Source of the DNA: Notolepis coatsorum
Lineage: Eukaryota > Chordata > Actinopteri > Aulopiformes > Paralepididae
Reading direction: 5' to 3'
Length of the DNA: 64,000 bases
Assembly: GCA_963971535.1 (NCBI GenBank)
Contig: OZ020592.1
Location: 125,581,937 to 125,645,936 of the forward strand
Shown: in pieces, positions 1 through 64,000 of the stretch
Layout of the letters: every line of letters begins with the position of its first letter
How positions within the stretch are numbered: position 1 is the stretch's first letter
The notes under the pieces: model-generated
What the model saw: the letters and a program-made list of their open reading frames with translations, nothing else
Told to the model about the DNA's origin: nothing
Database searches by the model: none
Position numbers and translations under genes: made by a program

Positions 1-397
1 AATTATGGCTATGTGTCTAGTCTAGTCTAGTATATATATAGTCGTAACAGTGTTTATTATTGCGAGTCCTAACAGTGTTTATTATTTCATAACTGTATGG
101 GCTTTGTTTATACATGTACAGTGACGAGTGAATCTACCGTTGGTTGTTAAAAACGCGAAACATAATAATCAGTCAGCAGCGCTCCACGCTCCACTGCTAC
201 CACAGCCCAACACAAGTGCGTTGGAACAGCAGCCCAACACTACAGAAGTTGGTTGCCCGCGCTGCCGCGCTGCCGCGCTTGCTCTTTGGATTTCATTTGG
301 GACGTGGGACGGCTGCGCTTGCCTGCGCGTGGGGGCGGGGGGGCGCGGCCAATCAGAGAAAAGCCGAACACAAGTTGGTTGCCTTTAATATTCACGC
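1..397 (-). mobile_element. Truncated end of a TIR DNA transposon (same family as 21898-23382)
   Basis: This stretch is a near-exact reverse complement of the left part of the element at 21898-23382, sharing the same terminus (…AATATTCACGC, ending at 397), the CTAGTCTAGTCTAGT run and the GC-rich middle. The other end lies outside the window. It stops about 230 bp before the mccc2 start codon, so it borders or overlaps the gene's promoter. The family is inferred only from the complete copy, which has a 9-bp target duplication and long inverted repeats. Short open frames in it are not convincing genes. Confidence 0.75.
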
Positions 398-626
398 TAC
401 CGGGAACTGAAGAAGAGGGGAGAATGGAAGACTGGCCCGATTTCCGGGTCGGTAGGTGGCGGTAAATGCCCCATTTATGGTGGCCGTCCGCCGTAAAACA
501 CCAAAAAGAAGAATTAGAAGCAATACGCCGACGGGCGTCTAGACTGCCGGAAAGCCAAAAGAAGAAGAAGACGAAGACGAAGCAGGCAGCCAGACAGACA
601 GTGGAGTTGTTGTTGTTATCGGAATC
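398..626 (+). promoter_or_regulatory. mccc2: Probable mccc2 promoter and 5' UTR
   Basis: This is unique-looking sequence between the transposon end and the mccc2 start codon. There is no TATA box. It is moderately CpG-rich, and a CCGGAA (ETS-type) core lies near 547, which fits a housekeeping mitochondrial-enzyme promoter. The purine-rich AAGAAGAAGAAGACGAAGAC run at about 559-579 probably belongs to the 5' UTR. The transcription start cannot be placed from sequence. The role is inferred from position only. Confidence 0.45.
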
Positions 627-758
627 ATGCTGAAGCATGCTGTCAGACCGTGGTTGCATCGCTGCAGACAACTATCATGGACTAAAGTCAGAAGTTACTA
701 TGCAGATCAAGTCGCCACGCTGGGTACTCAGCAGGACATTCATTCTCAGGACTACCAG
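627..758 (+). CDS. mccc2: mccc2 exon 1 (start codon and mitochondrial targeting peptide)
   Basis: First coding exon of the 3-methylcrotonyl-CoA carboxylase beta subunit, the carboxyltransferase that moves CO2 from carboxybiotin on the alpha subunit to 3-methylcrotonyl-CoA in leucine breakdown, in the mitochondrial matrix. It encodes residues 1-44. The first 25 are rich in Arg, Lys and His and lack acidic residues (MLKHAVRPWLHRCRQ…), as expected of a cleaved presequence. YYADQVATLGTQQD then matches the family's conserved start of the mature protein. The exon ends in CAG before GTGGGT, phase 0. The ATG at 627 is chosen because it opens the frame that joins to exon 2; the ATG at 637 is out of frame. 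The gene spans 627 to beyond the window. Confidence 0.93.
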
Positions 759-1259
759 GTGGGTTTAGCTAACAGCTAATGTTAGCAGCTAATGTGTTGC
801 TAGCTAACGTTAGCCTGCTATACAGAATGTTACTGTTAGCAGCTAATGTGTTGGTAGCTAACGTTAGCCTGCTATACAGAACGATACTGTTAGCAGCTAA
901 TGTGTTGCTAGTTCAGTTAGTGAACTATGCTATGGTTTTCAGCTAAGTTAGCTAACATCTAGCCAGACAAGAGACACCACCTCTGGGAGGTCAACACCTC
1001 CTCATCACCGCCGGGCCTTATTTTCGCAGACGTTGTTTTGATCCACTTTTGGTGTGTTCGCTATCTAGCTAGGATACCGTACATTCTACCTTTTTTGAAA
1101 GTTAGCTTGTAGCTCATTGCTAGTACTACTATGGTCACATCATCAGCAGTGAAGTGGACGTAGTGCAGCTGCAGATGTCCTTGGCGACAGACCGGTTAAC
1201 TTAGATAAGCAGGGACACATCAACCTACATTTAAAGTACATTACAGGACGTTCCTGATT
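759..1259. other. Start of intron 1, with a 54-bp tandem repeat
   Basis: From 781 to about 930 a unit of about 54 bp beginning GTTAGCAGCTAATGTGTTG repeats about 2.7 times (starts at 781, 835 and 889). The units contain the palindrome GCTAACGTTAGC, a motif scattered through this window. The array is close to the exon 1 donor but does not include it, unlike the arrays at exons 4 and 5. The remaining bases to 1259 show no gene or recognisable repeat. Confidence 0.7.
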
Positions 1260-1408
1260 AATTGAAAATGGGGGACCCCGATGTAAACAAGACGAAAGTC
1301 TTTCTCTGGTCTGCATCCCCTTAACAATTGTGTGTATTGAGCTGTACTGTATTGTACCCATTCTGCAATCTGTTAATAAAGTTTTCAATCAATCAATCAA
1401 TCAATCAA
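1260..1408 (+). mobile_element. 5'-truncated LINE 3' end
   Basis: This is almost identical to the 3' terminus of the LINE at 49590-54065 (compare 53925-54064). It runs from AATTGAAAATGGGGGACC to TTAATAAAGTTTTC and ends in an AATC tandem tail. A severely 5'-truncated copy with a short tandem tail is typical of L2/CR1-type LINE insertions. No coding part remains. Confidence 0.85.
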
Positions 1409-1446
1409 ACGTCAAACCAGTGGTGGAAAGAAGTATTTTTTAGTAA

Positions 1447-1835
1447 AAATAACATTTAATCAGAGCAGCATGACTGGACCACATACCACTTTAACATAAC
1501 ATTTAATCAGAGCAGCAGCATAACTGGACCACGTACCACTTTAACATAACCTTTAATCAGAGCAGCATAACTGGACCACATACCACTTTAACATAACCTT
1601 TAATCAGAGTAGCATAACTGGACCACATACCACTTTAACACAACCTTTAATCAGAGCAGCATAACTGGACCACATACCCCTTTAACATAACCTTTAATCA
1701 GAGTAGCATAACTGGACCACATACCACTTTAACATAACCTTTAATCAGACTAGCATAACTGGACCACATACCACTTTAACATAACCTTTAATCAGAGTAG
1801 CATAACTGGACCACATACATACCACTTTAACATAT
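1447..1835. repeat. About 47-bp minisatellite, about 8 copies
   Basis: The tandem unit contains CATAACTGGACCACATACC followed by ACTTTAACATAACCTTTAATC. It repeats every 46-50 bp with small changes such as GAGCAGCA versus GAGTAGCA. It lies inside the CAGTGGTGG-ended element. Confidence 0.9.
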
Positions 1836-1867
1836 ACTTTAGAGGTCAATGGATGAATGCTCCCAAG

Positions 1868-2090
1868 CACTGGAATTCAAGATTCAAGAGTTTTATTTGT
1901 CGCATACATATACACAAGACATGCAGTGAAATGTAGTTGGCCATGCACGCCTGGATTGTACAATTAAATACAAACAATAAAAGAAAAAATTGACATGATA
2001 AAAAAGTTATGAGAATAAAATACAGTATTAAACGTAACAAGTAATACTATACAAATATACAGAATATAAATACAAATTACCTTTCTTTTG
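1868..2090 (-). mobile_element. Probable LINE/SINE 3' end remnant
   Basis: It begins GATTCAAGATTCAAGAGTTT and continues TATTTGTCGCATACATATAC, then becomes A/T rich. This resembles the reversed 3' end of fish LINEs or SINEs that carry a short direct repeat at the terminus. No coding sequence is visible and the family is not assigned. Confidence 0.4.
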
Positions 2091-2479
2091 TAGTGTATTA
2101 TGTCTACAAACATAATGTACATACATTATGTCTTCAACGTCATGTAGAATGCACACTTTTACTTTAGATACTTAAGTACATTCAACAGCAAATACTTCCA
2201 CTTTTACTTAAGTAGAATTTGAATGGAGGACTTTTACTTTTACCAGACTACTCATTTATCTGGGTATTTATATTTCTTCTTGAGTAAAGGACATTTCTGT
2301 GTACTTCTTCCACCACTGGTCATAACCTCGGATCACTCTGTACTCTCAGGCTGCTACTTCAGTTCAACAGCTTGGTAACAGCTGGTTGCAGGGCAGTGAC
2401 GAGTGTGTCATCTAGGTTAAAGACCAGAGCAACGGGCTGTAGAGGGGAATGCCAAGTTCAAAGAAACATTCAAAAAAAT

Positions 2480-3320
2480 TAGGGCTGTTAAAATGAATGC
2501 TTTAACTTTGGAGATTAATTTAAATTATTTAAAGCATTAAAATAAATTAATCTAGATTAATCTATGGAGTGAAAAATCTTCAACATTCTGAACTTTCAGC
2601 AGTATATTTGCTTGTTCGGATATAAGAAAGCGGTCTAGCTGAGGTTTTGTTGAACATTTGTATTTCACAGGAGAGAAACTATTAAAAGAAAGCTATTAAA
2701 CTGTTTGAATCCAGCTCACAGCTCCGGGGTTGTCACCAGCTTGGCTGGCCGTTCACACTAATACAATTGGCAGTATTAGAGGGTGGGAGAAGCTGGCGGG
2801 GTGGGTCCGGGTCGTTGTAAACAGCGACTCCTACAGTTCGGTCGGGGCGCCTGCTAAGCGCGGATAGGATCTAAGTGGGATAGTGTGATCCTTCCACACG
2901 CTACGCCCTCTCAGTGAGAATCCGCGCTGCCAGGTGAAAAGAAGCGATTGATTGGCTGGACGTGTGTCGGAGGAAGCACGTGGTAGCCTCCACTCTCCCA
3001 GACCGACTGTGGGGGGGTAAGTGCGCAGCGAGCAGATTGGGAATTGGCATAACGACTAACATTGGGATGGGAGAAAATCGGAGGAAAAAGGATAAAAAAA
3101 TAAAATAAAATAAAAGCTATTAAAATAGTCTTTGAATCTAAATATACTTTCTTTGTGTTGATTTTACATTAATTACACGATTTTACTCAAGTAAATATCT
3201 GTTACAAGCTTCGGTCTTAAGTAGAAAAATGCTATTTTTAATCTAGATTCATCTAGATTAATTACAGAAAATTGTGAGATTAATTAGTTAATTCTTTTTA
3301 ATCTATTGATGACGGCACTA
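2480..3320. mobile_element. Degenerate hAT-like MITE
   Basis: The left end is TAGGGCTGTTAAAATGA. The right end GACGGCACTA is a decayed inverted match. The flanks are A-rich (AAAAAAAT before, AAAAAATC after), compatible with an 8-bp duplication. The interior is AT-rich with TTAATCTAGATTAATCT palindromes near both ends. A SINE (2701-3112) is inserted in it. Confidence 0.55.
2701..3112 (+). mobile_element. tRNA-derived SINE, 5'-truncated
   Basis: This is homologous over its length to the fuller SINE at 28760-29237. It shares the B-box-like start TGTTTGAATCCAGCTC, the block AGCGACTCCTACAG…GGTCGG, the later AGGTGAAAAGA, and the 3' end TTGGGATGGGAGAAAAT plus an A-rich tail. It is flanked by an 11-12-bp duplication (AAAGCTATTAAA at about 2689-2700 and 3113-3124). 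The A-box half of the tRNA head is missing. Confidence 0.8.
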
Positions 3321-3338
3321 AAAAAATCAAACCATGTT

Positions 3339-3665
3339 CAAGTTCAAGTTTCCTTTATTGCCACACAACCAGGTTGGTGGTATTCTTGATCGGTACAGGG
3401 CCAGGGTGGATACATAATACAGTACAACATGACACAATAAATACATAAATACAGCACAGCACAACACAGCACAACACAGCACAACATAAACACACAGAAG
3501 AATCTAGTCCATCGGTCAGGAGCTTGGTTAGTTAGTGTGGGGGCGGAAGGGGGAGAGGGGGGCCAAGGGAGTTCAGGGTCCGAATGGCGGTGGGGAAGAA
3601 GCTGTCCTTGAAGCGGGTGGTTTTTGAGAGGATGGACTTAAAGCGCCTACATGAGGGCATGTTTC
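3339..3665 (-). pseudogene. CR1/Rex-type LINE 3' fragment
   Basis: On the minus strand the part up to about 3665 encodes a LINE C-terminal motif (…KDSFFPTAIRTLNSLGPP). This is followed by a C/A-rich 3' UTR ending at TTCAAGTTTCCTTTATTGCC on the + strand. The motif corresponds to QSFIPAAIRLHN of the larger LINE at 48290-60560, but the 3' ends differ, so it is a related family. It is 5'-truncated and non-functional. Confidence 0.65.
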
Positions 3666-3782
3666 AAAGCTGCTGGCTCAACATTGACATCTACTGGCAG
3701 AAGATGTCAATGCAGCCATTCGTTATAAGTGTGTTGAAGGTTCAATCTCTTTTCCCAAACCCAAGCCCTAGATCATTAATAC
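3666..3782. other. Short unassigned intronic stretch
   Basis: No reading frame, repeat or regulatory signal could be recognised here. Confidence 0.5.
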
Positions 3783-4386
3783 ATAGTTATATTATCGTAT
3801 AGCTTACGCTCTGCACTCTAGTGGAACCTAGGGCTGGGCGATATGGCCAAAAACGTTATCGCGATAAAATTATAAAATTATTTTCATATAACTCGATATC
3901 GATAATTATCGTCGATATAATGTCTGTCAAGTTTAATTAACTTATTATGCCCGGCGCCGATGGACGGGCTATTAATAGACTTGTTTTGCTGCTGTGAATG
4001 TCTCGAGAGTCGAGTTGATGTCGTCATCAGTCCGCGCACGTTAGCAGTTAGCCAAAGCAAGCGGAGTATCTCATGACAATGTACTAAATATGACCCTAAA
4101 ATACTCTGTTCCGCCCCAATACATTGCAATGACGTCCACCGTATACCCCACACTACTATAACAGTTACCCTCAGAATTCAAAACACACACCAACTCGGCA
4201 GGTAACCTGTAAAATAGCGCCGTGCAAGCTAATTAGCCCTAGCCAGCCTCGTTTCCGAGCGGTGTATTCCATGACAATGTACTAAATATTACCATAAAAT
4301 ACTCTGTTCCGCCCCAATACATTGCAACGACGTCCACCGTATACCCCACACTACTATAACAGTTACCCTCAGAATTCAAAACACAC

Positions 4387-5625
4387 CATAACACACCAAA
4401 ACCACCTCGCATAAAAAGATCCACCGCACAGAGAAATAAAGCAGACGGTGGCATGGCAGTCCCAGACTTTTTACAATATTTTAAGGCCTTCACTTTAAGA
4501 CCAGTGAAGATATGGTCTGACCCCCAGGCTTTGGTATCTTGGAGAGAATTAGAAGAAAACATGGTAGCCCCACAGAGACTGGAAGACATAGCACACACTA
4601 AAATTTCAATCAAGCACTGTGAGCGAGAATTTGGCCCAATAATTACCCATACAATCAGAACATGGCGGGAAACACAAAAGAAATATCCTAACCCTCAAGA
4701 ATGGCATAATCACACTCCCATATTCAATAACAATGCACTCCTAATGGGAAAACGACCTATAAGATTCCCTATATGGGAAGAGAAAGGCATACACTCATTA
4801 GGGGATATTTTTAATAACAAGGGCCTCTGTAGTTATGTCGAAATATGCATAAAGTTTAACCTCACCGAGTCCACATGGCTTTTTTACATACAGTTACGAC
4901 TTTGTATGAAATCTCACGGTGTTCCATTACTCGTACCAATTGAACACTACAGATACCACAAATTTTTCTATGAAAGAGATACATTGGGAGGTTTTGTATC
5001 AAGTTTTTATTATCAATTACTAACGTCCTCGTATGAAACCCTTCAAATAGACACTGTCTGGAGGAGGGATATACCAGACCTGGAATATGACTTTGATTGG
5101 CAAGGAGCCTGGGAAAATGTCCGACTTACATCAAGGAACCCGGATCAACAAATCAATCTGAACTATATTCACAGGACATACTTGACTCCTATAAGGCTGT
5201 GCAAAATGGGGCTTATACAAGACTCCAAATGCTCCCAATGTACAAATGGGAACGAAGGAACATTTATGCACATGTATTGGGACTGCCCACCAGTTAAGGC
5301 ATTCTGGAAAGATGTGTCCCAACAATTATCAACACTCGTATTTTGGAATATACCTGTACACCCCGCGGTATTACTATTGAATGATGTTTTTGAGTTTGCA
5401 GTGAATCCACAACTAAAAAGATTGGTTTTATCGGGTATCACAGTAGCTAAAAAACTGATCGCATCACGTTGGTTTCAACCGGAAAAAATGTGCCGAAAAG
5501 TGTGGTTTCTTACATATCTTGATGTGATATATCAAGAAATATCTACAGCAAGAATTCTTGGGATCAATGAATCCAAAATGTCAATGTGGTTAGAAGTGGT
5601 GGAGAGAATAAAAGCTAGCTTATAA
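4387..5625 (+). pseudogene. L1/Tx1-like ORF2 C-terminal fragment
   Basis: An open frame of about 412 codons starts in mid-ORF at the truncation point; the first ATG is at 4453. It carries features of the L1-type ORF2 C-terminus: GGMAVPDFLQYFKA, a thumb/linker region, and a cysteine-histidine knuckle (CSQC…GTFMHMYWDCPPVKAFW, residues about 257-290 from that ATG). The endonuclease and catalytic RT motifs are absent, so it cannot act alone. The frame is intact to its stop, suggesting a fairly recent insertion. Confidence 0.85.
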
Positions 5626-5952
5626 TGGTGGTGTCTGGTTAGGACTCGGAGTGAGGGATAATGGAGGTACGATCTGGGAGGGGGGGGGTTTGAGCTGGAG
5701 CATATGTGTGTAGGGTTTTAGAAAATAGGTATTAGGGGTATATTATATACTAACATTTATATAATTGTAATTTCGTTGGATATACACTGTATACGGCTAA
5801 AATGTTATTATAGACTATTTTTGTTTTATCCTGTTTCTGTACTTGCATATATTATAACCACCTTTACTGAAAGTTTCATTATGCATTGTGTGTTGAGTAC
5901 TGACTTTTAATAACTTTTTGTTCTGCAATAATAAAAAAAATATAAAAAAAAA
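4387..5952 (+). mobile_element. 5'-truncated L1-type LINE with 16-bp target duplication
   Basis: It is flanked by AGAATTCAAAACACAC at 4371-4386 and 5953-5968, and ends in an A-rich tail (about 5928-5952). This is the signature of target-primed reverse transcription into the surrounding hAT. It contains the C-terminal part of ORF2 (4387-5625) and a 3' UTR with a run of G at about 5681-5689. Confidence 0.9.
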
Positions 5953-6240
5953 AGAATTCAAAACACACACCAACTCGGCAGGTAAACTGTAAAATAGCGC
6001 CGTGCAAGCTAATTAGCCCTAGCCAGCCTTGTTTACTGAGTCCTACCAACGCGCCTCCTTCCGGGTCTCCTTCGCTCTCGGCCATCTCCTTCACTGATTG
6101 GTTGTTAGTGCGTGTGCTCATATCCAAGCTTGGAAAATCGATATATTGAAACTTTGCGACCACGTTTCATGTTTATTTCGAAGAAATAATTTATCGCGAT
6201 AGTTATCGTTATCGTTTTATCGCCCAGCCCTAGTGGAACC

Positions 6241-7779
6241 ACACCCCTTATCAATCTAATACTGAATAATTTTCTCCACATGTACACACCCATCCGCCTG
6301 GCCACACCCACATCCGCTCCTCTACATAAGCGGGGTCATGGCCATACTAACAGCTCCTTTCCTATTTTCACCACCGAAAAGTGACTGTATACACTACTTT
6401 AGTTTAATGCCGAAATAGTTATTGGAAAGGAGTTACGTTATTGGAGAAAAGGAGCTGCGTTGACATTATATCTTTGTTTTCTCTCTCACTATTTTTCGAG
6501 GAAATACAGCGATAATGTCTTCGCCACCGGCGGAGTGTCTAGAAGATAATGATCATTCTGACCCTCACCCGCGCTTCGCATTAGGGGCTTGCATCGCTGA
6601 GCAATCCCCGCCGGCATTGCCTCCGGCTCTGTAGCTGGACACTTTGCTTGGGAGGCGATCGGCCGTGTGGGGGCTGACGGCCTCTCTGGGCGGGTGATGT
6701 TTTTGCGATGCGGGCGCCAGGTGTGTCGGTTGTGGGGGGAACAACTACACAGCTTACGAAGGTCGGCTCCAGGCTAGGATCTTTTTCGCTGCCCCTTAGC
6801 GGCGTGGAGGGGGTTCTAGTTTGATGCCCCACGATAACATTAGCTCCTCCTCAAGTAAGAGCTTTGTTTTCCTGGGACCGTGATTCCGAATCTGCGGTTC
6901 AATTCCCCGGGTCTCTGGACAAACGGATACCCACTGTCGCTGTGCTGGCCCCGCTTTTCAAGATGAAAAACACCCGGCGCGAGGGAGGTGAGCTTGGTGT
7001 TCGTTATGACAATATCTCCATGCTCAGGTCGGCTATAGCCCGCGAGGGGCTTGTTGCCGACACCGCTGGACATGTGTTGCCTTTTAATATAATAAGAAGA
7101 AGAAAATACAGCGGCTGTCGGAAGTGTTGGCCTGTATTGCTTTTCTCACGTTGTACAGTTTTCAGTAGTAGCCGCTTAGCTTGCTTCTGCGTGAGCTAGC
7201 GATAGCCGGTTTGAGCTAACTGTTAGCTACGACGTTAGCTGCCGGCTGCGCTCGGCTGGGAACGTTAGCTTGATGCTATCAGTTAGCCTAGAGTTAGCTG
7301 TTTAGCTTGTGCTACAACCATTGGCGTAGCCGTGAGAATAGCAGGCCCTGGCACTCTGACTATCACGTCATCTTTGGCAGAAGATGTTGTCGGGCCTGCG
7401 CCATGACCGGCTGCGGGAGGGGGGCATCACGCCGGAGCTAGGCTCCGGCCATTGCTTCTTCTGGCCTAGCCAGCGAGAGGCCTTCATCGACGTGGTGGAC
7501 CAACCTGTGTTGAGGCCTTTCGTCCTGCGTTCCTTGGTGCAGGTAAGATGTCCAATGGACATTACCCCACTCTTCCTTCCCCTCCCGAATGATTTTGTTA
7601 ATAACGATGTCTTTGTCTACAAAACATATGTTACTTCACTACATTTGGAGATACGACGTGTGCTGTGTGAGAATTGTCTTGGTCGCTTTGTATAGCTTGG
7701 GTTAGCGTTGGCCAAGGCTTGTGCCTTTCTCTCTACCTAGGATGTTTTTTACGTGAGTAAAAATGAACTGGGTTTTTTG
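6241..7779. other. Body of the inverted-end element, with exon-like open stretches
   Basis: This is the interior of the composite element. A short frame starts at 6514 (MSSPPAECLEDNDHSD) and soon meets a stop. Another at 7384 (MLSGLRHDRLREGG…) reads to CAG before GTAAGATG at 7543, looking like an exon end. Neither was recognised. From 7195 to 7330 there are many GCTAACGTTAGC-like palindromes. These could be decayed element genes or captured host sequence. Confidence 0.35.
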
Positions 7780-8617
7780 TAGGGATGCACGATAATTATC
7801 GGGCCGATATCAGCAATTATGACGTCATCCCGATAAACTCGATAACGTTATTGATAGCTCCGATAACATATAATACATTTTTTGGTTAAAAGAAATCCGG
7901 TGTGGGTGGATTTGGATGAAGGGCGCTTGTTTTTATTATAGCCTCCTCCCGTTTTGCCAGTACTGTGGTAAAACTGATAGCGTGTGGTTTAGGAACAGGG
8001 AGTTTTTCACAAATCCAGCGCTCCCTTTCTTGGTTACATTCGGAGACAGACAGTCGATCTGCCAATTACGTCCCACGGCTTGCACCCACCTCTTCTTCTT
8101 ACCACCAATCAGAAGCTCTCGTTCGTTTATTTACCTCCGGATTGTCAGCCATTACTCTACTCGGAGCTAACGTTATCTCCCCGCCAGCCACATTGACAAG
8201 TACCAGCGCTTATACATTACTGGCAAATGTCTTGTTGCACTTGTGGCAACGAGCGTTGTCAGCATCGACTTTAGTAAAATAGACCCAGACTTTTGAACAT
8301 TTCGTTCTGTCCGCCATTATGAGAGCAGAGCGGTCTGTACTCTGCAGCGCAGCACCCGTGTCTGTGTGTGTGTGTGAGTGAGTGAGTGAGTGTGTGTGTG
8401 GGAGGGGAAGAGAGGAGAGAGCACAGCAGGCAGAGAGCACAGAGCTCCCCGCGCAGGCAGAGACACAGGCAGGAGAGATATAGACAACTGCCAACAAGAT
8501 TAGTTTGCAACGTTTAAATTCCTAAAAAAAAAACTCCATAATTTCTCGAGTACCGATAGCAGTACCGATGACGTCGGAGCTTATAAATACTACTAAAAAA
8601 ATATATATATATTGATA

Positions 8618-8648
<31 letters not shown>

Positions 8649-8755
8649 CAGTTAAAAAAAATATTATAATACAATAAATATCGGTTATCGGTATCTGCTT
8701 GAGGAGCATAAAGTTATCGGTATCGGTGTCAAAAAATCAATATCGTGCATCCCTA
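7780..8755. mobile_element. hAT element with TAGGGATGCACGATA ends
   Basis: The termini are TAGGGATGCACGATAATTAT and …AATATCGTGCATCCCTA. They are flanked by a perfect 8-bp duplication, GTTTTTTG at 7772-7779 and 8756-8763. It retains part of a transposase BED finger on the minus strand (8210-8317). A TG/GAGT microsatellite lies at about 8361-8400 and AT-rich runs at 8590-8670. Confidence 0.9.
8210..8317 (-). pseudogene. hAT transposase BED zinc-finger remnant
   Basis: The minus strand encodes MADRTKCSKVWVYFTKVDAD… followed by CHKCNKTFASN. This is the N-terminus of a hAT/ZBED-type transposase, with the BED finger's W/Y-F lead and CxxC pair. The downstream HxxxH half and the catalytic domain are missing. 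It is a decayed fragment. Confidence 0.75.
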
Positions 8756-9030
8756 GTTTTTTGTTGTATGATGAGAAGTTGTGTGTCTTCATGTAACGTT
8801 TTTAGACAACGTGGCTGAGCCCACAACTGGCTGGGTTACCCTACAATGCTGTGCATAGTGGCATATGATCGAGGGCTGAGTCCCTCTCTTAGCTTGTTAT
8901 CCTTACTTGAGGGTAATGATGAAAATAACAAGTGGCAAGTTTTTTTCACACATGAGCAGAGCTGTGGGAAACCTGTTCAAACAAGGTCTTCGGCTGTGCT
9001 GGCGCGCATGATGTAAAGCTTACTCTACAC

Positions 9031-10553
9031 TAGGGGTGCACCGATATGAAAATTGGCCACCAATACCGATACCGATTGTTCAACTAACACAATCGGCCGA
9101 TACCGATACCGATACTTGTGGCAAAAAATAAGTATTTGTAATTCTTTTTTATATTTTGTTTAATTTTTTTTAATTTTTTTTATTTTTTAATGAAACTACT
9201 GTATATTTGTATGTTTGTATTTGTAGGCCTCTTTACTTACTTAAAAAAAGGAAACATCAAGAAATATGTTTATGGTATCACTATCTCCCAGTATTGTCTG
9301 GCGGCCTGCAGAGGGATACTATTTTCTCAACCAGAGCTTTCAACCAATGCAATGGAACCATTCTGGCGGCCTGCAGCGGGATACTATTCTCTCAACCAGA
9401 GCTTTCAACCAATGCAATGGAACCATTTTGATTGACAGTCGATTCGGCCAATTACGCCACACCGCTAGCACCCACCTCCTGCTGTTCTTACCACCAATCG
9501 GCAAGCGTTTATTCATTTTCTACTTCGGGGGCATGCCGCCATTGATCTGCTTGCGAGAATGCGAGTCAAACTCAGAACCACAACAAGCTAATACGTTAGC
9601 TGCCCGGCAGTGCCCGCCGACCAGCGCGCTCCACAGGATGGCCAAACGAGACACAATGATTTTACTGCAACAAATGTTATAATAAAACAAAGCCTTTCTA
9701 TACATTTGTCTGGTTGAAAACTTTATTAACAGATTGCAGAATGGGTAGTTGGGTACGGAATGGAACCGAGCTATGAACGGCTTGCTTGCTGTCTTCGGGT
9801 AAATACTATGCTGATCATCAGCAGCTGATGTAATTGAACGTGTAACTAACTATATAACGTTAATGCCACAAAACGAATGTTTGTGTCATTTTAACAGCAG
9901 ATACTTTCTTAAATGCCATCCTCCCGACAGAGCGGTGTTGATGGGGAGCTCTGATGGGTTAGCTTGGTTGTGTTATTAGCATTGAACAGCTAACCGAAAG
10001 CTAGCGTTAACTAATGTTAAAGGTTTAGCCATAACGTTACGTTGGCTAAAGTTGGGGCTATTCATAATCCAGCAATAATGGCTGCAGACCTGCAAGCAAA
10101 GTACAGCAAGTTGGCAAAGGAGTATTCCAACGTAAATCACATTTTCACCAGTAACGTTACGTTAGTCTTCTGCCTCCCGGTAGCTCATGCTGCAACGGAA
10201 TGGAACTGAGCTATGAACGGACTCGGAGTAATGCCTTGCTGCTATGGGTAATAATAACATGCTGATGTTATTGTCCGTGTAACACTAACTATATAACGTT
10301 AATGCCACAAAACGAATGCCTTGTTAATCATAAGTAGTAACTGATGCAGTAGCTTGTGTGTGTGTGTGGGGGACGGCGGGCGCTGTGCAGGTAGGTCGCG
10401 AGTGAACTTTCTTTTTTTTGCCTTTTGACGCTACACAAATTGATGATTTATCGGCGACTGCTATCGGCACATTTGAGCTTATAGGCCGATAGCAGTCAAC
10501 AAGGCACTTATCGGCCGATACCGATACCCGACCGATATATCGGTGCACCCCTA
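9031..10553. mobile_element. hAT element with TAGGGGTGCACCGATA ends
   Basis: The ends are TAGGGGTGCACCGATATG and …ATATCGGTGCACCCCTA. They are flanked by a perfect duplication, CTCTACAC at 9023-9030 and 10554-10561. Inside, a block of about 65 bp (GGCGGCCTGCAG…CAATGGAACCATT) is duplicated at 9300-9428. A reversed LINE 3' tail is at 9716-9745. A block containing ATATAACGTTAATGCCACAA appears at about 9850 and 10300 and recurs in other hAT families. There is no transposase. Confidence 0.92.
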
Positions 10554-10561
10554 CTCTACAC

Positions 10562-12789
10562 ATTTGGTGTCGTATCAGGGGTAAGGTGGTGAGGGGTGGG
10601 TTAAATTATTCTCCGGTTTGCCCCTGGCCCCCCCCCCTCTCAAATATGATTTTGTTTACAAAATGTGTGTTGATTCACTATATTTTTGGGGATATGGTGT
10701 AAATCCCTCAGCTTCTGCTGGGGTTGTGCTCTTGCTTAGAGAGAGGCAATTTCTCTGAAAATTGTTTGGTCGCTGTCATGTAGACTTAGCAAGGCCTGTG
10801 ACCAGCACTTAATCGAGGACTTATGTCTTCTCTCATCATAAAAAACGGCGTTCCTCTTACAGTAGTGAGAGTGAACTTTTTGCCCTTTTTTGTTGTGATG
10901 GAGGGTTGTGTGTATCATATTCACGTTTAGGATCCACAACTGGGTTAGGTGTTGTTGGCCTACAGAAGTTGCATGTGTAGCTCTTGTACCAGGGCCCTTG
11001 GCCCCTCTCTTGGTCTGTGTTTTTTTCTTCCTTTAGGGTAAAGGTGTAAAAAGGTGGCAAGTTCGCACATGAGCCTGAAGCCATGTATAAAACCAGTTTT
11101 TGCACAGGCGGGGTTATCGTCTGTGGCGGGCGTGCAGAATGTGAAGCTGTTACCCTAACAGGTATAATACGCTTTCATGTAGCACGCTATGACTGGTGTC
11201 ATGGCTCTGCTTTGTCGTTGCATCGTATCAGGGGTGAGGGGTCATGAGGGGTGGGCAGCGCGTCACAGTTGGATGATGCGTTACATTCGAAAACTGTTAG
11301 TTTTCTGCTCTGCTCTCTATTACAGTGTGTATTGGTCACTTGGCCCAATTATTATTGCATGTATCTTTTTCAATTGTACTCACGTGGAGGTCTCTCTGGG
11401 GGAACTTCTGTCTTCCCCTCTTATGTGAGGAGCAGAATTGACGGGGTTGCCCTCAGTCGCGTCATATAAGGCCTGTGTCTGTGTCTTATTGACCGGCTTC
11501 CTGCTGCTTGTCCCAGACAGCATGGAGGGAACGTCATCTGGTGTTTTCTTATTAGAATTCACCATTCATGTGTTCGGGTTCTTGACGTGCATATAGCGCT
11601 GGCCCTGGGTGCTTCCTATGTGGAACCACGTTTTTGGGCCGGCGCGCCTTGGTTGCCCAATTCATAGAAACAGCGTTTTTTATGCGGGCGACTAGGAAGG
11701 AGATTTTTTATCTCTACCGAGCGCCAGTGCAAGACTCGATGACTCGCGTGCATCTCCGGGGGGAGATGCCGGAGTAGATCATTACATTGGCGGAGGGGTC
11801 TCACGCCCATGAGGTGGGCCGCCAGGAGCAGCGCATTCACGTTCTGTCCATCTTGGTGTCACCCTCTCTGATGTTTTAGATCGACACGCGTACCTACCCC
11901 CCTCTTAGGACTGGGGATGGCGGCGTGACTAGGACGTGTAATGAGAAATATTAAAGGACAAAACGATGAGCCGTTTACGAGTCATTATTAATAATAGGAA
12001 CGTTTATTTCATCTGTGGCCACAAAATGAAAGTTCAGTTTACAGTCGGAGACAACATGTTCACACAGTAGCATCTGGCCATAAAGTGACGAAGAGCTCTG
12101 GTCAGACGTATATTAAATACACAGTTGTCAGACGTAACATAATACATCAGATATGATGATTAAGGTAAATAAAAATGGTTCCCAGTCACGGGAAGCAACA
12201 ACAACCTTGCTATGGCTGGGGAGATGTTGGTATCTTGGAGTCTCTTAAAGAGACACACACACATTACATAGCTGGTCAGAGTGAACCAGTCAAGCTGTCT
12301 ATAATGACATGATAATATATTCCACGACAGACGCGGGACTGGTTCTGGTCACGCCGGACCAAGTCAGTTAACCCGTTGTCCGCCGGGGCGCAGATCTGCT
12401 GTTCTGGTACCCCGAAGGACTTTGTGCTTTTCCGGGCGGAAAATGCCGCGTCGGTCCGGGCTTCGCGGGGATTGGTGTCGTGGATATGTGTCATGTGTAT
12501 GCCACTACGGCTTGCCCATAACAGTGACGTGCTTGGTCCATACTGTGTTGTACCTTGCGCTGTGTTAGGGGGCCTGGTCCTTCTCCATTGTTTCACTCCT
12601 CCCTCCCCCTGCTGGGCAGGGATGGGAGGGGGCTGTCGAGGTGGTTGCTGTCAACCCCTCTAGGCATCCCTGTGTAGGTCCCGGTCCGCCAGGCCCAGGT
12701 CCGGACTCGTTCCCGTCGACCTGTTGGCCTGGGTTAACCCTTTGAAAACTGAAACACTTTGTTTCTAGGTTTTTCTTGGTGGGTTAAGG
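10562..12789. other. Unassigned part of the inverted-end element
   Basis: Sequence without a convincing gene. A phrase GTATCAGGGGTRAGG…GAGGGGTGGG occurs at 10571-10600 and 11226-11255, suggesting an internal duplication. GC-rich tracts at 11640-11850 and 12340-12480 have short frames on both strands that match nothing I recognise. Confidence 0.4.
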
Positions 12790-13617
12790 TAGGGTTGGGC
12801 GATATGGCCAAAAACGTTATCGTGATAAAATAATAAAATTTTCATATCATTCGATATCGATAATTATCGTCGATATAATTTCTGTCAAGTTTAATTAACT
12901 TCTTATGCCCGGCGCCGTTCTTCTACGCAGTAAACACGGCCCAGTGCATAGATTATTATATTCCACCAGGGGGCAACCTACCGCCACTGGATCATATGCA
13001 TTATAAGAATGGAACTAACACAGTTAGCCAGAGCAAGCGGTGTATCCCACGACAATGTACTAACTATCACCCTAAAATACTCCGTTCCGCCCCAATACAT
13101 TGCAATGACGTCCACCGCATACCCCACACTACTCTAACCGCTACCTCAGAATTCACGCCACACACCCACTCCGCACGTAAACTATAAAATAGCGGCGTGC
13201 AAGCTAATGATCCTAGCCAGCCTTGTTTCCAATGTACTAACTATCACCCTAAAATACTCCGTTCCGCCCCAATACATTGCAACGACGTCCACCGCGGCGC
13301 AGCATACCCCACACTACTCTAACCGTACCCTCAGAATTCACGCCACACACCCACTCCGCACGTAAACTATAAAATAGCGGCGTGAAAGCTAATGATCCTA
13401 GCCAGCCTTGTTTACTACCCAGAGGTGCACCGCGGGTCTCCTTCGCTGTCGCCATCTCCTTCACTGATTGGTTGTTAGTGCGTGTGTGCTGATATCCAAG
13501 CTTGGGAAATCGATATATCGAAACTTTGCGACCACGTTTCATGTTTATTTCGAGGAAATAATTTATTGCGATAGTTATCGTTATCGTTTTATCGCCCAAC
13601 AACCCTAGGTTAGGGGA
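12790..13617. mobile_element. hAT element, TAGGGTTGGGCGATA family
   Basis: It starts TAGGGTTGGGCGATATGGCC and ends …CGCCCAACAACCCTA. Flanks GGTTAAGG and GGTTAGGG match at 7 of 8 bases. It is the same family and orientation as 3829-6232, sharing TAATTATCGTCGATATAAT and CATGTTTATTTCGAGGAAAT. It also holds the tandem duplication of the CCGCCCCAATACATTGCAA block (about 13086 and 13263). Confidence 0.85.
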
Positions 13618-14167
13618 ACAACCGCCTCCTGTTAAACTAAAGCTAGAGTGCTTCAGGGCGGCGTGCCAAAGGGGGGAAGGGCCTACTCTTGATTTGGGCC
13701 CTGTCCGATACGCTGGAGATGTGGGGGGTGGTGTCATCAGTGACCGTCTGGTGGGGTCCCGATGCCCTCAGGCTGTTCCTGGGGCTGGGTCCTCCTCCGC
13801 GCTCCGCTGCTACGGCCTTGCCACAGGGTTGGGTTCTTGACCTTTGACCCTGTGATGTTGGGGACTGTAACAGTTTTTTTTCTTCCCGTTCGTTCCCTAG
13901 TGGCATGTGGGATGCGCGCCTGAGTGGTCGCGGGTGCTTCTGTGAAGGTAAGTCCCACGATCTGCTCACCCTGTGCGTTGAGGTGCTAAACCCTCTTCGC
14001 ACAGTCGGATCCGATTCCCTCCCGTCCCCCTCTAGGGGGGTCCGGGGGCTCGGGTCCTCCCCGGTTCTGATGGTTGTGGGGGGCCTCAGCGGGTACATTT
14101 GTCGAGCTTCCGCTCTGCTCAGCTCCTGTGTTCCACTAGAGTGCAGAGCGTAAGCTATACGATATTA
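13618..14167. other. Right part of the inverted-end element
   Basis: A GC-rich tract with short frames on both strands and no recognised domain. It ends in the inverted arm GTTCCACTAGAGTGCAGAGC at about 14128-14150, which mirrors 3800-3828. Confidence 0.4.
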
Positions 14168-14473
14168 TTACATGGCGTTTTAACATTCGCCGAAATGCTT
14201 GATTGTGATTGGTCAATAGCCCGCGACAGTGGTGAATTATTTTTCGATAACAACCGGTGATTATTGTTTTTCGCAGCTGGAGTAATCAAGCCCCACTGAC
14301 ACACACTGTTTCAGTGCAATCAGACACACCTGCCGGGCTGCCCGCGATAATAATAATCACTTTTTATTTGGGCTGACAGAGCCACAGAACAACTGCGTCT
14401 GCATTTGATCTCGTCTTGTCGATTTTGCAAAATGAATTAGGTATATTGTTAGTAAGTTAGCCATGTAATAAGC
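14168..14473. mobile_element. Small TIR element (TTATTACATGGC ends)
   Basis: It is bounded by TTATTACATGGC and the inverted GCCATGTAATAA. There is no coding frame. It directly abuts the next palindromic element, so the two may be parts of one fold-back transposon. Confidence 0.45.
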
Positions 14474-15447
14474 GGGATAATGTAGGGCTGGGCGATAAAA
14501 CGATAACGATAACTATCGCGATAAATTATTTCCTCGAAATAAACATGAAACGTGGTCGCAAAGTTTCGATATATCGATTTTCCAAGCTTGGCTCCGTTCA
14601 GCCTCGGCTCAGCATACTCACTAACAACAACCAACGTTACGTGATGACGTGCTTACGCACAACAGCTAACAACCAATCAGTGAAGGAGATGGCCGAGAGC
14701 GAAGTAGACCCGGAAGGAGGTAGGACTCACTCAACAACAAGGCTTGCTAGGCTAATTAGCTTGCACGGCGGTTTTATATATTTACGTGCCGAGTATGTGT
14801 GTGGCGTGAATTCTGAGGCCACGTTTATAGTAGTGGGGGTATACAGTGGACGTCGTTTCAATATATTGTGGCGGAAGAGAGTATTTTAGTGTCATATTTA
14901 GCACATTGTCATGGAATACACCGCTTAGATACAACAGGCTGGCTAGGATAACTAGCTTGCACGGCACTGTTTTATATATTTACGTGCCGAGTATGTGTGT
15001 GTTTTGAATTCTGAGGCCACATTTATAGTAGTGTGGGGTATACAGTTCGTTTCAATATATTGTGGCGGAAGAGTATTTTAGTGTCATATTTATTGTCATG
15101 AGATACTCCGCTTGTCGGCTAACTGCTAACGTGCGCGGACTGATGACGACATCAACTCGACTTGAGACATTCGCAGCAGCATAAGAAGTTAATTAAACTT
15201 GACAGACATTATATCGACGATAATTATCGATATCGAATTATATGAAAATAATTTTATAATTTTATCGCGATAACGTTTTTGGTCATATCGCCCAGCCCTA
15301 GGATAATGTATAGCTATACTCGGTCATCATCGCAAAATAATTGACCTTCACTGACGTTTAAAACACCTCGCCGAGGCACCTCGGTATTTTAAACTCTGTG
15401 TTGGTCAATTATTTTGCGACAATGACCTCGTAGCTATACATTATCCC
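14474..15447. mobile_element. Fold-back element with GGGATAATGTATAGCTA ends, split by a hAT
   Basis: The right half (15301-15447) is a palindrome: ATAGCTATACTCGGTCATC and GCAAAATAATTGACC are mirrored by GGTCAATTATTTTGC and TAGCTATACATTATCCC. The left terminus GGGATAATG (14474-14482) is separated from it by the hAT at 14483-15300, whose duplication GGATAATG was taken from this terminus. Confidence 0.6.
14483..15300. mobile_element. hAT element, TAGGGCTGGGCGATA family, inverted copy
   Basis: It is flanked by a perfect duplication, GGATAATG at 14475-14482 and 15301-15308. It is in opposite orientation to 3829-6232 and shares CATGAAACGTGGTCGCAAAG and the ATCGATAATTATCG palindromes. It is non-autonomous, with an internal duplication of GTGGCGGAAGAGxGTATTTT. 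Confidence 0.92.
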
Positions 15448-15457
15448 TTACATATAA

Positions 15458-15741
15458 CATACGGTTATCCTATAACCATAGTTATGAGTATAGCGAGCGC
15501 TCTGCACTGACTCACAGAGGACCCCGTGGTCTTCGCCTTCGGTGGTGAAAGACTTTGGAAGGAGCTGTTAGTATGGCCACGACCCCGCTTATGTAGAGGA
15601 GCGGATGTGGGTGTGGCCAGGCGGATGGGTGTGTACATGTGGAGAAAATTATTCAGTATTAGATTGATAATGGATGTGGTTCCACTAGAGTGCAGAGCGC
15701 TCGCTATACTCATATAACTATGGTTATAGGATAACCGTATG
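15458..15741. mobile_element. Palindromic MITE with CATACGGTTATCC ends
   Basis: Long inverted termini: CATACGGTTATCCTATAACC at the left and GGTTATAGGATAACCGTATG at the right. They continue into ATAGCGAGCGCTCTGCACT and its complement. The interior is homologous, inverted, to the left arm of the 3783-14172 element, so it may be its short derivative. Confidence 0.75.
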
Positions 15742-16399
15742 TTTTCATGCAGCAGACACAATCAAACCGTCACTTACGGTATGCATTTAGTTCTTGTATG
15801 GCATGATGATAATAGCAGAGACCTAGGACTCTATGAAATTAATGGAGAGATGTAAAATTGCTTATACCAGTCTTAGAAACACATTGCCATTTTAAACATA
15901 TTGACATTTTATACTCTGTTGAATTTAGTTGATTCAACAATCAGTTTCTCTAATGACTTGAATGATGTGTGTTGAGTTCTCAGTGAGGACATCATCTCTT
16001 TTCATTTTGAATGATCAGTGTTGAGTTCTCAGTGAGGACATCACCTCCTATTCATTTGGAATGTTGAGTTGACAGTGAGGACATCACCTCCTATTCATTT
16101 CTGTGGCTGATATCCCTCTTTCTATATATTACCCTCTTTTATAATAGTCTTACTATTCACTTATTCTGATTTCATGTCTGTTTTAAATTAATGTTGTCCA
16201 ATATAACGTTTTCATTGAGAATTAACATATTGTGTCTGTTATTGTTCGATGTGGTTTATATTCTTCATTTATAATCGTTGAATGTACATGGAGCACCATA
16301 CTACTAGCTAAAGGTGTCACGTCACACATGCAGGTCAGATGTCAGGGAACCTAACCTACTCGGCTTTCTGTGTAGCTGAAGATAAAGATGTGTTTGTGA
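15742..16399. other. Intron 1 sequence with a short tandem repeat
   Basis: Between 15970 and 16110 a unit containing GTTGAGTTCTCAGTGAGGAC and ATCACCTCCTATTCATT repeats three times. At 16330-16399 lies the first copy of a host-like unit (CAGATGTCAGGGAACC…GTAGCTGAAGATAAAGATGT) that recurs at 17340-17369 and 27090-27180. This is an ancestral tandem duplication now split by transposons. Confidence 0.6.
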
Positions 16400-16584
16400 T
16401 AGGGATGCCCCGATCGGCCAGCGATCGGTATCGGCCGATATTCAGTATAAATATGAGATCGGTGAATTCCGATAATGCTTTATTTTCGCCGATCGTGAAA
16501 ACCGATCGAAAAACATGATCCAATTCTTAGCGGAGATCTCACTCGCTGACTTCTCTCTCAAGCACACAGAGCTGCAGCGCACTG

Positions 16585-16615
<31 letters not shown>

Positions 16616-17330
16616 TCCTGCCCCTCCCGCACCCGTGTCAACAAGAGGCTCCGGCAGTCTGCTCTAGTCTAGTGCATGAGACCTCCGTGAGCTAACGTTA
16701 GCTACCTAGCTAACGTTACTGTTTAAACTAAATGACCCAGTCAACTATTCACTTTTAGTTTAATACATGATGCATTGTCTAACGTTATTTAGCTGGCTAG
16801 CTACTGATAGCTGCTGATATCAACAAATGCTCCAGCAATAGTCGAGTGCATGATACCTCCGTTAGCTCGGTAGCCAACGTTAGCTCACGTTAGCTCTATA
16901 TGAAATGTCCCAGTAAACTAAATAGTTCACTGAGGCGTTGTCTTAACGTTATCTAGCCGGCTAGCAGTAGCACTAGCTACAGATAGCTCCTGATGTCAAT
17001 GTCTTATAACATTGATTCGATGCGTATTCGAGCCCCTGGCTTGCATCGCATGAGGCCATGCTGAATGTGATTTGACCAAAGCAGAGTATACAAATAGGGT
17101 CCAGCTGCAGCGCCGGAGAATCCTGGCTGTAGCTGGAGGCTACTCGAGTACACACAGACAGTGGAGCTGTTTGCAGATAGCGAGCATTTTGACTTGTTGC
17201 GTGGTGGCGATGTCTCGCAGATAATACAAAGTTACAATATAAAACCAAAAATGATCGGTATTGGCCGATATGGCTCATAGACGATCGGTGATCGGTATCG
17301 GTGGCAAAAAACGTGATCGGGGCATCTCTA
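16400..17330. mobile_element. hAT element with TAGGGATGCCCCGATC ends
   Basis: The termini are TAGGGATGCCCCGATCGGCC and …GTGATCGGGGCATCTCTA. They are flanked by a perfect duplication, GTTTGTGA at 16392-16399 and 17331-17338. A (CTC)n tract lies at 16585-16618. The interior from about 16555 to 16800 is also found in the differently ended element at 63620 onward. Confidence 0.92.
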
Positions 17331-17405
17331 GTTTGTGACATCACACATGCAGGTCAGATGTCAGAGAACGGGCTGTACCGAATGCTTCGAAGCTTCAATC
17401 ATAAT

Positions 17406-17517
17406 TAGGGATGCCCCCCGGACCCCGGTTTTAAACGGGAACCGGTACTATATTAGAAAATACCGGAGTATTTATAAGCTCCGACGTCCTCGGTACTGCT
17501 ATCGATACTCTAGAGAA

Positions 17518-17565
<48 letters not shown>

Positions 17566-18600
17566 TAAAAGTTGCAAACGATCTATCCTCTCTCTGTCTC
17601 TGCACGAGAAGCGAGCCACAGCGAGTCATTATTACACACACTCCTCGCGAGTCGCTCGCTAGTAGTGCTACATACGGGTACTCCTTAATGAAAGTTCTCC
17701 GTGCTGAAGCGCGCTGCACACAGACACAGACAGCTCTGAGTCTGCATGCACCGTGACTCGTGATGGCGGATAGAGCGAAGCGTTCTAAAGAAAGTATGGA
17801 TATACAACGCACGTTGCCACAAGTGCAACAAAACATTTGCCAGTAAGGGTGGCAATACGAGCAATTTATCAAAACATCTGTTGGCAAAACATGATATTAG
17901 TGTGCAGAAATGCGCGTATTCGACTGCCTTGCGCGCAGTGTTCCATCTGCATCCACGTCCACTGCCGCCGGTAAGCCAAGATACGGAGTTTCCTAGGCTA
18001 ATAATGAATTATTATTACAAATAGGCTAATAAACAAAATAATTGTTTAGCTACAAATACTATCTAAACTTTTTATAGATCGTCAAGCTGAGGCGTCAGCC
18101 ACCAATGTGTCCCAGGCCAGTGAGCCCAGGGCCACCACACATCTTCCCTCTACCTCCCTCCACCACCCAAAGTCCTTTCACCCTAGCAGCTAGAGGAAGG
18201 ATGACAGAGGATAGGGTGAACGAGTGTCACAGTTCTGTTAGCCTTTTGCATTTGTTGTTTATTATAAAAAGTCTATAATTCAGAGTCAGACACATTTAAA
18301 ACATTGTTGCTGCTGTTGCTGAAGAAATTATATTAATTTATTATATTTATTTATAAAGTTATATAAAAGAACATTGCTGCTGCTGTTGCTGAAGAAATTA
18401 TATTTATTTATAATACTTATTTATAAAGTTGTATTTATAAATAATAAAGCAATGTTGATTCTGTTCTTAATTAATTGTCTTTTTTTCTTGCAAAAAAAGA
18501 ACCAAAAAGAACCGATAAGAGTATCGATAAAGTACCGAACCGTTAAGCAGTATCGATAAGAGTAGTAGTATCGATAAAATCCTAACGATACCCATCCCTA
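17406..18600. mobile_element. hAT element with TAGGGATGCC ends and transposase remnant
   Basis: It is flanked by a perfect duplication, ATCATAAT at 17398-17405 and 18601-18608. The ends TAGGGATGCC and …CCCATCCCTA are imperfect. It holds an (ATT)n microsatellite (17518-17563), a decayed BED-finger exon (17763-17893), and a pair of about 60-bp repeats containing TGCTGCTGTTGCTGAAGAAA at about 18305 and 18375. Confidence 0.88.
17763..17893 (+). pseudogene. hAT transposase BED zinc-finger remnant
   Basis: It starts MADRAKRSK, then shifts frame before CHKCNKTFASKGGNTSNLSK followed by HLLAKHD. This is the CxxC…HxxxxH half of a BED finger as found at the N-terminus of hAT transposases. The frame is broken between 17790 and 17815, and the catalytic core is missing. 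Its start is closely related to the minus-strand remnant at 8210-8317. Confidence 0.8.
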
Positions 18601-18909
18601 ATCATAATGTTGACATTCGAATTCTAAATCAACATTCGAAATGTAAATTTATTTTATTTTTATTATTATTTTATTTTATTTAATTTTTTTTATCTTTTTT
18701 GTATATGTATTCAATCTGTTTAAACCAATGGGGTTTGTAAGGGCAACCGAACAAGAAAAAGATGCCAGTGAGGGAATATGGTACGAAGCTCTTTCCAACG
18801 CGTGGTGCTTGTTGATAATAAATGTCTTCTCATTGAGTGCGTTTAAGAGTTTTATTTTTGCTTGCAGAGTGGACAAAACTAAGCATAACGTAAAATCTGT
18901 GTTTAAACT

Positions 18910-19219
18910 TGTTACGACCCTGGCTCAAGGGACGCAACCTATGTGCAAAACCGACACCAAAACCCTGTGCTCTAACTCAAAGTGCCACTAACTCAAGGAA
19001 CTATTAAGGTAAATGTAAACTAAGGTACTAGTGCAAACCCAACGGACAAGGACTGAAGAACCTGACAGCTCTTTCTCCAAGCACAGACCCTGCATGTGTG
19101 TTCCTAGGTCTGCCTTTAAAGCTCCCAGCAGGTAACCAATCAGCACTAATTGGCTAATTGGCAGCCCTCACCTGCATGCCCTGGTGACACAGGAGTGATC
19201 AGGCCTCTAGTACATAACA
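18910..19219 (-). repeat. 3' LTR of the Gypsy element
   Basis: 310 bp. Compared with the other LTR it has an 8-bp insertion (GGACGCAA region, near 18929-18940) and at least one substitution (CCCTGTGC versus CCCCGTGC). I saw no others by eye. The low divergence implies a recent insertion. Confidence 0.9.
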
Positions 19220-19341
19220 CCTCCCCCACCAAACTGGTTGCCCTACACAACAACCCATAAACAAAACAAAAAACAACTGTGACCCCTTAGTTGTCAGAGC
19301 CACTACCACAACAGCGATAACGGGTACCACAAACACCGGTA

Positions 19342-19554
19342 CTATGATCGTGAGAGGGCGTCTGCTAGCACGTTGTCCCTCCCACGAATGTGGCGAATAT
19401 CCAAGTTATACGCCTGGAGGAACAAACTCCATCGCATCAAACGATGGTTCGAGTTCACCATGCTGCGAAGAAAAACCAAAGGGTTATGGTCTGTATACAC
19501 AACAAGGGGTAAACTGGAGGATCCAACGTAAACATCAAAATGGTTCAAGGCAAG
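19342..19554 (-). pseudogene. Gypsy RNase H fragment
   Basis: The minus strand reads LALNHFDVYVGSSS then PLVVYTDHNPLVFL, RLMRWSLFLQAYNLDIRHI and NVLADALSR. This is the C-terminal part of a Ty3/Gypsy RNase H domain with the TDHNPL and ADALSR signatures. The upstream RT is lost to a deletion. The frame upstream of this region (19555-20044) is unlike RT. Confidence 0.88.
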
Positions 19555-19971
19555 AACCGGGTCGGCCCCTGTCGAACACGACCACCGATACCGATCTGTC
19601 AAAATTAGACTGCAACCCAAAATCAACCTGAGAACTGCGCTTAACAGAACAGAACACAGCACAACAAAAACCATATATCACTGATACCACCACCGCACCC
19701 ATATCCATCCCACCTGGCACTGGCAGTTCAGGATACTGCAAACCGTGAACATCCAGAGTAGGATGTACCGCCTCAGGTACAGCCCCAGTGTACCGGGAAC
19801 ATGGCAGTACGACAGTCACAATAACGTCTGGAACACCATCTAAAATGGCGTCACCCAAAATAACATTGTCCTGATCAAAATCAAAATGGCTGCCACTCAA
19901 CAGACCAGGTCGCGAAGGCGGCTCCTGCTCCACAGGACACAGGTAACTAGGTTGACCATCACACCTAGTGC

Positions 19972-20763
19972 TAGGGGTGGGACAATACATCGATCCAGAT
20001 CGATATATCGATCTATTATCAATAATCAAATAGGATCGACGCAACGTAAAAAGATCGATTCATATTGCGATACTCTTATTTTGAAAATCCCCGCGAGTCA
20101 TATCCGCCGGCGCCCAGTATTGTGAAACTCCGTGTATACATTACAGCAGTGTTTGCGTCTGCTCTAAAGCACTACAGAGCGTCTATTTTGCGAGCCGATA
20201 TAAGTCTGTGCAGTTTTTCCCCGCAACGGGTCAAATGCATATAACAGGCGTTGCATCGTCGCCATTCCTTTATGCCAACGTCGCGTTAAATATCTAAATG
20301 AACGTCGCGTTGGCTGCTTAAAAGCTAAGCAGCTAACCGTGAGAGAGAACAGGAGAGTGAAGAGGGGACTTGGAAGGAGGAGGGGTGGGGGCTGTGGGGG
20401 ACTGTGTGTGTGTGTGTGTGTGTGTGTGTCTGTGTGTGTGTTAAAGCTCAATATATAAAAACAAAAGTGAACAGGAGGTCTATTTGTATTAAAAACAATA
20501 GATTGTTATTCATTTAAATGTCTGGAAGAGCTCAAAAATAAATACATCAATTGATATTTCCGTAGCCTTTTTTTAGTTGATCTAAATGTGACTGATTGTG
20601 TTAAATGGGCACATAATATCGCCTCATATCGATCGCAGGCACCTGAATTGAATCGTATCGTATCGTATCGTGGCAGACTTTGTGATATCGGCAAATATCG
20701 TATCGTTGTCCAAAGAATCGATATCGTATCGTATCGTGATGCAACTGATGATTCCCACCCCTA
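19972..20763. mobile_element. hAT MITE with TAGGGGTGGGAC ends inside the Gypsy element
   Basis: It is flanked by a perfect duplication, CCTAGTGC at 19964-19971 and 20764-20771. The ends TAGGGGTGGGACAATACATC and …TGATTCCCACCCCTA include many ATCGATATCG-type palindromes. It carries a (TG)n tract (20405-20440). Its internal block CCGCAACGGGTCAAATGCAT also occurs in the hAT at 44171-45947. Confidence 0.92.
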
Positions 20764-20782
20764 CCTAGTGCATGGCAGAGAA

Positions 20783-21888
20783 TCAAGTGTGGACATGTGG
20801 ATCAATGTCAGAATCATCAACTGACATATTGGGACCATCCCTGCCCACAGGTGAAACATTAGGGACAATAGAGCTACTGTGGGAAGGCTGGCAGCCTAAG
20901 TCAGGCTTAGTAGCCTCTCCAACTAGAACGGTGTCACATGAAACAACAGCACCTCTCATAGCATCCTTCCCACACTCATCCTCCAATTCGTTCGTGGCCT
21001 CAGCCACCGTACAGGCTGGGAAGACCTTGAGACACTGCGCTGCCATATCATCTCCTGTCACATGCTTCTCCGGCACGCATGTCAACTCTGGTTTCACCAC
21101 CGGGCCTAACACAAAGCCACAATCAAGAGAATCATTATGCAAAGAGTGTGTCACTAAGTGTAATGTCCCAAGTCGACGTATCAACAACATCACTTTTGTC
21201 CTTTGACATTTCTCGTGCCACAGCACACACAGGAAACACTCCTGGATGTTTCTGTGCCAGCTCATTAGAGACCTCAGAAACCACAGGAATGGGAGTTACA
21301 ACCGGAGTAGCCAGCACTTTGTCACCAGCCAAATCATTCCCTAGAATGAAGGACACCCCCTTTATGGGAATGTGAGAACATACCCCCACAACAACATTGC
21401 CTGATACTAAGGGAGAATTGAGCGTGACCTCATGCAAAGGTGCATCCACAAATCCACCCCCAAACCCCCGAACAACGACACCGGAATGCAAAGAAGAGTT
21501 TTCTGAAAACGGCAAAACCCCCTCCAGAATGAGGGACTGAAAAGCACCGGTATCTCTCCAAATTGTTATAGCCTGTTTGGACTCTAGTGCATTAGTCAGG
21601 GAAACAAATCCATTCATCATAAACCTTGAGGAACCCTCAAGCTCTTTGTCCACACGTTTGATACTTCCCCCATCCCCATCTAACGTTGGCATAGGCGTTC
21701 TGCATATGGTTTCTACCAGAGCCACGGTTCTGACATTTTTCTGCTCAAGCACCGGGCACCCAACAACGATATGACCAGGTTCTTTACAGTAGAAACAGAT
21801 AATCCCTTCTGGGAATGCACCAGCAGAACCACCCCGCCTAGGAGGTGAAGTTAACTGACCAGCAGACACAGGTTTTGGGAAACGCCCC
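20783..21888 (-). pseudogene. Gypsy zinc knuckle and aspartic protease region
   Basis: Reading leftward from 21888: a CCHC knuckle CFYCKEPGHIVVGCP (residues about 25-39 of the frame starting at 21869). A protease-like segment follows, with the active-site triad in IWRDTGAFQSL and the flap-like GVVVRGFGG. The frame continues to 21135. A second frame covers 20783-21265. After this the pol gene is deleted up to RNase H. Confidence 0.85.
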
Positions 21889-21897
21889 CCCTGAACG

Positions 21898-23382
21898 CGT
21901 GAATATTAAAGGCAACCAACTTGTGTTCGGCTTTTCTCTGATTGGCCGCGCCCCCCCGCCCCCACGCGCAGGCAAGCGCAGCCGTCCCACGTCCCAAATG
22001 AAATCCAAAGAGCAAGCGCGGCAGCGCGGGCAACCAACTTCTGTAGTGTTGGGCTGCTGTTCCAACGCACTTGTGTTGGGCTGTGGTAGCAGTGGAGCGT
22101 GGAGCGCTGCTGACTGATTATTATGTTTCGCGTTTTTAACAACCAACGGTAGATTCACTCGTCACTGTACATGTATAAACAAAGCCCATACAGTTATGAA
22201 ATAATAAACACTGTTAGGACTCGCAATAATAAACACTGTTACGACTATATATATACTAGACTAGACTAGACACATAGCCATAATTTAAGATATAGTTTAT
22301 GTATTCGCAAATATGAGAGCTCTGTCATTGAAGTGGGTGGTGGCAGTGTAACAACGTTCACCCTGATGTAAAGTAGCGATTTTTATTGTTTTGTCATGAC
22401 AACCCAATTACATAATCCAACATATGTGTAAAGAAACAACATATTCCAGTTAACGGAATATTTTTTAATGATTCATTACGGTATAAATTAGGTTAACTAG
22501 AGCCAGCGGGGCAATGCGGTTGTTCATTCACCGGCTTCAGTGCGCCGCCCGCGGCTTGACTCGGTTCAGCGTTCACCCTGATGTAAAGTAGCGATTTTTA
22601 TTGTTTTGTCATGACAACCCAATTACATAATCCAACATATGTGTAAAGAAACAACATATTCCAGTTAACGGAATATTTTTTAATGATTCATTACGGTATA
22701 AATTAGGTTAACTAGAGCCAGCGGGGCAATGCGGTTGTTCATTCACCGGCTTCAGTGCGCCGCCCGCGGCTTGACTCGGTTCAGCGTTCACCCTGATGTA
22801 AAGTAGCGATTTTTATTGTTTTGTCATGACAACCCAATTACATAATCCAACATATGTGTAAAGAAACAACATATTCCAGTTAACGGAATATTTTTTAATG
22901 ATTTCATTACGGTATAAATTAGGTTAACTAGAGCCAGCGGGGCAATGCGGTTGTTCATTCACCGGCTTCAGTGCGCCGCCCGCGGCTTGACTCGGTTCAG
23001 CGTTCACCCTGATGTAAAGTAGCGATTTTTATTGTTTTGTCATGACAACCCAATTACATAATCCAACATATGTGTAAAGAAACAACATATTCCAGTTAAC
23101 GGTATATTTTTTAATGATTCATTACGGTATAAATTAGGTTAACTGGAGCTGTGGAAACTATTATCTTAAATTATGGCTATGTGTCTAATATGGCTGTCTC
23201 AAACACAAGGACCTGGGGGAGCCTCATGCGCATGCACGGCTCTCTGCCGCGACTCTCTTGTCTCTCTTGTCTCTCTTGCTGCAAGGCCGCGTGCTAGTGG
23301 ATTGATTGATTGGCCGTGTGGCCAATCAGAGAAACGCTGAACGAAAAGCTGAACACAAGTTGGTTGCCTTTAATATTCACGC
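21898..23382. mobile_element. TIR DNA transposon with 9-bp target duplication (MULE-like) carrying a satellite
   Basis: The termini GCGTGAATATTAAAGGCAAC and …GTTGCCTTTAATATTCACGC form inverted repeats of about 37 bp. The flanking duplication is CCCCTGAAC at 21889-21897 and 23383-23391, inside the Gypsy gag-pol. A 9-bp duplication with long inverted repeats suggests a Mutator-like family, but no transposase is present. The left 390 bp recurs inverted at window positions 1-397. Confidence 0.8.
22356..23160. repeat. 215-bp satellite, about 3.7 copies
   Basis: The unit begins GTTCACCCTGATGTAAAGTA and repeats at 22356, 22571, 22786 and 23002 (periods 215, 215, 216). The copies are almost identical, with a one-base insertion (ATGATTTCATT) and one change (GGAATATT to GGTATATT). 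This indicates recent amplification. Each unit contains TTGTTTTGTCATGACAACCC and GTGCGCCGCCCGCGGC. Confidence 0.95.
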
Positions 23383-23391
23383 CCCCTGAAC

Positions 23392-24462
23392 AGGACGCCT
23401 ATCCCCGGACTCAACACGGTAGTCCTCCAAAAACACGGACTTGTGTGTCAACACAAACTCATCAGCGAAGACAGCGGCGTCGCCTATCTTCGATACCTTA
23501 CGCTCATTTAGATGTGTGGAAACGGTATCAGGAACACATCTTTTAAATTCCTCTAGGAGAATCAACTGCCTAAGCTGCTCTCTTGACTCTGCCTTCTGAG
23601 AAGTGCACCACCTGTCAAACAGGTTCTCCTTCTCCCTTCCAAATTCAACATAAGACTGCCCCTCCGACCTGCGATAACCTCTAAAACGCTGACGATAGGC
23701 CTCGGGGACCAACTCATAAGCCCTCAAAATGGAAGCTTTAACCAGCTCATAATCAGCGCTTTGTTCAAGGGACAGAGCAGTGTAGGCTTCTTGTGCCCTA
23801 CCAACTAAAACACATTGCAGCAGCAGTGTCCAGGCGGTATCAGGCCACTTCAATGTGGTTGCCACCCGTTCAAAAAGGGGAAAATATCTTTCCACGTCTT
23901 AATCAAAAAAAGGTGGCACCATCCTAATATTCCTGCCTACATCAAACCCGGAACGTGACTCTGGATGCGGAGAACCCGCCTGCAAGGCAGCATGCTTAAA
24001 TGCAAGCTCCTTCATTGCACGATCGTGCTCTCTCTCCTCTCTCCTCTCCTCTTGTTGTAGCTGTTTTTCCTTAAGCTCCCGCTCTCTCTCATCTCTCCTC
24101 TCCTCTTGTTGTAGCTGTTTTTCCTTAAACTCACGCTCTTGTTGTAGCTGCTTTTCCCTAAATGCTAACTCCCTAGGCCCCCAATCGATGGCAACACCTT
24201 CCGCCACGCCAGAGAGTTGTGGAGACACCTCAGACAAAAGAAGCTCATCCACCGTTGCCACAATCACCTGCTCCTCAATGAGTATAGCCCTCAAAGTCCC
24301 CAAGGCAGTCGTTTGTAACCGCTTCTCACTGGCAGTAAGCTCCACATTGTAGTGCACAGCAAGCTTCAGAAGCTGCTCTTTGGAAAACCTTCCCAACATC
24401 TCGTCAGAGGGGTTCTCAACAAAATCCTTAATGGTAGCCATCGTTACTGTACCAGTCACCAC
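23392..24462 (-). pseudogene. Gypsy gag (capsid) split by one in-frame stop and a transposon
   Basis: It starts at 24462 (MATIKDFVENPSDEMLGRF begins at codon 8). A glutamate/arginine-rich coiled coil with repeated KEKQLQQEERR follows, then a stop codon at 23899-23901. The same frame continues as MERYFPLFERVATTLKWP… to 23392, a capsid-like fold related to SCAN domains (QRFRGYRRSEGQSYVEFGRE). The TIR element at 21898-23382 then interrupts the gene. It assembles particles in intact relatives; this copy is broken. Confidence 0.85.
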
Positions 24463-24479
24463 AAGCTACTCACTTTACC

Positions 24480-25549
24480 CTACAGTCACGAAGAACCACT
24501 AACGAACCACCAAAGAACCACTGAAGAACCACGAAGAACCACTGATGGCCAAAGGAAAGGACACTTTAAATTAGAATAACAGGAACAGTGTATTGCACTA
24601 CCAAAGCTAACTAGCATGTCCCATATGCTCTGTAAATAACTATGTACAGATACCGAGATGTCACTCCCTGTTACCTGTTTACTGCACAATGTTGTTTTTA
24701 ATTTTTTGATTCTATTATATGTTGTACCACTGTATTGCACATCGTTGCGGGCAAGACCACCCGCATTTCATTGTATACCTGTATGCCGTGACAATTAAAA
24801 CTCTTGACTTGACTTGAAGAACCATGAAGAATGCTAATGCCAATAATAACAACCATAAAGGGACGCGTGGAAATGTGTGCTCTACTGAGCGCACCTTTCT
24901 AATTTGCAAAAAAAAATAAAACACACCCACCCCAAATAGACGTGTCATACACGCATGGGTGTTAGGTGCTACCAGGTATGCTCACCAAACACTCAAACAA
25001 ACGAAAAAAAACACCAAACAAATCCAAACAGGTGTGCCTTCTAACCTGATATGACTACATATGCTTCTACATCTAAACTGCAGTCAAAACCGGCCCACCA
25101 CATGTCTACCCTAAGAAACACTAAATCAAGCCCTACCACACTACCTGTGTTTTCTGGCCGCCCTAATCTACCTACCCTTAAACTAATGCCCTGTAGACCT
25201 AACTTTCTTCAACCACACCTGCTACCAGTCAAAGATCATATACCAATCATTTCATTGACCGCCCCAGGAGTACGTGGTGCACAGGACGCTAACCAACAAC
25301 CAGAAAATAATGTCCCTATCTACATGTGGTGCCCACTAAACTATATATTTTAACAGCATAAGTAGTCACATCAAATTACAAACAAATACGGCATACTCAC
25401 CTGTTTGACGTAATGGCTCGAACCCCCCCCACGTTACACTATATGTAACTAACACCACCCAAACCATAATACCATGACACCCCGTGTAACACAAAAAACA
25501 CCACCAAACAAATTTTCTAGGGGTAAAAGATCCCGGACGAGCGCCCAAC
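24480..25549 (-). other. Gypsy 5' leader between the 5' LTR and gag
   Basis: About 1 kb of untranslated leader without a clear frame. It includes repeated GAACCAC motifs at 24490-24545 and a primer-binding-site-like TTGGGCGCTCGTCCGGGAT (minus strand, about 25530-25548) beside the LTR. A segment around 24600-24820 (CACTGTATTGCACATCGTTG, CGTGACAATTAAAACTCTTG) looks like an inserted retroelement tail. Confidence 0.6.
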
Positions 25550-25852
25550 TGTTACGACCCTGGCTCAAGGCCTATGTGCAAAACCGACACCAAAACCCCG
25601 TGCTCTAACTCAAAGTGCCACTAACTCAAGGAACTATTAAGGTAAATGTAAACTAAGGTACTAGTGCAAACCCAACGGACAAGGACTGAAGAACCTGACA
25701 GCTCTTTCTCCAAGCACAGACCCTGCATGTGTGTTCCTAGGTCTGCCTTTAAAGCTCCCAGCAGGTAACCAATCAGCACTAATTGGCTAATTGGCAGCCC
25801 TCACCTGCATGCCCTGGTGACACAGGAGTGATCAGGCCTCTAGTACATAACA
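25550..25852 (-). repeat. 5' LTR of the Gypsy element
   Basis: 303 bp, nearly identical to 18910-19219. It is the 5' LTR because gag reads leftward from it and the primer-binding site abuts its left edge. Confidence 0.9.
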
Positions 25853-26038
25853 AAACTGTAACTTAAACAAAAGATTAGTGCTACAAAGTAAACCTGAAAA
25901 GTAACTCAAAATAACTGAAAACAAACAAACGCCCACAGTTAAAAAAACTGTGTGGCTTTCCCGTGATAATTACCCAATTCCCTCCCGCTGCACACCTGTG
26001 AACACATACATATAGGCTGTGCCTGAGAACATCTGAGC

Positions 26039-26720
26039 TAGGGCTGGGCGATATAACGATAACGATAAATATCGCGATATATTTTAATAATCGATATCGA
26101 ATATCGAAATAAAAAGAAAATCGAAAAACCGTTTTTTTTTTTACCTGCAACAGGGCAGTTTTAAAACCAGAGACAGTGGACAGACTTGTCTTTCTTGCCT
26201 GCAACTTAAAGTAATGGCTTTGCTTGTCCAAATGACAATACTGACCAAATTCAGATTTCTTTTTCTCTTGTCCATTTATTTTGTTTGCTTTCTAATTTAA
26301 AATACAGTTTGAAACCGTCTGTACACAGTAGGCTATGTGTGCTAGCAGAGCTAGACTCCAGTCACAAGTCACGGTGCACATGTGTGGTGGTTTGTCCACC
26401 AAAAAAGTGCCAAAAGATCGAAAATAAACTAGCAGAGCCAGAACTGTTCAACTCCTCTGGAGCCACAGCCAGCAGAGAAGCCGGTTTACTTTAGCTTTTA
26501 AACCAGCTGCAGCCTGAGAACTGGAGTGTGAGGGGATGTAACACTAAAGATGGCGGCAATGACAAAGAATTGCTGCAAAATAAACATACACCTGTTGTTA
26601 AAAAAAAAAAAAAAAAGATTTTATACTTATAACAATTCGATAATTATCGATATCGAGAAATAAAATATAATTATCATATCGTTATCGCGATATGATTTTT
26701 TTCCATATCGCCCAGCCCTA
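26039..26720. mobile_element. hAT MITE, TAGGGCTGGGCGATATAACG type
   Basis: It is flanked by a perfect duplication, ATCTGAGC at 26031-26038 and 26721-26728. The ends are TAGGGCTGGGCGATATAACG and …CCATATCGCCCAGCCCTA. It is highly similar to the inverted copy at 57732-58420. The internal block ACCAAAAAAGTGCCAAAAGA is shared by the two. Confidence 0.92.
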
Positions 26721-26728
26721 ATCTGAGC

Positions 26729-27264
26729 CCCGCCTCCTATGCCCACTGCCCAGCTAATTAGTCAACACCTTCACAATAACACAGCGCCTTAGTTCAATAA
26801 AGTAACCACAAAAAGAACATCAAATTGGCTACAACAGGGTTTTTCTTCACAGTTGCAGATAAAGTTTAGGCTACACTAATATTATTCTATAAGACGTCAC
26901 CATCACTTTCGTACCAACCGTGCCCTTATTGGATTATTTATATTTGACGAAACTGATTAGGTATATTCATTAAAGAAAGTTGATTTAATAAAAAGACTCA
27001 TTTAATCAGATGAATCACTTTATTCAAATTGAGGATTTAGTAAAAAAAAAAAAAAATCTTGTCAAAAAAATTACATTCGGTACAGCCCTAGAACCTACTC
27101 AGCCTTCTGTGTAGCTGAAGAGAAAGATGTGTTTGTGATGTCAGTGTCACACACACAGGTCGGATGTCAGGGAGAAGATCATGAAGAGAACTAACACTAA
27201 ATGGCTTAACTGACAGGAATAAAGAAGCAACACCTGGTGGTTTGATGTTTGTTGACTTTTCCAG
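26729..27264. other. End of intron 1
   Basis: AT-rich remnant of the GGGCTGTACC element up to 27090. After it comes the host repeat unit (TTCTGTGTAGCTGAAGAGAA) and the exon 2 acceptor TTGACTTTTCCAG. No gene is seen. Confidence 0.6.
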
Positions 27265-27331
27265 GAAAACTATGAGCGAATGCAAGTCCTTGTGGAAGAA
27301 CTGAACACCCAGACAGAGAGGATCAAACTGG
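27265..27331 (+). CDS. mccc2: mccc2 exon 2
   Basis: 67 nt encoding residues 45-66 plus the first base of codon 67: ENYERMQVLVEELNTQ then TERIKLG. The family has an equivalent amphipathic helix (…NQLHERVEHIKLG in mammals) ahead of the carboxyltransferase core. The acceptor is TTTTCCAG. The donor G|GTAAGTGAT is strong, phase 1. No tandem repeat touches either junction. Confidence 0.95.
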
Positions 27332-27405
27332 GTAAGTGATCAATGATGCATTAACCTTGTTGACCATTATGCAGTATGCACATGACCAGAGTTAATTATG
27401 TTATG
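27332..27405. other. Start of intron 2
   Basis: Plain intronic sequence after the exon 2 donor, with no repeat of the donor. Confidence 0.6.
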
Positions 27406-27705
27406 TTAACACTTTGAGTGCCAACAACGAGAATTCTCGTTATTTCATGCCAACCGTTCAGTGCCAACGACGAGAAATCTCGTTATTAATCTTTTTTTTT
27501 ATTAGCGATTTCTAGGGCTGTACCGAATGTCATTATTTAACATTCGACGCTTCGATTGAAGTATTCGAACGAAGCTTGGAATGTCTCTAAAAAAAATTAC
27601 TTAAAATATTTTTTTATTTTTTTCTCAAACTAAATTCTCACTTTTAATAAAGTGATTAATCTGATTAAATGAGTCTTTTTCTTTTATTAAATCAACTTTC
27701 TTTAA

Positions 27706-28653
27706 CACTATGATCGCCGCGGACGAGTTTCACGTCATTCCGAGCCATGCTCATTCTGCCGAAGACGCCGTAACTCGTCTTTGATGTCAATATTTCAAAA
27801 ATCTGTCATCGAAATCATATTTCCTTTCCGGAGCCCTGAGACACACTGCTGATCTCCTCTCAACTCTCTAGCGGTTCAAGAGCGCCATCTGGTGGCCGAT
27901 CGGCAGATCGCCAACCGGATATTAACCTTTGAACCGGTAGTGCTCATCCATATGTGGTTCGGCCACTCGCTATAGCTCCCGCGACTCTATCTTGAAACAC
28001 TGGATAATAGATAGCTCGCCCTAACTCAATAAACAACGTTATTTGGACGTATATACTATTATACAACCTGGAAATGGATCGGGCGTTTCTACATCCCATA
28101 ATAGAAAAAAATCTGTTCCACGCTCATCTGCCAGCGGCGCGAGGAAGCCACGGTAAGATTCAGCGTTATTTTCTAACGTATTCTATACTAACTGATCTGA
28201 TGAACATATGACCCACTCTGGATGAATCATCTAACGCTGCCCACGGAATTATAAACGATCCCCCGCCCATCCGGTCATCATCAGATGATGCGTAGAAACT
28301 TCTAGAACCACGTCCAGTTGAAACTTTTTATCTCGCACAGATTCCTACCAAACTGTATTTGATCATCAATATAATGCATTTCGGGCTATAAATCACGTTC
28401 TGAAGAAAGCTGCAGAAAACGATAAAAACATACTTATACTTTAGACCATATTTTAGTATGAATATGTGAATGAAAAAGTTTAACGTTGCTACACCCTGAA
28501 CAATACATATAGGACATTGAATGGGCCATAATAATGGCAATTTAGCAATAGAATTTAAAGTTATAGCCCTGCAAAGAAGGGGAACTTCTCCATAGACAAA
28601 TAGAGCTGGCGAGGGATGGTAAATTATGAATTTAACCCATGGCGATTAAAGTG
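27706..28653. mobile_element. Second TTAA-target DNA transposon
   Basis: It is bounded by TTAA (27702-27705 and 28654-28657) with imperfect inverted ends CACTATGATCGCC and GGCGATTAAAGTG. The next bases GCGGACGAG resemble the ACAACGAGA following the outer element's TIR, so the two are related families. No gene is recognised. Confidence 0.6.
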
Positions 28654-28759
28654 TTAATGAATATAACTCATCAGTTTCGTCAACATAAATAATCCAATAA
28701 GGGCACGGTTGGTATGAAAGTGATGGTGACGTCTTATGTATAATATTATAATATTAGTG

Positions 28760-29237
28760 GGCGGCTAGGTGGTGTAGTGGGCAAGGCACTCGCCACCAGT
28801 ATGGAGACGCTAGGATTCGCGTGTTCGAATCCAGCTCTCCACATTGTTTTCAGTTTAGCTGGTCGTCCGCAGTAATACACATTGGCCGTATTACGGGGAG
28901 GGAAAACTGAAGGGTGGGGATCGAACGTTGTGAACAAGCGACTCCTACAGGTCGGTTGGTGCGCCTGCGCAGTAGAATCGAAGTGTCGGGGGCAGCGTGA
29001 GCCTCCCACGCGTTACTCCTCGACACTGAGAGATCGAGCTGCGCAGGTGAAAAGATGCGACTGCTGTTACCTCAAGTACCGGAGGGGACTTGTGCTATGT
29101 ATGACTTAGTCCACATTGCAGCCGGCTTGTGGGAGGCAAGAAACAGCGTTCGTGACAGGGGAGGGTTGAATTGGATGATACGAAATTGGGATGGGAGAAA
29201 ATATAGAAAAATGGGAGAAAAAGTGGATAAAAAAAAA
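28760..29237 (+). mobile_element. tRNA-derived SINE with 17-bp target duplication
   Basis: It is flanked by ATATTATAATATTAGTG at 28743-28759 and 29238-29254. The 5' head looks like a tRNA gene: an A-box-like GTGTAGTGGGCAAGGC, then a B-box-like GTGTTCGAATCCAGC at about 28821-28835. A long body shared with 2701-3112 follows, then an A-rich 3' end. It is transcribed by RNA polymerase III in such families and mobilised by a partner LINE. Confidence 0.88.
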
Positions 29238-30159
29238 ATATTATAATATTAGTGTAGCCAAACCCCCATTGGTTTAAACCGTAAATGTATTAAAAAAAAA
29301 TGCGAATGTTGATTTTAGAATTCGAATGTCAACATTATGATCGAAGCGATTTCCATTCATTTTTCATCAATCTAGCCTCACGTTACCACTGGGACTCTCT
29401 GAGCTCGAACAGGGAAAATACCGCCCCCTATCGTCTCCCGGATGATAATGCACCCATTGGATTGGACTGAATGAAAACGCATGGGGAAAAGAAAATCCGG
29501 AATCCACATTTTACTTGTCAGGCATGTAATCCCAGCCGGTTGCAGTCTTTGTGGTCCCTCAGAACAGCGTGGAATATGTGTTTCAAGCACCCAGCGTTGG
29601 ATCAATAAACGCGATCGATATTTGGAATGGCGATCAGGAATTGGAATAATCTTTTTGGAGAACATCTGATCTGAGGTAAGGAATCTATTTGACCAGTCTT
29701 GGGGTAATCGGAGCTTTTTTCACAGATATATGAACGTGTCCCCTTTCCGCGAGCTTCTCTAGCGTGCATAAGTACACATACTGTATACTATCGATAATCT
29801 AGCCTTTATTGGAAAACGATTAATAAATAGCCCGAAAAATGAAGTTTTTTGTGTATTCCAGTAAAGGGCGATTTCTGCAGAATCTCTTTTTTTTCTGGAA
29901 ATTTCCAAAAACGAGCGTTTTTCAAAATGGTATAAAACGGAAATGTACGATGAAAAAAACAATCCGTTTCGACATTGTTGACTGCAAGCAAGTCATTGAT
30001 AAGCGACAGGCGTATTAGACACATAGCCATAATTTAAGATATAGTTTATGCGTTCGCAAATGTGCTCGCCCTCTCATTGAATAGAGTGTTGGCACTCAAG
30101 CGCTAAAAATCGTGTGCCCCCTGCTGGCACTCAAAGTGTTAAGCATATTGATTTGTTAT

Positions 30160-30262
30160 ATTGTTTACACTGCTTTTTACTACCTGCACCCCCCCCCCAA
30201 TGCTGCTATGATGCCTGAATTTCCCCAAGGGGATCAATAGAGGAATATCTTATCTTATCTTA
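30160..30262 (+). mobile_element. CR1/Rex-type LINE 3' end
   Basis: It reads GTTTACACTGCTTTTTACTA…CTGAATTTCCCCAAGGGGAT and ends in TATCTTATCTTATCTTA. This is the same 3' terminus as the minus-strand LINE ending at 48290. It is extremely 5'-truncated. Confidence 0.75.
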
Positions 30263-30263
30263 A

Positions 30264-31279
30264 GGGGAGACACTGCAGGTGAATAGGGTAACATTTTTTA
30301 CTAATAGATATCACAATGAAACTTCCCCAGTTGATTACTTATATTAAGACAAGACTTTTTTGTATTACAAGTTTTCTGAAATTGTATGTTTAAATATGCA
30401 AATGAGGCATTATCTACTTAAATATGCACTAATTTGCATATAATTCCAGGACAGAAATCTGAACATTGGATAAAGCCATTTTCAAAATTATAGTTTCATT
30501 TTGTTGACATATTAGAGCCAAAGGTTATTACAGAGGGGATTTTGGATATCTCTTTTTATCACTCCATAAATCAGAAAATACTCCATTCAGTCCATTTTTA
30601 TGGTAAAATTCCATATTTCGCCATGTTTTTAGGAATAAAATGTGATATAAATCAGGGTATGAATGCGATATCAACAAACCCTTCTGTAAATACCTTCAGA
30701 ACATAGATATGAATAGAACTGGAAGTTTTGGTGTATGAGTGCTACTGAAGTGGAGATTTCTGGCTCAAGAGTATGAGGAAAAACTCTTAAAACTCATTTT
30801 TGGGAAAACGCCTTCAAAGTTCTGTATTGTAAAATGCCATACTTTTTTTAAACAGATATTTACAAACACAATACCTAATCAAACCATTAGTAATAGACAA
30901 CCTAAACACATGCCTGATAACTGAATAATAATAATAATGATGTTATTGAACTGAACAGAACTACACATAGGCAAAAAATATTTGAATAGATATCACTATG
31001 AAACTTTCCCAATTTGTTATGTACATATAAACTAAGAAAAAATATATTGCATGTTTTCTGAAATTTATGTTTATATATGCAAATGAGGCACTTCCCCATT
31101 AAATATGTGCACATTTATGGATGCAATAAGGCAAAATGATGTAAAATAAACAACTAAATGTGTGTTATTGACGTTTTATTGTCACTAGTTTCATAGAAGA
31201 CATGTTTAGGAAGCAAAATATAACAATCTCAAAATCAACAAAAAAAGTATATTTGACTATTCACCTGCAGTGTCTCGCC
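30264..31279. mobile_element. TTAA-target DNA transposon (Kolobok-like)
   Basis: The inverted ends GGGGAGACACTGCAGGTGAA and TTCACCTGCAGTGTCTCGCC lie inside TTAA at 30260-30263 and 31280-31283. The interior has two diverged copies of a block holding GATATCAC then TATGCAAATGAGGCA (about 30305-30415 and 30990-31095). No transposase frame is present. Confidence 0.75.
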
Positions 31280-31283
31280 TTAA

Positions 31284-31625
31284 TCACTGTCATGATGGGT
31301 TAATCACTGTCATGATGGGATAATTAACATTAATGTCATGATGGATTCATTAATGTCATGATGGGATACGTAATGTCATGATGGGTTAATTAATGTCATC
31401 ATGATGGATTCATTATAATGTCATGATGGGATAATTAATGTCATGATGGATTAATTAATGTCATGATGGGATAATTAATGTCATGATGGGATACTTAATG
31501 TCATGATGGATTCATTAATGTCATGAATCATGATGGATTCATTAATGTCATGATGGGATAATTAATGTCATGAAGGGATAATTAATGTCATGATGGGTTA
31601 ATTAATGTCATGATGGGTTACATGC
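31284..31625. repeat. About 20-bp minisatellite (ATTAATGTCATGATGGGATA)
   Basis: About 17 copies with GGATTCATT, GGGATAATT and GGGTTAATT variants. It lies 130 bp before exon 3 but does not include its acceptor. Confidence 0.93.
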
Positions 31626-31758
31626 ACCAAGCAATATTGGAAAGATTTTAGGCTGCATTACAGATGAGGAAGATTATTTTGTGCAATTGATGATTTAAAG
31701 CAACAAAGAATGGATGAAGATACTTTGTGGAATGATAATCTATTTTTATTGGTACCAG

Positions 31759-31843
31759 GTGGAGGAGAAAAGGCCAGGAATCTCCATAAGTCTCGAGGGA
31801 AACTCTTGCCAAGAGAGCGCATAGACAGGCTCCTGGATCCAGG
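31759..31843 (+). CDS. mccc2: mccc2 exon 3
   Basis: 85 nt completing codon 67 and encoding residues through the first two bases of codon 95: [20 protein letters not shown] then [26 protein letters not shown] is a hallmark of biotin-dependent carboxyltransferases at the start of the acyl-CoA-binding domain. The acceptor is GGTACCAG. The donor GG|GTACAT is weak compared with the other donors of this gene. Phase 1 in, phase 2 out. Confidence 0.96.
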
Positions 31844-31900
31844 GTACATAATATTATAACTGAAATTCAACCGACCAGGTCATGGATACACAGTACAGAG

Positions 31901-32071
31901 TAGGGCTGGGCGATAAAATCTCAGATTTTTTCCACACCACACCACACCACATCCGATTTATGATTTTAATCGATTGTTTTTTCTTAAACTAGAAACACCA
32001 AGGAAATCATTCTTTCCCTATTGGGATTGAAGTGCAAACCTAACTTTCACCAATCTCCACTTAAAAAAAAG

Positions 32072-32132
<61 letters not shown>

Positions 32133-32421
32133 TACTCTTGATCAAAAAAATCACAAAGATTAATGTCCCTATTGGGATTAATAGTGCAATAACTTGCTTT
32201 TTCACCAAACTTCACTTAAAACAAATAAAAGGTGCCTCTTGATCATCAAACAAGAATGAATTTCCCTATTGGGATTAATAAAGTGCAAATCTAACTTTCA
32301 CCAAACACTACTTTTTGTAAAATAAAAGGTGACTCTTGAAAAAAAAAAAAAAATAAATAAAAAATCGTCCTAAATCATGAATTCGAATGAATCGATAAAA
32401 TCGATTAATCGCCCAGCCCTA
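31901..32421. mobile_element. hAT MITE in intron 3 (TAGGGCTGGGCGATAAAATC)
   Basis: The flanks GTACAGAG (31893-31900) and GTACTGAG (32422-32429) match at 7 of 8. The ends are TAGGGCTGGGCGAT and AATCGCCCAGCCCTA. It contains a (TA)n run (32079-32128) and repeats of CCCTATTGGGATTAA. Confidence 0.85.
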
Positions 32422-32479
32422 GTACTGAGCACTACTACTGAGGACTACCAGGTCATGGATACAGAGCACTACTACAGAG

Positions 32480-32841
32480 TAGGGCTGGGCAATTAATCGA
32501 AATAAAATCGCGATCTCGATTCATAGACCTATGCAATCTCATTTCTAAATTATGACGATTTTTTTTATAAATAAAATAATAATAGTAAATTTTTTTTTTT
32601 TTATTTTACTTTACTTATGTTAACTTTTTTAAATGATGACGATTCTGACTTGAGTTATTTTGTATGTTACAAGAGACTTTTAAGTTTAAGTCAAGCACTT
32701 TGATATTTTATGTTGTCTGTTTAAGAAAGAGTGCAATAAATGATTTTATTGAAAAAATAAGAATCGTGTGAGAGAATCGTTATCTCAATTCTTAGAGAGA
32801 AAAATCATGATTCACATTTGAGCAAGAATTGCCCAGCCCTA
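32480..32841. mobile_element. hAT MITE in intron 3 (TAGGGCTGGGCAATTAATCG)
   Basis: The ends are TAGGGCTGGGCAATT and AATTGCCCAGCCCTA, with ACAGAGTA repeated at the borders. It inserted beside a duplicated ACCAGGTCATGGATAC segment (31874 and 32448). A (TAC)n microsatellite follows (32843-32880). Confidence 0.85.
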
Positions 32842-32882
32842 CAGAGTACTACTACTACTACTGCTACTACTACAGACTACTA

Positions 32883-33116
32883 AGAACCTTGTTATCTATC
32901 ACAGTCTTGTGTTTTATTTAACGCTTCAGAACCTTGTTATCTATCAGTCTTTATTGTGTTTTATTTAACTCTTCAGAACCTTGTTATCTATCAGTCTTTA
33001 TTGTGTTTTATTTAACTCTTCAGAACTGTGTTATCTATCAGTCTTTATTGTGTTTTATTGAACTCTTCAGAACCGTGTTATCTATCAGTCTTTATTGTGT
33101 TTCCTTAACTCTTCAG
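32883..33116 (+). repeat. 47-bp tandem repeat containing the exon 4 splice acceptor
   Basis: Five units start at 32883, 32930, 32977, 33024 and 33071, each AACCTTGTTATCTATCAGTC… to …TTAACTCTTCAG. CAG ends fall at 32929, 32976, 33023 and 33070, and the true acceptor is at 33116 (spacing 47, 47, 47, 46). The exon begins AACC, as the repeat units do. The last copy alone has the more pyrimidine-rich TTTCCTTAACTC, which may favour it. Decoy use would shift the frame or, for 33023 (+93 nt), add an in-frame TAA. Confidence 0.95.
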
Positions 33117-33218
33117 AACCCCATTTCTGGAATTCTCACAGTTTGCAGCCTATCAGCTGTATGGAAAGGAAGAGGTTCCAGCGGGTGGTATAATTACTGG
33201 AATTGGGCGAGTTTCAGG
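33117..33218 (+). CDS. mccc2: mccc2 exon 4
   Basis: 102 nt finishing codon 95 and encoding residues 95-128 plus two bases: [20 protein letters not shown] then [25 protein letters not shown] is strongly conserved in the family and forms part of the CoA-binding crotonase-like fold. Both junctions lie inside tandem arrays: the acceptor in a 47-bp repeat and the donor (GG|GTAAGTT at 33218/33219) in a 21-bp repeat. The choice of 33218 is fixed by codon phase with exon 5. Confidence 0.96.
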
Positions 33219-33399
33219 GTAAGTTCTAATAGTTTCAGGGTACGTTCTAATGGTTTCAGGGTAAGTTCTAATAGTTTCAGGGTAAGTTCTAATAGTGTCA
33301 GGGTAAGTTCTAATAGTTTCAGGGTAAGGTCTAATAGTTTCAGGGTAAGTTCTAATAGTTTCAGGGTAAGTTCTAATAGTTTCAGGGTAAGGTCTAATA
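33211..33399 (+). repeat. 21-bp array built on the exon 4 donor, block 1 (9 copies)
   Basis: Nine tandem 21-mers, the first being the real junction: GTTTCAGG (exon) then GTAAGTTCTAATA (intron). Variants are GTACGTT (copy 2), GTGTCAG (copy 5) and GTAAGGT (copies 6 and 9). Reading past the true donor gives GTT TCA GGG TAA, an immediate stop. A hAT inserted at 33400 using the array's own GTCTAATA as target. Confidence 0.97.
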
Positions 33400-35887
33400 C
33401 AGGGGTGGCCAACCCGCGGCTCGCGAGCCGCATGCAGCTCTTTGCCGGTCAATGTGCGGCTCTTCCATCCATTAAAAAATAAATAAAAAATGTTTCCATA
33501 AGGACGTAGAATAAACATTTACAACTTTTTTTTAAATGGTCCATTTGCATGTTCTTGGTATCTGAATCTAGGGACATATATGGATCAGTGTCAGAAATAG
33601 TGTGTCTGTTACTAGGCTTGAGTAAATTGTAATGAACCAAAGGAGAATATCAATTCTATTTAAAAAAAACTTTTTTATCTTTGACTGTGAATAACACCAT
33701 GCTAAAATTGACCAGTCCAGAAAAATCTAAGCAAATGAATAAAGGGAAGATGATTAAACAGAAGGTTTTGTAGATACAGTACTGAATTCTGCCATCTTTT
33801 TTATAATGTAAATTTCTCCACCATTTTCATCATATTGCAACACCGTTTTTTGCAAGACGTTCACAGAAAGGTAGAGAAACTAACTGCGTTCTGTTTTATG
33901 GCAATAACGTTCAGGTTTGTGGGAGATAATCCCAAAAAATAAGAGAAATAAAAAAGTAAATCCAGAAGTCAGATGATTGACCGGGGCTGGTGTGAGCTGG
34001 GTAGGGTAGTTTTTCGAAATTTGAAAGCCCTTCAAAAGACTACACTCACTTTTGGATGTGCCACTTCCTCCTGTCAATATGCGCCGGTTTCCGACTCAAT
34101 GCCCTGAGATTTCTATAATCTTATATTTCACTAATAACAGTTAAAATAATTCGTAAACAAACGTAATGCTGAAAATATACACTTTTACTGTATATTTCGG
34201 GCTTAAGAGGTTAACCCTGTGAGGCCCAAATTAAAAAGACATTAGCAACTTCAGAGGCCAGAGGGTGGGACATAATAAACACATTTACTATCAAATAGCA
34301 TTGTGAGGCTGAACAACAGGACCAATTGACTATACATGTGCTTAAGGGGAACTATCTTATAAATGGCCTTTTTCAGTGTTTACCATTGTTTCTTAGCTAT
34401 GTGGACTTATATTAATAGGATCTATGTCTCTAATTCTCATATTGGCGCATTCTTCCAATTCTCCTCTCACAATATTCACCCTCACTGAACCGAGTCATCT
34501 GAAAATGTGCATATCTGTGATGTCAGAGATTTCTGAGCTGCATAATAATGTGGCAGTTGATGTGGCAGTTGGCACCAGGCCACACAGTGGTTGGAGCCCA
34601 GCCTCAAAACGGCTTAAGATCTTGAGGTAGAAAAATGCGGTTTTTGAATACTTGATTAGAAATACAAAACAATGCATTTTTTTTTTGAAAAAAACCTAGG
34701 TGTTCCATAGACTCACAGGAATTGTGTAAAAGTGCCCAAATAGTGAAAGAAATAGTAAAATAGTTCCCCTTTAACATTTTTTCAATCAATCAATCAATCA
34801 ATCAAATTTATTTGTACAGCACGTTTAAACATGACGCTTGTCAACCAAAGTGCTTCACATAGCTAAGCTAAGTACAAAGAAAAGTATAAAATAAACAGAA
34901 AAATAATATAAAATCAACGGATAGACAAAGGAAAAACAGAACAACACGTCAACAAGTACGGCAAGAGTCAAAGTGAGTCAGGGAAGGCCAGGCGATATAG
35001 GTGGGTTTTGAGTTTTGATTTAAAAGACTCGATGGAGGGGGCAGATTTAATGGACATGGGGACGCTGTTCCAGAGGTCAGGGGCTGCGACCGCAAAAGCA
35101 CGTCCCCCCCTAGACTTGAAGTTAGACCTACGAGTGGTTAGGAGACCCTTATCAGCCGATCTGAGGGCCCTGGCGTTGGTATAGGGGGTGAGGAGGTCTG
35201 CTAGGTAAGCAGGGGCTTTACCATTTAGGGCTTTATAAACCAATAAGAGGACCTTGAAGTCTATTCTAAAGCGCACCGGGAGCCAGTGGAGGGAGGCAAG
35301 TACAGGGGTGATGTGAGCTCTCTTCCGGGTACCTGTGAGCAGTCTAGCGGCAGCGTTTTGGGGGAGTTGTAGACGGGCTATGGTGGATTTATTTAGCCCC
35401 AGGTACAGGGAGTTACAGTAGTCTAAGCGTGAGGATATGAAGGCGTGAATTACTCTTTCCAGGTCTGATCTTGGCTATGGACCGGAGCTGGAAAAAGCAC
35501 CCCTTCACCACCGAGTTTACCTGCCTATTGAAGGAAAACTCGGGGTCAAAGAGCACGCTCAGGTTTTTAACAAAGGGCTTGACTAGGGGAGACAGGTTAC
35601 CCAGGCTGCTGGCAATGACACTGGTTTGGTTCGTACATTATTTTTTTAAATGGCTAAAAGTGATTTTGTAATTTTGCAACCGTGGGTCTCACAGGGTACT
35701 TTTAACCCGGTGAGGCCCAAATAAAAAAGACATTAGCAACTTCAGAGGCCAGAGGGTGAGACCTATAAACGCATGAAGGGTGCCGTGACTGAAAAAAAAG
35801 TTGAGAAACGCTGGTATATGGTGTGGCTCTTTGTGGTACCACAGTAATTTTTGTGGTTCTTAGTCTCTGACTGGTTGGCCACCCCTG
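33400..35887. mobile_element. hAT element with CAGGGGTGGCCAACC ends
   Basis: The termini are CAGGGGTGGCCAACCCGC and …GGTTGGCCACCCCTG. They are flanked by a perfect duplication, GTCTAATA at 33392-33399 and 35888-35895. A direct repeat of about 60 bp (GTGAGGCCCAAAT…GACATTAGCAACTTCAG) is at 34217 and 35708. It contains an L2 fragment (34785-35475). No transposase was found. Confidence 0.93.
34785..35475 (-). pseudogene. L2-clade LINE 3' fragment
   Basis: On the minus strand, 34968-35276 encodes RIDFKVLLLVYKALNGKAP and RAFAVAAPDLWNSVPMSIKS…FKSKLKTHLYRLAF. This is the typical C-terminus of L2-type LINE polyproteins. Its 3' UTR runs to an AATC tandem tail (about 34785-34803 on the + strand). It is 5'-truncated. 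Confidence 0.85.
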
Positions 35888-35895
35888 GTCTAATA

Positions 35896-36145
35896 GTTTC
35901 AGGGTAAGTTCTAATAGTTTCAGGGTAAGTTCTAATGGTTTCAGGGTAAGTTCTAATAGTTTCAGGGTAAGTTCTAATAGTGTCAGGGTAAGTTCCAATA
36001 GTTTCAGGGTAAGGTCTAATAGTTTCAGGGTAAGTTCTAATAGTTTCAGTGTAAGTTCTAATAGTTTCAGGGTAAGGTCTAATAGTTTCAGGGTAAGTTC
36101 TAATAGTTTCAGGGTAAGTTCTAATAGTTTCAGGGTAAGTTCTAA
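35896..36145 (+). repeat. 21-bp donor array, block 2 (about 12 copies)
   Basis: This continues the exon 4 donor array to the right of the hAT. Most copies keep CAGGGTAAGTT. Exceptions are CAGTGTAAGTT, GTAAGGT (twice) and TTCCAATA. It ends where another element inserted at TAA. Confidence 0.96.
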
Positions 36146-36863
36146 CGTCACGGTGACCAAATGCGTCCGCATTTTTATAGGATTCGATCACATTTTCATA
36201 ACAATAGCGAATATAACTTAACCTGCACCGTTTTCATTGAGGTTTCTTACAAATTAACGATGTTTTATTTGTCCTTTATATGCGGATAACATTAAAATTT
36301 TAAATTGTACAATTATGTTCCCCTTTAGACAACAAACATAATGCTAATGATGCACTTTTGTTAAGATAATTAGGTGACCATTCTCGGTCACTATATTCAG
36401 GTCGCATTAATAGTTTAACGCTGTTCAGATCACATTTTCTTAATCCGGTGCTGACCTGTGAACTAGGTGATAAATGTCTTGGGATTTGTAGTCATTTTGT
36501 AGTCATAACATTTTCATCTTTTAAACCAATGCTGCCATCTACTGACAACAAAGTGTTGTGTAAGTTAATTAGAGAGGCTACCCACACTTGTAAACACCGT
36601 CGCCCAAAACACATTCTAGAGATTCCCACTTTTTACTGGTACATGCGTTCATATATAATAGTCTTTAGATGACTAAATATAGATGAATACTCATGAAATT
36701 TGACATATATATTCTAAAATAAGTATAATTTCACTTCACCTAGCTGTCGACATGAAATTTCCAAACGCTGACAGTAAAAAAAGCCTGGATGTCGCGCAAA
36801 ATGGGGCGTGACCGAATTTGGTCTACAGACAAAGAGAGTGACCGAGATTGGTCTACTATTGGT
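36146..36863. mobile_element. Insertion with TAA target duplication (Harbinger-like?)
   Basis: It sits between TAA at 36143-36145 and TAA at 36864-36866; removing it and one TAA restores the 21-mer exactly. The ends CGTCACGGTGACCAAAT and …GACCGAGATTGGTCT have only a degenerate inverted match. A 3-bp TWA target fits PIF/Harbinger. No gene is visible. Confidence 0.65.
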
Positions 36864-36866
36864 TAA

Positions 36867-37026
36867 TAGTTTCAGGGTAAGTTCTAATAGTTTCAGGGTA
36901 AGTTCTAATAGTTTCAGGGTAAGTTCTAATGGTGTCAGGGTAAGTTCTAATGGTTGCAGGGTAAGTTCTAATAGTTTCAGGGTAAGTTCTAATAGTTTCA
37001 GGGTAAGTTCTAATAGTTTCAGGGTA
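36867..37026 (+). repeat. 21-bp donor array, block 3 (about 7.5 copies)
   Basis: Further donor 21-mers, with GTGTCAG and GTTGCAG variants. The last is cut at GTTTCAGGGTA by a LINE insertion. Confidence 0.95.
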
Positions 37027-37480
37027 CATTTACATGTACATTTAGTCATTTAGCTGACGCTTTTATCCAAAGCGACTTACAAGTTCTGTACGACAAGTCA
37101 TCAGGAAGGGTACAACTCTATCAGCTGAGTAACAATGTTCATCAAAGTGTTGCATGTTACAGTATAGCTTAGTTTATTAGGACAAGTGCATGACAGTACG
37201 GTTAGTTAGGGTTAGATGTATATTTTTTTCTTTTTTTTTTCTTTCATTATTTCAGATAATGGTTGAAGAAGTGCGTCTTTAGTCGACGTCGAAAGATTGG
37301 ACGGGATTCGGCTGTCCTAACTGGGGTGGGTAGTTCATTCCACCATTGTGGGGCAAGGACTGAGAATAGGTGGCTTCTCTTTGATGACCCTTCCGGAGCT
37401 TGGATAGGAGTAGGTCTGAGGCGGCCAGAAGATGCAGAACATAGGGGTCTTGAGGGTGTGTAGTTAGAGACCAGGGTAAG
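37027..37480 (-). pseudogene. L2-clade LINE 3' end with UnaL2-like stem-loop
   Basis: On the minus strand the C-terminal peptide LFSVLAPQWWNELPTPVRTA and FRRRLKTHFFNH is L2-like. Near its 3' end (37058-37074) is CGCTTT-GGATA-AAAGCG. This stem with a GGATA loop is recognised by the reverse transcriptase of eel UnaL2-type LINEs. It ends in ATGTAAATGTA-type repeats at 37027. Confidence 0.8.
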
Positions 37481-37541
37481 GGTAAGTTCTAATAGTTTCA
37501 GGGTAAGTTCTAATGGTTCCAGGGTAAGTTCTAATATCTTC
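37481..37541 (+). repeat. 21-bp donor array, block 4 (about 3 copies)
   Basis: The last copies of the exon 4 donor unit, including GGTTCCAGGGTAAGTTC. The array ends at CTAATATCTTCCC. The total over four blocks is about 31 units. Confidence 0.9.
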
Positions 37542-38880
<1,339 letters not shown>

Positions 38881-39147
38881 GTATTCACCTGTATATACCT
38901 GGGTAAGTGTTACCATGTATTCACCTGTATATACCTGGCTAAGTGTTACCATGTATTCACCTGTATATACCTGGGTAAGTGTTACCATGTATTCACCTGT
39001 ATATACCTGGCTAAGTGTTACCATGTATTCACCTGTATATACCTGGGTAAGTGTTACCATGTATTCACCTGTATATACCTGGCTAAGTGTTACCATATAT
39101 TCACCTGTATATACCTGGCTAAGTGTTACCATGTATTCACCTGGGTC
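38881..39147 (+). repeat. 36-bp array of the exon 5 donor, block 2
   Basis: Units of 36 bp (GTATTCACCTGTATATACCT then GGGTAAGTGTTACCAT). Live donors (GGGTAAG) alternate with dead ones (GGCTAAG), giving a 72-bp higher-order period over about three rounds. The array also reads open on both strands, but this is a by-product of periodicity. Confidence 0.95.
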
Positions 39148-39151
39148 AGTG

Positions 39152-39637
39152 TGATAGTTATTAAGACTGGATTGATATGTATGAGCCAGCTGGACAGAGA
39201 TTCAGGAAACAAAGGTGAAGTCAATCGATGGTCTTTATTGACAGGAACACACGGAGAACGAGGAACAGTCCTGGAGACCACAGCCCTCCATGGGGGCTGC
39301 AAGGCTCTATAATGATGACACAACCATGGCTTTTATCCTATGTGGGAGTTCCAAATTTAGAGAGCCACTGGTTAATAATGGATGATCAGACAGGCTTGGT
39401 CGTATATGGTAGTCTAAGGATGAATCTTGTTTGCTCCTCTCACTGGCCTGTGGCCGGAGGCCCGATAGAGCCATGCATGCACATTAGGTCACACAGGTCA
39501 TCAGGTCAGAGTATTTCTGGGTGCATGGCCTGGGTGCCTGGCTTGTCACTGGACCCCACAGCCACATTCAGCCACATTCCAGAGAGCTGGATGTCGGAAT
39601 CTAATCCTTCAGGGGAATATTAATGAATCTCCTTACA
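39152..39637 (-). mobile_element. Solo LTR with 4-bp target duplication
   Basis: 486 bp starting TGATAG and ending TTACA on the + strand (TGTAAGGAG…ACTATCA on the minus strand). AGTG is duplicated at 39148-39151 and 39638-39641. An AATAAA signal on the minus strand lies at about 39234-39239. No internal region remains, as after LTR-LTR recombination. Confidence 0.75.
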
Positions 39638-39795
39638 AGTGTTACCATGTATTCACCTGTATATACCTGGGTAAGTGTTACCATGTATTCACCTGTATAT
39701 ACCTGGCTAAGTGTTACCATGTATTCACCTGGGTAAGTGTTACCAATGTATTCACCTGTATATACCTGGGTAAGTGTTACCATGCATATACCTGG
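39638..39795 (+). repeat. 36-bp donor array of exon 5, block 3
   Basis: Four more units, three with GGGTAAG and one with GGCTAAG. It then ends with CATGCATATACCTGG at 39781-39795, a 15-base exact copy of the true end of exon 5 (38006-38020). It passes without a gap into the 17-19-bp minisatellite. Confidence 0.93.
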
Positions 39796-39851
39796 CTCTG
39801 TAGACTCTGTGGAGCTCTGTATGCTCTCTGGAGCTCTGTGGGCTCTCTGGG

Positions 39852-40143
39852 GCATAACAAAAAATTGTTTGGTTCCTGTTGGTCGTCAGTTAAGGCCATG
39901 GGTAGGTAGGGAATTTATAATTTTTTTATAGGGAATTTCTTTATTTAATTAAAATGTTCACGACAACATGGATGCATGTACTCTGCCAGCATGTTTAATA
40001 TCCATAATACTAAAGGTTTGACTACGATTTTTATGAAACTTTATTGTTATAAAAAAAAAAAAAAATGTAACTCGTAAAATTTGGTCACACCTAAATCGGC
40101 AGGGTCGGTCGGCAACCGGAACCAAACAATTTTTTTTTAGGCC
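39852..40143. mobile_element. Small MITE (GGCATAACAAAAAATTG), copy 1
   Basis: The inverted ends are CAAAAAATTGTTTGGTTCC and GGAACCAAACAATTTTTTTT. TGG flanks both sides, which could be a 3-bp duplication. A second copy is at 58881-59213, sharing AATTAAAATGTTCAC and AAATCGGCAGGGTCGGTCGG. Confidence 0.75.
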
Positions 40144-43100
40144 TGGAGCTCTGTAGGCTCTCTGGAGCTCTGTAAGCTCTCTGGAGCTCTGTAGACTCTC
40201 TGGAGCTCTGTAGACTCTCTGGAGCTCTGTAGGCTCTCTGGAGCTCTGTAGGCTCTGTGGAGCTCTGTAGACTCTGGAGCTCTGTAGGCTCTCTGGAGCT
40301 CTGTAGACTCTGGAGCTCTGTAGGCTCTCTGGAGCTCTGTAGGCTCTCTGGAGCTCTGTAGACTCTCTGGAGCTCTGTAGGCTCTGGAGCTCTGTAGACT
40401 CTCTGGAGCTCTGTAGGCTCTGGAGCTCTGTAGACTCTGGAGCTCTGTAGGCTCTCTGGAGCTCTGTAGACTCTGGAGCTCTGTAGGCTCTCTGGAGCTC
40501 TGTAGACTCTGGAGCTCTGTAGGCTCTCTGGAGCTCTGTAGACTCTGGAGCTCTGTAGGCTCTCTGGAGCTCTGTAGACTCTGGAGCTCTGTAGGCTCTC
40601 TGGAGCTCTGTAGACTCTGGAGCTCTGTAGGCTCTCTGGAGCTCTGTAGGCTCTCTGGAGCTCTGTAGACTCTGGAGCTCTGTAGGCTCTCTGGAGCTCT
40701 GTAGGCTCTCTGGAGCTCTGTAGACTCTCTGGAGCTCTGTAGACTCTGGAGCTCTGTAGGCTCTCTGGAGCTCTGTAGGCTCTCTGTAGGCTCTCTGGAG
40801 CTCTGTAGACTCTGGAGCTCTGTAGACTCTGTGGAGCTCTCTAGACTGGAGCTCTGTAGACTCTAGAGCTCTGTAGACTCTCTGGAGCTCTGTAGACTCT
40901 CTGGAGCTCTGTAGGCTCTCTGTAGCTCTGTAGACTCTGGAGCTCTGTAGACTCTGGAGCTCTGTAGACTCTGTGGAGCTCTGTAGACTCTCTGGAGCTC
41001 TGTAGGCTCTGTGGAGCTCTGTAGACTCTGGAGCTCTGTAGACTCTGGAGCTCTGTAGACTCTCTGGAGCTCTGTAGACTCTCTGGAGCTCTGTAGACTC
41101 TCTGGAGCTCTGTAGGCTCTCTGGAGCTCTGTAGACTCTGGAGCTCTGTAGGCTCTGTGGAGCTCTGTAGGCTCTCTGTAGGCTCTCTGGAGCTCTGTAG
41201 GCTCTCTGGAGCTCTGTAGGCTCTCTGTAGGCTCTCTGGAGCTCTGTAGGCTCTCTGGAGTTCTGTAGGCTCTCTGGAGCTCTGTAGACTCTCTGTAGGC
41301 TCTCTGGAGCTCTGTAGGCTCTCTGGAGCTCTGTAGACTCTGGAGCTCTGTAGGCTCTGTGGAGCTCTGTAGGCTCTCTGTAGGCTCTCTGGAGCTCTGT
41401 AGACTGGAGCTCTGTAGACTCTCTGGAGCTCTGTAGACTCTGTGGAGCTCTGTAGACTCTGGAGCTCTGTAGACTGGAGCTCTGTAGACTCTGGAGCTCT
41501 GTAGACTCTCTGGAGCTCTGTAGGCTCTCTGGAGCTCTGTAGGCTCTCTGTAGGCTCTCTGGAGCTCTGTAGGCTCTCTGGAGCTCTGTAGACTCTGGAG
41601 CTCTGTAGGCTCTGTGGAGCTCTGTAGGCTCTCTGTAGGCTCTCTGGAGCTCTGTAGACTGGAGCTCTGTAGACTCTCTGGAGCTCTGTAGACTCTGTGG
41701 AGCTCTGTAGACTCTGGAGCTCTGTAGACTGGAGCTCTGTAGACTCTGGAGCTCTGTAGACTCTCTGGAGCTCTGTAGACTCTCTGGAGCTCTGTAGACT
41801 GGAGCTCTGTAGACTCTCTGGAGCTCTGTAGACTCTCTGGAGCTCTGTAGACTCTCTGGAGCTCTGTAGGCTCTCTGGAGCTCTGTAGGCTCTGTGGAGC
41901 TCTGTAGACTCTGGAGCTCTGTAGACTCTCTGGAGCTCTGTAGACTCTGTGGAGCTCTGTAGACTCTGGAGCTCTGTAGGCTCTCTGGAGCTCTGTAGAC
42001 TCTGGAGCTCTGTAGGCTCTCTGGAGCTCTGTAGACTCTGTGGAGCTCTGTAGGCTCTCTGGAGCTCTGTAGGCTCTCTGTAGGCTCTCTGGAGCTCTGT
42101 AGGCTCTGTGGAGCTCTGTAGGCTCTCTGTAGGCTCTCTGGAGCTTGTAGGCTGGAACTCTGTAGACTCTCTGGAGCTCTGTAGACTCTCTGGAGCTCTG
42201 TTAGCTCTCTGGAGCTCTGTGGGCTCTCTGGAGCTCTGTTAGCTCTCTGGAGCTCTGTTAGCTCACTGGAGCTCTGTAGGCTCTCTGGAGCTTGTAGGCT
42301 GGAGCTCTGTAGACTCTGTGGAGCTCTCTAGACTCTGTGGAGCTCTGTAGACTGGAGCTCTGTTAGCTCACTGGAGCTCTGTAGGCTCTCTGGAGCTCTG
42401 TAGACTCTGGAGCTCTGTAGACTCTGTGGAGCTCTGTAGACTCTCTGGAGCTCTGTAGACTCTCTGGAGCTCTGTAGACTCTGTGGAGCTCTGTAGACTC
42501 TCTGGAGCTCTGTAGGCTCTGTGGAGCTCTGTAGGCTCTCTGGAGCTCTGTAGACCCTGGAGCTCTGTGGAGCTCTGTAGACTCTGTGGAGCTCTGTTAG
42601 CTCTCTGGAGCTCTGTAGGCTCTCTGGAGCTCTGTAGACCCTGGAGCTCTGTGGAGCTCTGTAGACTCTGTGGAGCTCTGTTAGCTCACTGGAGCTCTGT
42701 AGACTCTCTGTTAGCTCTCTGGAGCTCTGTAGACTCTCTGTTAGCTCTCTGGAGCTCTGTAGACTCTGTTAGCTCACTGGAGCTCTGTAGACTCTCTGTT
42801 AGCTCTCTGGAGCTCTGTTAGCTCTCTGGAGCTCTGTAGACTCTGGAGCTCTGTAGGCTGGAGCTCTGTAGGCTCTCTGGAGCTCTGTAGGCTCTGTGGA
42901 GCTCTGTAGGCTCTGTGGAGCTCTGTAGACTCTCTGGAGCTCTGTAGACTCTGGAGCTCTGTAGACTCTGTGGAGCTCTGTAGACTCTGTGGAGCTCTGT
43001 AGACTCTCTGGAGCTCTGTAGACTCTCTGGAGCTCTGTAGACTCTGTGGAGCTCTGTAGACTCTGGAGCTCTGTAGGCTCTCTGGAGCTCTGTAGACTCT

Positions 43101-44170
43101 GTGGAGCTCTGTAGACTCTCTGGAGCTCTGTGGGCTCTGGAGCTCTGTAGGCTCTGTGGAGCTCTGTAGACTCTGTGGAGCTCTGTTAGCTCTCTGGAGC
43201 TCTGTAGACTCTCTGTTAGCTCACTGGAGCTCTGTTAGCTCTCTGTTAGCTCTCTGGAGCTCTGTTAGCTCTCTGGAGCTCTGTTAGCTCACTGGAGCTC
43301 TGTTAGCTCTCTGTTAGCTCTCTGGAGCTCTGTTAGCTCTCTGGAGCTCTGTTAGCTCACTGGAGCTCTGTAGACTCTCTGTTAGCTCTCTGGAGCTCTG
43401 TTAGCTCTCTGGAGCTCTGTTAGCTCTCTGGAGCTCTGTTAGCTCACTGGAGCTCTGTTAGCTCACTGGAGCTCTGTAGACTCTCTGTTAGCTCTCTGGA
43501 GCTCTGTTAGCTCTCTGGAGCTCTGTTAGCTCTCTGGAGCTCTGTTAGCTCACTGGAGCTCTGTTAGCTCACTGGAGCTCTGTGGGCTCTGGAGCTCTGT
43601 AGGCTGGAGCTCTGTAGGCTCTCTGGAGCTCTGTAGGCTCTGTGGAGCTCTGTAGACTCTGGAGCTCTGTAGGCTCTCTGGAGCTCTGTAGGCTCTCTGG
43701 AGCTCTGTAGACTCTGGAGCTCTGTAGGCTCTCTGGAGCTCTGTAGACTCTCTGGAGCTCTGTAGACTCTGGAGCTCTGTAGGCTCTCTGGAGCTCTGTA
43801 GACTCTGGAGCTCTGTAGGCTCTCTGGAGCTCTGTAGGCTCTCTGGAGCTCTGTAGGCTCTCTGGAGCTCTGTAGGCTCTGTGGAGCTCTGTAGACTCTC
43901 TGGAGCTCTGTAGACTCTGGAGCTCTGTAGGCTCTCTGGAGCTCTGTAGACTCTGGAGCTCTGTAGGCTCTCTGGAGCTCTGTAGACTCTGGAGCTCTGT
44001 AGACTCTCTGGAGCTCTGTAGGCTCTGTGGAGCTCTGTAGACTCTCTGGAGCTCTGTAGACTCTGGAGCTCTGTAGGCTCTCTGGAGCTCTGTAGACTCT
44101 GGAGCTCTGTAGGCTCTCTGGAGCTCTGTAGACTCTGGAGCTCTGTAGGCTCTCTGGAGGCTCTGTAGAC

Positions 44171-45947
44171 CAGCGGTTCTCAACAGGGGTTCCCCGGCAC
44201 ACAGGGGTTCCGCGGAGAGCTGCCAGGGGTTCCGCGAGATGCCTGGCAATGTTCTTTAAAAATTTAGAATGACAACAGTCTTATTTTGAAAATCCTATAG
44301 CGGGTCTCATTTCTGCCCACGCGCAGCTCCAGCTAAATAACTAGGCTCCGAAAGCTAGCAACATTTAGGTCATTATGATACTCTTATTTTGAAACTCCGT
44401 GGTGTCGTGACTCATATCCGCTCTACAGCACACAGCCAATAAGGATGCATCTCAACACAGCAGGCTGAGCAGTGAGCTTAGCGTCTCTCAGCTCAGCAGT
44501 AGTAGCGTACTCTGGATCTGGAACGCGGACATTGAAACACAGCAAGGATAGTGTTTTTGCGACCCAAAACAAATCCCTGCTGTTTTATTCCGCAACGGGT
44601 CAAATGCATATAACATGCTTTGCAATCCTTGCCATTCCTTTGTGGCCACGTTGTGTTTAAGACCGGAATTAATGTGCCTTTAGCATAAGCTAACAACAAG
44701 CCCTGTTCAGAGCGACAGAGAACAGCAGGGTGGGGACTTGGAAGGAGGGGGGGGGGGGGGGGGGGGGCATTCTCCCTCTATGTGTGTGCGTTTGAAAAGA
44801 TATGATGAAGTCAGACTACTATATTATATTGATAGTAAATGTACTGAGGGTGGACAGACAGATTATGTTGATATTAACATAAAAAATACAATACATAATA
44901 AATGTATCCATGATCATCATGCAACATAAAACAATTGCAGGAACGGTTTGGGAGAGGAAGGTGTTTTAGGTTGCGTGTTCCAAAAAATGTACTTAAAGTT
45001 TAAAGCTCAATATATCAAAACGTGGCACTTTATAGTGAACAGGCACTTTATAGTGAATCCAAATTATTTTTTGGATTACAGAAAATTATCCCTAAAGTGC
45101 TATCTGATGCAGCTGCACTGTTTTCCATGAAAATACCATATTTGGATAAGTTTGACCATTTCTAAAAATCTGAATCATTAAGTCACTCTGGATAAAAAAA
45201 GACTTTACAGACAACATTGAGACAAAGCTTCCTGACACATCTCCATCCAAACTCTTGGAAGAACTCATTGAAATCTCATCATATCTGTGTGAAGCTGGCT
45301 TTTCATCCATGACAGCTCTGAAAACAAAATATAGGGCCAAGTTGAGCCTTGATGATGACATGCGTGTTGCCTTGTCAAAGATCTCCCCACGTATTGACCG
45401 TATTATTAGCCAGCAGCAGCGGACCTCGCATTGAGCTAGAAATGTCCACTGAGTGAACGAGTGCTTATTTTTTTATATTTTTTGAGAAATGGTAACTTGG
45501 TGATCCTTTTCTGTATTTAAAAAAAATACATGATTTTCTGTTTTTGAGAAATTGTCAAACTTATCCAAATATGCTATTTTTATGGAGAACAGTGCAGCTG
45601 CAACAGATAGCACTTTAGTGATCCTTTTCTGTATTAAAAAAAAAATACATGATTTTCAGTTTTTTCTTAAATAAACATTATTTTGAAAGCAAGCACTTTT
45701 GTCATCAGATTCAGACAACTTTATTGATCCCGCGTGGGGCAATTCATATTTGCAGATTCACCAACAAGCAACAAAGACAAACAAACAACAAAACATCTCA
45801 ACGACAGCATGGCAAATAAAGAATCATTGTATCATCATTGTAGCAAAAAAGACAGGACCGAAAAAGTCTTTATCGTATGTAGGGGTGCCCTGGAATATTT
45901 TATTGAACACAGGGGTGCCTTGGCAGCAGAAAGGTTGAGAACCCCTG
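44171..45947. mobile_element. hAT (Charlie-like) element inside the minisatellite
   Basis: The ends are CAGCGGTTCTCAACAGGGGT and …AGGTTGAGAACCCCTG. TGTAGAC flanks both sides. It keeps the transposase C-terminus (45210-45434). A poly-G run is at 44747-44767. The GCAACGGGTCAAATGCATAT block is shared with the hAT at 19972. Confidence 0.9.
45210..45434 (+). pseudogene. hAT transposase C-terminal fragment
   Basis: It reads DNIETKLPDTSPSKLLEELI then EISSYLCEAGFSSMTALKTK, LDDDMRVALSKISPRIDRII and a stop. It matches the dimerisation tail of Charlie/ZBED-type hAT transposases (CEAGFS…K.K.R..L….D.RVALS). The catalytic residues lie upstream and are not present. Confidence 0.85.
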
Positions 45948-47166
45948 CAGTGTAGACTCTCTGGAGCTCTGTAGGCTCTCTGGAGTTCTGTAGGCGCTCT
46001 GGAGCTCTGTAGGCTCTCTGTAGGCTCTCTGGAGCTCTGTAGACTCTCTGGAGCTCTGTAGACTCTCTGGAGTTCTGTAGGCTCTCTGGAGCTCTGTAGA
46101 CTCTCTGGAGCTCTGTAGACTCTCTGGAGCTCTGTAGACTCTCTGGAGCTCTGTAGGCTCTCTGGAGTTCTGTAGGCTCTCTGGAGCTCTGTAGACTCTC
46201 TGGAGCTCTGTAGACTCTCTGGAGCTCTGTAGGCTCTCTGTAGGCTCTCTGGAGCTCTGTAGACTCTCTGGAGCTCTGTAGACTCTCTGGAGCTCTGTAG
46301 ACTCTCTGGAGCTCTGTAGGCTCTCTGGAGCTCTGTAGACTCTCTGGAGCTCTGTAGACTCTCTGGAGCTCTGTAGGCTCTCTGTAGGCTCTCTGGAGCT
46401 CTGTAGACTCTCTGGAGCTCTGTAGACTCTCTGGAGCTCTGTAGGCTCTCTGGAGTTCTGTAGGCTCTCTGGAGCTCTGTATGCTCTGTAGACTGTGGAG
46501 CTCTGTGGAGCTCTGTGGAGCTCTGTATGCTCTCTGGAGCTCTGTAGACTGTGGAGCTCTGTAGACTCTCTGTTAGCTCACTGGAGCTCTGTAGACTGTG
46601 GAGCTCTGTAGACTCTCTGTTAGCTCACTGGAGCTCTGTAGACTGTGGAGCTCTGTAGACTCTCTGTTAGCTCACTGGAGCTCTGTTAGCTCTCTGGAGC
46701 TCTGTTAGCTCACTGGAGCTCTGGGCTCTCTGGAGCTCTGTAGACTCTCTGTGGGCTCTCTGGAGCTCTGTTAGCTCACTGGAGCTCTGTTAGCTCACTG
46801 GAGCTCTGTTAGCTCATGGAGCTCTGTTAGCTCACTGGAGCTCTGTTAGCTCACTGGAGCTCTGTTAGCTCACTGGAGCTCTGTTAGCTCTCTGGAGCTC
46901 TGTAGACTCTGGAGCTCTGTGGGCTCTCTGGAGCTCCTATTAGCTCTCTGGAGCTCTGTAGGCTCTCTGGAGCTCTGTTAGCTCTCTGGAGCTCTGTTAG
47001 CTCACTGGAGCTCTGTGGGCTCTCTGGAGCTCTGTTAGCTCTCTGGAGCTCTGTTAGCTCACTGGAGCTCTGTGGGCTCTCTGGAGCTCTGTTAGCTCAC
47101 TGGAGCTCTGTTAGCTCACTGGAGCTCTGTGGGCTCTCTGGAGCTCTGTTAGCTCACTGGAGCTCT

Positions 47167-48289
47167 AGGCTCGCCTCGGTGTAGCAACATCACCACTTTC
47201 GCGTCTGAGTATAAATGACACTTTTCTTTGCTACTCTGGGAGTGTAGGTTAGGAGAGGTGTTACGCTAACGTGCTTTAGTTTTATATAGTGTTAGGAGAG
47301 GTGTTACGCTAACATGCTTTAGTTTTATATAGTGTTAGGAGAGGTGTTACGCTAACGTGCTTTAGTTTTATATAGTGTTAGGAGAGGTGTTACGCTAACG
47401 TGCTTTAGTTTTATATAGTGTTAGGAGAGGTGTTACGCTAACGTGCTTTAGTTTTATATAGTGTTAGGAGAGGTGTTACGCTAACGTGCTTTAGTTTTAT
47501 ATAGTGTTAGGAGAGGTGTTACGCTAACGTGCTTTAGTTTTATATAGTGTTAGGAGAGGTGTTACGCTAACGTGCTTTAGTTTTATATAGTGTTAGGAGA
47601 GGTGTTACGCTAACGTGCTTTAGTTTTATATAGTGTTAGGAGAGGTGTTACGCTAACGTGCTTTAGTTTTATATAGTGTTAGGAGAGGTGTTACGCTAAC
47701 GTGCTTTAGTTTTATATAGTGTTAGGAGAGGTGTTACGCTAACGTGCTTTAGTTTTATATAGTGTTAGGAGAGGTGTTACGCTAACGTGCTTTCGTTTTT
47801 ATATAGTGTTAGGAGAGGTGTTACGCTAACGTGCTTTCGTTTTTATATAGTGTTAGGAGAGGTGTTAACGGGCTCTAGTTTTTATATAGTGTTAGGAGAG
47901 GTGTTAACGTGCTTTAGTTTTATATAGTGTTAGGAGAGGGGTTAACATGCTTTAGTTTTATATAGTGTTAGGAGAGGTGTTATGCTAATGTACTCTAGTT
48001 TTTATATAGTGTTAGGAGAGGGGTTATGCTAATGAGATGTATTTCTTATATAGTGTTAGGGGAGGGGTTATGCTAATGTACCATATATTTTTATATAGTG
48101 TTAGAGGGGAGGGGTTATGCTATGCAATCTTTGTTTTATATAGTGTCAGGGGATGGGTTATGCTAATGATACCCATGTGTATACCGTTAGGGGAGGAGTT
48201 ATGCTAATGAGATGTCTGCGGCTCTGCAGATATACTATTGGAGCTCTGCGGCTCTGCAGATACACTATTGGAGCTCTGCGGCTCTGCAG
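47167..48289. repeat. 43-bp minisatellite (GGTGTTACGCTAACGTGC), part 1
   Basis: From about 47246 to 48225 there are about 22 copies of TAGGAGAGGTGTTACGCTAA then CGTGCTTTAGTTTTATATAG. They are almost identical at the left and increasingly diverged at the right (TTATGCTAATGAGATG). 48208-48289 is a threefold repeat of GGAGCTCTGCGGCTCTGCAG. The array resumes at 62895. Confidence 0.95.
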
Positions 48290-48600
48290 ATATAAGATAA
48301 GATAAGATATTCCTTTATTGATTCCCTTGGGGAAATTCAGGCATCATAGCAGCGTGGGGGAAGGGAGGGGGGGGGGGTACAGGTAGTAAAAACAACACAA
48401 GCAGTGTAAACAAATAGGTCAATATAATTTACTATCGAACTAGCTGAAAAATATATTCACAGTATTCACAGTGTCACATAAGGTGCAGTATGCCTAAGGT
48501 AGTGTTATAATTTACTATCTACTGAAATATACATTATTCACAGTATCACAGTATCCACTGAATATACATTATTCACAGTATCACAGTATCCACATAGGGT

Positions 48601-49125
48601 GCAGTATGCCTAAGGTAGTGTAAATTGTCCTCCTTGGGTTCCTATTAGTCCCAGGTCAATGTCTGGCAGCAGTCGCTGCCCCCTGTTGTGGAGCCTGGAG
48701 GTCGCTAGTCGCTGCCCACTGTTGTGGAGCCTGATGGCCGCTGGTATGAAGGACTGTCCGAGGCGGTTAGTTGAGTGTCGGAGGGGTATGAGTCTGTGGC
48801 TGAACGAGCTTCTTATCTTGACTAGCTCGTCGTAGAGGGGGTGGTAGGGGTTCTCCATGATGGCAGCCAGCTTCCTTCTCATCCCCCTCTCTGCCATCAC
48901 CTCTAGTCTAGGTAGCTCGACTCTCACCACGGAGCTAGCCTTCCTCACCAGCTTGTTGAGCTTGTTGGTGTCCCTTGAGTTGATGTAGCCTCCCCAGCAT
49001 GCCACAGCATAGAAGAGGACGCTGGCCACTACAGACTGGTCAAATGACTGCAGCAGTCTATTGCACACATTGAAGGACCTGAGTCTCCTCAGGAAGAACA
49101 GCCTGCTCTGTCCCCTCCTGTAGAG
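48601..49125 (-). pseudogene. LINE piece 5: C-terminal domain
   Basis: It encodes RLFFLRRLRSFNVCNRLLQS then SVLFYAVACWGGYINSRDTN, KLVRKASSVVRVELPRLEVM and SFIPAAIRLHNSGQR. This region follows the RT palm in CR1/Rex-type LINEs. A duplicated phrase (GTCGCTGCCCCCTGTTGTGG) near 48670-48725 repeats part of the 3' UTR. Confidence 0.85.
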
Positions 49126-49754
49126 CAGGGCTGTACGTTAACTTTTTTTGCACATAGCACTGGTGCTACAGAGGTTGATCGTTTTGTAGCACAAGTATAA
49201 AACGTGTTATATTTGTAACAGTCACAAATGTGCCTATTGTATTTGTGTTATTTAGTTGCAGTGCCATGTTTGGCTGTCATTTTCATGCTGACAAGTTGAC
49301 GTCACACAGCCAGACACGTTACGTCACGTGTAAGGAATTATGGGATTTGGTGTTGGGTGTATGGACTCTACTAGGGGTGGGAACAGGGAACAAACTTAAC
49401 TTTTTGACGGGCAGATTTTTTACCAGCCAAAAATTATAAATAGCTTAGTATATCGCCATGTGTTATTATTACTATATAATACTCTCGTATGCTATTTTCA
49501 GTTAATATCATAAACAACATAAGGAATATTAGCATAATTGAGTGGACTGAAGGAATGAGTCGGCGTTAATAGTTTTAAATGCAAATAATTTATTGAAACA
49601 TAGAAGTGGGGTCGGGACACACACACACACACTGTTTCAACTCACCATCCCTGCATCATATTGTAGTCCGTCTTCAAACTTCCACTCCTCTCGAAACTTT
49701 TTTATATTTGAATATCAACATTATCTGTCCATCCTCAGAGGACAGGACACAGCC

Positions 49755-50378
49755 ATGAGCGGTCGCAAATTCCTGAGCTCCCGGAGCCCTCGTCAATACA
49801 GCAAGCAAAAGAGATTTTGCGCACATTTTCTCCTCGTTATGTTTTGGATAACGGATTCGTACCTCTACTCAACGATGAAGCACAACCAGACAGAAGAGGA
49901 GAGAAGAGCAAAAATAGAAAAGGAGGTACACAGCGACTTTTATTTCCAAAACGGCACGGAGTATAAGCACCTGGCCGTGGGGACAGCGACCGTTCACGCA
50001 ACATTAACGGCCAATCCTGAAAGAAAGAACAGACCCCCGAATGGCAGAATGGACCGAAAGACCTTTTTGTCCCTTATCCTGCTACTCTCGGGAGACATTC
50101 ATATAAACCCAGGCCCGGTCTTGACCAGAACTCAGGCGAGAAGACTTGGTCTGGCAGCGCAAGAAGCGAGGGAGGTTTCCATCGCGACCAACAACAACAT
50201 CAACAACTCGACCTGTGGCTACATCCACTGCGCGGACGGCAACTCTTCCCAAATGACGCCGCAGCAGACGAGCACACGTGAGGCAGAGACAAGAGGAGGT
50301 GAACCGAGGGTCGAAACCATGATGACCCTCTCGACGCGGGATTTAAACATCTCAACGCCGGCTAGCCAGCGGAGCTAA
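49755..50378 (+). CDS. LINE N-terminal protein with 2A-like GDIHINPGP
   Basis: 207 codons from ATG 49755; the same frame is open upstream without a better ATG. A lysine/arginine-rich start (MSGRKFLSSRSPRQYSKQKR) is followed by an acidic helix. Then comes MDRKTFLSLILLLSGDIHINP plus GP (GDIHINPGP at 50091-50117). This hydrophobic run plus NPGP resembles the 2A-like recoding peptides described at the N-terminus of APE-type LINEs, though His replaces the consensus Glu. The rest is low-complexity (Asn/Thr/Arg). The stop at 50376 separates it from the polymerase frame. Confidence 0.7.
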   Translation: MSGRKFLSSRSPRQYSKQKRFCAHFLLVMFWITDSYLYSTMKHNQTEEERRAKIEKEVHSDFYFQNGTEYKHLAVGTATVHATLTANPERKNRPPNGRMDRKTFLSLILLLSGDIHINPGPVLTRTQARRLGLAAQEAREVSIATNNNINNSTCGYIHCADGNSSQMTPQQTSTREAETRGGEPRVETMMTLSTRDLNISTPASQRS

Positions 50379-50522
50379 CGGCGAAAACATCCAGGAACAA
50401 AGGACTCTGGACCGAGTCCTTTGTTGTACCAGCACGGCGCGGGACCCGACCCCCCCCTCCCTCCTTCCCACCCACGACAACAAAGCCCCCCCAACCGGCA
50501 ACCCCACGGACAAATCGCCTGA

Positions 50523-53500
50523 TAAATTAGCCAACCTAGCCAGGCTGGCTACGTTTACCAGCCCAGGAGGACAAAGGGTTGCCGCCAGAGAAGACACAGG
50601 ACAAAGGACCCCCCCTCTCCCTCCCCCACAGCAGCACCAGAAGACAATTACCTGGAACTTGAAGACATCAATACCACAGCAAATAAAAACGGACTACACG
50701 TTTTTCACCTTAATGTAAACAGCATTAAGCATAAGCTGGACGAAATAAGAAACCTGTTTATGAGCGGTAAGGTAGACTTAATATGCTTTACTGAAACTAA
50801 ACTTGATCCATCTGTAACAGACCCTGAAATAGAATTAGAGAACTATACTATAGTCCGTAATGACAGAAACCAGTATGGAGGTGGTGTTTGTATGTACATA
50901 CATAAGGACACCAAATTCATTACCCGTACTGACCTTCATCATGAGACAATTGAAACCGTATGGGTGGACATTTTATTTGAAAGGGCAAAATCTGTTCTAG
51001 TCGGCACAATATACAGACCGCCAGATCGAACTGGCTTTTATGATACTCTGGATGTGTGCTTAGCTGGAGCTGAGGATGCGGAAAAAATACTTATTGCGGA
51101 TTGGAACACGGATATGCAACAAAAAGATGCACTCGTCTTCAAATCCTTCAATAGGTTTTGTGATCTGCACGGCCTCAGCCAACTAATCACCCAACCCACA
51201 AGGATATGTGAATCAACTCAGACTACCATTGACCTCATACTGACCTCTGACAAGTCCAAGATCTCCAATAAAGGGGTTATAGCATGTGGGTTAAGTGATC
51301 ATTATATGATATTCTGTACCCGCAAAAAGCTAAAACTAAAGGCTGGCTGTCACAAAACAGTCACATCTAGAGACCTCAAAACCTACTCTAGCGAGGCCTT
51401 TAACCTTGAACTGGAGAGTCTGGACTGGTCAGATGAACTCAATGGTACACTGGTTGAAGAAACTTGGCTTGGCTTCAAAACCAAATTTTCATTAATACTA
51501 AACAACATGGCCCCCCTAAGAACCACCAGGGTAAAAAATCGCGCTGAGCCATGGATGCACACTGAAATACTGACCGCTATGAAAGCCAGAGACAAAAAAT
51601 GCTCTGAGTTTCGTAAAAGCCAGTCAAAGCTTACCAAAAGCACGAGCAGTGAACTCCGAGACCACGTGACTGAACTCAAACTAGAAAGAAACAGACTAAG
51701 AAATGACGTAAACTCCATGATCAAAACTGCTAAAAAAAAATTCATCAATGACAAAACCGAGGAAAACAAAAATAAACCACGTGAACTTTGGAAATTACTC
51801 AACAATCAACTAGGCTGCAGTAAAAAACTTAAAACCAGGTTCTCAAACATAAACATAAAGACGGACAACACGCTCATCACAGACAAGCTGGATGTAGCCA
51901 ATTACTTAAACACTTTCTTCACAAACATAGCCACAACACTGGTAAACAAACTACCCTCCCACTCAGGGCAGTATGGGGTAGAACACATAGTAGCATACTA
52001 CAAGAACCTAGGTGTCCACAAAGACGACTTCAAACTGGAAATGGTAACTACAGATGAGGTACTCAAAAAACTGAGCGCCCTCCAACCAAACAAGGCCACT
52101 GGCCATGACAACATCCCCTCCAAATTCCTCAGAGACTCAGCAGCAGCCATCACCCCAGTCATCACACACATAATAAACCTCTCCATAAAACAGGGACACG
52201 TCCCCAAGGACTTCAAAATTGCGAGAGTAACACCCCTGCACAAAAAGGGCAGCAAATTAGACCCGGGTAACTACCGCCCTGTTTCTATCCTTACATCCAT
52301 CTCGAAAGTCATGGAAAAAATAGTATACGAACAGATCGAAAAGTACCTCGCGGAAAAAAATCTAATCTACGAATTCCAATCTGGCTTCAGAACATCCCAC
52401 TCCACTGACACATGCCTTCTCTACTTGAACGACCACATCAAACAAGAGGTGGACGCGGGCAAATACTGCGGCATGGTCATGCTGGACCTACAAAAGGCCT
52501 TCGACACTGTCAATCACACCATTCTGATTGACAAGCTAAAAGCAATTGGTTTTGATAGTTTATCAGTGAGCTGGATACAATCCTACCTGGAGGGGAGGGA
52601 ACAGATGGTGGAAGTAAACGGTACCCTATCCCCCCCCTCACAGTGAGCTGTGGTGTTCCACAAGGAAGCATACTAGGACCGCTACTATTCCTAATTTATG
52701 CAAATGACATGTCGTCAGCTTGTGACTGCAACTTGTTCCTGTTTGCGGACGACTCAGCCCTGCTGGTCTCTGACAAGAACAAGTTACAGGTTGAAAAAGC
52801 CCTCAGCTCGGAACTAGGCAAAATCTGCATATGGCTCGCCGACAACAAACTATCATTACACATGGGCAAAACAGAGTCCATTCTCTTCGGTTCAAATAAC
52901 AAACTCAGCAAGACCGACGGCTTCTCGGTTACAGTGGGTGACAATATTATCACAAGGAAAGATGAAATTACCTACCTGGGTTCCATCCTAGAGGCTAATC
53001 TTTCCTGTGACAAAATGGCATCCAATGTAATAAAAAAAAGTCAACCAACGAACGCGATTCTTGTACCGGATCTCCTCTCTGGTAAACAAGAATACCCTGA
53101 AGACTCTAGCAGGAGCACTCATTCAAGGGTACTACGACTATGCTTGCACCTCATGGTACCAAAGCACCTCAAAGGCACTAAAAAACAAATTACAAACATC
53201 TCAAAACAAGCTAGTCAGACTACTACTTGACCTGACTCCTAGAACCCACCTCACCCCTGCCCACTTTGACAACCTAGGATGGCTTAGAGTAGACGACAGA
53301 GTACAGCAACTTGCAATGGGCCTGGTCTACAAGATACACTACGCGACCAAGGTACCCATGTACATGTCAAAATACTTCCCAAAGGTCAGTGAATACCACG
53401 ATCACAACACCAGAGGGAGCTCCACAAATCATGTAAAACCCAGATTCGGCTCAAACAAGGGACTAAACACGTTTCGCAATTATGCCACATCAATGTGGAA

Positions 53501-53612
53501 CGCCCTACCTAAAGCTGTAAAGGAATGTGAATCACTACCCACTTTCAAAAACACTCTCAAAAAACACCTACGTGAGACTGCAATTCGAAACTGGCCCCTA
53601 CAAATGTCCTAA
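50523..53612 (+). pseudogene. LINE endonuclease-reverse transcriptase with two frameshifts
   Basis: APE endonuclease: LHVFHLNVNSIKHKLDEI, LICFTETKL, GTIYRPPD, ILIADWNTDM (normally GDFN) and GLSDHYMIF. RT: YRPVSILTSISKVMEKIV, QSGFRTSHSTDTCLL, VMLDLQKAFDTVNH (motif A), GVPQGSILGPLLFLIYAND (motif B) and LFADDSALLV (motif C). The frame is open from about 50523 to 52646, shifts at a run of eight C (52630-52637), continues to about 53035, and shifts again at a run of eight A (about 53032-53039). It then runs to a stop at 53612 (TRGSSTNHVKPRF, FRNYATSMWNALPKAVK). Otherwise it is intact. Confidence 0.9.
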
Positions 53613-54065
53613 CCTAGTTGTACAGTAAATGAGTTGTCAATATTCCAATGTACAGTGTAAAATGTGTGTGTGTCCCCTACCCAATCCCCCCCCCCCCCCC
53701 CCCACCTCCAATGTACAGCCCTCACCCAACCCACCCAACCCCACCCCACCCATCCAACCTCCTCCAATGTACAGTTTCTACGCCAAATGTATATACACTC
53801 CTTTTCTGGACACTTGTATCACAAACAGTACTGTATTTGCAAATCTGATATGTCATAAATGTATAGATGTAGCAGTACTGTCTATCTGTATGTCATGTAT
53901 GTCATATATGTTATGATGAATTGAAAATGGGGGACCCTGATGTAAACAAGACGAAAGTCTTTCTCTGGTCTGCATCCCCTTAACAATTGTATGTATTGAG
54001 CTGTACTGTACTGTACCCATTCTGCAATCTGTTAATAAACTTTTCAATCAATCAATCAATCAATC
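53613..54065 (+). other. LINE 3' UTR and tandem tail
   Basis: It holds a C-rich stretch (53688-53705), two diverged copies of CCAATGTACAG…, and the conserved 3' end TGAAAATGGGGGACCCTGAT, then GTTAATAAACTTTTC and (AATC)n. The short frames here are not coding. Confidence 0.75.
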
Positions 54066-54619
54066 CTCAGTTTACTATAAATACTCCTGTCCTGAGTCCT
54101 GACTAGTGACTTCATCGTCTTTCCAAACGCACACACACAGGGAAGGGGAGAGTGCCCCCCCATTTCCCTTTCCCCAGTCCACACTGCTGTTCTCTATGGC
54201 TCTGCGCCTCTGCCTCTGATCAGGATTAGCTTGTTAGCTTACGCTAACGTTGTAGTGATTGTAATGGTACATAAACGTTCATTTCTGGCGATGTGGGCAT
54301 AAAGGAATGGCGACGGTGCAAAGCATGTAGATGCATTCAACCCATTGTGAGAAGAAAAAAAACACCACAGACTTATTTCAAGTCTGTAGGCGCACTGCTG
54401 TGTTAACGCTGCTCTGCTTTTCAGAAACACGGACTGGGCGGATATCATATGACTCGCGGAATTGCTACAGATTTTTTCAAAATAAGAGTATCATATTAAC
54501 CTGAACGTTGCTAGCTGCCGGAGCCCAGATATTATGACTGGAGCTGCCCGTGGGCAGAAATGAGACCCGCGACAGGATTTTCAAAATAAGAGTATCTATA
54601 TGAACCGAATGCCTATCGG
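54066..54619. other. Body of the CAGGGCTGTACG hAT element
   Basis: Non-coding hAT interior. Two copies of a block with TTTTCAAAATAAGAGTATC flank GGAGCCCAGATATTATGACT…GGGCAGAAATGAGACCCGCG. The same block occurs inverted at about 44283-44330 in the CAGCGGTTCTCAAC hAT. Confidence 0.6.
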
Positions 54620-55948
54620 TAGGGCTGGGCGATATGACAATATTATATAAATATCGGGTACAGTTCATTAACGATACACTTTTTAAACGTGTCGTGGATA
54701 TCGTGATGTTTTGCCCAAGAGGATTGTGTCGCGTCAATCTGGTACTGTGGTCAAGTGAGCCGTCTTTCACTTTTGCGTGGTCAAACCAGCCCCGTTCAAA
54801 CTTTTGAACAACGCCGCCCCACACACACTACTGCATCAAAGTTACTACTTATGATTAACAAATGCATTCGTTTTGTGGCATTAACGTTATATAGTTACAC
54901 GTTCAATAACATCAGCGTATTTACCCGAACATAGCAACCTAGACCTAGATAGATAGCAAGCATTCTCGTTCATATCTCAGCCCGTGCTAAGTAAGTTGTG
55001 CCCATTCTGCGGTCTGTTAATAAAGTTTTCAATCAGACAGATGTATGGAAAGGCTTTTATTATAACATTCGTTGCAGTAAAATCATTATGCCTCGTTTAG
55101 TCATCCTGCGGAGCTAAAAGCTAAACGTCGGCCGCGGGGAGCTAACGTTGTTGATGTTGTTGAGAGCTCTCGTCAAAATCAATGGCGGACAAAAGCGGAA
55201 GTAAAACATGAATACGCGCTTGCCTATTGGTGCTAAGAACAGCAGGGCGGGTGCAAGCGGTGTGACGTAATTGGCAGACTCGACTGTCAATCAAAATTAT
55301 TCTGTTTGCCGTCTGAATGAATGAATGAATGAGAACTTTATTAACAGATTGCAGAATGGGTACAATACAGTACAGCTCAATTCAACAACAGTGGACTGAC
55401 TGGAGGATGAAGACCAGAAAAAGACTTTCGGCTTTTTTACATAAGGGTCCTCCATTTTCAATTCATCAAAACATTTAGAGACATACAAATATACAGTAGT
55501 TTCATTAAAATGCTAAAATGCTATTGATTGATTGATTGATTGATTTAAAACTTTATTAACATATTGCAGAATGGGTACAGTACAGCTCAATACATACAAT
55601 TGTTAAGGGGATGCAGACCAGAGAAAGACTTTCGTCTTGTTTACATCAGGGTCCCCCATTTTCAATTCATATTTCATATCTAAATCATATAATATCTCAT
55701 TGCTAAATATATGCAATATATAATCTAATAATCCAATAATCTAAATCTAATATATAATATAAAAATGCTAAATGCATGGGTATTTTATTTTGTCTTTAAT
55801 GTTAGCTTGCAAACTCAAATACTGTCTTGGTAAGCCTCATAATGAATTGTTTGGGGGGAAAAATAAAAACATTGTGGTGTGTATCGTGTATCTCCGAAAG
55901 GTCAGAAAATATCGTGATATCATATTTAGGCCATATCGCCCAGCCCTA
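54620..55948. mobile_element. hAT MITE with TAGGGCTGGGCGATATGAC ends
   Basis: Flanks CCTATCGG (54612-54619) and CCTATCGC (55949-55956) match at 7 of 8. The interior contains three LINE 3' tails, one forward (54995-55033) and two reversed (55320-55465 and 55530-55672). It also holds the GTGGCATTAACGTTATATAG block shared with the hATs at 9031 and 60677. Confidence 0.85.
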
Positions 55949-56043
55949 CCTATCGCACCAGTGCTACTGAAGTAAATCCATTCATCGCACAGACGGATGT
56001 TGCTGTAGCACGTGCAATATATATGTTGCACTGTACAGCCCTG

Positions 56044-56386
56044 CTGCAGAGGGCTTCTGTGTTATCCGACCAGTCTCCAACTTATGAGTCCACCACCTCC
56101 ACCTCCACCCCTCGGATGGTGATGGGAATCGGGGGGGGCCTCTTCTTGCCCCTCCGGAAGTCCACCACCAGCTCCTTGGTCTTACTGGTGTTGAGTTGGA
56201 GGTGGTTGCTGTCGCTCCACCCCACAAAGCTCTCCACCAGGGCTCTGTACTCCTCCTCATCATCGTCGGTGATGTAGCTTACGATGGAGGAGTCGTCTGA
56301 GAACTTCTGCAGGTGGCACCCGCTTGAGTTGCGGCAGAAGTCTGAGGTATAGAGGGTGAAGAGGAAGGGTGACAGCTAGGGCTGCA
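56044..56386 (-). pseudogene. LINE piece 4: RT palm
   Basis: The minus strand reads LSPFLFTLYTSDFCRNSSGC, KFSDDSSIVSYI (equivalent of the FADD catalytic motif) and KTKELVVDFRKGKKRPPPIP, then a frame-breaking deletion near VDS. It is part of the CR1/Rex-like LINE between two hAT insertions. Confidence 0.85.
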
Positions 56387-57549
56387 ACTAATGACTAATT
56401 TGGTAGTCGACTAATCTGCCGATTATTTTTTCGATTAGTCGACTAATCGAAAACCAATGTAAACAACAACAAACAAAGGATTTTTTTTTTTTTTTTTATT
56501 ACCTATCTTTGTGAAAGTGGCTTCTCAGCTCTGGTCCAGCTGAAGACAGAGCAGAGGAACAGATTGGACATTGAGCATGACCTCAGAGTTGCTTGTCTAC
56601 CATCACCCCAGACTTTGAGACTCTTGTCAGGACCAAACAACAACATCATAACATGATGATCCCATAGCAAATTAAAATAATGACTCATGAAACATTTGAA
56701 TTTGGATCTTTAAGCCACTTTAAATGAAAATGTATTTGAAGAACAATACAGCAATCACTCATAACAAGATAAATAAATTAAATAATACAAATTAAAATGG
56801 AAGTGTACTTTAAATAACTTTTGTTTGCTGTGTGTGAGAGGAGTCCGTGTGTGTGTGTATGTGTGTGTGTCTTACTCTGATCGCTGTGTGAGTGAGAGGA
56901 GTGTGTACTGTGTAATTTGTGTGTGTGTCTTACTCTGATCGCTGTGTGAGTGAGAGGTGTGTACTGTGTAATTTGTGTATGTGTGTGTGTCTTACTCTGA
57001 TCGCTGTGTGTGAGAGAGAGGAGTGTGAATGTGTGTGTGTCTTACTCTGATCGCTGTGTGTGAGAGAGAGGAGTGTGAATGTGTGTGTGTCTTACTCTGA
57101 TCGCTGTGTGTGAGAGAGAGGAGTGTGAATGTGTGTGTGTCTTACTCTGATCGCTGTGTGTGAGTGAGAGGAGTGTGTATGTGTGTGTGTCTTACTCTGA
57201 TCGCTGTGTGTGAGTGAGAGGAGTGTGTATGTGTGTGTCTTACTCCGATCGCTGTGTGTGAGTGAGAGGAGTGCGTGTGTAATGTATTGTGTGTCTAGTC
57301 TGATCATCATCTCCTGCAGGGGAACAATGTTTTCAATGTCCAAAATTTGCTATGGGATCATCATGTTATGATGTTGTCTGGAACCCTGAGAAGCCACTCT
57401 CACAAAGATAGGTAGTGCAAAAAAAAAAAAAAAATTAAATAATTTTTTTTTTTTTTTTTTTTTTAATGACTAATTGACGCAACAATTTCTCGTCGACGAT
57501 TTTTTATAATCGACATCGTCGATTATGTCGACTAATCGTTGCAGCCCTA
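56387..57549. mobile_element. hAT element with TAGGGCTGCAACTAATGAC ends
   Basis: It is flanked by a perfect duplication, GTGACAGC at 56379-56386 and 57550-57557. It contains a transposase C-terminus (56501-56656), an inverted partial copy of that region at about 57335-57415, and a TG-rich minisatellite of about 50 bp (GTCTTACTCTGATCGCTGTG) at 56826-57290. Confidence 0.93.
56501..56656 (+). pseudogene. hAT transposase C-terminal fragment
   Basis: It reads TYLCESGFSALVQLKTEQRN then RLDIEHDLRVACLPSPQTLR and a stop. This is the conserved hAT dimerisation tail (CESGFS…K…R.RL….DLRVA). Only the last 51 codons survive. Confidence 0.85.
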
Positions 57550-57557
57550 GTGACAGC

Positions 57558-57731
57558 ACAGTTCCTTGGGGGGCGCCGGTGTTGCTCACCAGTACGTCAG
57601 ACTGACTGTCCTTTTAGTCTGACGTACTGCGGCCTCTCAGTGAGGTAGTCCTTGATCCAGGCCACCAAGCCGTGCTCCAGCTGCATCGCAGAGAGCTTCT
57701 CCGCTAGCAGTGACGGCTGGATGGTGTTGAA
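57558..57731 (-). pseudogene. LINE piece 3: RT region
   Basis: The minus strand reads FNTIQPSLLAEKLSAMQLEH then GLVAWIKDYLTERPQYVRLK. This is the segment just after RT motif A in CR1/Rex-type LINEs (FDTIQPHLL…L..WI..FLT.RPQ.V.L). Confidence 0.85.
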
Positions 57732-58420
57732 GGGCTGGGCGATATGGAAAAAAATCATATCGCGATAACGATATGATAATGTTATCATATTTCTCTATAT
57801 CGATAATTATCGAATTGTTATAAGTATAATTTTTTTTATTTATTTTTTTAACAACAGATGTATGTTTATTTTGCAGCAATTCTTTGTCATTGCCGCCATC
57901 TTTAGTGTTACATCCCCTCACACTCCAGTTCTCAGGCTGCAGCTGGTTTAAAAGCGAAAGTAAACCGGCTTCTCTGCTGGCTGTGGCTCCAGGGGAGTTG
58001 AACAGTTCTGGCTCTGCTAGTTTATTTTCGATCTTTTGGCGCTTTTTTGGTGGACAAACCACCGCACATGTGCACCGTGACTCGTGACTGGAGTCTAGTT
58101 CTGCTAGCACACATAGCCTACTGTGTACAGACTGTTTCAAACTGTATTTTAAATTAGAAAGCAAACAAAATAAATGGACAAGAGAAAAATAAATCTCAAT
58201 TTGGTCAGTATTGTCATTAACAAGCAAAGCCATTACTTTAAGTTGCAGGCAAGAAAGACAAGTCTGTCCACTGTCTCTGGTTTTAAAACTGCCCTGTTGC
58301 AGGTCACAAAAAAAACTATATATATATATATATATTAAAAAAAAAATTATTTCGATATTCGATATCGATTATTAAAATATATCGCGATATTTATCGTTAT
58401 CGTTATATCGCCTAGCCCTA
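57732..58420. mobile_element. hAT MITE, inverted copy of 26039-26720
   Basis: It inserted at GTTGAAGG (about 57726-57733 and 58421-58428) in the LINE. The left end GGGCTGGGCGATATGG lacks a base or two; the right end is …TATATCGCCTAGCCCTA. The interior matches 26039-26720 in reverse, including CTTTTGGCGCTTTTTTGGTG. Confidence 0.88.
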
Positions 58421-58880
58421 GTTGAAGGCGCTGGAGAAATCAAAGAACATAATCCTCACTGAGCTGCGCAGCTTCTCCAGGTGCGTGTATGCTCTGTGGA
58501 GCATGTAGATGATGGCGTCCTCCACCCCGATGTTTGCCTGGTATGCAAACTGCAGGGGGTCGAGGGAGTCACGCACCAGGGGCTTGAGGTGTTACAGGAC
58601 CAGTCTCTCAAACGTCTTCATGACGTGTGACGTCAGAGCGACTGGCCTGTAGTCGTTGAGGGTGCTGGGTCGTCCCTTCTTGGGCACCGGGACAATGCAG
58701 GAGGTCTTCCAGAGCTGGGGCACCCTCTCCAGCCTCAGGGAGAGGTTGAAAAGATGTTGAAGCGGTGCTGCCAGCTGCTCCGCACATACTTTGAGCACCC
58801 TGGGATTGGTGTTGTCCGGTCCTCTGGCCTTGTTCACACTAATCCTGGAGAGCTGCCTACTGACCTGGCTGTTAGGCAAA
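58421..58880 (-). pseudogene. LINE piece 2: RT fingers
   Basis: The minus strand reads RISVNKARGPDNTNPRVLKV, LSLRLERVPQLWKTSCIVPV, PKKGRPSTLNDYRPVALTSH and later RIMFFDFSSAFN (motif A). There is a stop after FERLVL. It is clearly the RT fingers region of the same LINE. Confidence 0.87.
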
Positions 58881-59213
58881 GTAAAATATATTGTTGGTTT
58901 CCTGTTGGTTGTCAGTTTGGCCATGGGTAGGTAGGTTTTTTTTTTTTTTTTTTTTTTTTTTATTCTATTCTTTCAAAGGGAATTTCTTTATTTAATTAAA
59001 ATGTTCACAACAACATGGATGCATGTACTCTGCCAGCATGTTTAATATCCATAATACTAAATGTTTGACTAAGATTTCGATGAAACTTTATTCTTTAAAA
59101 AAAAATTGGATTTTTTAATTTTTTTTTATATAAACTCATAAAATATATTGGGTCGCACCTAAATCGGCAGGGTCGGTCGGCAACCGGAAACCAACTATTA
59201 ATTTTGTTAGGCC
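58881..59213. mobile_element. Small MITE, copy 2 (TTGGTTTCC…GGAAACCAA ends)
   Basis: It is homologous to 39852-40143, sharing GCCATGGGTAGGTAGG, GTTCACAACAACATGGATGC and ATCGGCAGGGTCGGTCGG. The ends are the inverted TAGGC…TTGTTGGTTTCC and GGAAACCAAC…GTTAGGCC. It has long T runs. Confidence 0.75.
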
Positions 59214-60310
59214 TTAGTGATCGTCAGGGTTGCTGCTGCTGCTGCTGCTGTTGGGGGTGGGGTGCCGGTGCTGATGGGTGTGGGTGGGTGGGGGGGGGGG
59301 GGGGGTGCTTGGTAGGTGTGATCTGGTGCTGGTGTCGATGGGTGGGGGGAGGGGTGTGGGGAGGCCACTCTGGTCGAATCGGTTGAAGAACGTGTTGAAC
59401 TCGTCTGCACGCTCTTGGGGGCCCTCAACAGCCGTGCCCTGCTGTTTGAACCCAGTGATCTTCCAGACACCCGCCCACACCTCCCTGGTGTTGTTGGCCT
59501 GTAGTCTGCCTTCCAGCCTGTCCTTGTAGCTGTCCTTGGCTGCCCTTAGCTATTTTTTGAGCTCCCTTTGGACAGCCCTGGCCTGCTCAGTGTCCCCTGC
59601 CATGAAGGCCCTCTTTTTCCTGTTTAGCAGGTGTTTAATGTCCTTGCTAATCCAGGGTTTATTGTTTGAAAAGCAGCGTACCTTCTTTGTGGGTACGATG
59701 CTCTCCTCACAGAACCTGATGTAGTCTGTGATGCAGTGGGATAGTCCATCAATGTCATCTCCATGGACCCTCTCAAACATGTCTGTCGACCTGAAACACT
59801 CCCGTAGCTCCTCCTCGACGTCGTCAGACCACTGTGGGACAGACATGGTGGTCGGTGGCTGTCTCTTAATGAGAGGCCTGTATGTAGATACAAGCCTCAC
59901 AAGGTTGTGGTCTGACTGGCCAGGGGGGGGCAGGGAAGTCGCACTGAAAGCCTCCTTCACGTTAGCATACAGGAGGTCCAGTGTTTTGTCCAGGATTCTG
60001 TGAAGCACAGTAGGCTTGCCTCCTTGTACTCACGCTGGTTGTTCATCAGGGCTGAGAGCTCGTCCGTCTTGTTGGCCAGCGATCGCACGTTCCCCATAAC
60101 GACAGAGGGCAGGTAAGGCTTGAATCTCCTGCTATCCTTTCTCCTGTCCCTCACGATCGTGCCAGCTCGATTTCCCCGTCTGCGTATCCTTATGTCGGCT
60201 GGTAGATTCCTCTGTGGCTCTACAACTCTGCCTCGAAAGCAGAGGAGAGCCTCCCGAGAGTACTGCAGCCCGCCAGTGTTGTTGTTGTTGTTGTTGTCGT
60301 TGTTGTCCAT
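59214..60310 (-). pseudogene. LINE piece 1: N-terminus and partial endonuclease
   Basis: It begins at 60310 with an Asn run encoded by (GTT)n, then SVVMGNVRSLANKTDELSAL and ASLLCFTESW. After an internal deletion it resumes with KTLDLLYANVKEAFSAT and GQSDHNLVRL (the SDH endonuclease motif). It ends in KVRCFSNNKPWISKDIKHLL before a stop. A further low-complexity proline/threonine-rich part covers 59214-59480. Confidence 0.85.
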
Positions 60311-60560
60311 TGTTCAGCTGTGCTCGACCGGACTTGCCTAACTCTGCTAACTTCACAGAAGTTGTTAACAATTGCCTTAACTTGGTGTAAAGCAACGCAC
60401 AGTCACTTAGACACCTATTATTAATGTAGTAGAATCACAAAAAGAAATAAGTAAAAAGTAGTAAAACGGGATAAGAAGTATAGGGGGGTGGGAGCTGCTA
60501 TGAAAGGCTGCCACTCACCTCGGCGCCTACAGGAAGATAGTATTGGTTTCAACGAGGGGA

Positions 60561-60676
60561 GGGGTTACAGGTACGGGGTCTGACTATTCGGCGCTATCCA
60601 CGGGAGCGCTGTGCAGCATCGGAGCAGAAGAAATAACGCTGCGTGCCGTAAGCTTATCAATACCAAGTATAGTGAT
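60561..60676. other. Probable LINE 5' leader or intron sequence
   Basis: No frame is recognisable. It ends in the target ATAGTGAT of the next hAT element. Confidence 0.4.
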
Positions 60677-61689
60677 TAGAGCTGCCGCGGTATCGGTATT
60701 ACCGCGGTATCGCTGTTACATCACGCCCACCGCAGAGTTGGGCTGAATACCGCATCACCGCTGTTTTTTATAATGATAATAAAGTACCCTGCTCTCGTTG
60801 GGCTTGCGGCTCTGCAGATATACCCTACTTCTCTGTCGAGGTTCCAAGCGACCCTATTGGGTACCAGAAAAGTCACATGAAACACTGCAGACCACTGATT
60901 GGTCAGAAGAGAGACGCGTCACACGTTGGAGCGTCCTGCAGTGTGTTACCACCAATCGGCAAGCGCGTATTAGGTTTTTACTTCCTGAATGTCAGCCATT
61001 GATCAGAGCTCACAACACGGCTAATACGTTAGCTCCCGCCGGAGACCGGAGTGGATTACCGTCGCTCCTCAGGGGGAACGAGGCATAATGATTTTACTGC
61101 AACAAAATGTTATAATAAAAGCCCTTCGTTCTATACACTTGTCTGATTGAAAACTTTATTAACAGACCGCAGAATGGGTACAACTCGGCACGCTCTGAGC
61201 AAAGAAAGGAACTGAGATATGAATTGAGTAACGCTTGCCTTGCTATGGTCCGGTAAATACGCTGATGTTATTGAACGTGTAACTATATAACGTTAATGCC
61301 ACAAAACGAATGCCTTTGTAATCATAAGTAGTAACGTTTTAATAATAATAATAATAAGAAGAAAGGGTCGGGGGGGTAACCGGCGGGCGCGCCGCTACCA
61401 CCCCTGCCCGCGACAGAGTGAACGGCGCACGACCAGAGGGGAGACTTCGAATCCGTGTTTCACTTTTAATAACTAATGCATGCTTGCCGAATCCCAAACA
61501 ATATTCATGCTGCAAAGTCATCCTCTAAAGATAGACATTTAGACTAGAGGCAGGCTATATGCTATAAAGATTAGACTACAAAAAAAAAATGCATTCAAAC
61601 TTTTTTGTGTGTGCGTTAATAACCGCAGCGGTAGGAAATATTTCGCAAATTTGTGCGGTAAGGAAAACATCAATACCGCGGCAGCTCTA
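60677..61689. mobile_element. hAT element with TAGAGCTGCCGCGGTA ends
   Basis: It is flanked by a perfect duplication, ATAGTGAT at 60669-60676 and 61690-61697. The termini are TAGAGCTGCCGCGGTATCGG and …AATACCGCGGCAGCTCTA. The interior shares CACCAATCGGCAAGCG with the hAT at 9031. It also shares the ATATAACGTTAATGCCACAA block, and holds a reversed LINE tail at 61147-61180. A TTCGAATCC tRNA-like B box lies near 61447. Confidence 0.93.
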
Positions 61690-61697
61690 ATAGTGAT

Positions 61698-61994
61698 TAG
61701 GTTATGCCAAGACGAAGAGGACGTTCGGCAGATGGACTGAAGATGAAAGTTGTTGCGTGTTAGAAAGTTCAGTCAGGCTAGCCATGTCGGCTTAGCTAAA
61801 GGCAGGGACAGCTAACTAGCATTAGCTACGTTATCGAGTGCTAACGTGTGGCAGATAAACTAGGAACAGACTCCCAAGTTCATCCCAACGGGGGGGGGAC
61901 AATATGGACTGGTGAACTTTGTAATCTCCACGGTTGTCTCCTTCCTCTTGGACGTTTGGTGAGTTTTTAATGTAATCTATTCTGTTCCCGCCGT

Positions 61995-61997
<3 letters not shown>
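61698..61997. other. Intron 5, unassigned
   Basis: No coding frame is recognised. It includes GCTAGCC and GCTAACGT motifs and a G run (61890-61898). Confidence 0.45.
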
Positions 61998-62062
<65 letters not shown>

Positions 62063-62081
62063 GTCTCTCTCGCTCTCTCTT

Positions 62082-62176
<95 letters not shown>

Positions 62177-62430
62177 GTCTCTCTCGCGCTCTCTCGCTCT
62201 CTCGCGCTCTCTCGCTCTCTCTTGCTCTCTTGCTCTCTCTCTCTCTTGCTTTCTCTCTCTCTCGCGCTCTCTCTCTTGCTCTCGCTCTCTCTCTCTTGCT
62301 CTCTCTCTCTTGCTCTCTCTCTCGCTCTCTCTCTTGCTCTCTCTCTCTTGCTCTCTCTCGCTCTCTCTCTCTCGGTCTCTCTCGGTCTCTCTCAGTCTCT
62401 CTCTCTCTCTCTCACTCGGTGTGTTGCATC
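61998..62430. repeat. Long (CT)n polypyrimidine tract
   Basis: About 430 bp almost purely C and T on the + strand, (TCTC)n at the left and TCTCTCTCGC or TCTTGC variants at the right. Mirror-symmetric purine/pyrimidine DNA of this kind can form triplex structures. Leu/Ser or Arg/Glu frames across it are artefacts. Confidence 0.97.
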
Positions 62431-62890
62431 ATGCAAGGGTCTGCTCACACTGTGCTCGTGCAGTTTGTGACGTGTGTACTAAGCTTATAGAGTTCGATTC
62501 AAATAAGGCAAAACTGCAAATCTGCATGTCGTGCTTGAAAAACTTACCTGGCTTTAAGCTTGTTTATCAGGTTCCAGGGGTGTTTTATGCATTTTCCCTG
62601 TTACTGCCAGGTGTACGACTGTACAGGTGCATTGCCACTAAGCCTCGGGCAGCGCTATTATTTAAGAATACGTTGACTGTATCATATGCCCAGCCTCGGG
62701 CAGCGCTATTATTTAAGAATATGTTGACTGTATGCCCAGCCTCGGGCAGTGCTATTATTTAAGAATACGTTGACTGTATGCAAATTTTTCTTTTTTATAT
62801 AAAATGTATTATTATTTATTTTTACCTTTTAGGGGGGGGGCCTCGCGTTTAAGTCTTGCACAGGGCCTCGCATTTCTCCCAGACGGAACT
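62431..62890. other. Intron 5 with a 48-bp triple repeat
   Basis: GCCTCGGGCAGCGCTATTAT followed by TTAAGAATACGTTGACTGTAT repeats three times (about 62641, 62693 and 62739). No gene is recognised. Confidence 0.7.
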
Positions 62891-62995
62891 GGTTAGATGT
62901 GTTATGCTAATGAGATGTTGTTTTTATATAGCGTTAGGGGAGGTGTTATGCTAATGAGATGTTTTTATAGTGTTAGGGGAGGTGTTCTCCAGTGT
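62891..62995. repeat. 43-bp minisatellite, part 2
   Basis: GTTATGCTAATGAGATG and GTTAGGGGAGGTGTT units match the diverged right end of the array at 47246-48225. The LINE and its passengers therefore split one array. It ends 113 bp before exon 6. Confidence 0.85.
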
Positions 62996-63108
62996 CAATT
63001 TCAGGCCTGCCCAAAAAATCCTGAACACAAAACTCCACAATTCAGTACGTAGTTCACAGTATTTTCTAACGTGTATAATTACTTAAAGTGATTTCCTGAC
63101 TCCCTCAG

Positions 63109-63221
63109 TGGACTCTGGAGGGGCCAATCTACCCAGGCAGGCAGATGTCTTCCCCGACAGAGACCATTTTGGACGGATTTTCTTCAACCAGGCAAGACTG
63201 TCTTCGGAGGGACTGTCACAG
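63109..63221 (+). CDS. mccc2: mccc2 exon 6
   Basis: 113 nt encoding residues 172-209: [20 protein letters not shown] then [22 protein letters not shown] is the conserved glycine motif of the crotonase-fold carboxyltransferase, and [14 protein letters not shown] is specific to the methylcrotonyl type. The acceptor is CTGACTCCCTCAG and the donor CAG|GTAATACT, phase 0. The gene continues past the window; the family is about 560 residues, so roughly 350 more are expected. Confidence 0.97.
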
Positions 63222-63619
63222 GTAATACTCAAATGTATATGTAAGCTTTAGGTGTGGTAACCTATTGTATTCCTAGGGATTATAAGGGTTTCACTGCCGG
63301 ATTTCCTATTATTATTATTATTATTATTATGATTATCATTATCATCATCATCATCTAATAGTATTTGGTCAAATAATATACAATATGCTAGCTGATAGCA
63401 CAAGGAACCCTTGCTGGTTCCTGGCTGTATATGTACTGGATCTGCCTGGTGTAGGTTAGGGATGCACTGAGTGCAAGTGTGTTTTTGATTTGTTGTAAAC
63501 AAAGACAGAAAATAAACTTCATTCATTCAATTAATAAACTGTATGCCTCACTGTCACTGTGTGGAAGAGACTGGGATCATTCTTTTGTGCAAGGCAACAT
63601 CAGGCTTGACTTAAAACAT
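63222..63619. other. Start of intron 6
   Basis: It contains (ATT)n then (ATC)n microsatellites (63307-63356). The exon 6 donor is not tandemly repeated. No gene is seen. Confidence 0.6.
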
Positions 63620-64000
63620 TACCGTAATTTTCGGACTATAAGCCGCGGCTTTTCCCCCCATTTTTCGACCCTGCGGCTTATATAACGGTGCGGCTAATCT
63701 ATGGATTAACTAGGCGCGCTCCCTCAGCTCTGTGACCGTCGGATCAGACTCTTAAATCTGCTGCAGCAGTGCACGCCTTGCCCCTCCTCCTCCCCCTCAC
63801 AGACCCACGTCAACAAACCATTACGGCAAGAGTCTAGTGTATGAGCAGCTCAGAGCTCCTCTTTCAACATAACTGAAGCATTAAACAAAATTACCCAGTC
63901 AACGAACTATTCACTTTAGTTTATTAATGCATGAGGCGTTGTCTAATGTTATCTAGCTACTGATAGCTCCTGAATTTCATCAGTTTGGCATTCGATTTTG
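63620..64000. mobile_element. DNA transposon cut by the window edge (CCGTAATTTTCGGAC end)
   Basis: It begins ACCGTAATTTTCGGACTATA then AGCCGCGGCTTTT, a terminus that looks like a fish DNA-transposon end. From about 63770 the interior (CCCCTCCTCCTCCCCCTCAC, CAGTCAACGAACTATTCACT, TGAGGCGTTGTCTAATGTTA) resembles the interior of the hAT at 16400-17330, although the termini differ. Confidence 0.6.

Follow-up and report, generated by a model that had tools for sequence, protein, structure and literature searches.

Minisatellites spanning seven splice junctions of the mccc2 gene in the fish Notolepis coatsorum

Background

The closest described relatives of the structures analysed here are junction duplications in the human CBS gene. 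Its 31-bp VNTR, c.1444_1467+7(16_21), lies at the exon 13/intron 13 boundary and contains the last 24 bases of the exon and 7 bases of the intron in 16-21 copies; the polymorphism is on record, and higher numbers of units go with lower CBS activity. Another CBS variant, 844ins68, duplicates a 68-bp junction of intron 7 and exon 8 (the paper's text speaks of a 'donor', the title it cites of the 3' splice site), and the exon-attached copy of the duplicated junction is the one used in this gene, including in 844ins68. In teleosts, the available part of one report describes polymorphic minisatellites in growth-hormone introns and polymorphic repeats in intron 1 of Sparus aurata myostatin-2 (PMC3045353). 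The available part of the cod genome report presents as extreme a tandem repeat content of more than 6% of bases (PMC5241972).

We analysed a 64,000-nt stretch of a Notolepis coatsorum contig (hereafter the window), together with the remainder of mccc2, whose product is an enzyme of leucine breakdown. Unrelated tandem arrays span seven of its 32 splice junctions, on the donor as well as the acceptor side.

Results

Gene layout and spliced model

All 17 exons of mccc2 were mapped, 11 of them beyond the window, exons 7-17 lying downstream of it to C24:125707223. On the forward strand of the window, the spliced reading frame places exon 1 at 627..758 (from the ATG), exon 2 at 27265..27331, exon 3 at 31759..31843 and exon 6 at 63109..63221; exon 4 (102 bp, 33117..33218) and exon 5 (37893..38020) were located by tblastn with human MCCC2 and by the spliced reading frame. 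An array in intron 1 starts 14 bp past exon 1, and exon 4 has its own splice sites built into arrays on either side. The spliced model has 564 amino acids and aligns with fish and human MCCC2; compared with ten vertebrate MCCC2 sequences, the closest being those of Gadus and Periophthalmus (90%), it is without insertion at all seven duplicated junctions. An Rfam scan of the window gave no match at the gathering score.

The exon-4 donor array

The donor of exon 4 lies at 33218/33219, where the exon ends in GTTTCAGG and the intron starts with GTAAGTTC. From this donor start 31 units of 21 bp, each made of 8 exon and 13 intron bases and counted when it had at most 4 mismatches to GTTTCAGGGTAAGTTCTAATA. 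The register and copy number proposed in the initial annotation, a 21-bp exon-intron junction unit of mccc2 exon 4 in about 31 copies, are thus upheld, as is its claim that most copies keep a full donor: AGGGTAAGT is kept in 25 of the 31 units and GT in all 31; of the other six, four carry GTAAGG and one AGT|GTAAGT, and the first extra copy has GTACGT. This number of matches is far above chance: elsewhere in the window the unit finds three matches, with 6 mismatches each, and the 3.42-Gb assembly contains a 30-base junction pattern at 10 sites, every one of them within the exon-4 donor array.

The annotation had described the copies as running without a gap, which is correct for the first nine units; beyond them three inserts part the array into four runs of 9, 12, 7 and 3 units. 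Of the 4.3 kb at this donor, array DNA accounts for about 0.65 kb. According to unit alignment on the forward strand, the first run (33211..33399) begins with the real junction and is followed by twelve units at 35896..36147, seven units and a partial one at 36869..37015 and three units at 37474..37536, the last of which ends 5 bp before the array end first given (37541). The first nine units of the second run repeat the variant order of the first run with 186 of 189 bases identical, a likeness of order reached by 0.0004 of 5,000 unit shuffles.

The first insert (33400..35887) is a hAT-type element of 2,488 bp with 15-bp terminal inverted repeats CAGGGGTGGCCAACC and an 8-bp target duplication GTCTAATA (33392-33399 and 35888-35895), and the 21-bp register is restored when it is left out. 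The second is about 720 bp long (36148..36868). The third, of about 450 bp (37027..37473), was recognised by eye and appears SINE-like, resembling a fish SINE, probably with a CAGGGTA duplication. A second hAT-type element, with terminal repeats TAGGGATGCACCGA and the target duplication GTATTCAC on both sides, lies at 38069..38880 inside the exon-5 donor array. Both elements are classed as hAT-type by their ends, which show the short terminal inverted repeats and the 8-bp target duplications of hAT transposons. The transposable elements inserted after the birth of the arrays.

Use of a recursive (ratchet) splice site was considered and rejected, since in the exon-4 unit, TTTCAG GG GTAAGT, a GG lies between the two signals and no AG abuts GT.

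Arrays at the other junctions

Two further junction arrays share the window with the exon-4 donor array, both determined by TRF and unit alignment on the forward strand. At the exon-4 acceptor, five copies of a 47-bp unit with CTTCAG|AAC (32883..33120) include 4 exon bases each, the last copy (33116/33117) being the real acceptor. The exon-5 donor array has 26/36-bp units and spans 38005-39795 including inserts. Its first part (38005..38068) holds two copies and part of a 26-bp unit, CCATGCATATACCTGG|GTAAGTGTTA, composed of 16 exon and 10 intron bases; 36-bp units follow at 38881..39143 and a last part at 39637..39795, with a short 19-bp repeat run directly after it. Six exon-5 copies have CT instead of GT, and such copies occur among the 36-bp units.

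Over the whole gene, the units at the seven junctions, six of which the initial annotation did not report, measure 47, 21, 26/36, 65, 35, 39 and 51 bp. They are head-to-tail units within 10-100 bp (TRF, unit alignment), as in minisatellites; those of the exon-4 acceptor and donor, the exon-5 donor and the exon-7 acceptor carry exon and intron bases of the real junction in register, as in the CBS VNTR. At the seven junctions, donors or acceptors stand in rows of between 4 and 31, many with the same local sequence, and the decoy splice sites number 87 in all. The array ends reach 2-38 bp into the exons, the unit at the exon-7 acceptor including 38 exon bases. A 14-base copy of the exon-14 donor, lying 47 bp downstream of it, falls short of the length criterion and was left out of the seven.

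Decoy strength and predicted products

The decoys are as strong as the real sites in most cases measured (exons 4, 5, 7 and 15). In U1 pairing, 24 of 30 exon-4 decoys match the real donor at -10.0 kcal/mol and seven exon-5 decoys match theirs at -12.2, while the exon-15 donor decoys reach -6.5 against -6.6 kcal/mol for the real site; the decoy consensus at exon 7 equals the real acceptor across 58 bases. The idea that the right site wins because its decoys are weaker is ruled out by consensus or U1 pairing for exons 7 and 15, and largely ruled out for exon 4; for exon 5 it is partly true.

In silico, 56 of the 59 decoys tested lead to a premature stop. For exon 4, the first three extra donors all give a stop at codon 130, in agreement with the in-frame premature stop previously predicted for downstream donors. 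Three copies keep the frame free of stops: one at the exon-15 acceptor (the nearest, +42 nt) and two at exon 17 (+51 and +102 nt). Choice of the first exon-4 donor would fit the 564-aa model, which has no insertion there relative to its orthologues.

Placement of arrays within mccc2

In mccc2, 22.6% of the sequence is minisatellite; in the 139 kb that follow, the share is 39.8%. Within the gene, junctions lie in arrays no more often (7/32) than random intron positions (93/300), so that no special preference for the splice site need be assumed to account for an array 'seeded' there, as the initial annotation put it. Deep-intron array coverage is 20.8%, and coverage at 5-30 bp from a junction (8-11/32) does not exceed the value at 100-400 bp (13-14/32). 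Exon-interior positions lie in arrays in 9 of 242 cases, and 104 of 1,695 exon bases do. Exon-facing array edges lie within 40 bp of the exon for 12 of the 32 junctions; for intron points 120-1,000 bp away, the corresponding count is 34 of 337. The exon edge behaves as a barrier for arrays, not as a magnet.

Randomisations gave results depending on how exons are treated. If the window's 37 arrays are placed freely, a null that lets arrays destroy exons, 1.9 of 11 junctions are expected to be spanned and the three observed are unremarkable (P 0.30); with exons respected, P is 0.00025 for the window. Placing one unit per array at random yields a mean of 0.22 junctions (P 0.003 for three in the window). 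When entry into exons is restricted to at most one unit over the whole gene, 0.58 junctions are expected against 6 observed (TRF edges), a number reached in 0 of 5,000 runs.

Comparison with other genes

In this 3.4-Gb genome, arrays span none of 96 junctions in control genes: 0/53 in myosin (54 were picked by eye and one dropped), 0/31 in acaca/acacb and 0/12 in the neighbouring PGAP6/TMEM8-like gene. A genome-wide rule of junction duplication is therefore unsupported in this sample. The difference from mccc2 gives a Fisher P of 3.6e-5; restricted to exons 7-17, which lie outside the window, P is 8e-4. The junctions of one gene are non-independent trials. The control stretches are short, in most cases with 200-350 bp of intron on each side, but limiting the reach to 150 bp still leaves all seven mccc2 junction arrays detected. 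The control genes are few in number, and constraint on them may be stronger. Minisatellites occupy 34.8% of exon flanks in mccc2, 18.5% in the neighbour gene, 9.3% in acaca/acacb and 4.1% in myosin.

An MCCB-like paralogue at C6:79.9 Mb has its own array at the homologous exon-7 acceptor, with a unit differing from that of mccc2. Counting it as one of two junctions (its donor judged by eye) brings the controls to 1/98 and the Fisher P to 2.1e-4, or 0.0033 for exons 7-17. PCCB (C4) was recognised from one exon, and cingulin-like coiled-coil exons are present downstream.

Discussion

We propose, with a probability of about 0.68, that ordinary minisatellites were born across exon-intron boundaries of mccc2, which lies where repeats are dense in this minisatellite-rich teleost genome, and were tolerated as the exon-attached copy still works. 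A tandem duplication across a junction would leave that copy intact and be nearly neutral if the spliceosome takes it, and one inside an exon would not be neutral; arrays would therefore expand towards the intron and stop 2-38 bp within the exon. The unrelated units at the seven junctions point to separate births, presumably by slippage or unequal exchange, with which the doubled nine-unit block of the exon-4 donor array appears consistent.

Because most measured decoys equal the real site, splice-site choice in mccc2 seems to rest on position, the site taken being the exon-attached one, first in a donor row and last in an acceptor row, as exon definition predicts. At all seven junctions, the copy giving the right protein is the exon-attached one. 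Splicing errors would mostly introduce premature stops and their products be removed by nonsense-mediated decay; array length could therefore slightly lower MCCC2 output, in line with what is reported of human CBS.

Several other explanations were weighed. Mutation could be linked to the junctions themselves, with R-loops, pausing at exon edges or G-rich exon starts raising the rate of tandem duplication and splice sites acting as templates. The crowding of array edges within 40 bp of exons (12/32 against 34/337), seven unrelated arrays in a single gene and the exon-7 acceptor affected with differing units in both mccc2 and its paralogue speak for it; yet none of the 96 junctions in other genes is affected and coverage at the mccc2 junctions themselves shows no excess, and we consider it unlikely. 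Against our main reading, the excess of mccc2 over other genes may surpass what repeat density explains, the paralogue's array gives a hint of a cause specific to sequence or process, and the one-unit and exon-limited randomisations make the observed number of spanned junctions improbable. In the fullest form of junction-linked mutation, which we likewise regard with doubt, junctions of some genes would be hot spots of duplication tied to transcription or splicing, which would print real splice sites in rows into introns; vertebrate splicing would tolerate tens of equal sites by taking the exon-attached one, and array length would act as an output dial; if so, such genes would be natural tests of position-based site choice.

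It is very unlikely that the rows are a selected device, either decoys tuning mccc2 through poison splicing and nonsense-mediated decay or U1 sites guarding long introns against early polyadenylation. The GT of all 31 exon-4 copies, the full 9-mer in 25 of them, the stops from 56 of 59 decoys and the lower activity with CBS VNTR length would agree with such a role, but intact copies are also expected in young or homogenised arrays, CT replaces GT in six exon-5 copies, nothing is common to units and positions, and acceptor rows would not recruit U1. We give even less credence to real isoforms made by some decoys: the exon-15 copy and the two exon-17 copies are in frame and stop-free, but none of the 10 aligned orthologues has an insert at these junctions. 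A false expansion of one junction copy during assembly is hardly credible. Arrays are difficult to assemble and 5,000 N, maybe gaps, occur in the 200 kb downstream; against this, the order of unit variants recurs, two of the arrays contain, in register, a hAT-type element flanked by its target duplication, and differing arrays at seven junctions are unlike one error. The copy number may still be inaccurate.

Conclusions

Choice among equal splice sites has, to our knowledge, mostly been studied with few engineered copies; mccc2 is a natural gene in which long reads can measure position-based choice, how often it errs and what it costs in premature stops. Splice signals in mccc2 do not block minisatellite growth, in contrast to coding bases.

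New introns reportedly arise by tandem duplication of AGGT-bearing exon pieces, which creates new splice sites; the mccc2 arrays instead multiply old junctions and make no new intron. For the teleost growth-hormone and myostatin-2 repeats, a junction-spanning unit as in mccc2 is unstated in the available part of the report (PMC3045353). Cod, like N. coatsorum, has a genome rich in tandem repeats; its figure, in the available part of the source (PMC5241972), comes from another method and mostly from short units, whereas the 22.6% of mccc2 given here refers to minisatellites. CBS 844ins68 is likewise a duplicated junction, with two copies only. The CBS 31-bp VNTR is the nearest parallel to mccc2 exon 4, both having a donor junction as unit in a metabolic enzyme gene, with the CBS exon ending in the first copy by its naming. 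It involves one junction, whereas mccc2 has seven, on donor and acceptor sides, with up to 31 units and transposable elements inside. The literature provided single cases of junction duplication in a human gene and none with so many junctions. The initial annotation's view of the array as unusual thus holds for its scale and not for its kind: judged from sequence, the mccc2 arrays appear to be of a kind already known from human CBS, the number of junctions in one gene being what seems new.

Splice junctions of mccc2 copied in tandem arrays

A junction was counted as duplicated when a 20-base stretch across it recurred close by with no more than 3 mismatches, and seven of the 32 junctions of mccc2 were duplicated in this sense. 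The acceptor of exon 4 lies in an array of 47-bp units with 4 decoys (array copies of the splice site other than the exon-attached one) and its donor in an array of 21-bp units with 30 decoys; the donor of exon 5 is repeated in units of 26/36 bp (8 decoys with GT), the acceptor of exon 7 in 65-bp units (13 decoys), the acceptor and donor of exon 15 in units of 35 bp (11 decoys) and 39 bp (18 decoys) respectively, and the acceptor of exon 17 in units of 51/31 bp (3 decoys). Exons 4 and 15 thus carry arrays on both flanks, and the gene totals 87 decoys against 32 real splice sites. By a second criterion, requiring the edges of a TRF array to extend at least 4 bases either side of the junction, six of the seven were spanned; the exon-15 donor array begins 2 bases ahead of its junction.

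The window (G000:C24:125581937-125645936, part of a 3.42-Gb assembly) holds exons 1-6 on the + strand, and the rest of the gene was read from the 200 kb downstream, positions beyond 64000 continuing the numbering past the window end. The complete model, located 92% along the 137-Mb contig, comprises 17 exons and 1,695 coding bases (564 aa), its sole stop being the terminal one. The product is 81-90% identical to ten orthologues (seven bony fishes, skate, coelacanth and human) chosen among the 120 matches listed of 7,997, and at none of the seven duplicated junctions does it carry an insertion relative to them. Away from these junctions, Gadus, Gasterosteus, Arapaima and Esox each show unusual segments or gaps of their own; one residue is missing in Esox, four positions beyond the donor of exon 15. 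The model includes a GC-AG intron, intron 9 (GAG|GCAAGT, 85916/85917 counted on, C24:125667852).

History of the donor arrays

The initial annotation had described about 31 gap-free copies of a 21-bp unit at the exon-4 donor. The array is present as described, except that it is split into four runs of 9, 12, 7 and 3 units. The variant units follow one order in run 1 and again at the beginning of run 2 (186/189 bases, versus a mean of 177 for shuffled units), and therefore a nine-unit block was doubled. These two runs are separated by a hAT-type element bearing an 8-bp duplication; removing the element leaves an unbroken 21-bp register. A second hAT-type element splits the exon-5 donor array likewise; both arrays predate their elements.

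Strength and predicted consequences of the decoys

Most of the decoys measured, at the donors of exons 4, 5 and 15 and the acceptor of exon 7, are not weak. U1 pairing reaches -10.0 kcal/mol for the real exon-4 donor and 24 of its 30 decoys, the others being at -9.4 (four), -8.4 (one) and -5.8 kcal/mol (one, the first extra copy). The real exon-5 donor and seven decoys are at -12.2 and one GT decoy at -8.1, six copies of this array having CT; at exon 15 the real donor is at -6.6 and all 18 decoys at -6.5. The decoy consensus of the exon-7 acceptor is identical to the real site over 20 intron and 38 exon bases. Since most decoys match or nearly match the real sites at the scored junctions, the choice can hardly be made there by local sequence, and position remains. 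Vertebrate exons are recognised as units, the nearest pair of sites around the exon being favoured.

Products were translated in silico for 59 of the 87 decoys (3/30 of the exon-4 donor, 17/18 of the exon-15 donor and all others): 56 of the 59 meet a premature stop and three stay open to the normal end. The remaining exon-4 donor decoys all sit behind the same first TAA. Early-stop products are usually degraded.

Comparison with other genes and with the repeat background

No duplicated junction was found among 53 of myosin, 31 of acaca/acacb and 12 of a PGAP6-like gene, whose exon boundaries were assigned by visual inspection, guided by family or tblastn matches and AG/GT. The gene mccc2 is an outlier versus the genes sampled (Fisher P 3.6e-5; 8e-4 for exons 7-17, with 4/21), with the caveat that junctions within a single gene do not count as independent trials. 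Minisatellites occupy 35% of its exon flanks versus 4-19% in the controls. In an acetyl-CoA carboxylase gene (locus L054, G000:C21:71526094-71527393, minus strand), an array of ~51-bp units adjoins a donor and does not cross it, starting at about the fourth intron base.

Minisatellite coverage (TRF, period of at least 9, arrays explained by microsatellites excluded) is 18.6% in the window and 22.6% in mccc2, against 39.8% over the 139 kb that follow the gene; in three random stretches with 24 kb of readable sequence it is 13.9%. At C24:125801937-125845936 (220001-264000 counted on), it reaches 79% and 62% in the two 22-kb pieces. For Atlantic cod, a tandem-repeat content above 6% of bases was presented as extreme (PMC5241972). 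Intron 1 contains a probably young array (window 22355-23149; 215-bp unit, 3.7 copies, 99% matches). A 19-bp unit, CTGGAGCTCTGTAGGCTCT, occurs within 39795-47166, as a short run beginning at the end of the exon-5 donor array and two further arrays (40143-44168 and 45951-47166), ~5.2 kb in all; by eye it is similar to the first bases of exon 6 (GTGGACTCTGGAG, 12/13 bases), possibly by chance.

Within mccc2, junctions are hit at a similar rate to random intron points (7/32 versus 93/300; Fisher P 0.32). At 12/32 junctions (8/21 for exons 7-17, outside the window) an array edge facing the exon is no more than 40 bp away; the corresponding rate at intron points is 4.7% beyond 200 bp from exons and 10.1% (34/337) at 120-1,000 bp. 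Array coverage has no peak at the junction. We interpret the pattern as arrays that occupy the introns near exons and are halted by the exon, rather than as splice sites attracting them.

A MCCB-like paralogue at C6:79.9 Mb (72% identity to human MCCC2 over 61 residues) was met incidentally while identifying PF01039 matches. It carries the exon-7-equivalent acceptor eight times in tandem (loci L057/L058, G000:C6:79907600-79908150, minus strand), the copies reading ATCCAG|GTATCGGTGGTGTG... and the last seven being spaced 34 bp. The place is homologous to that of the mccc2 exon-7 array and the units differ (65 bp in mccc2). That two paralogues carry unlike arrays at the corresponding acceptor either reflects chance or points to a sequence-specific cause.

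Comparison with human CBS

A gene with several junction-spanning arrays was not found among the open-licence PMC papers listed (at most 25 per search), judged by titles and abstract openings. Arrays of this kind are already known from human CBS. For mccc2, the analysis shows the anatomy, the equality of most measured decoys, the consequences on paper and the order from arrays to hAT-type elements. In CBS, the duplicated junction of 844ins68 is reported to be spliced at the exon-attached copy (PMC2630376), and a review associates more units of the exon 13/intron 13 VNTR with lower activity (PMC5188458). By analogy, mccc2 may behave like CBS, the exon-attached copy being used and array length affecting activity.
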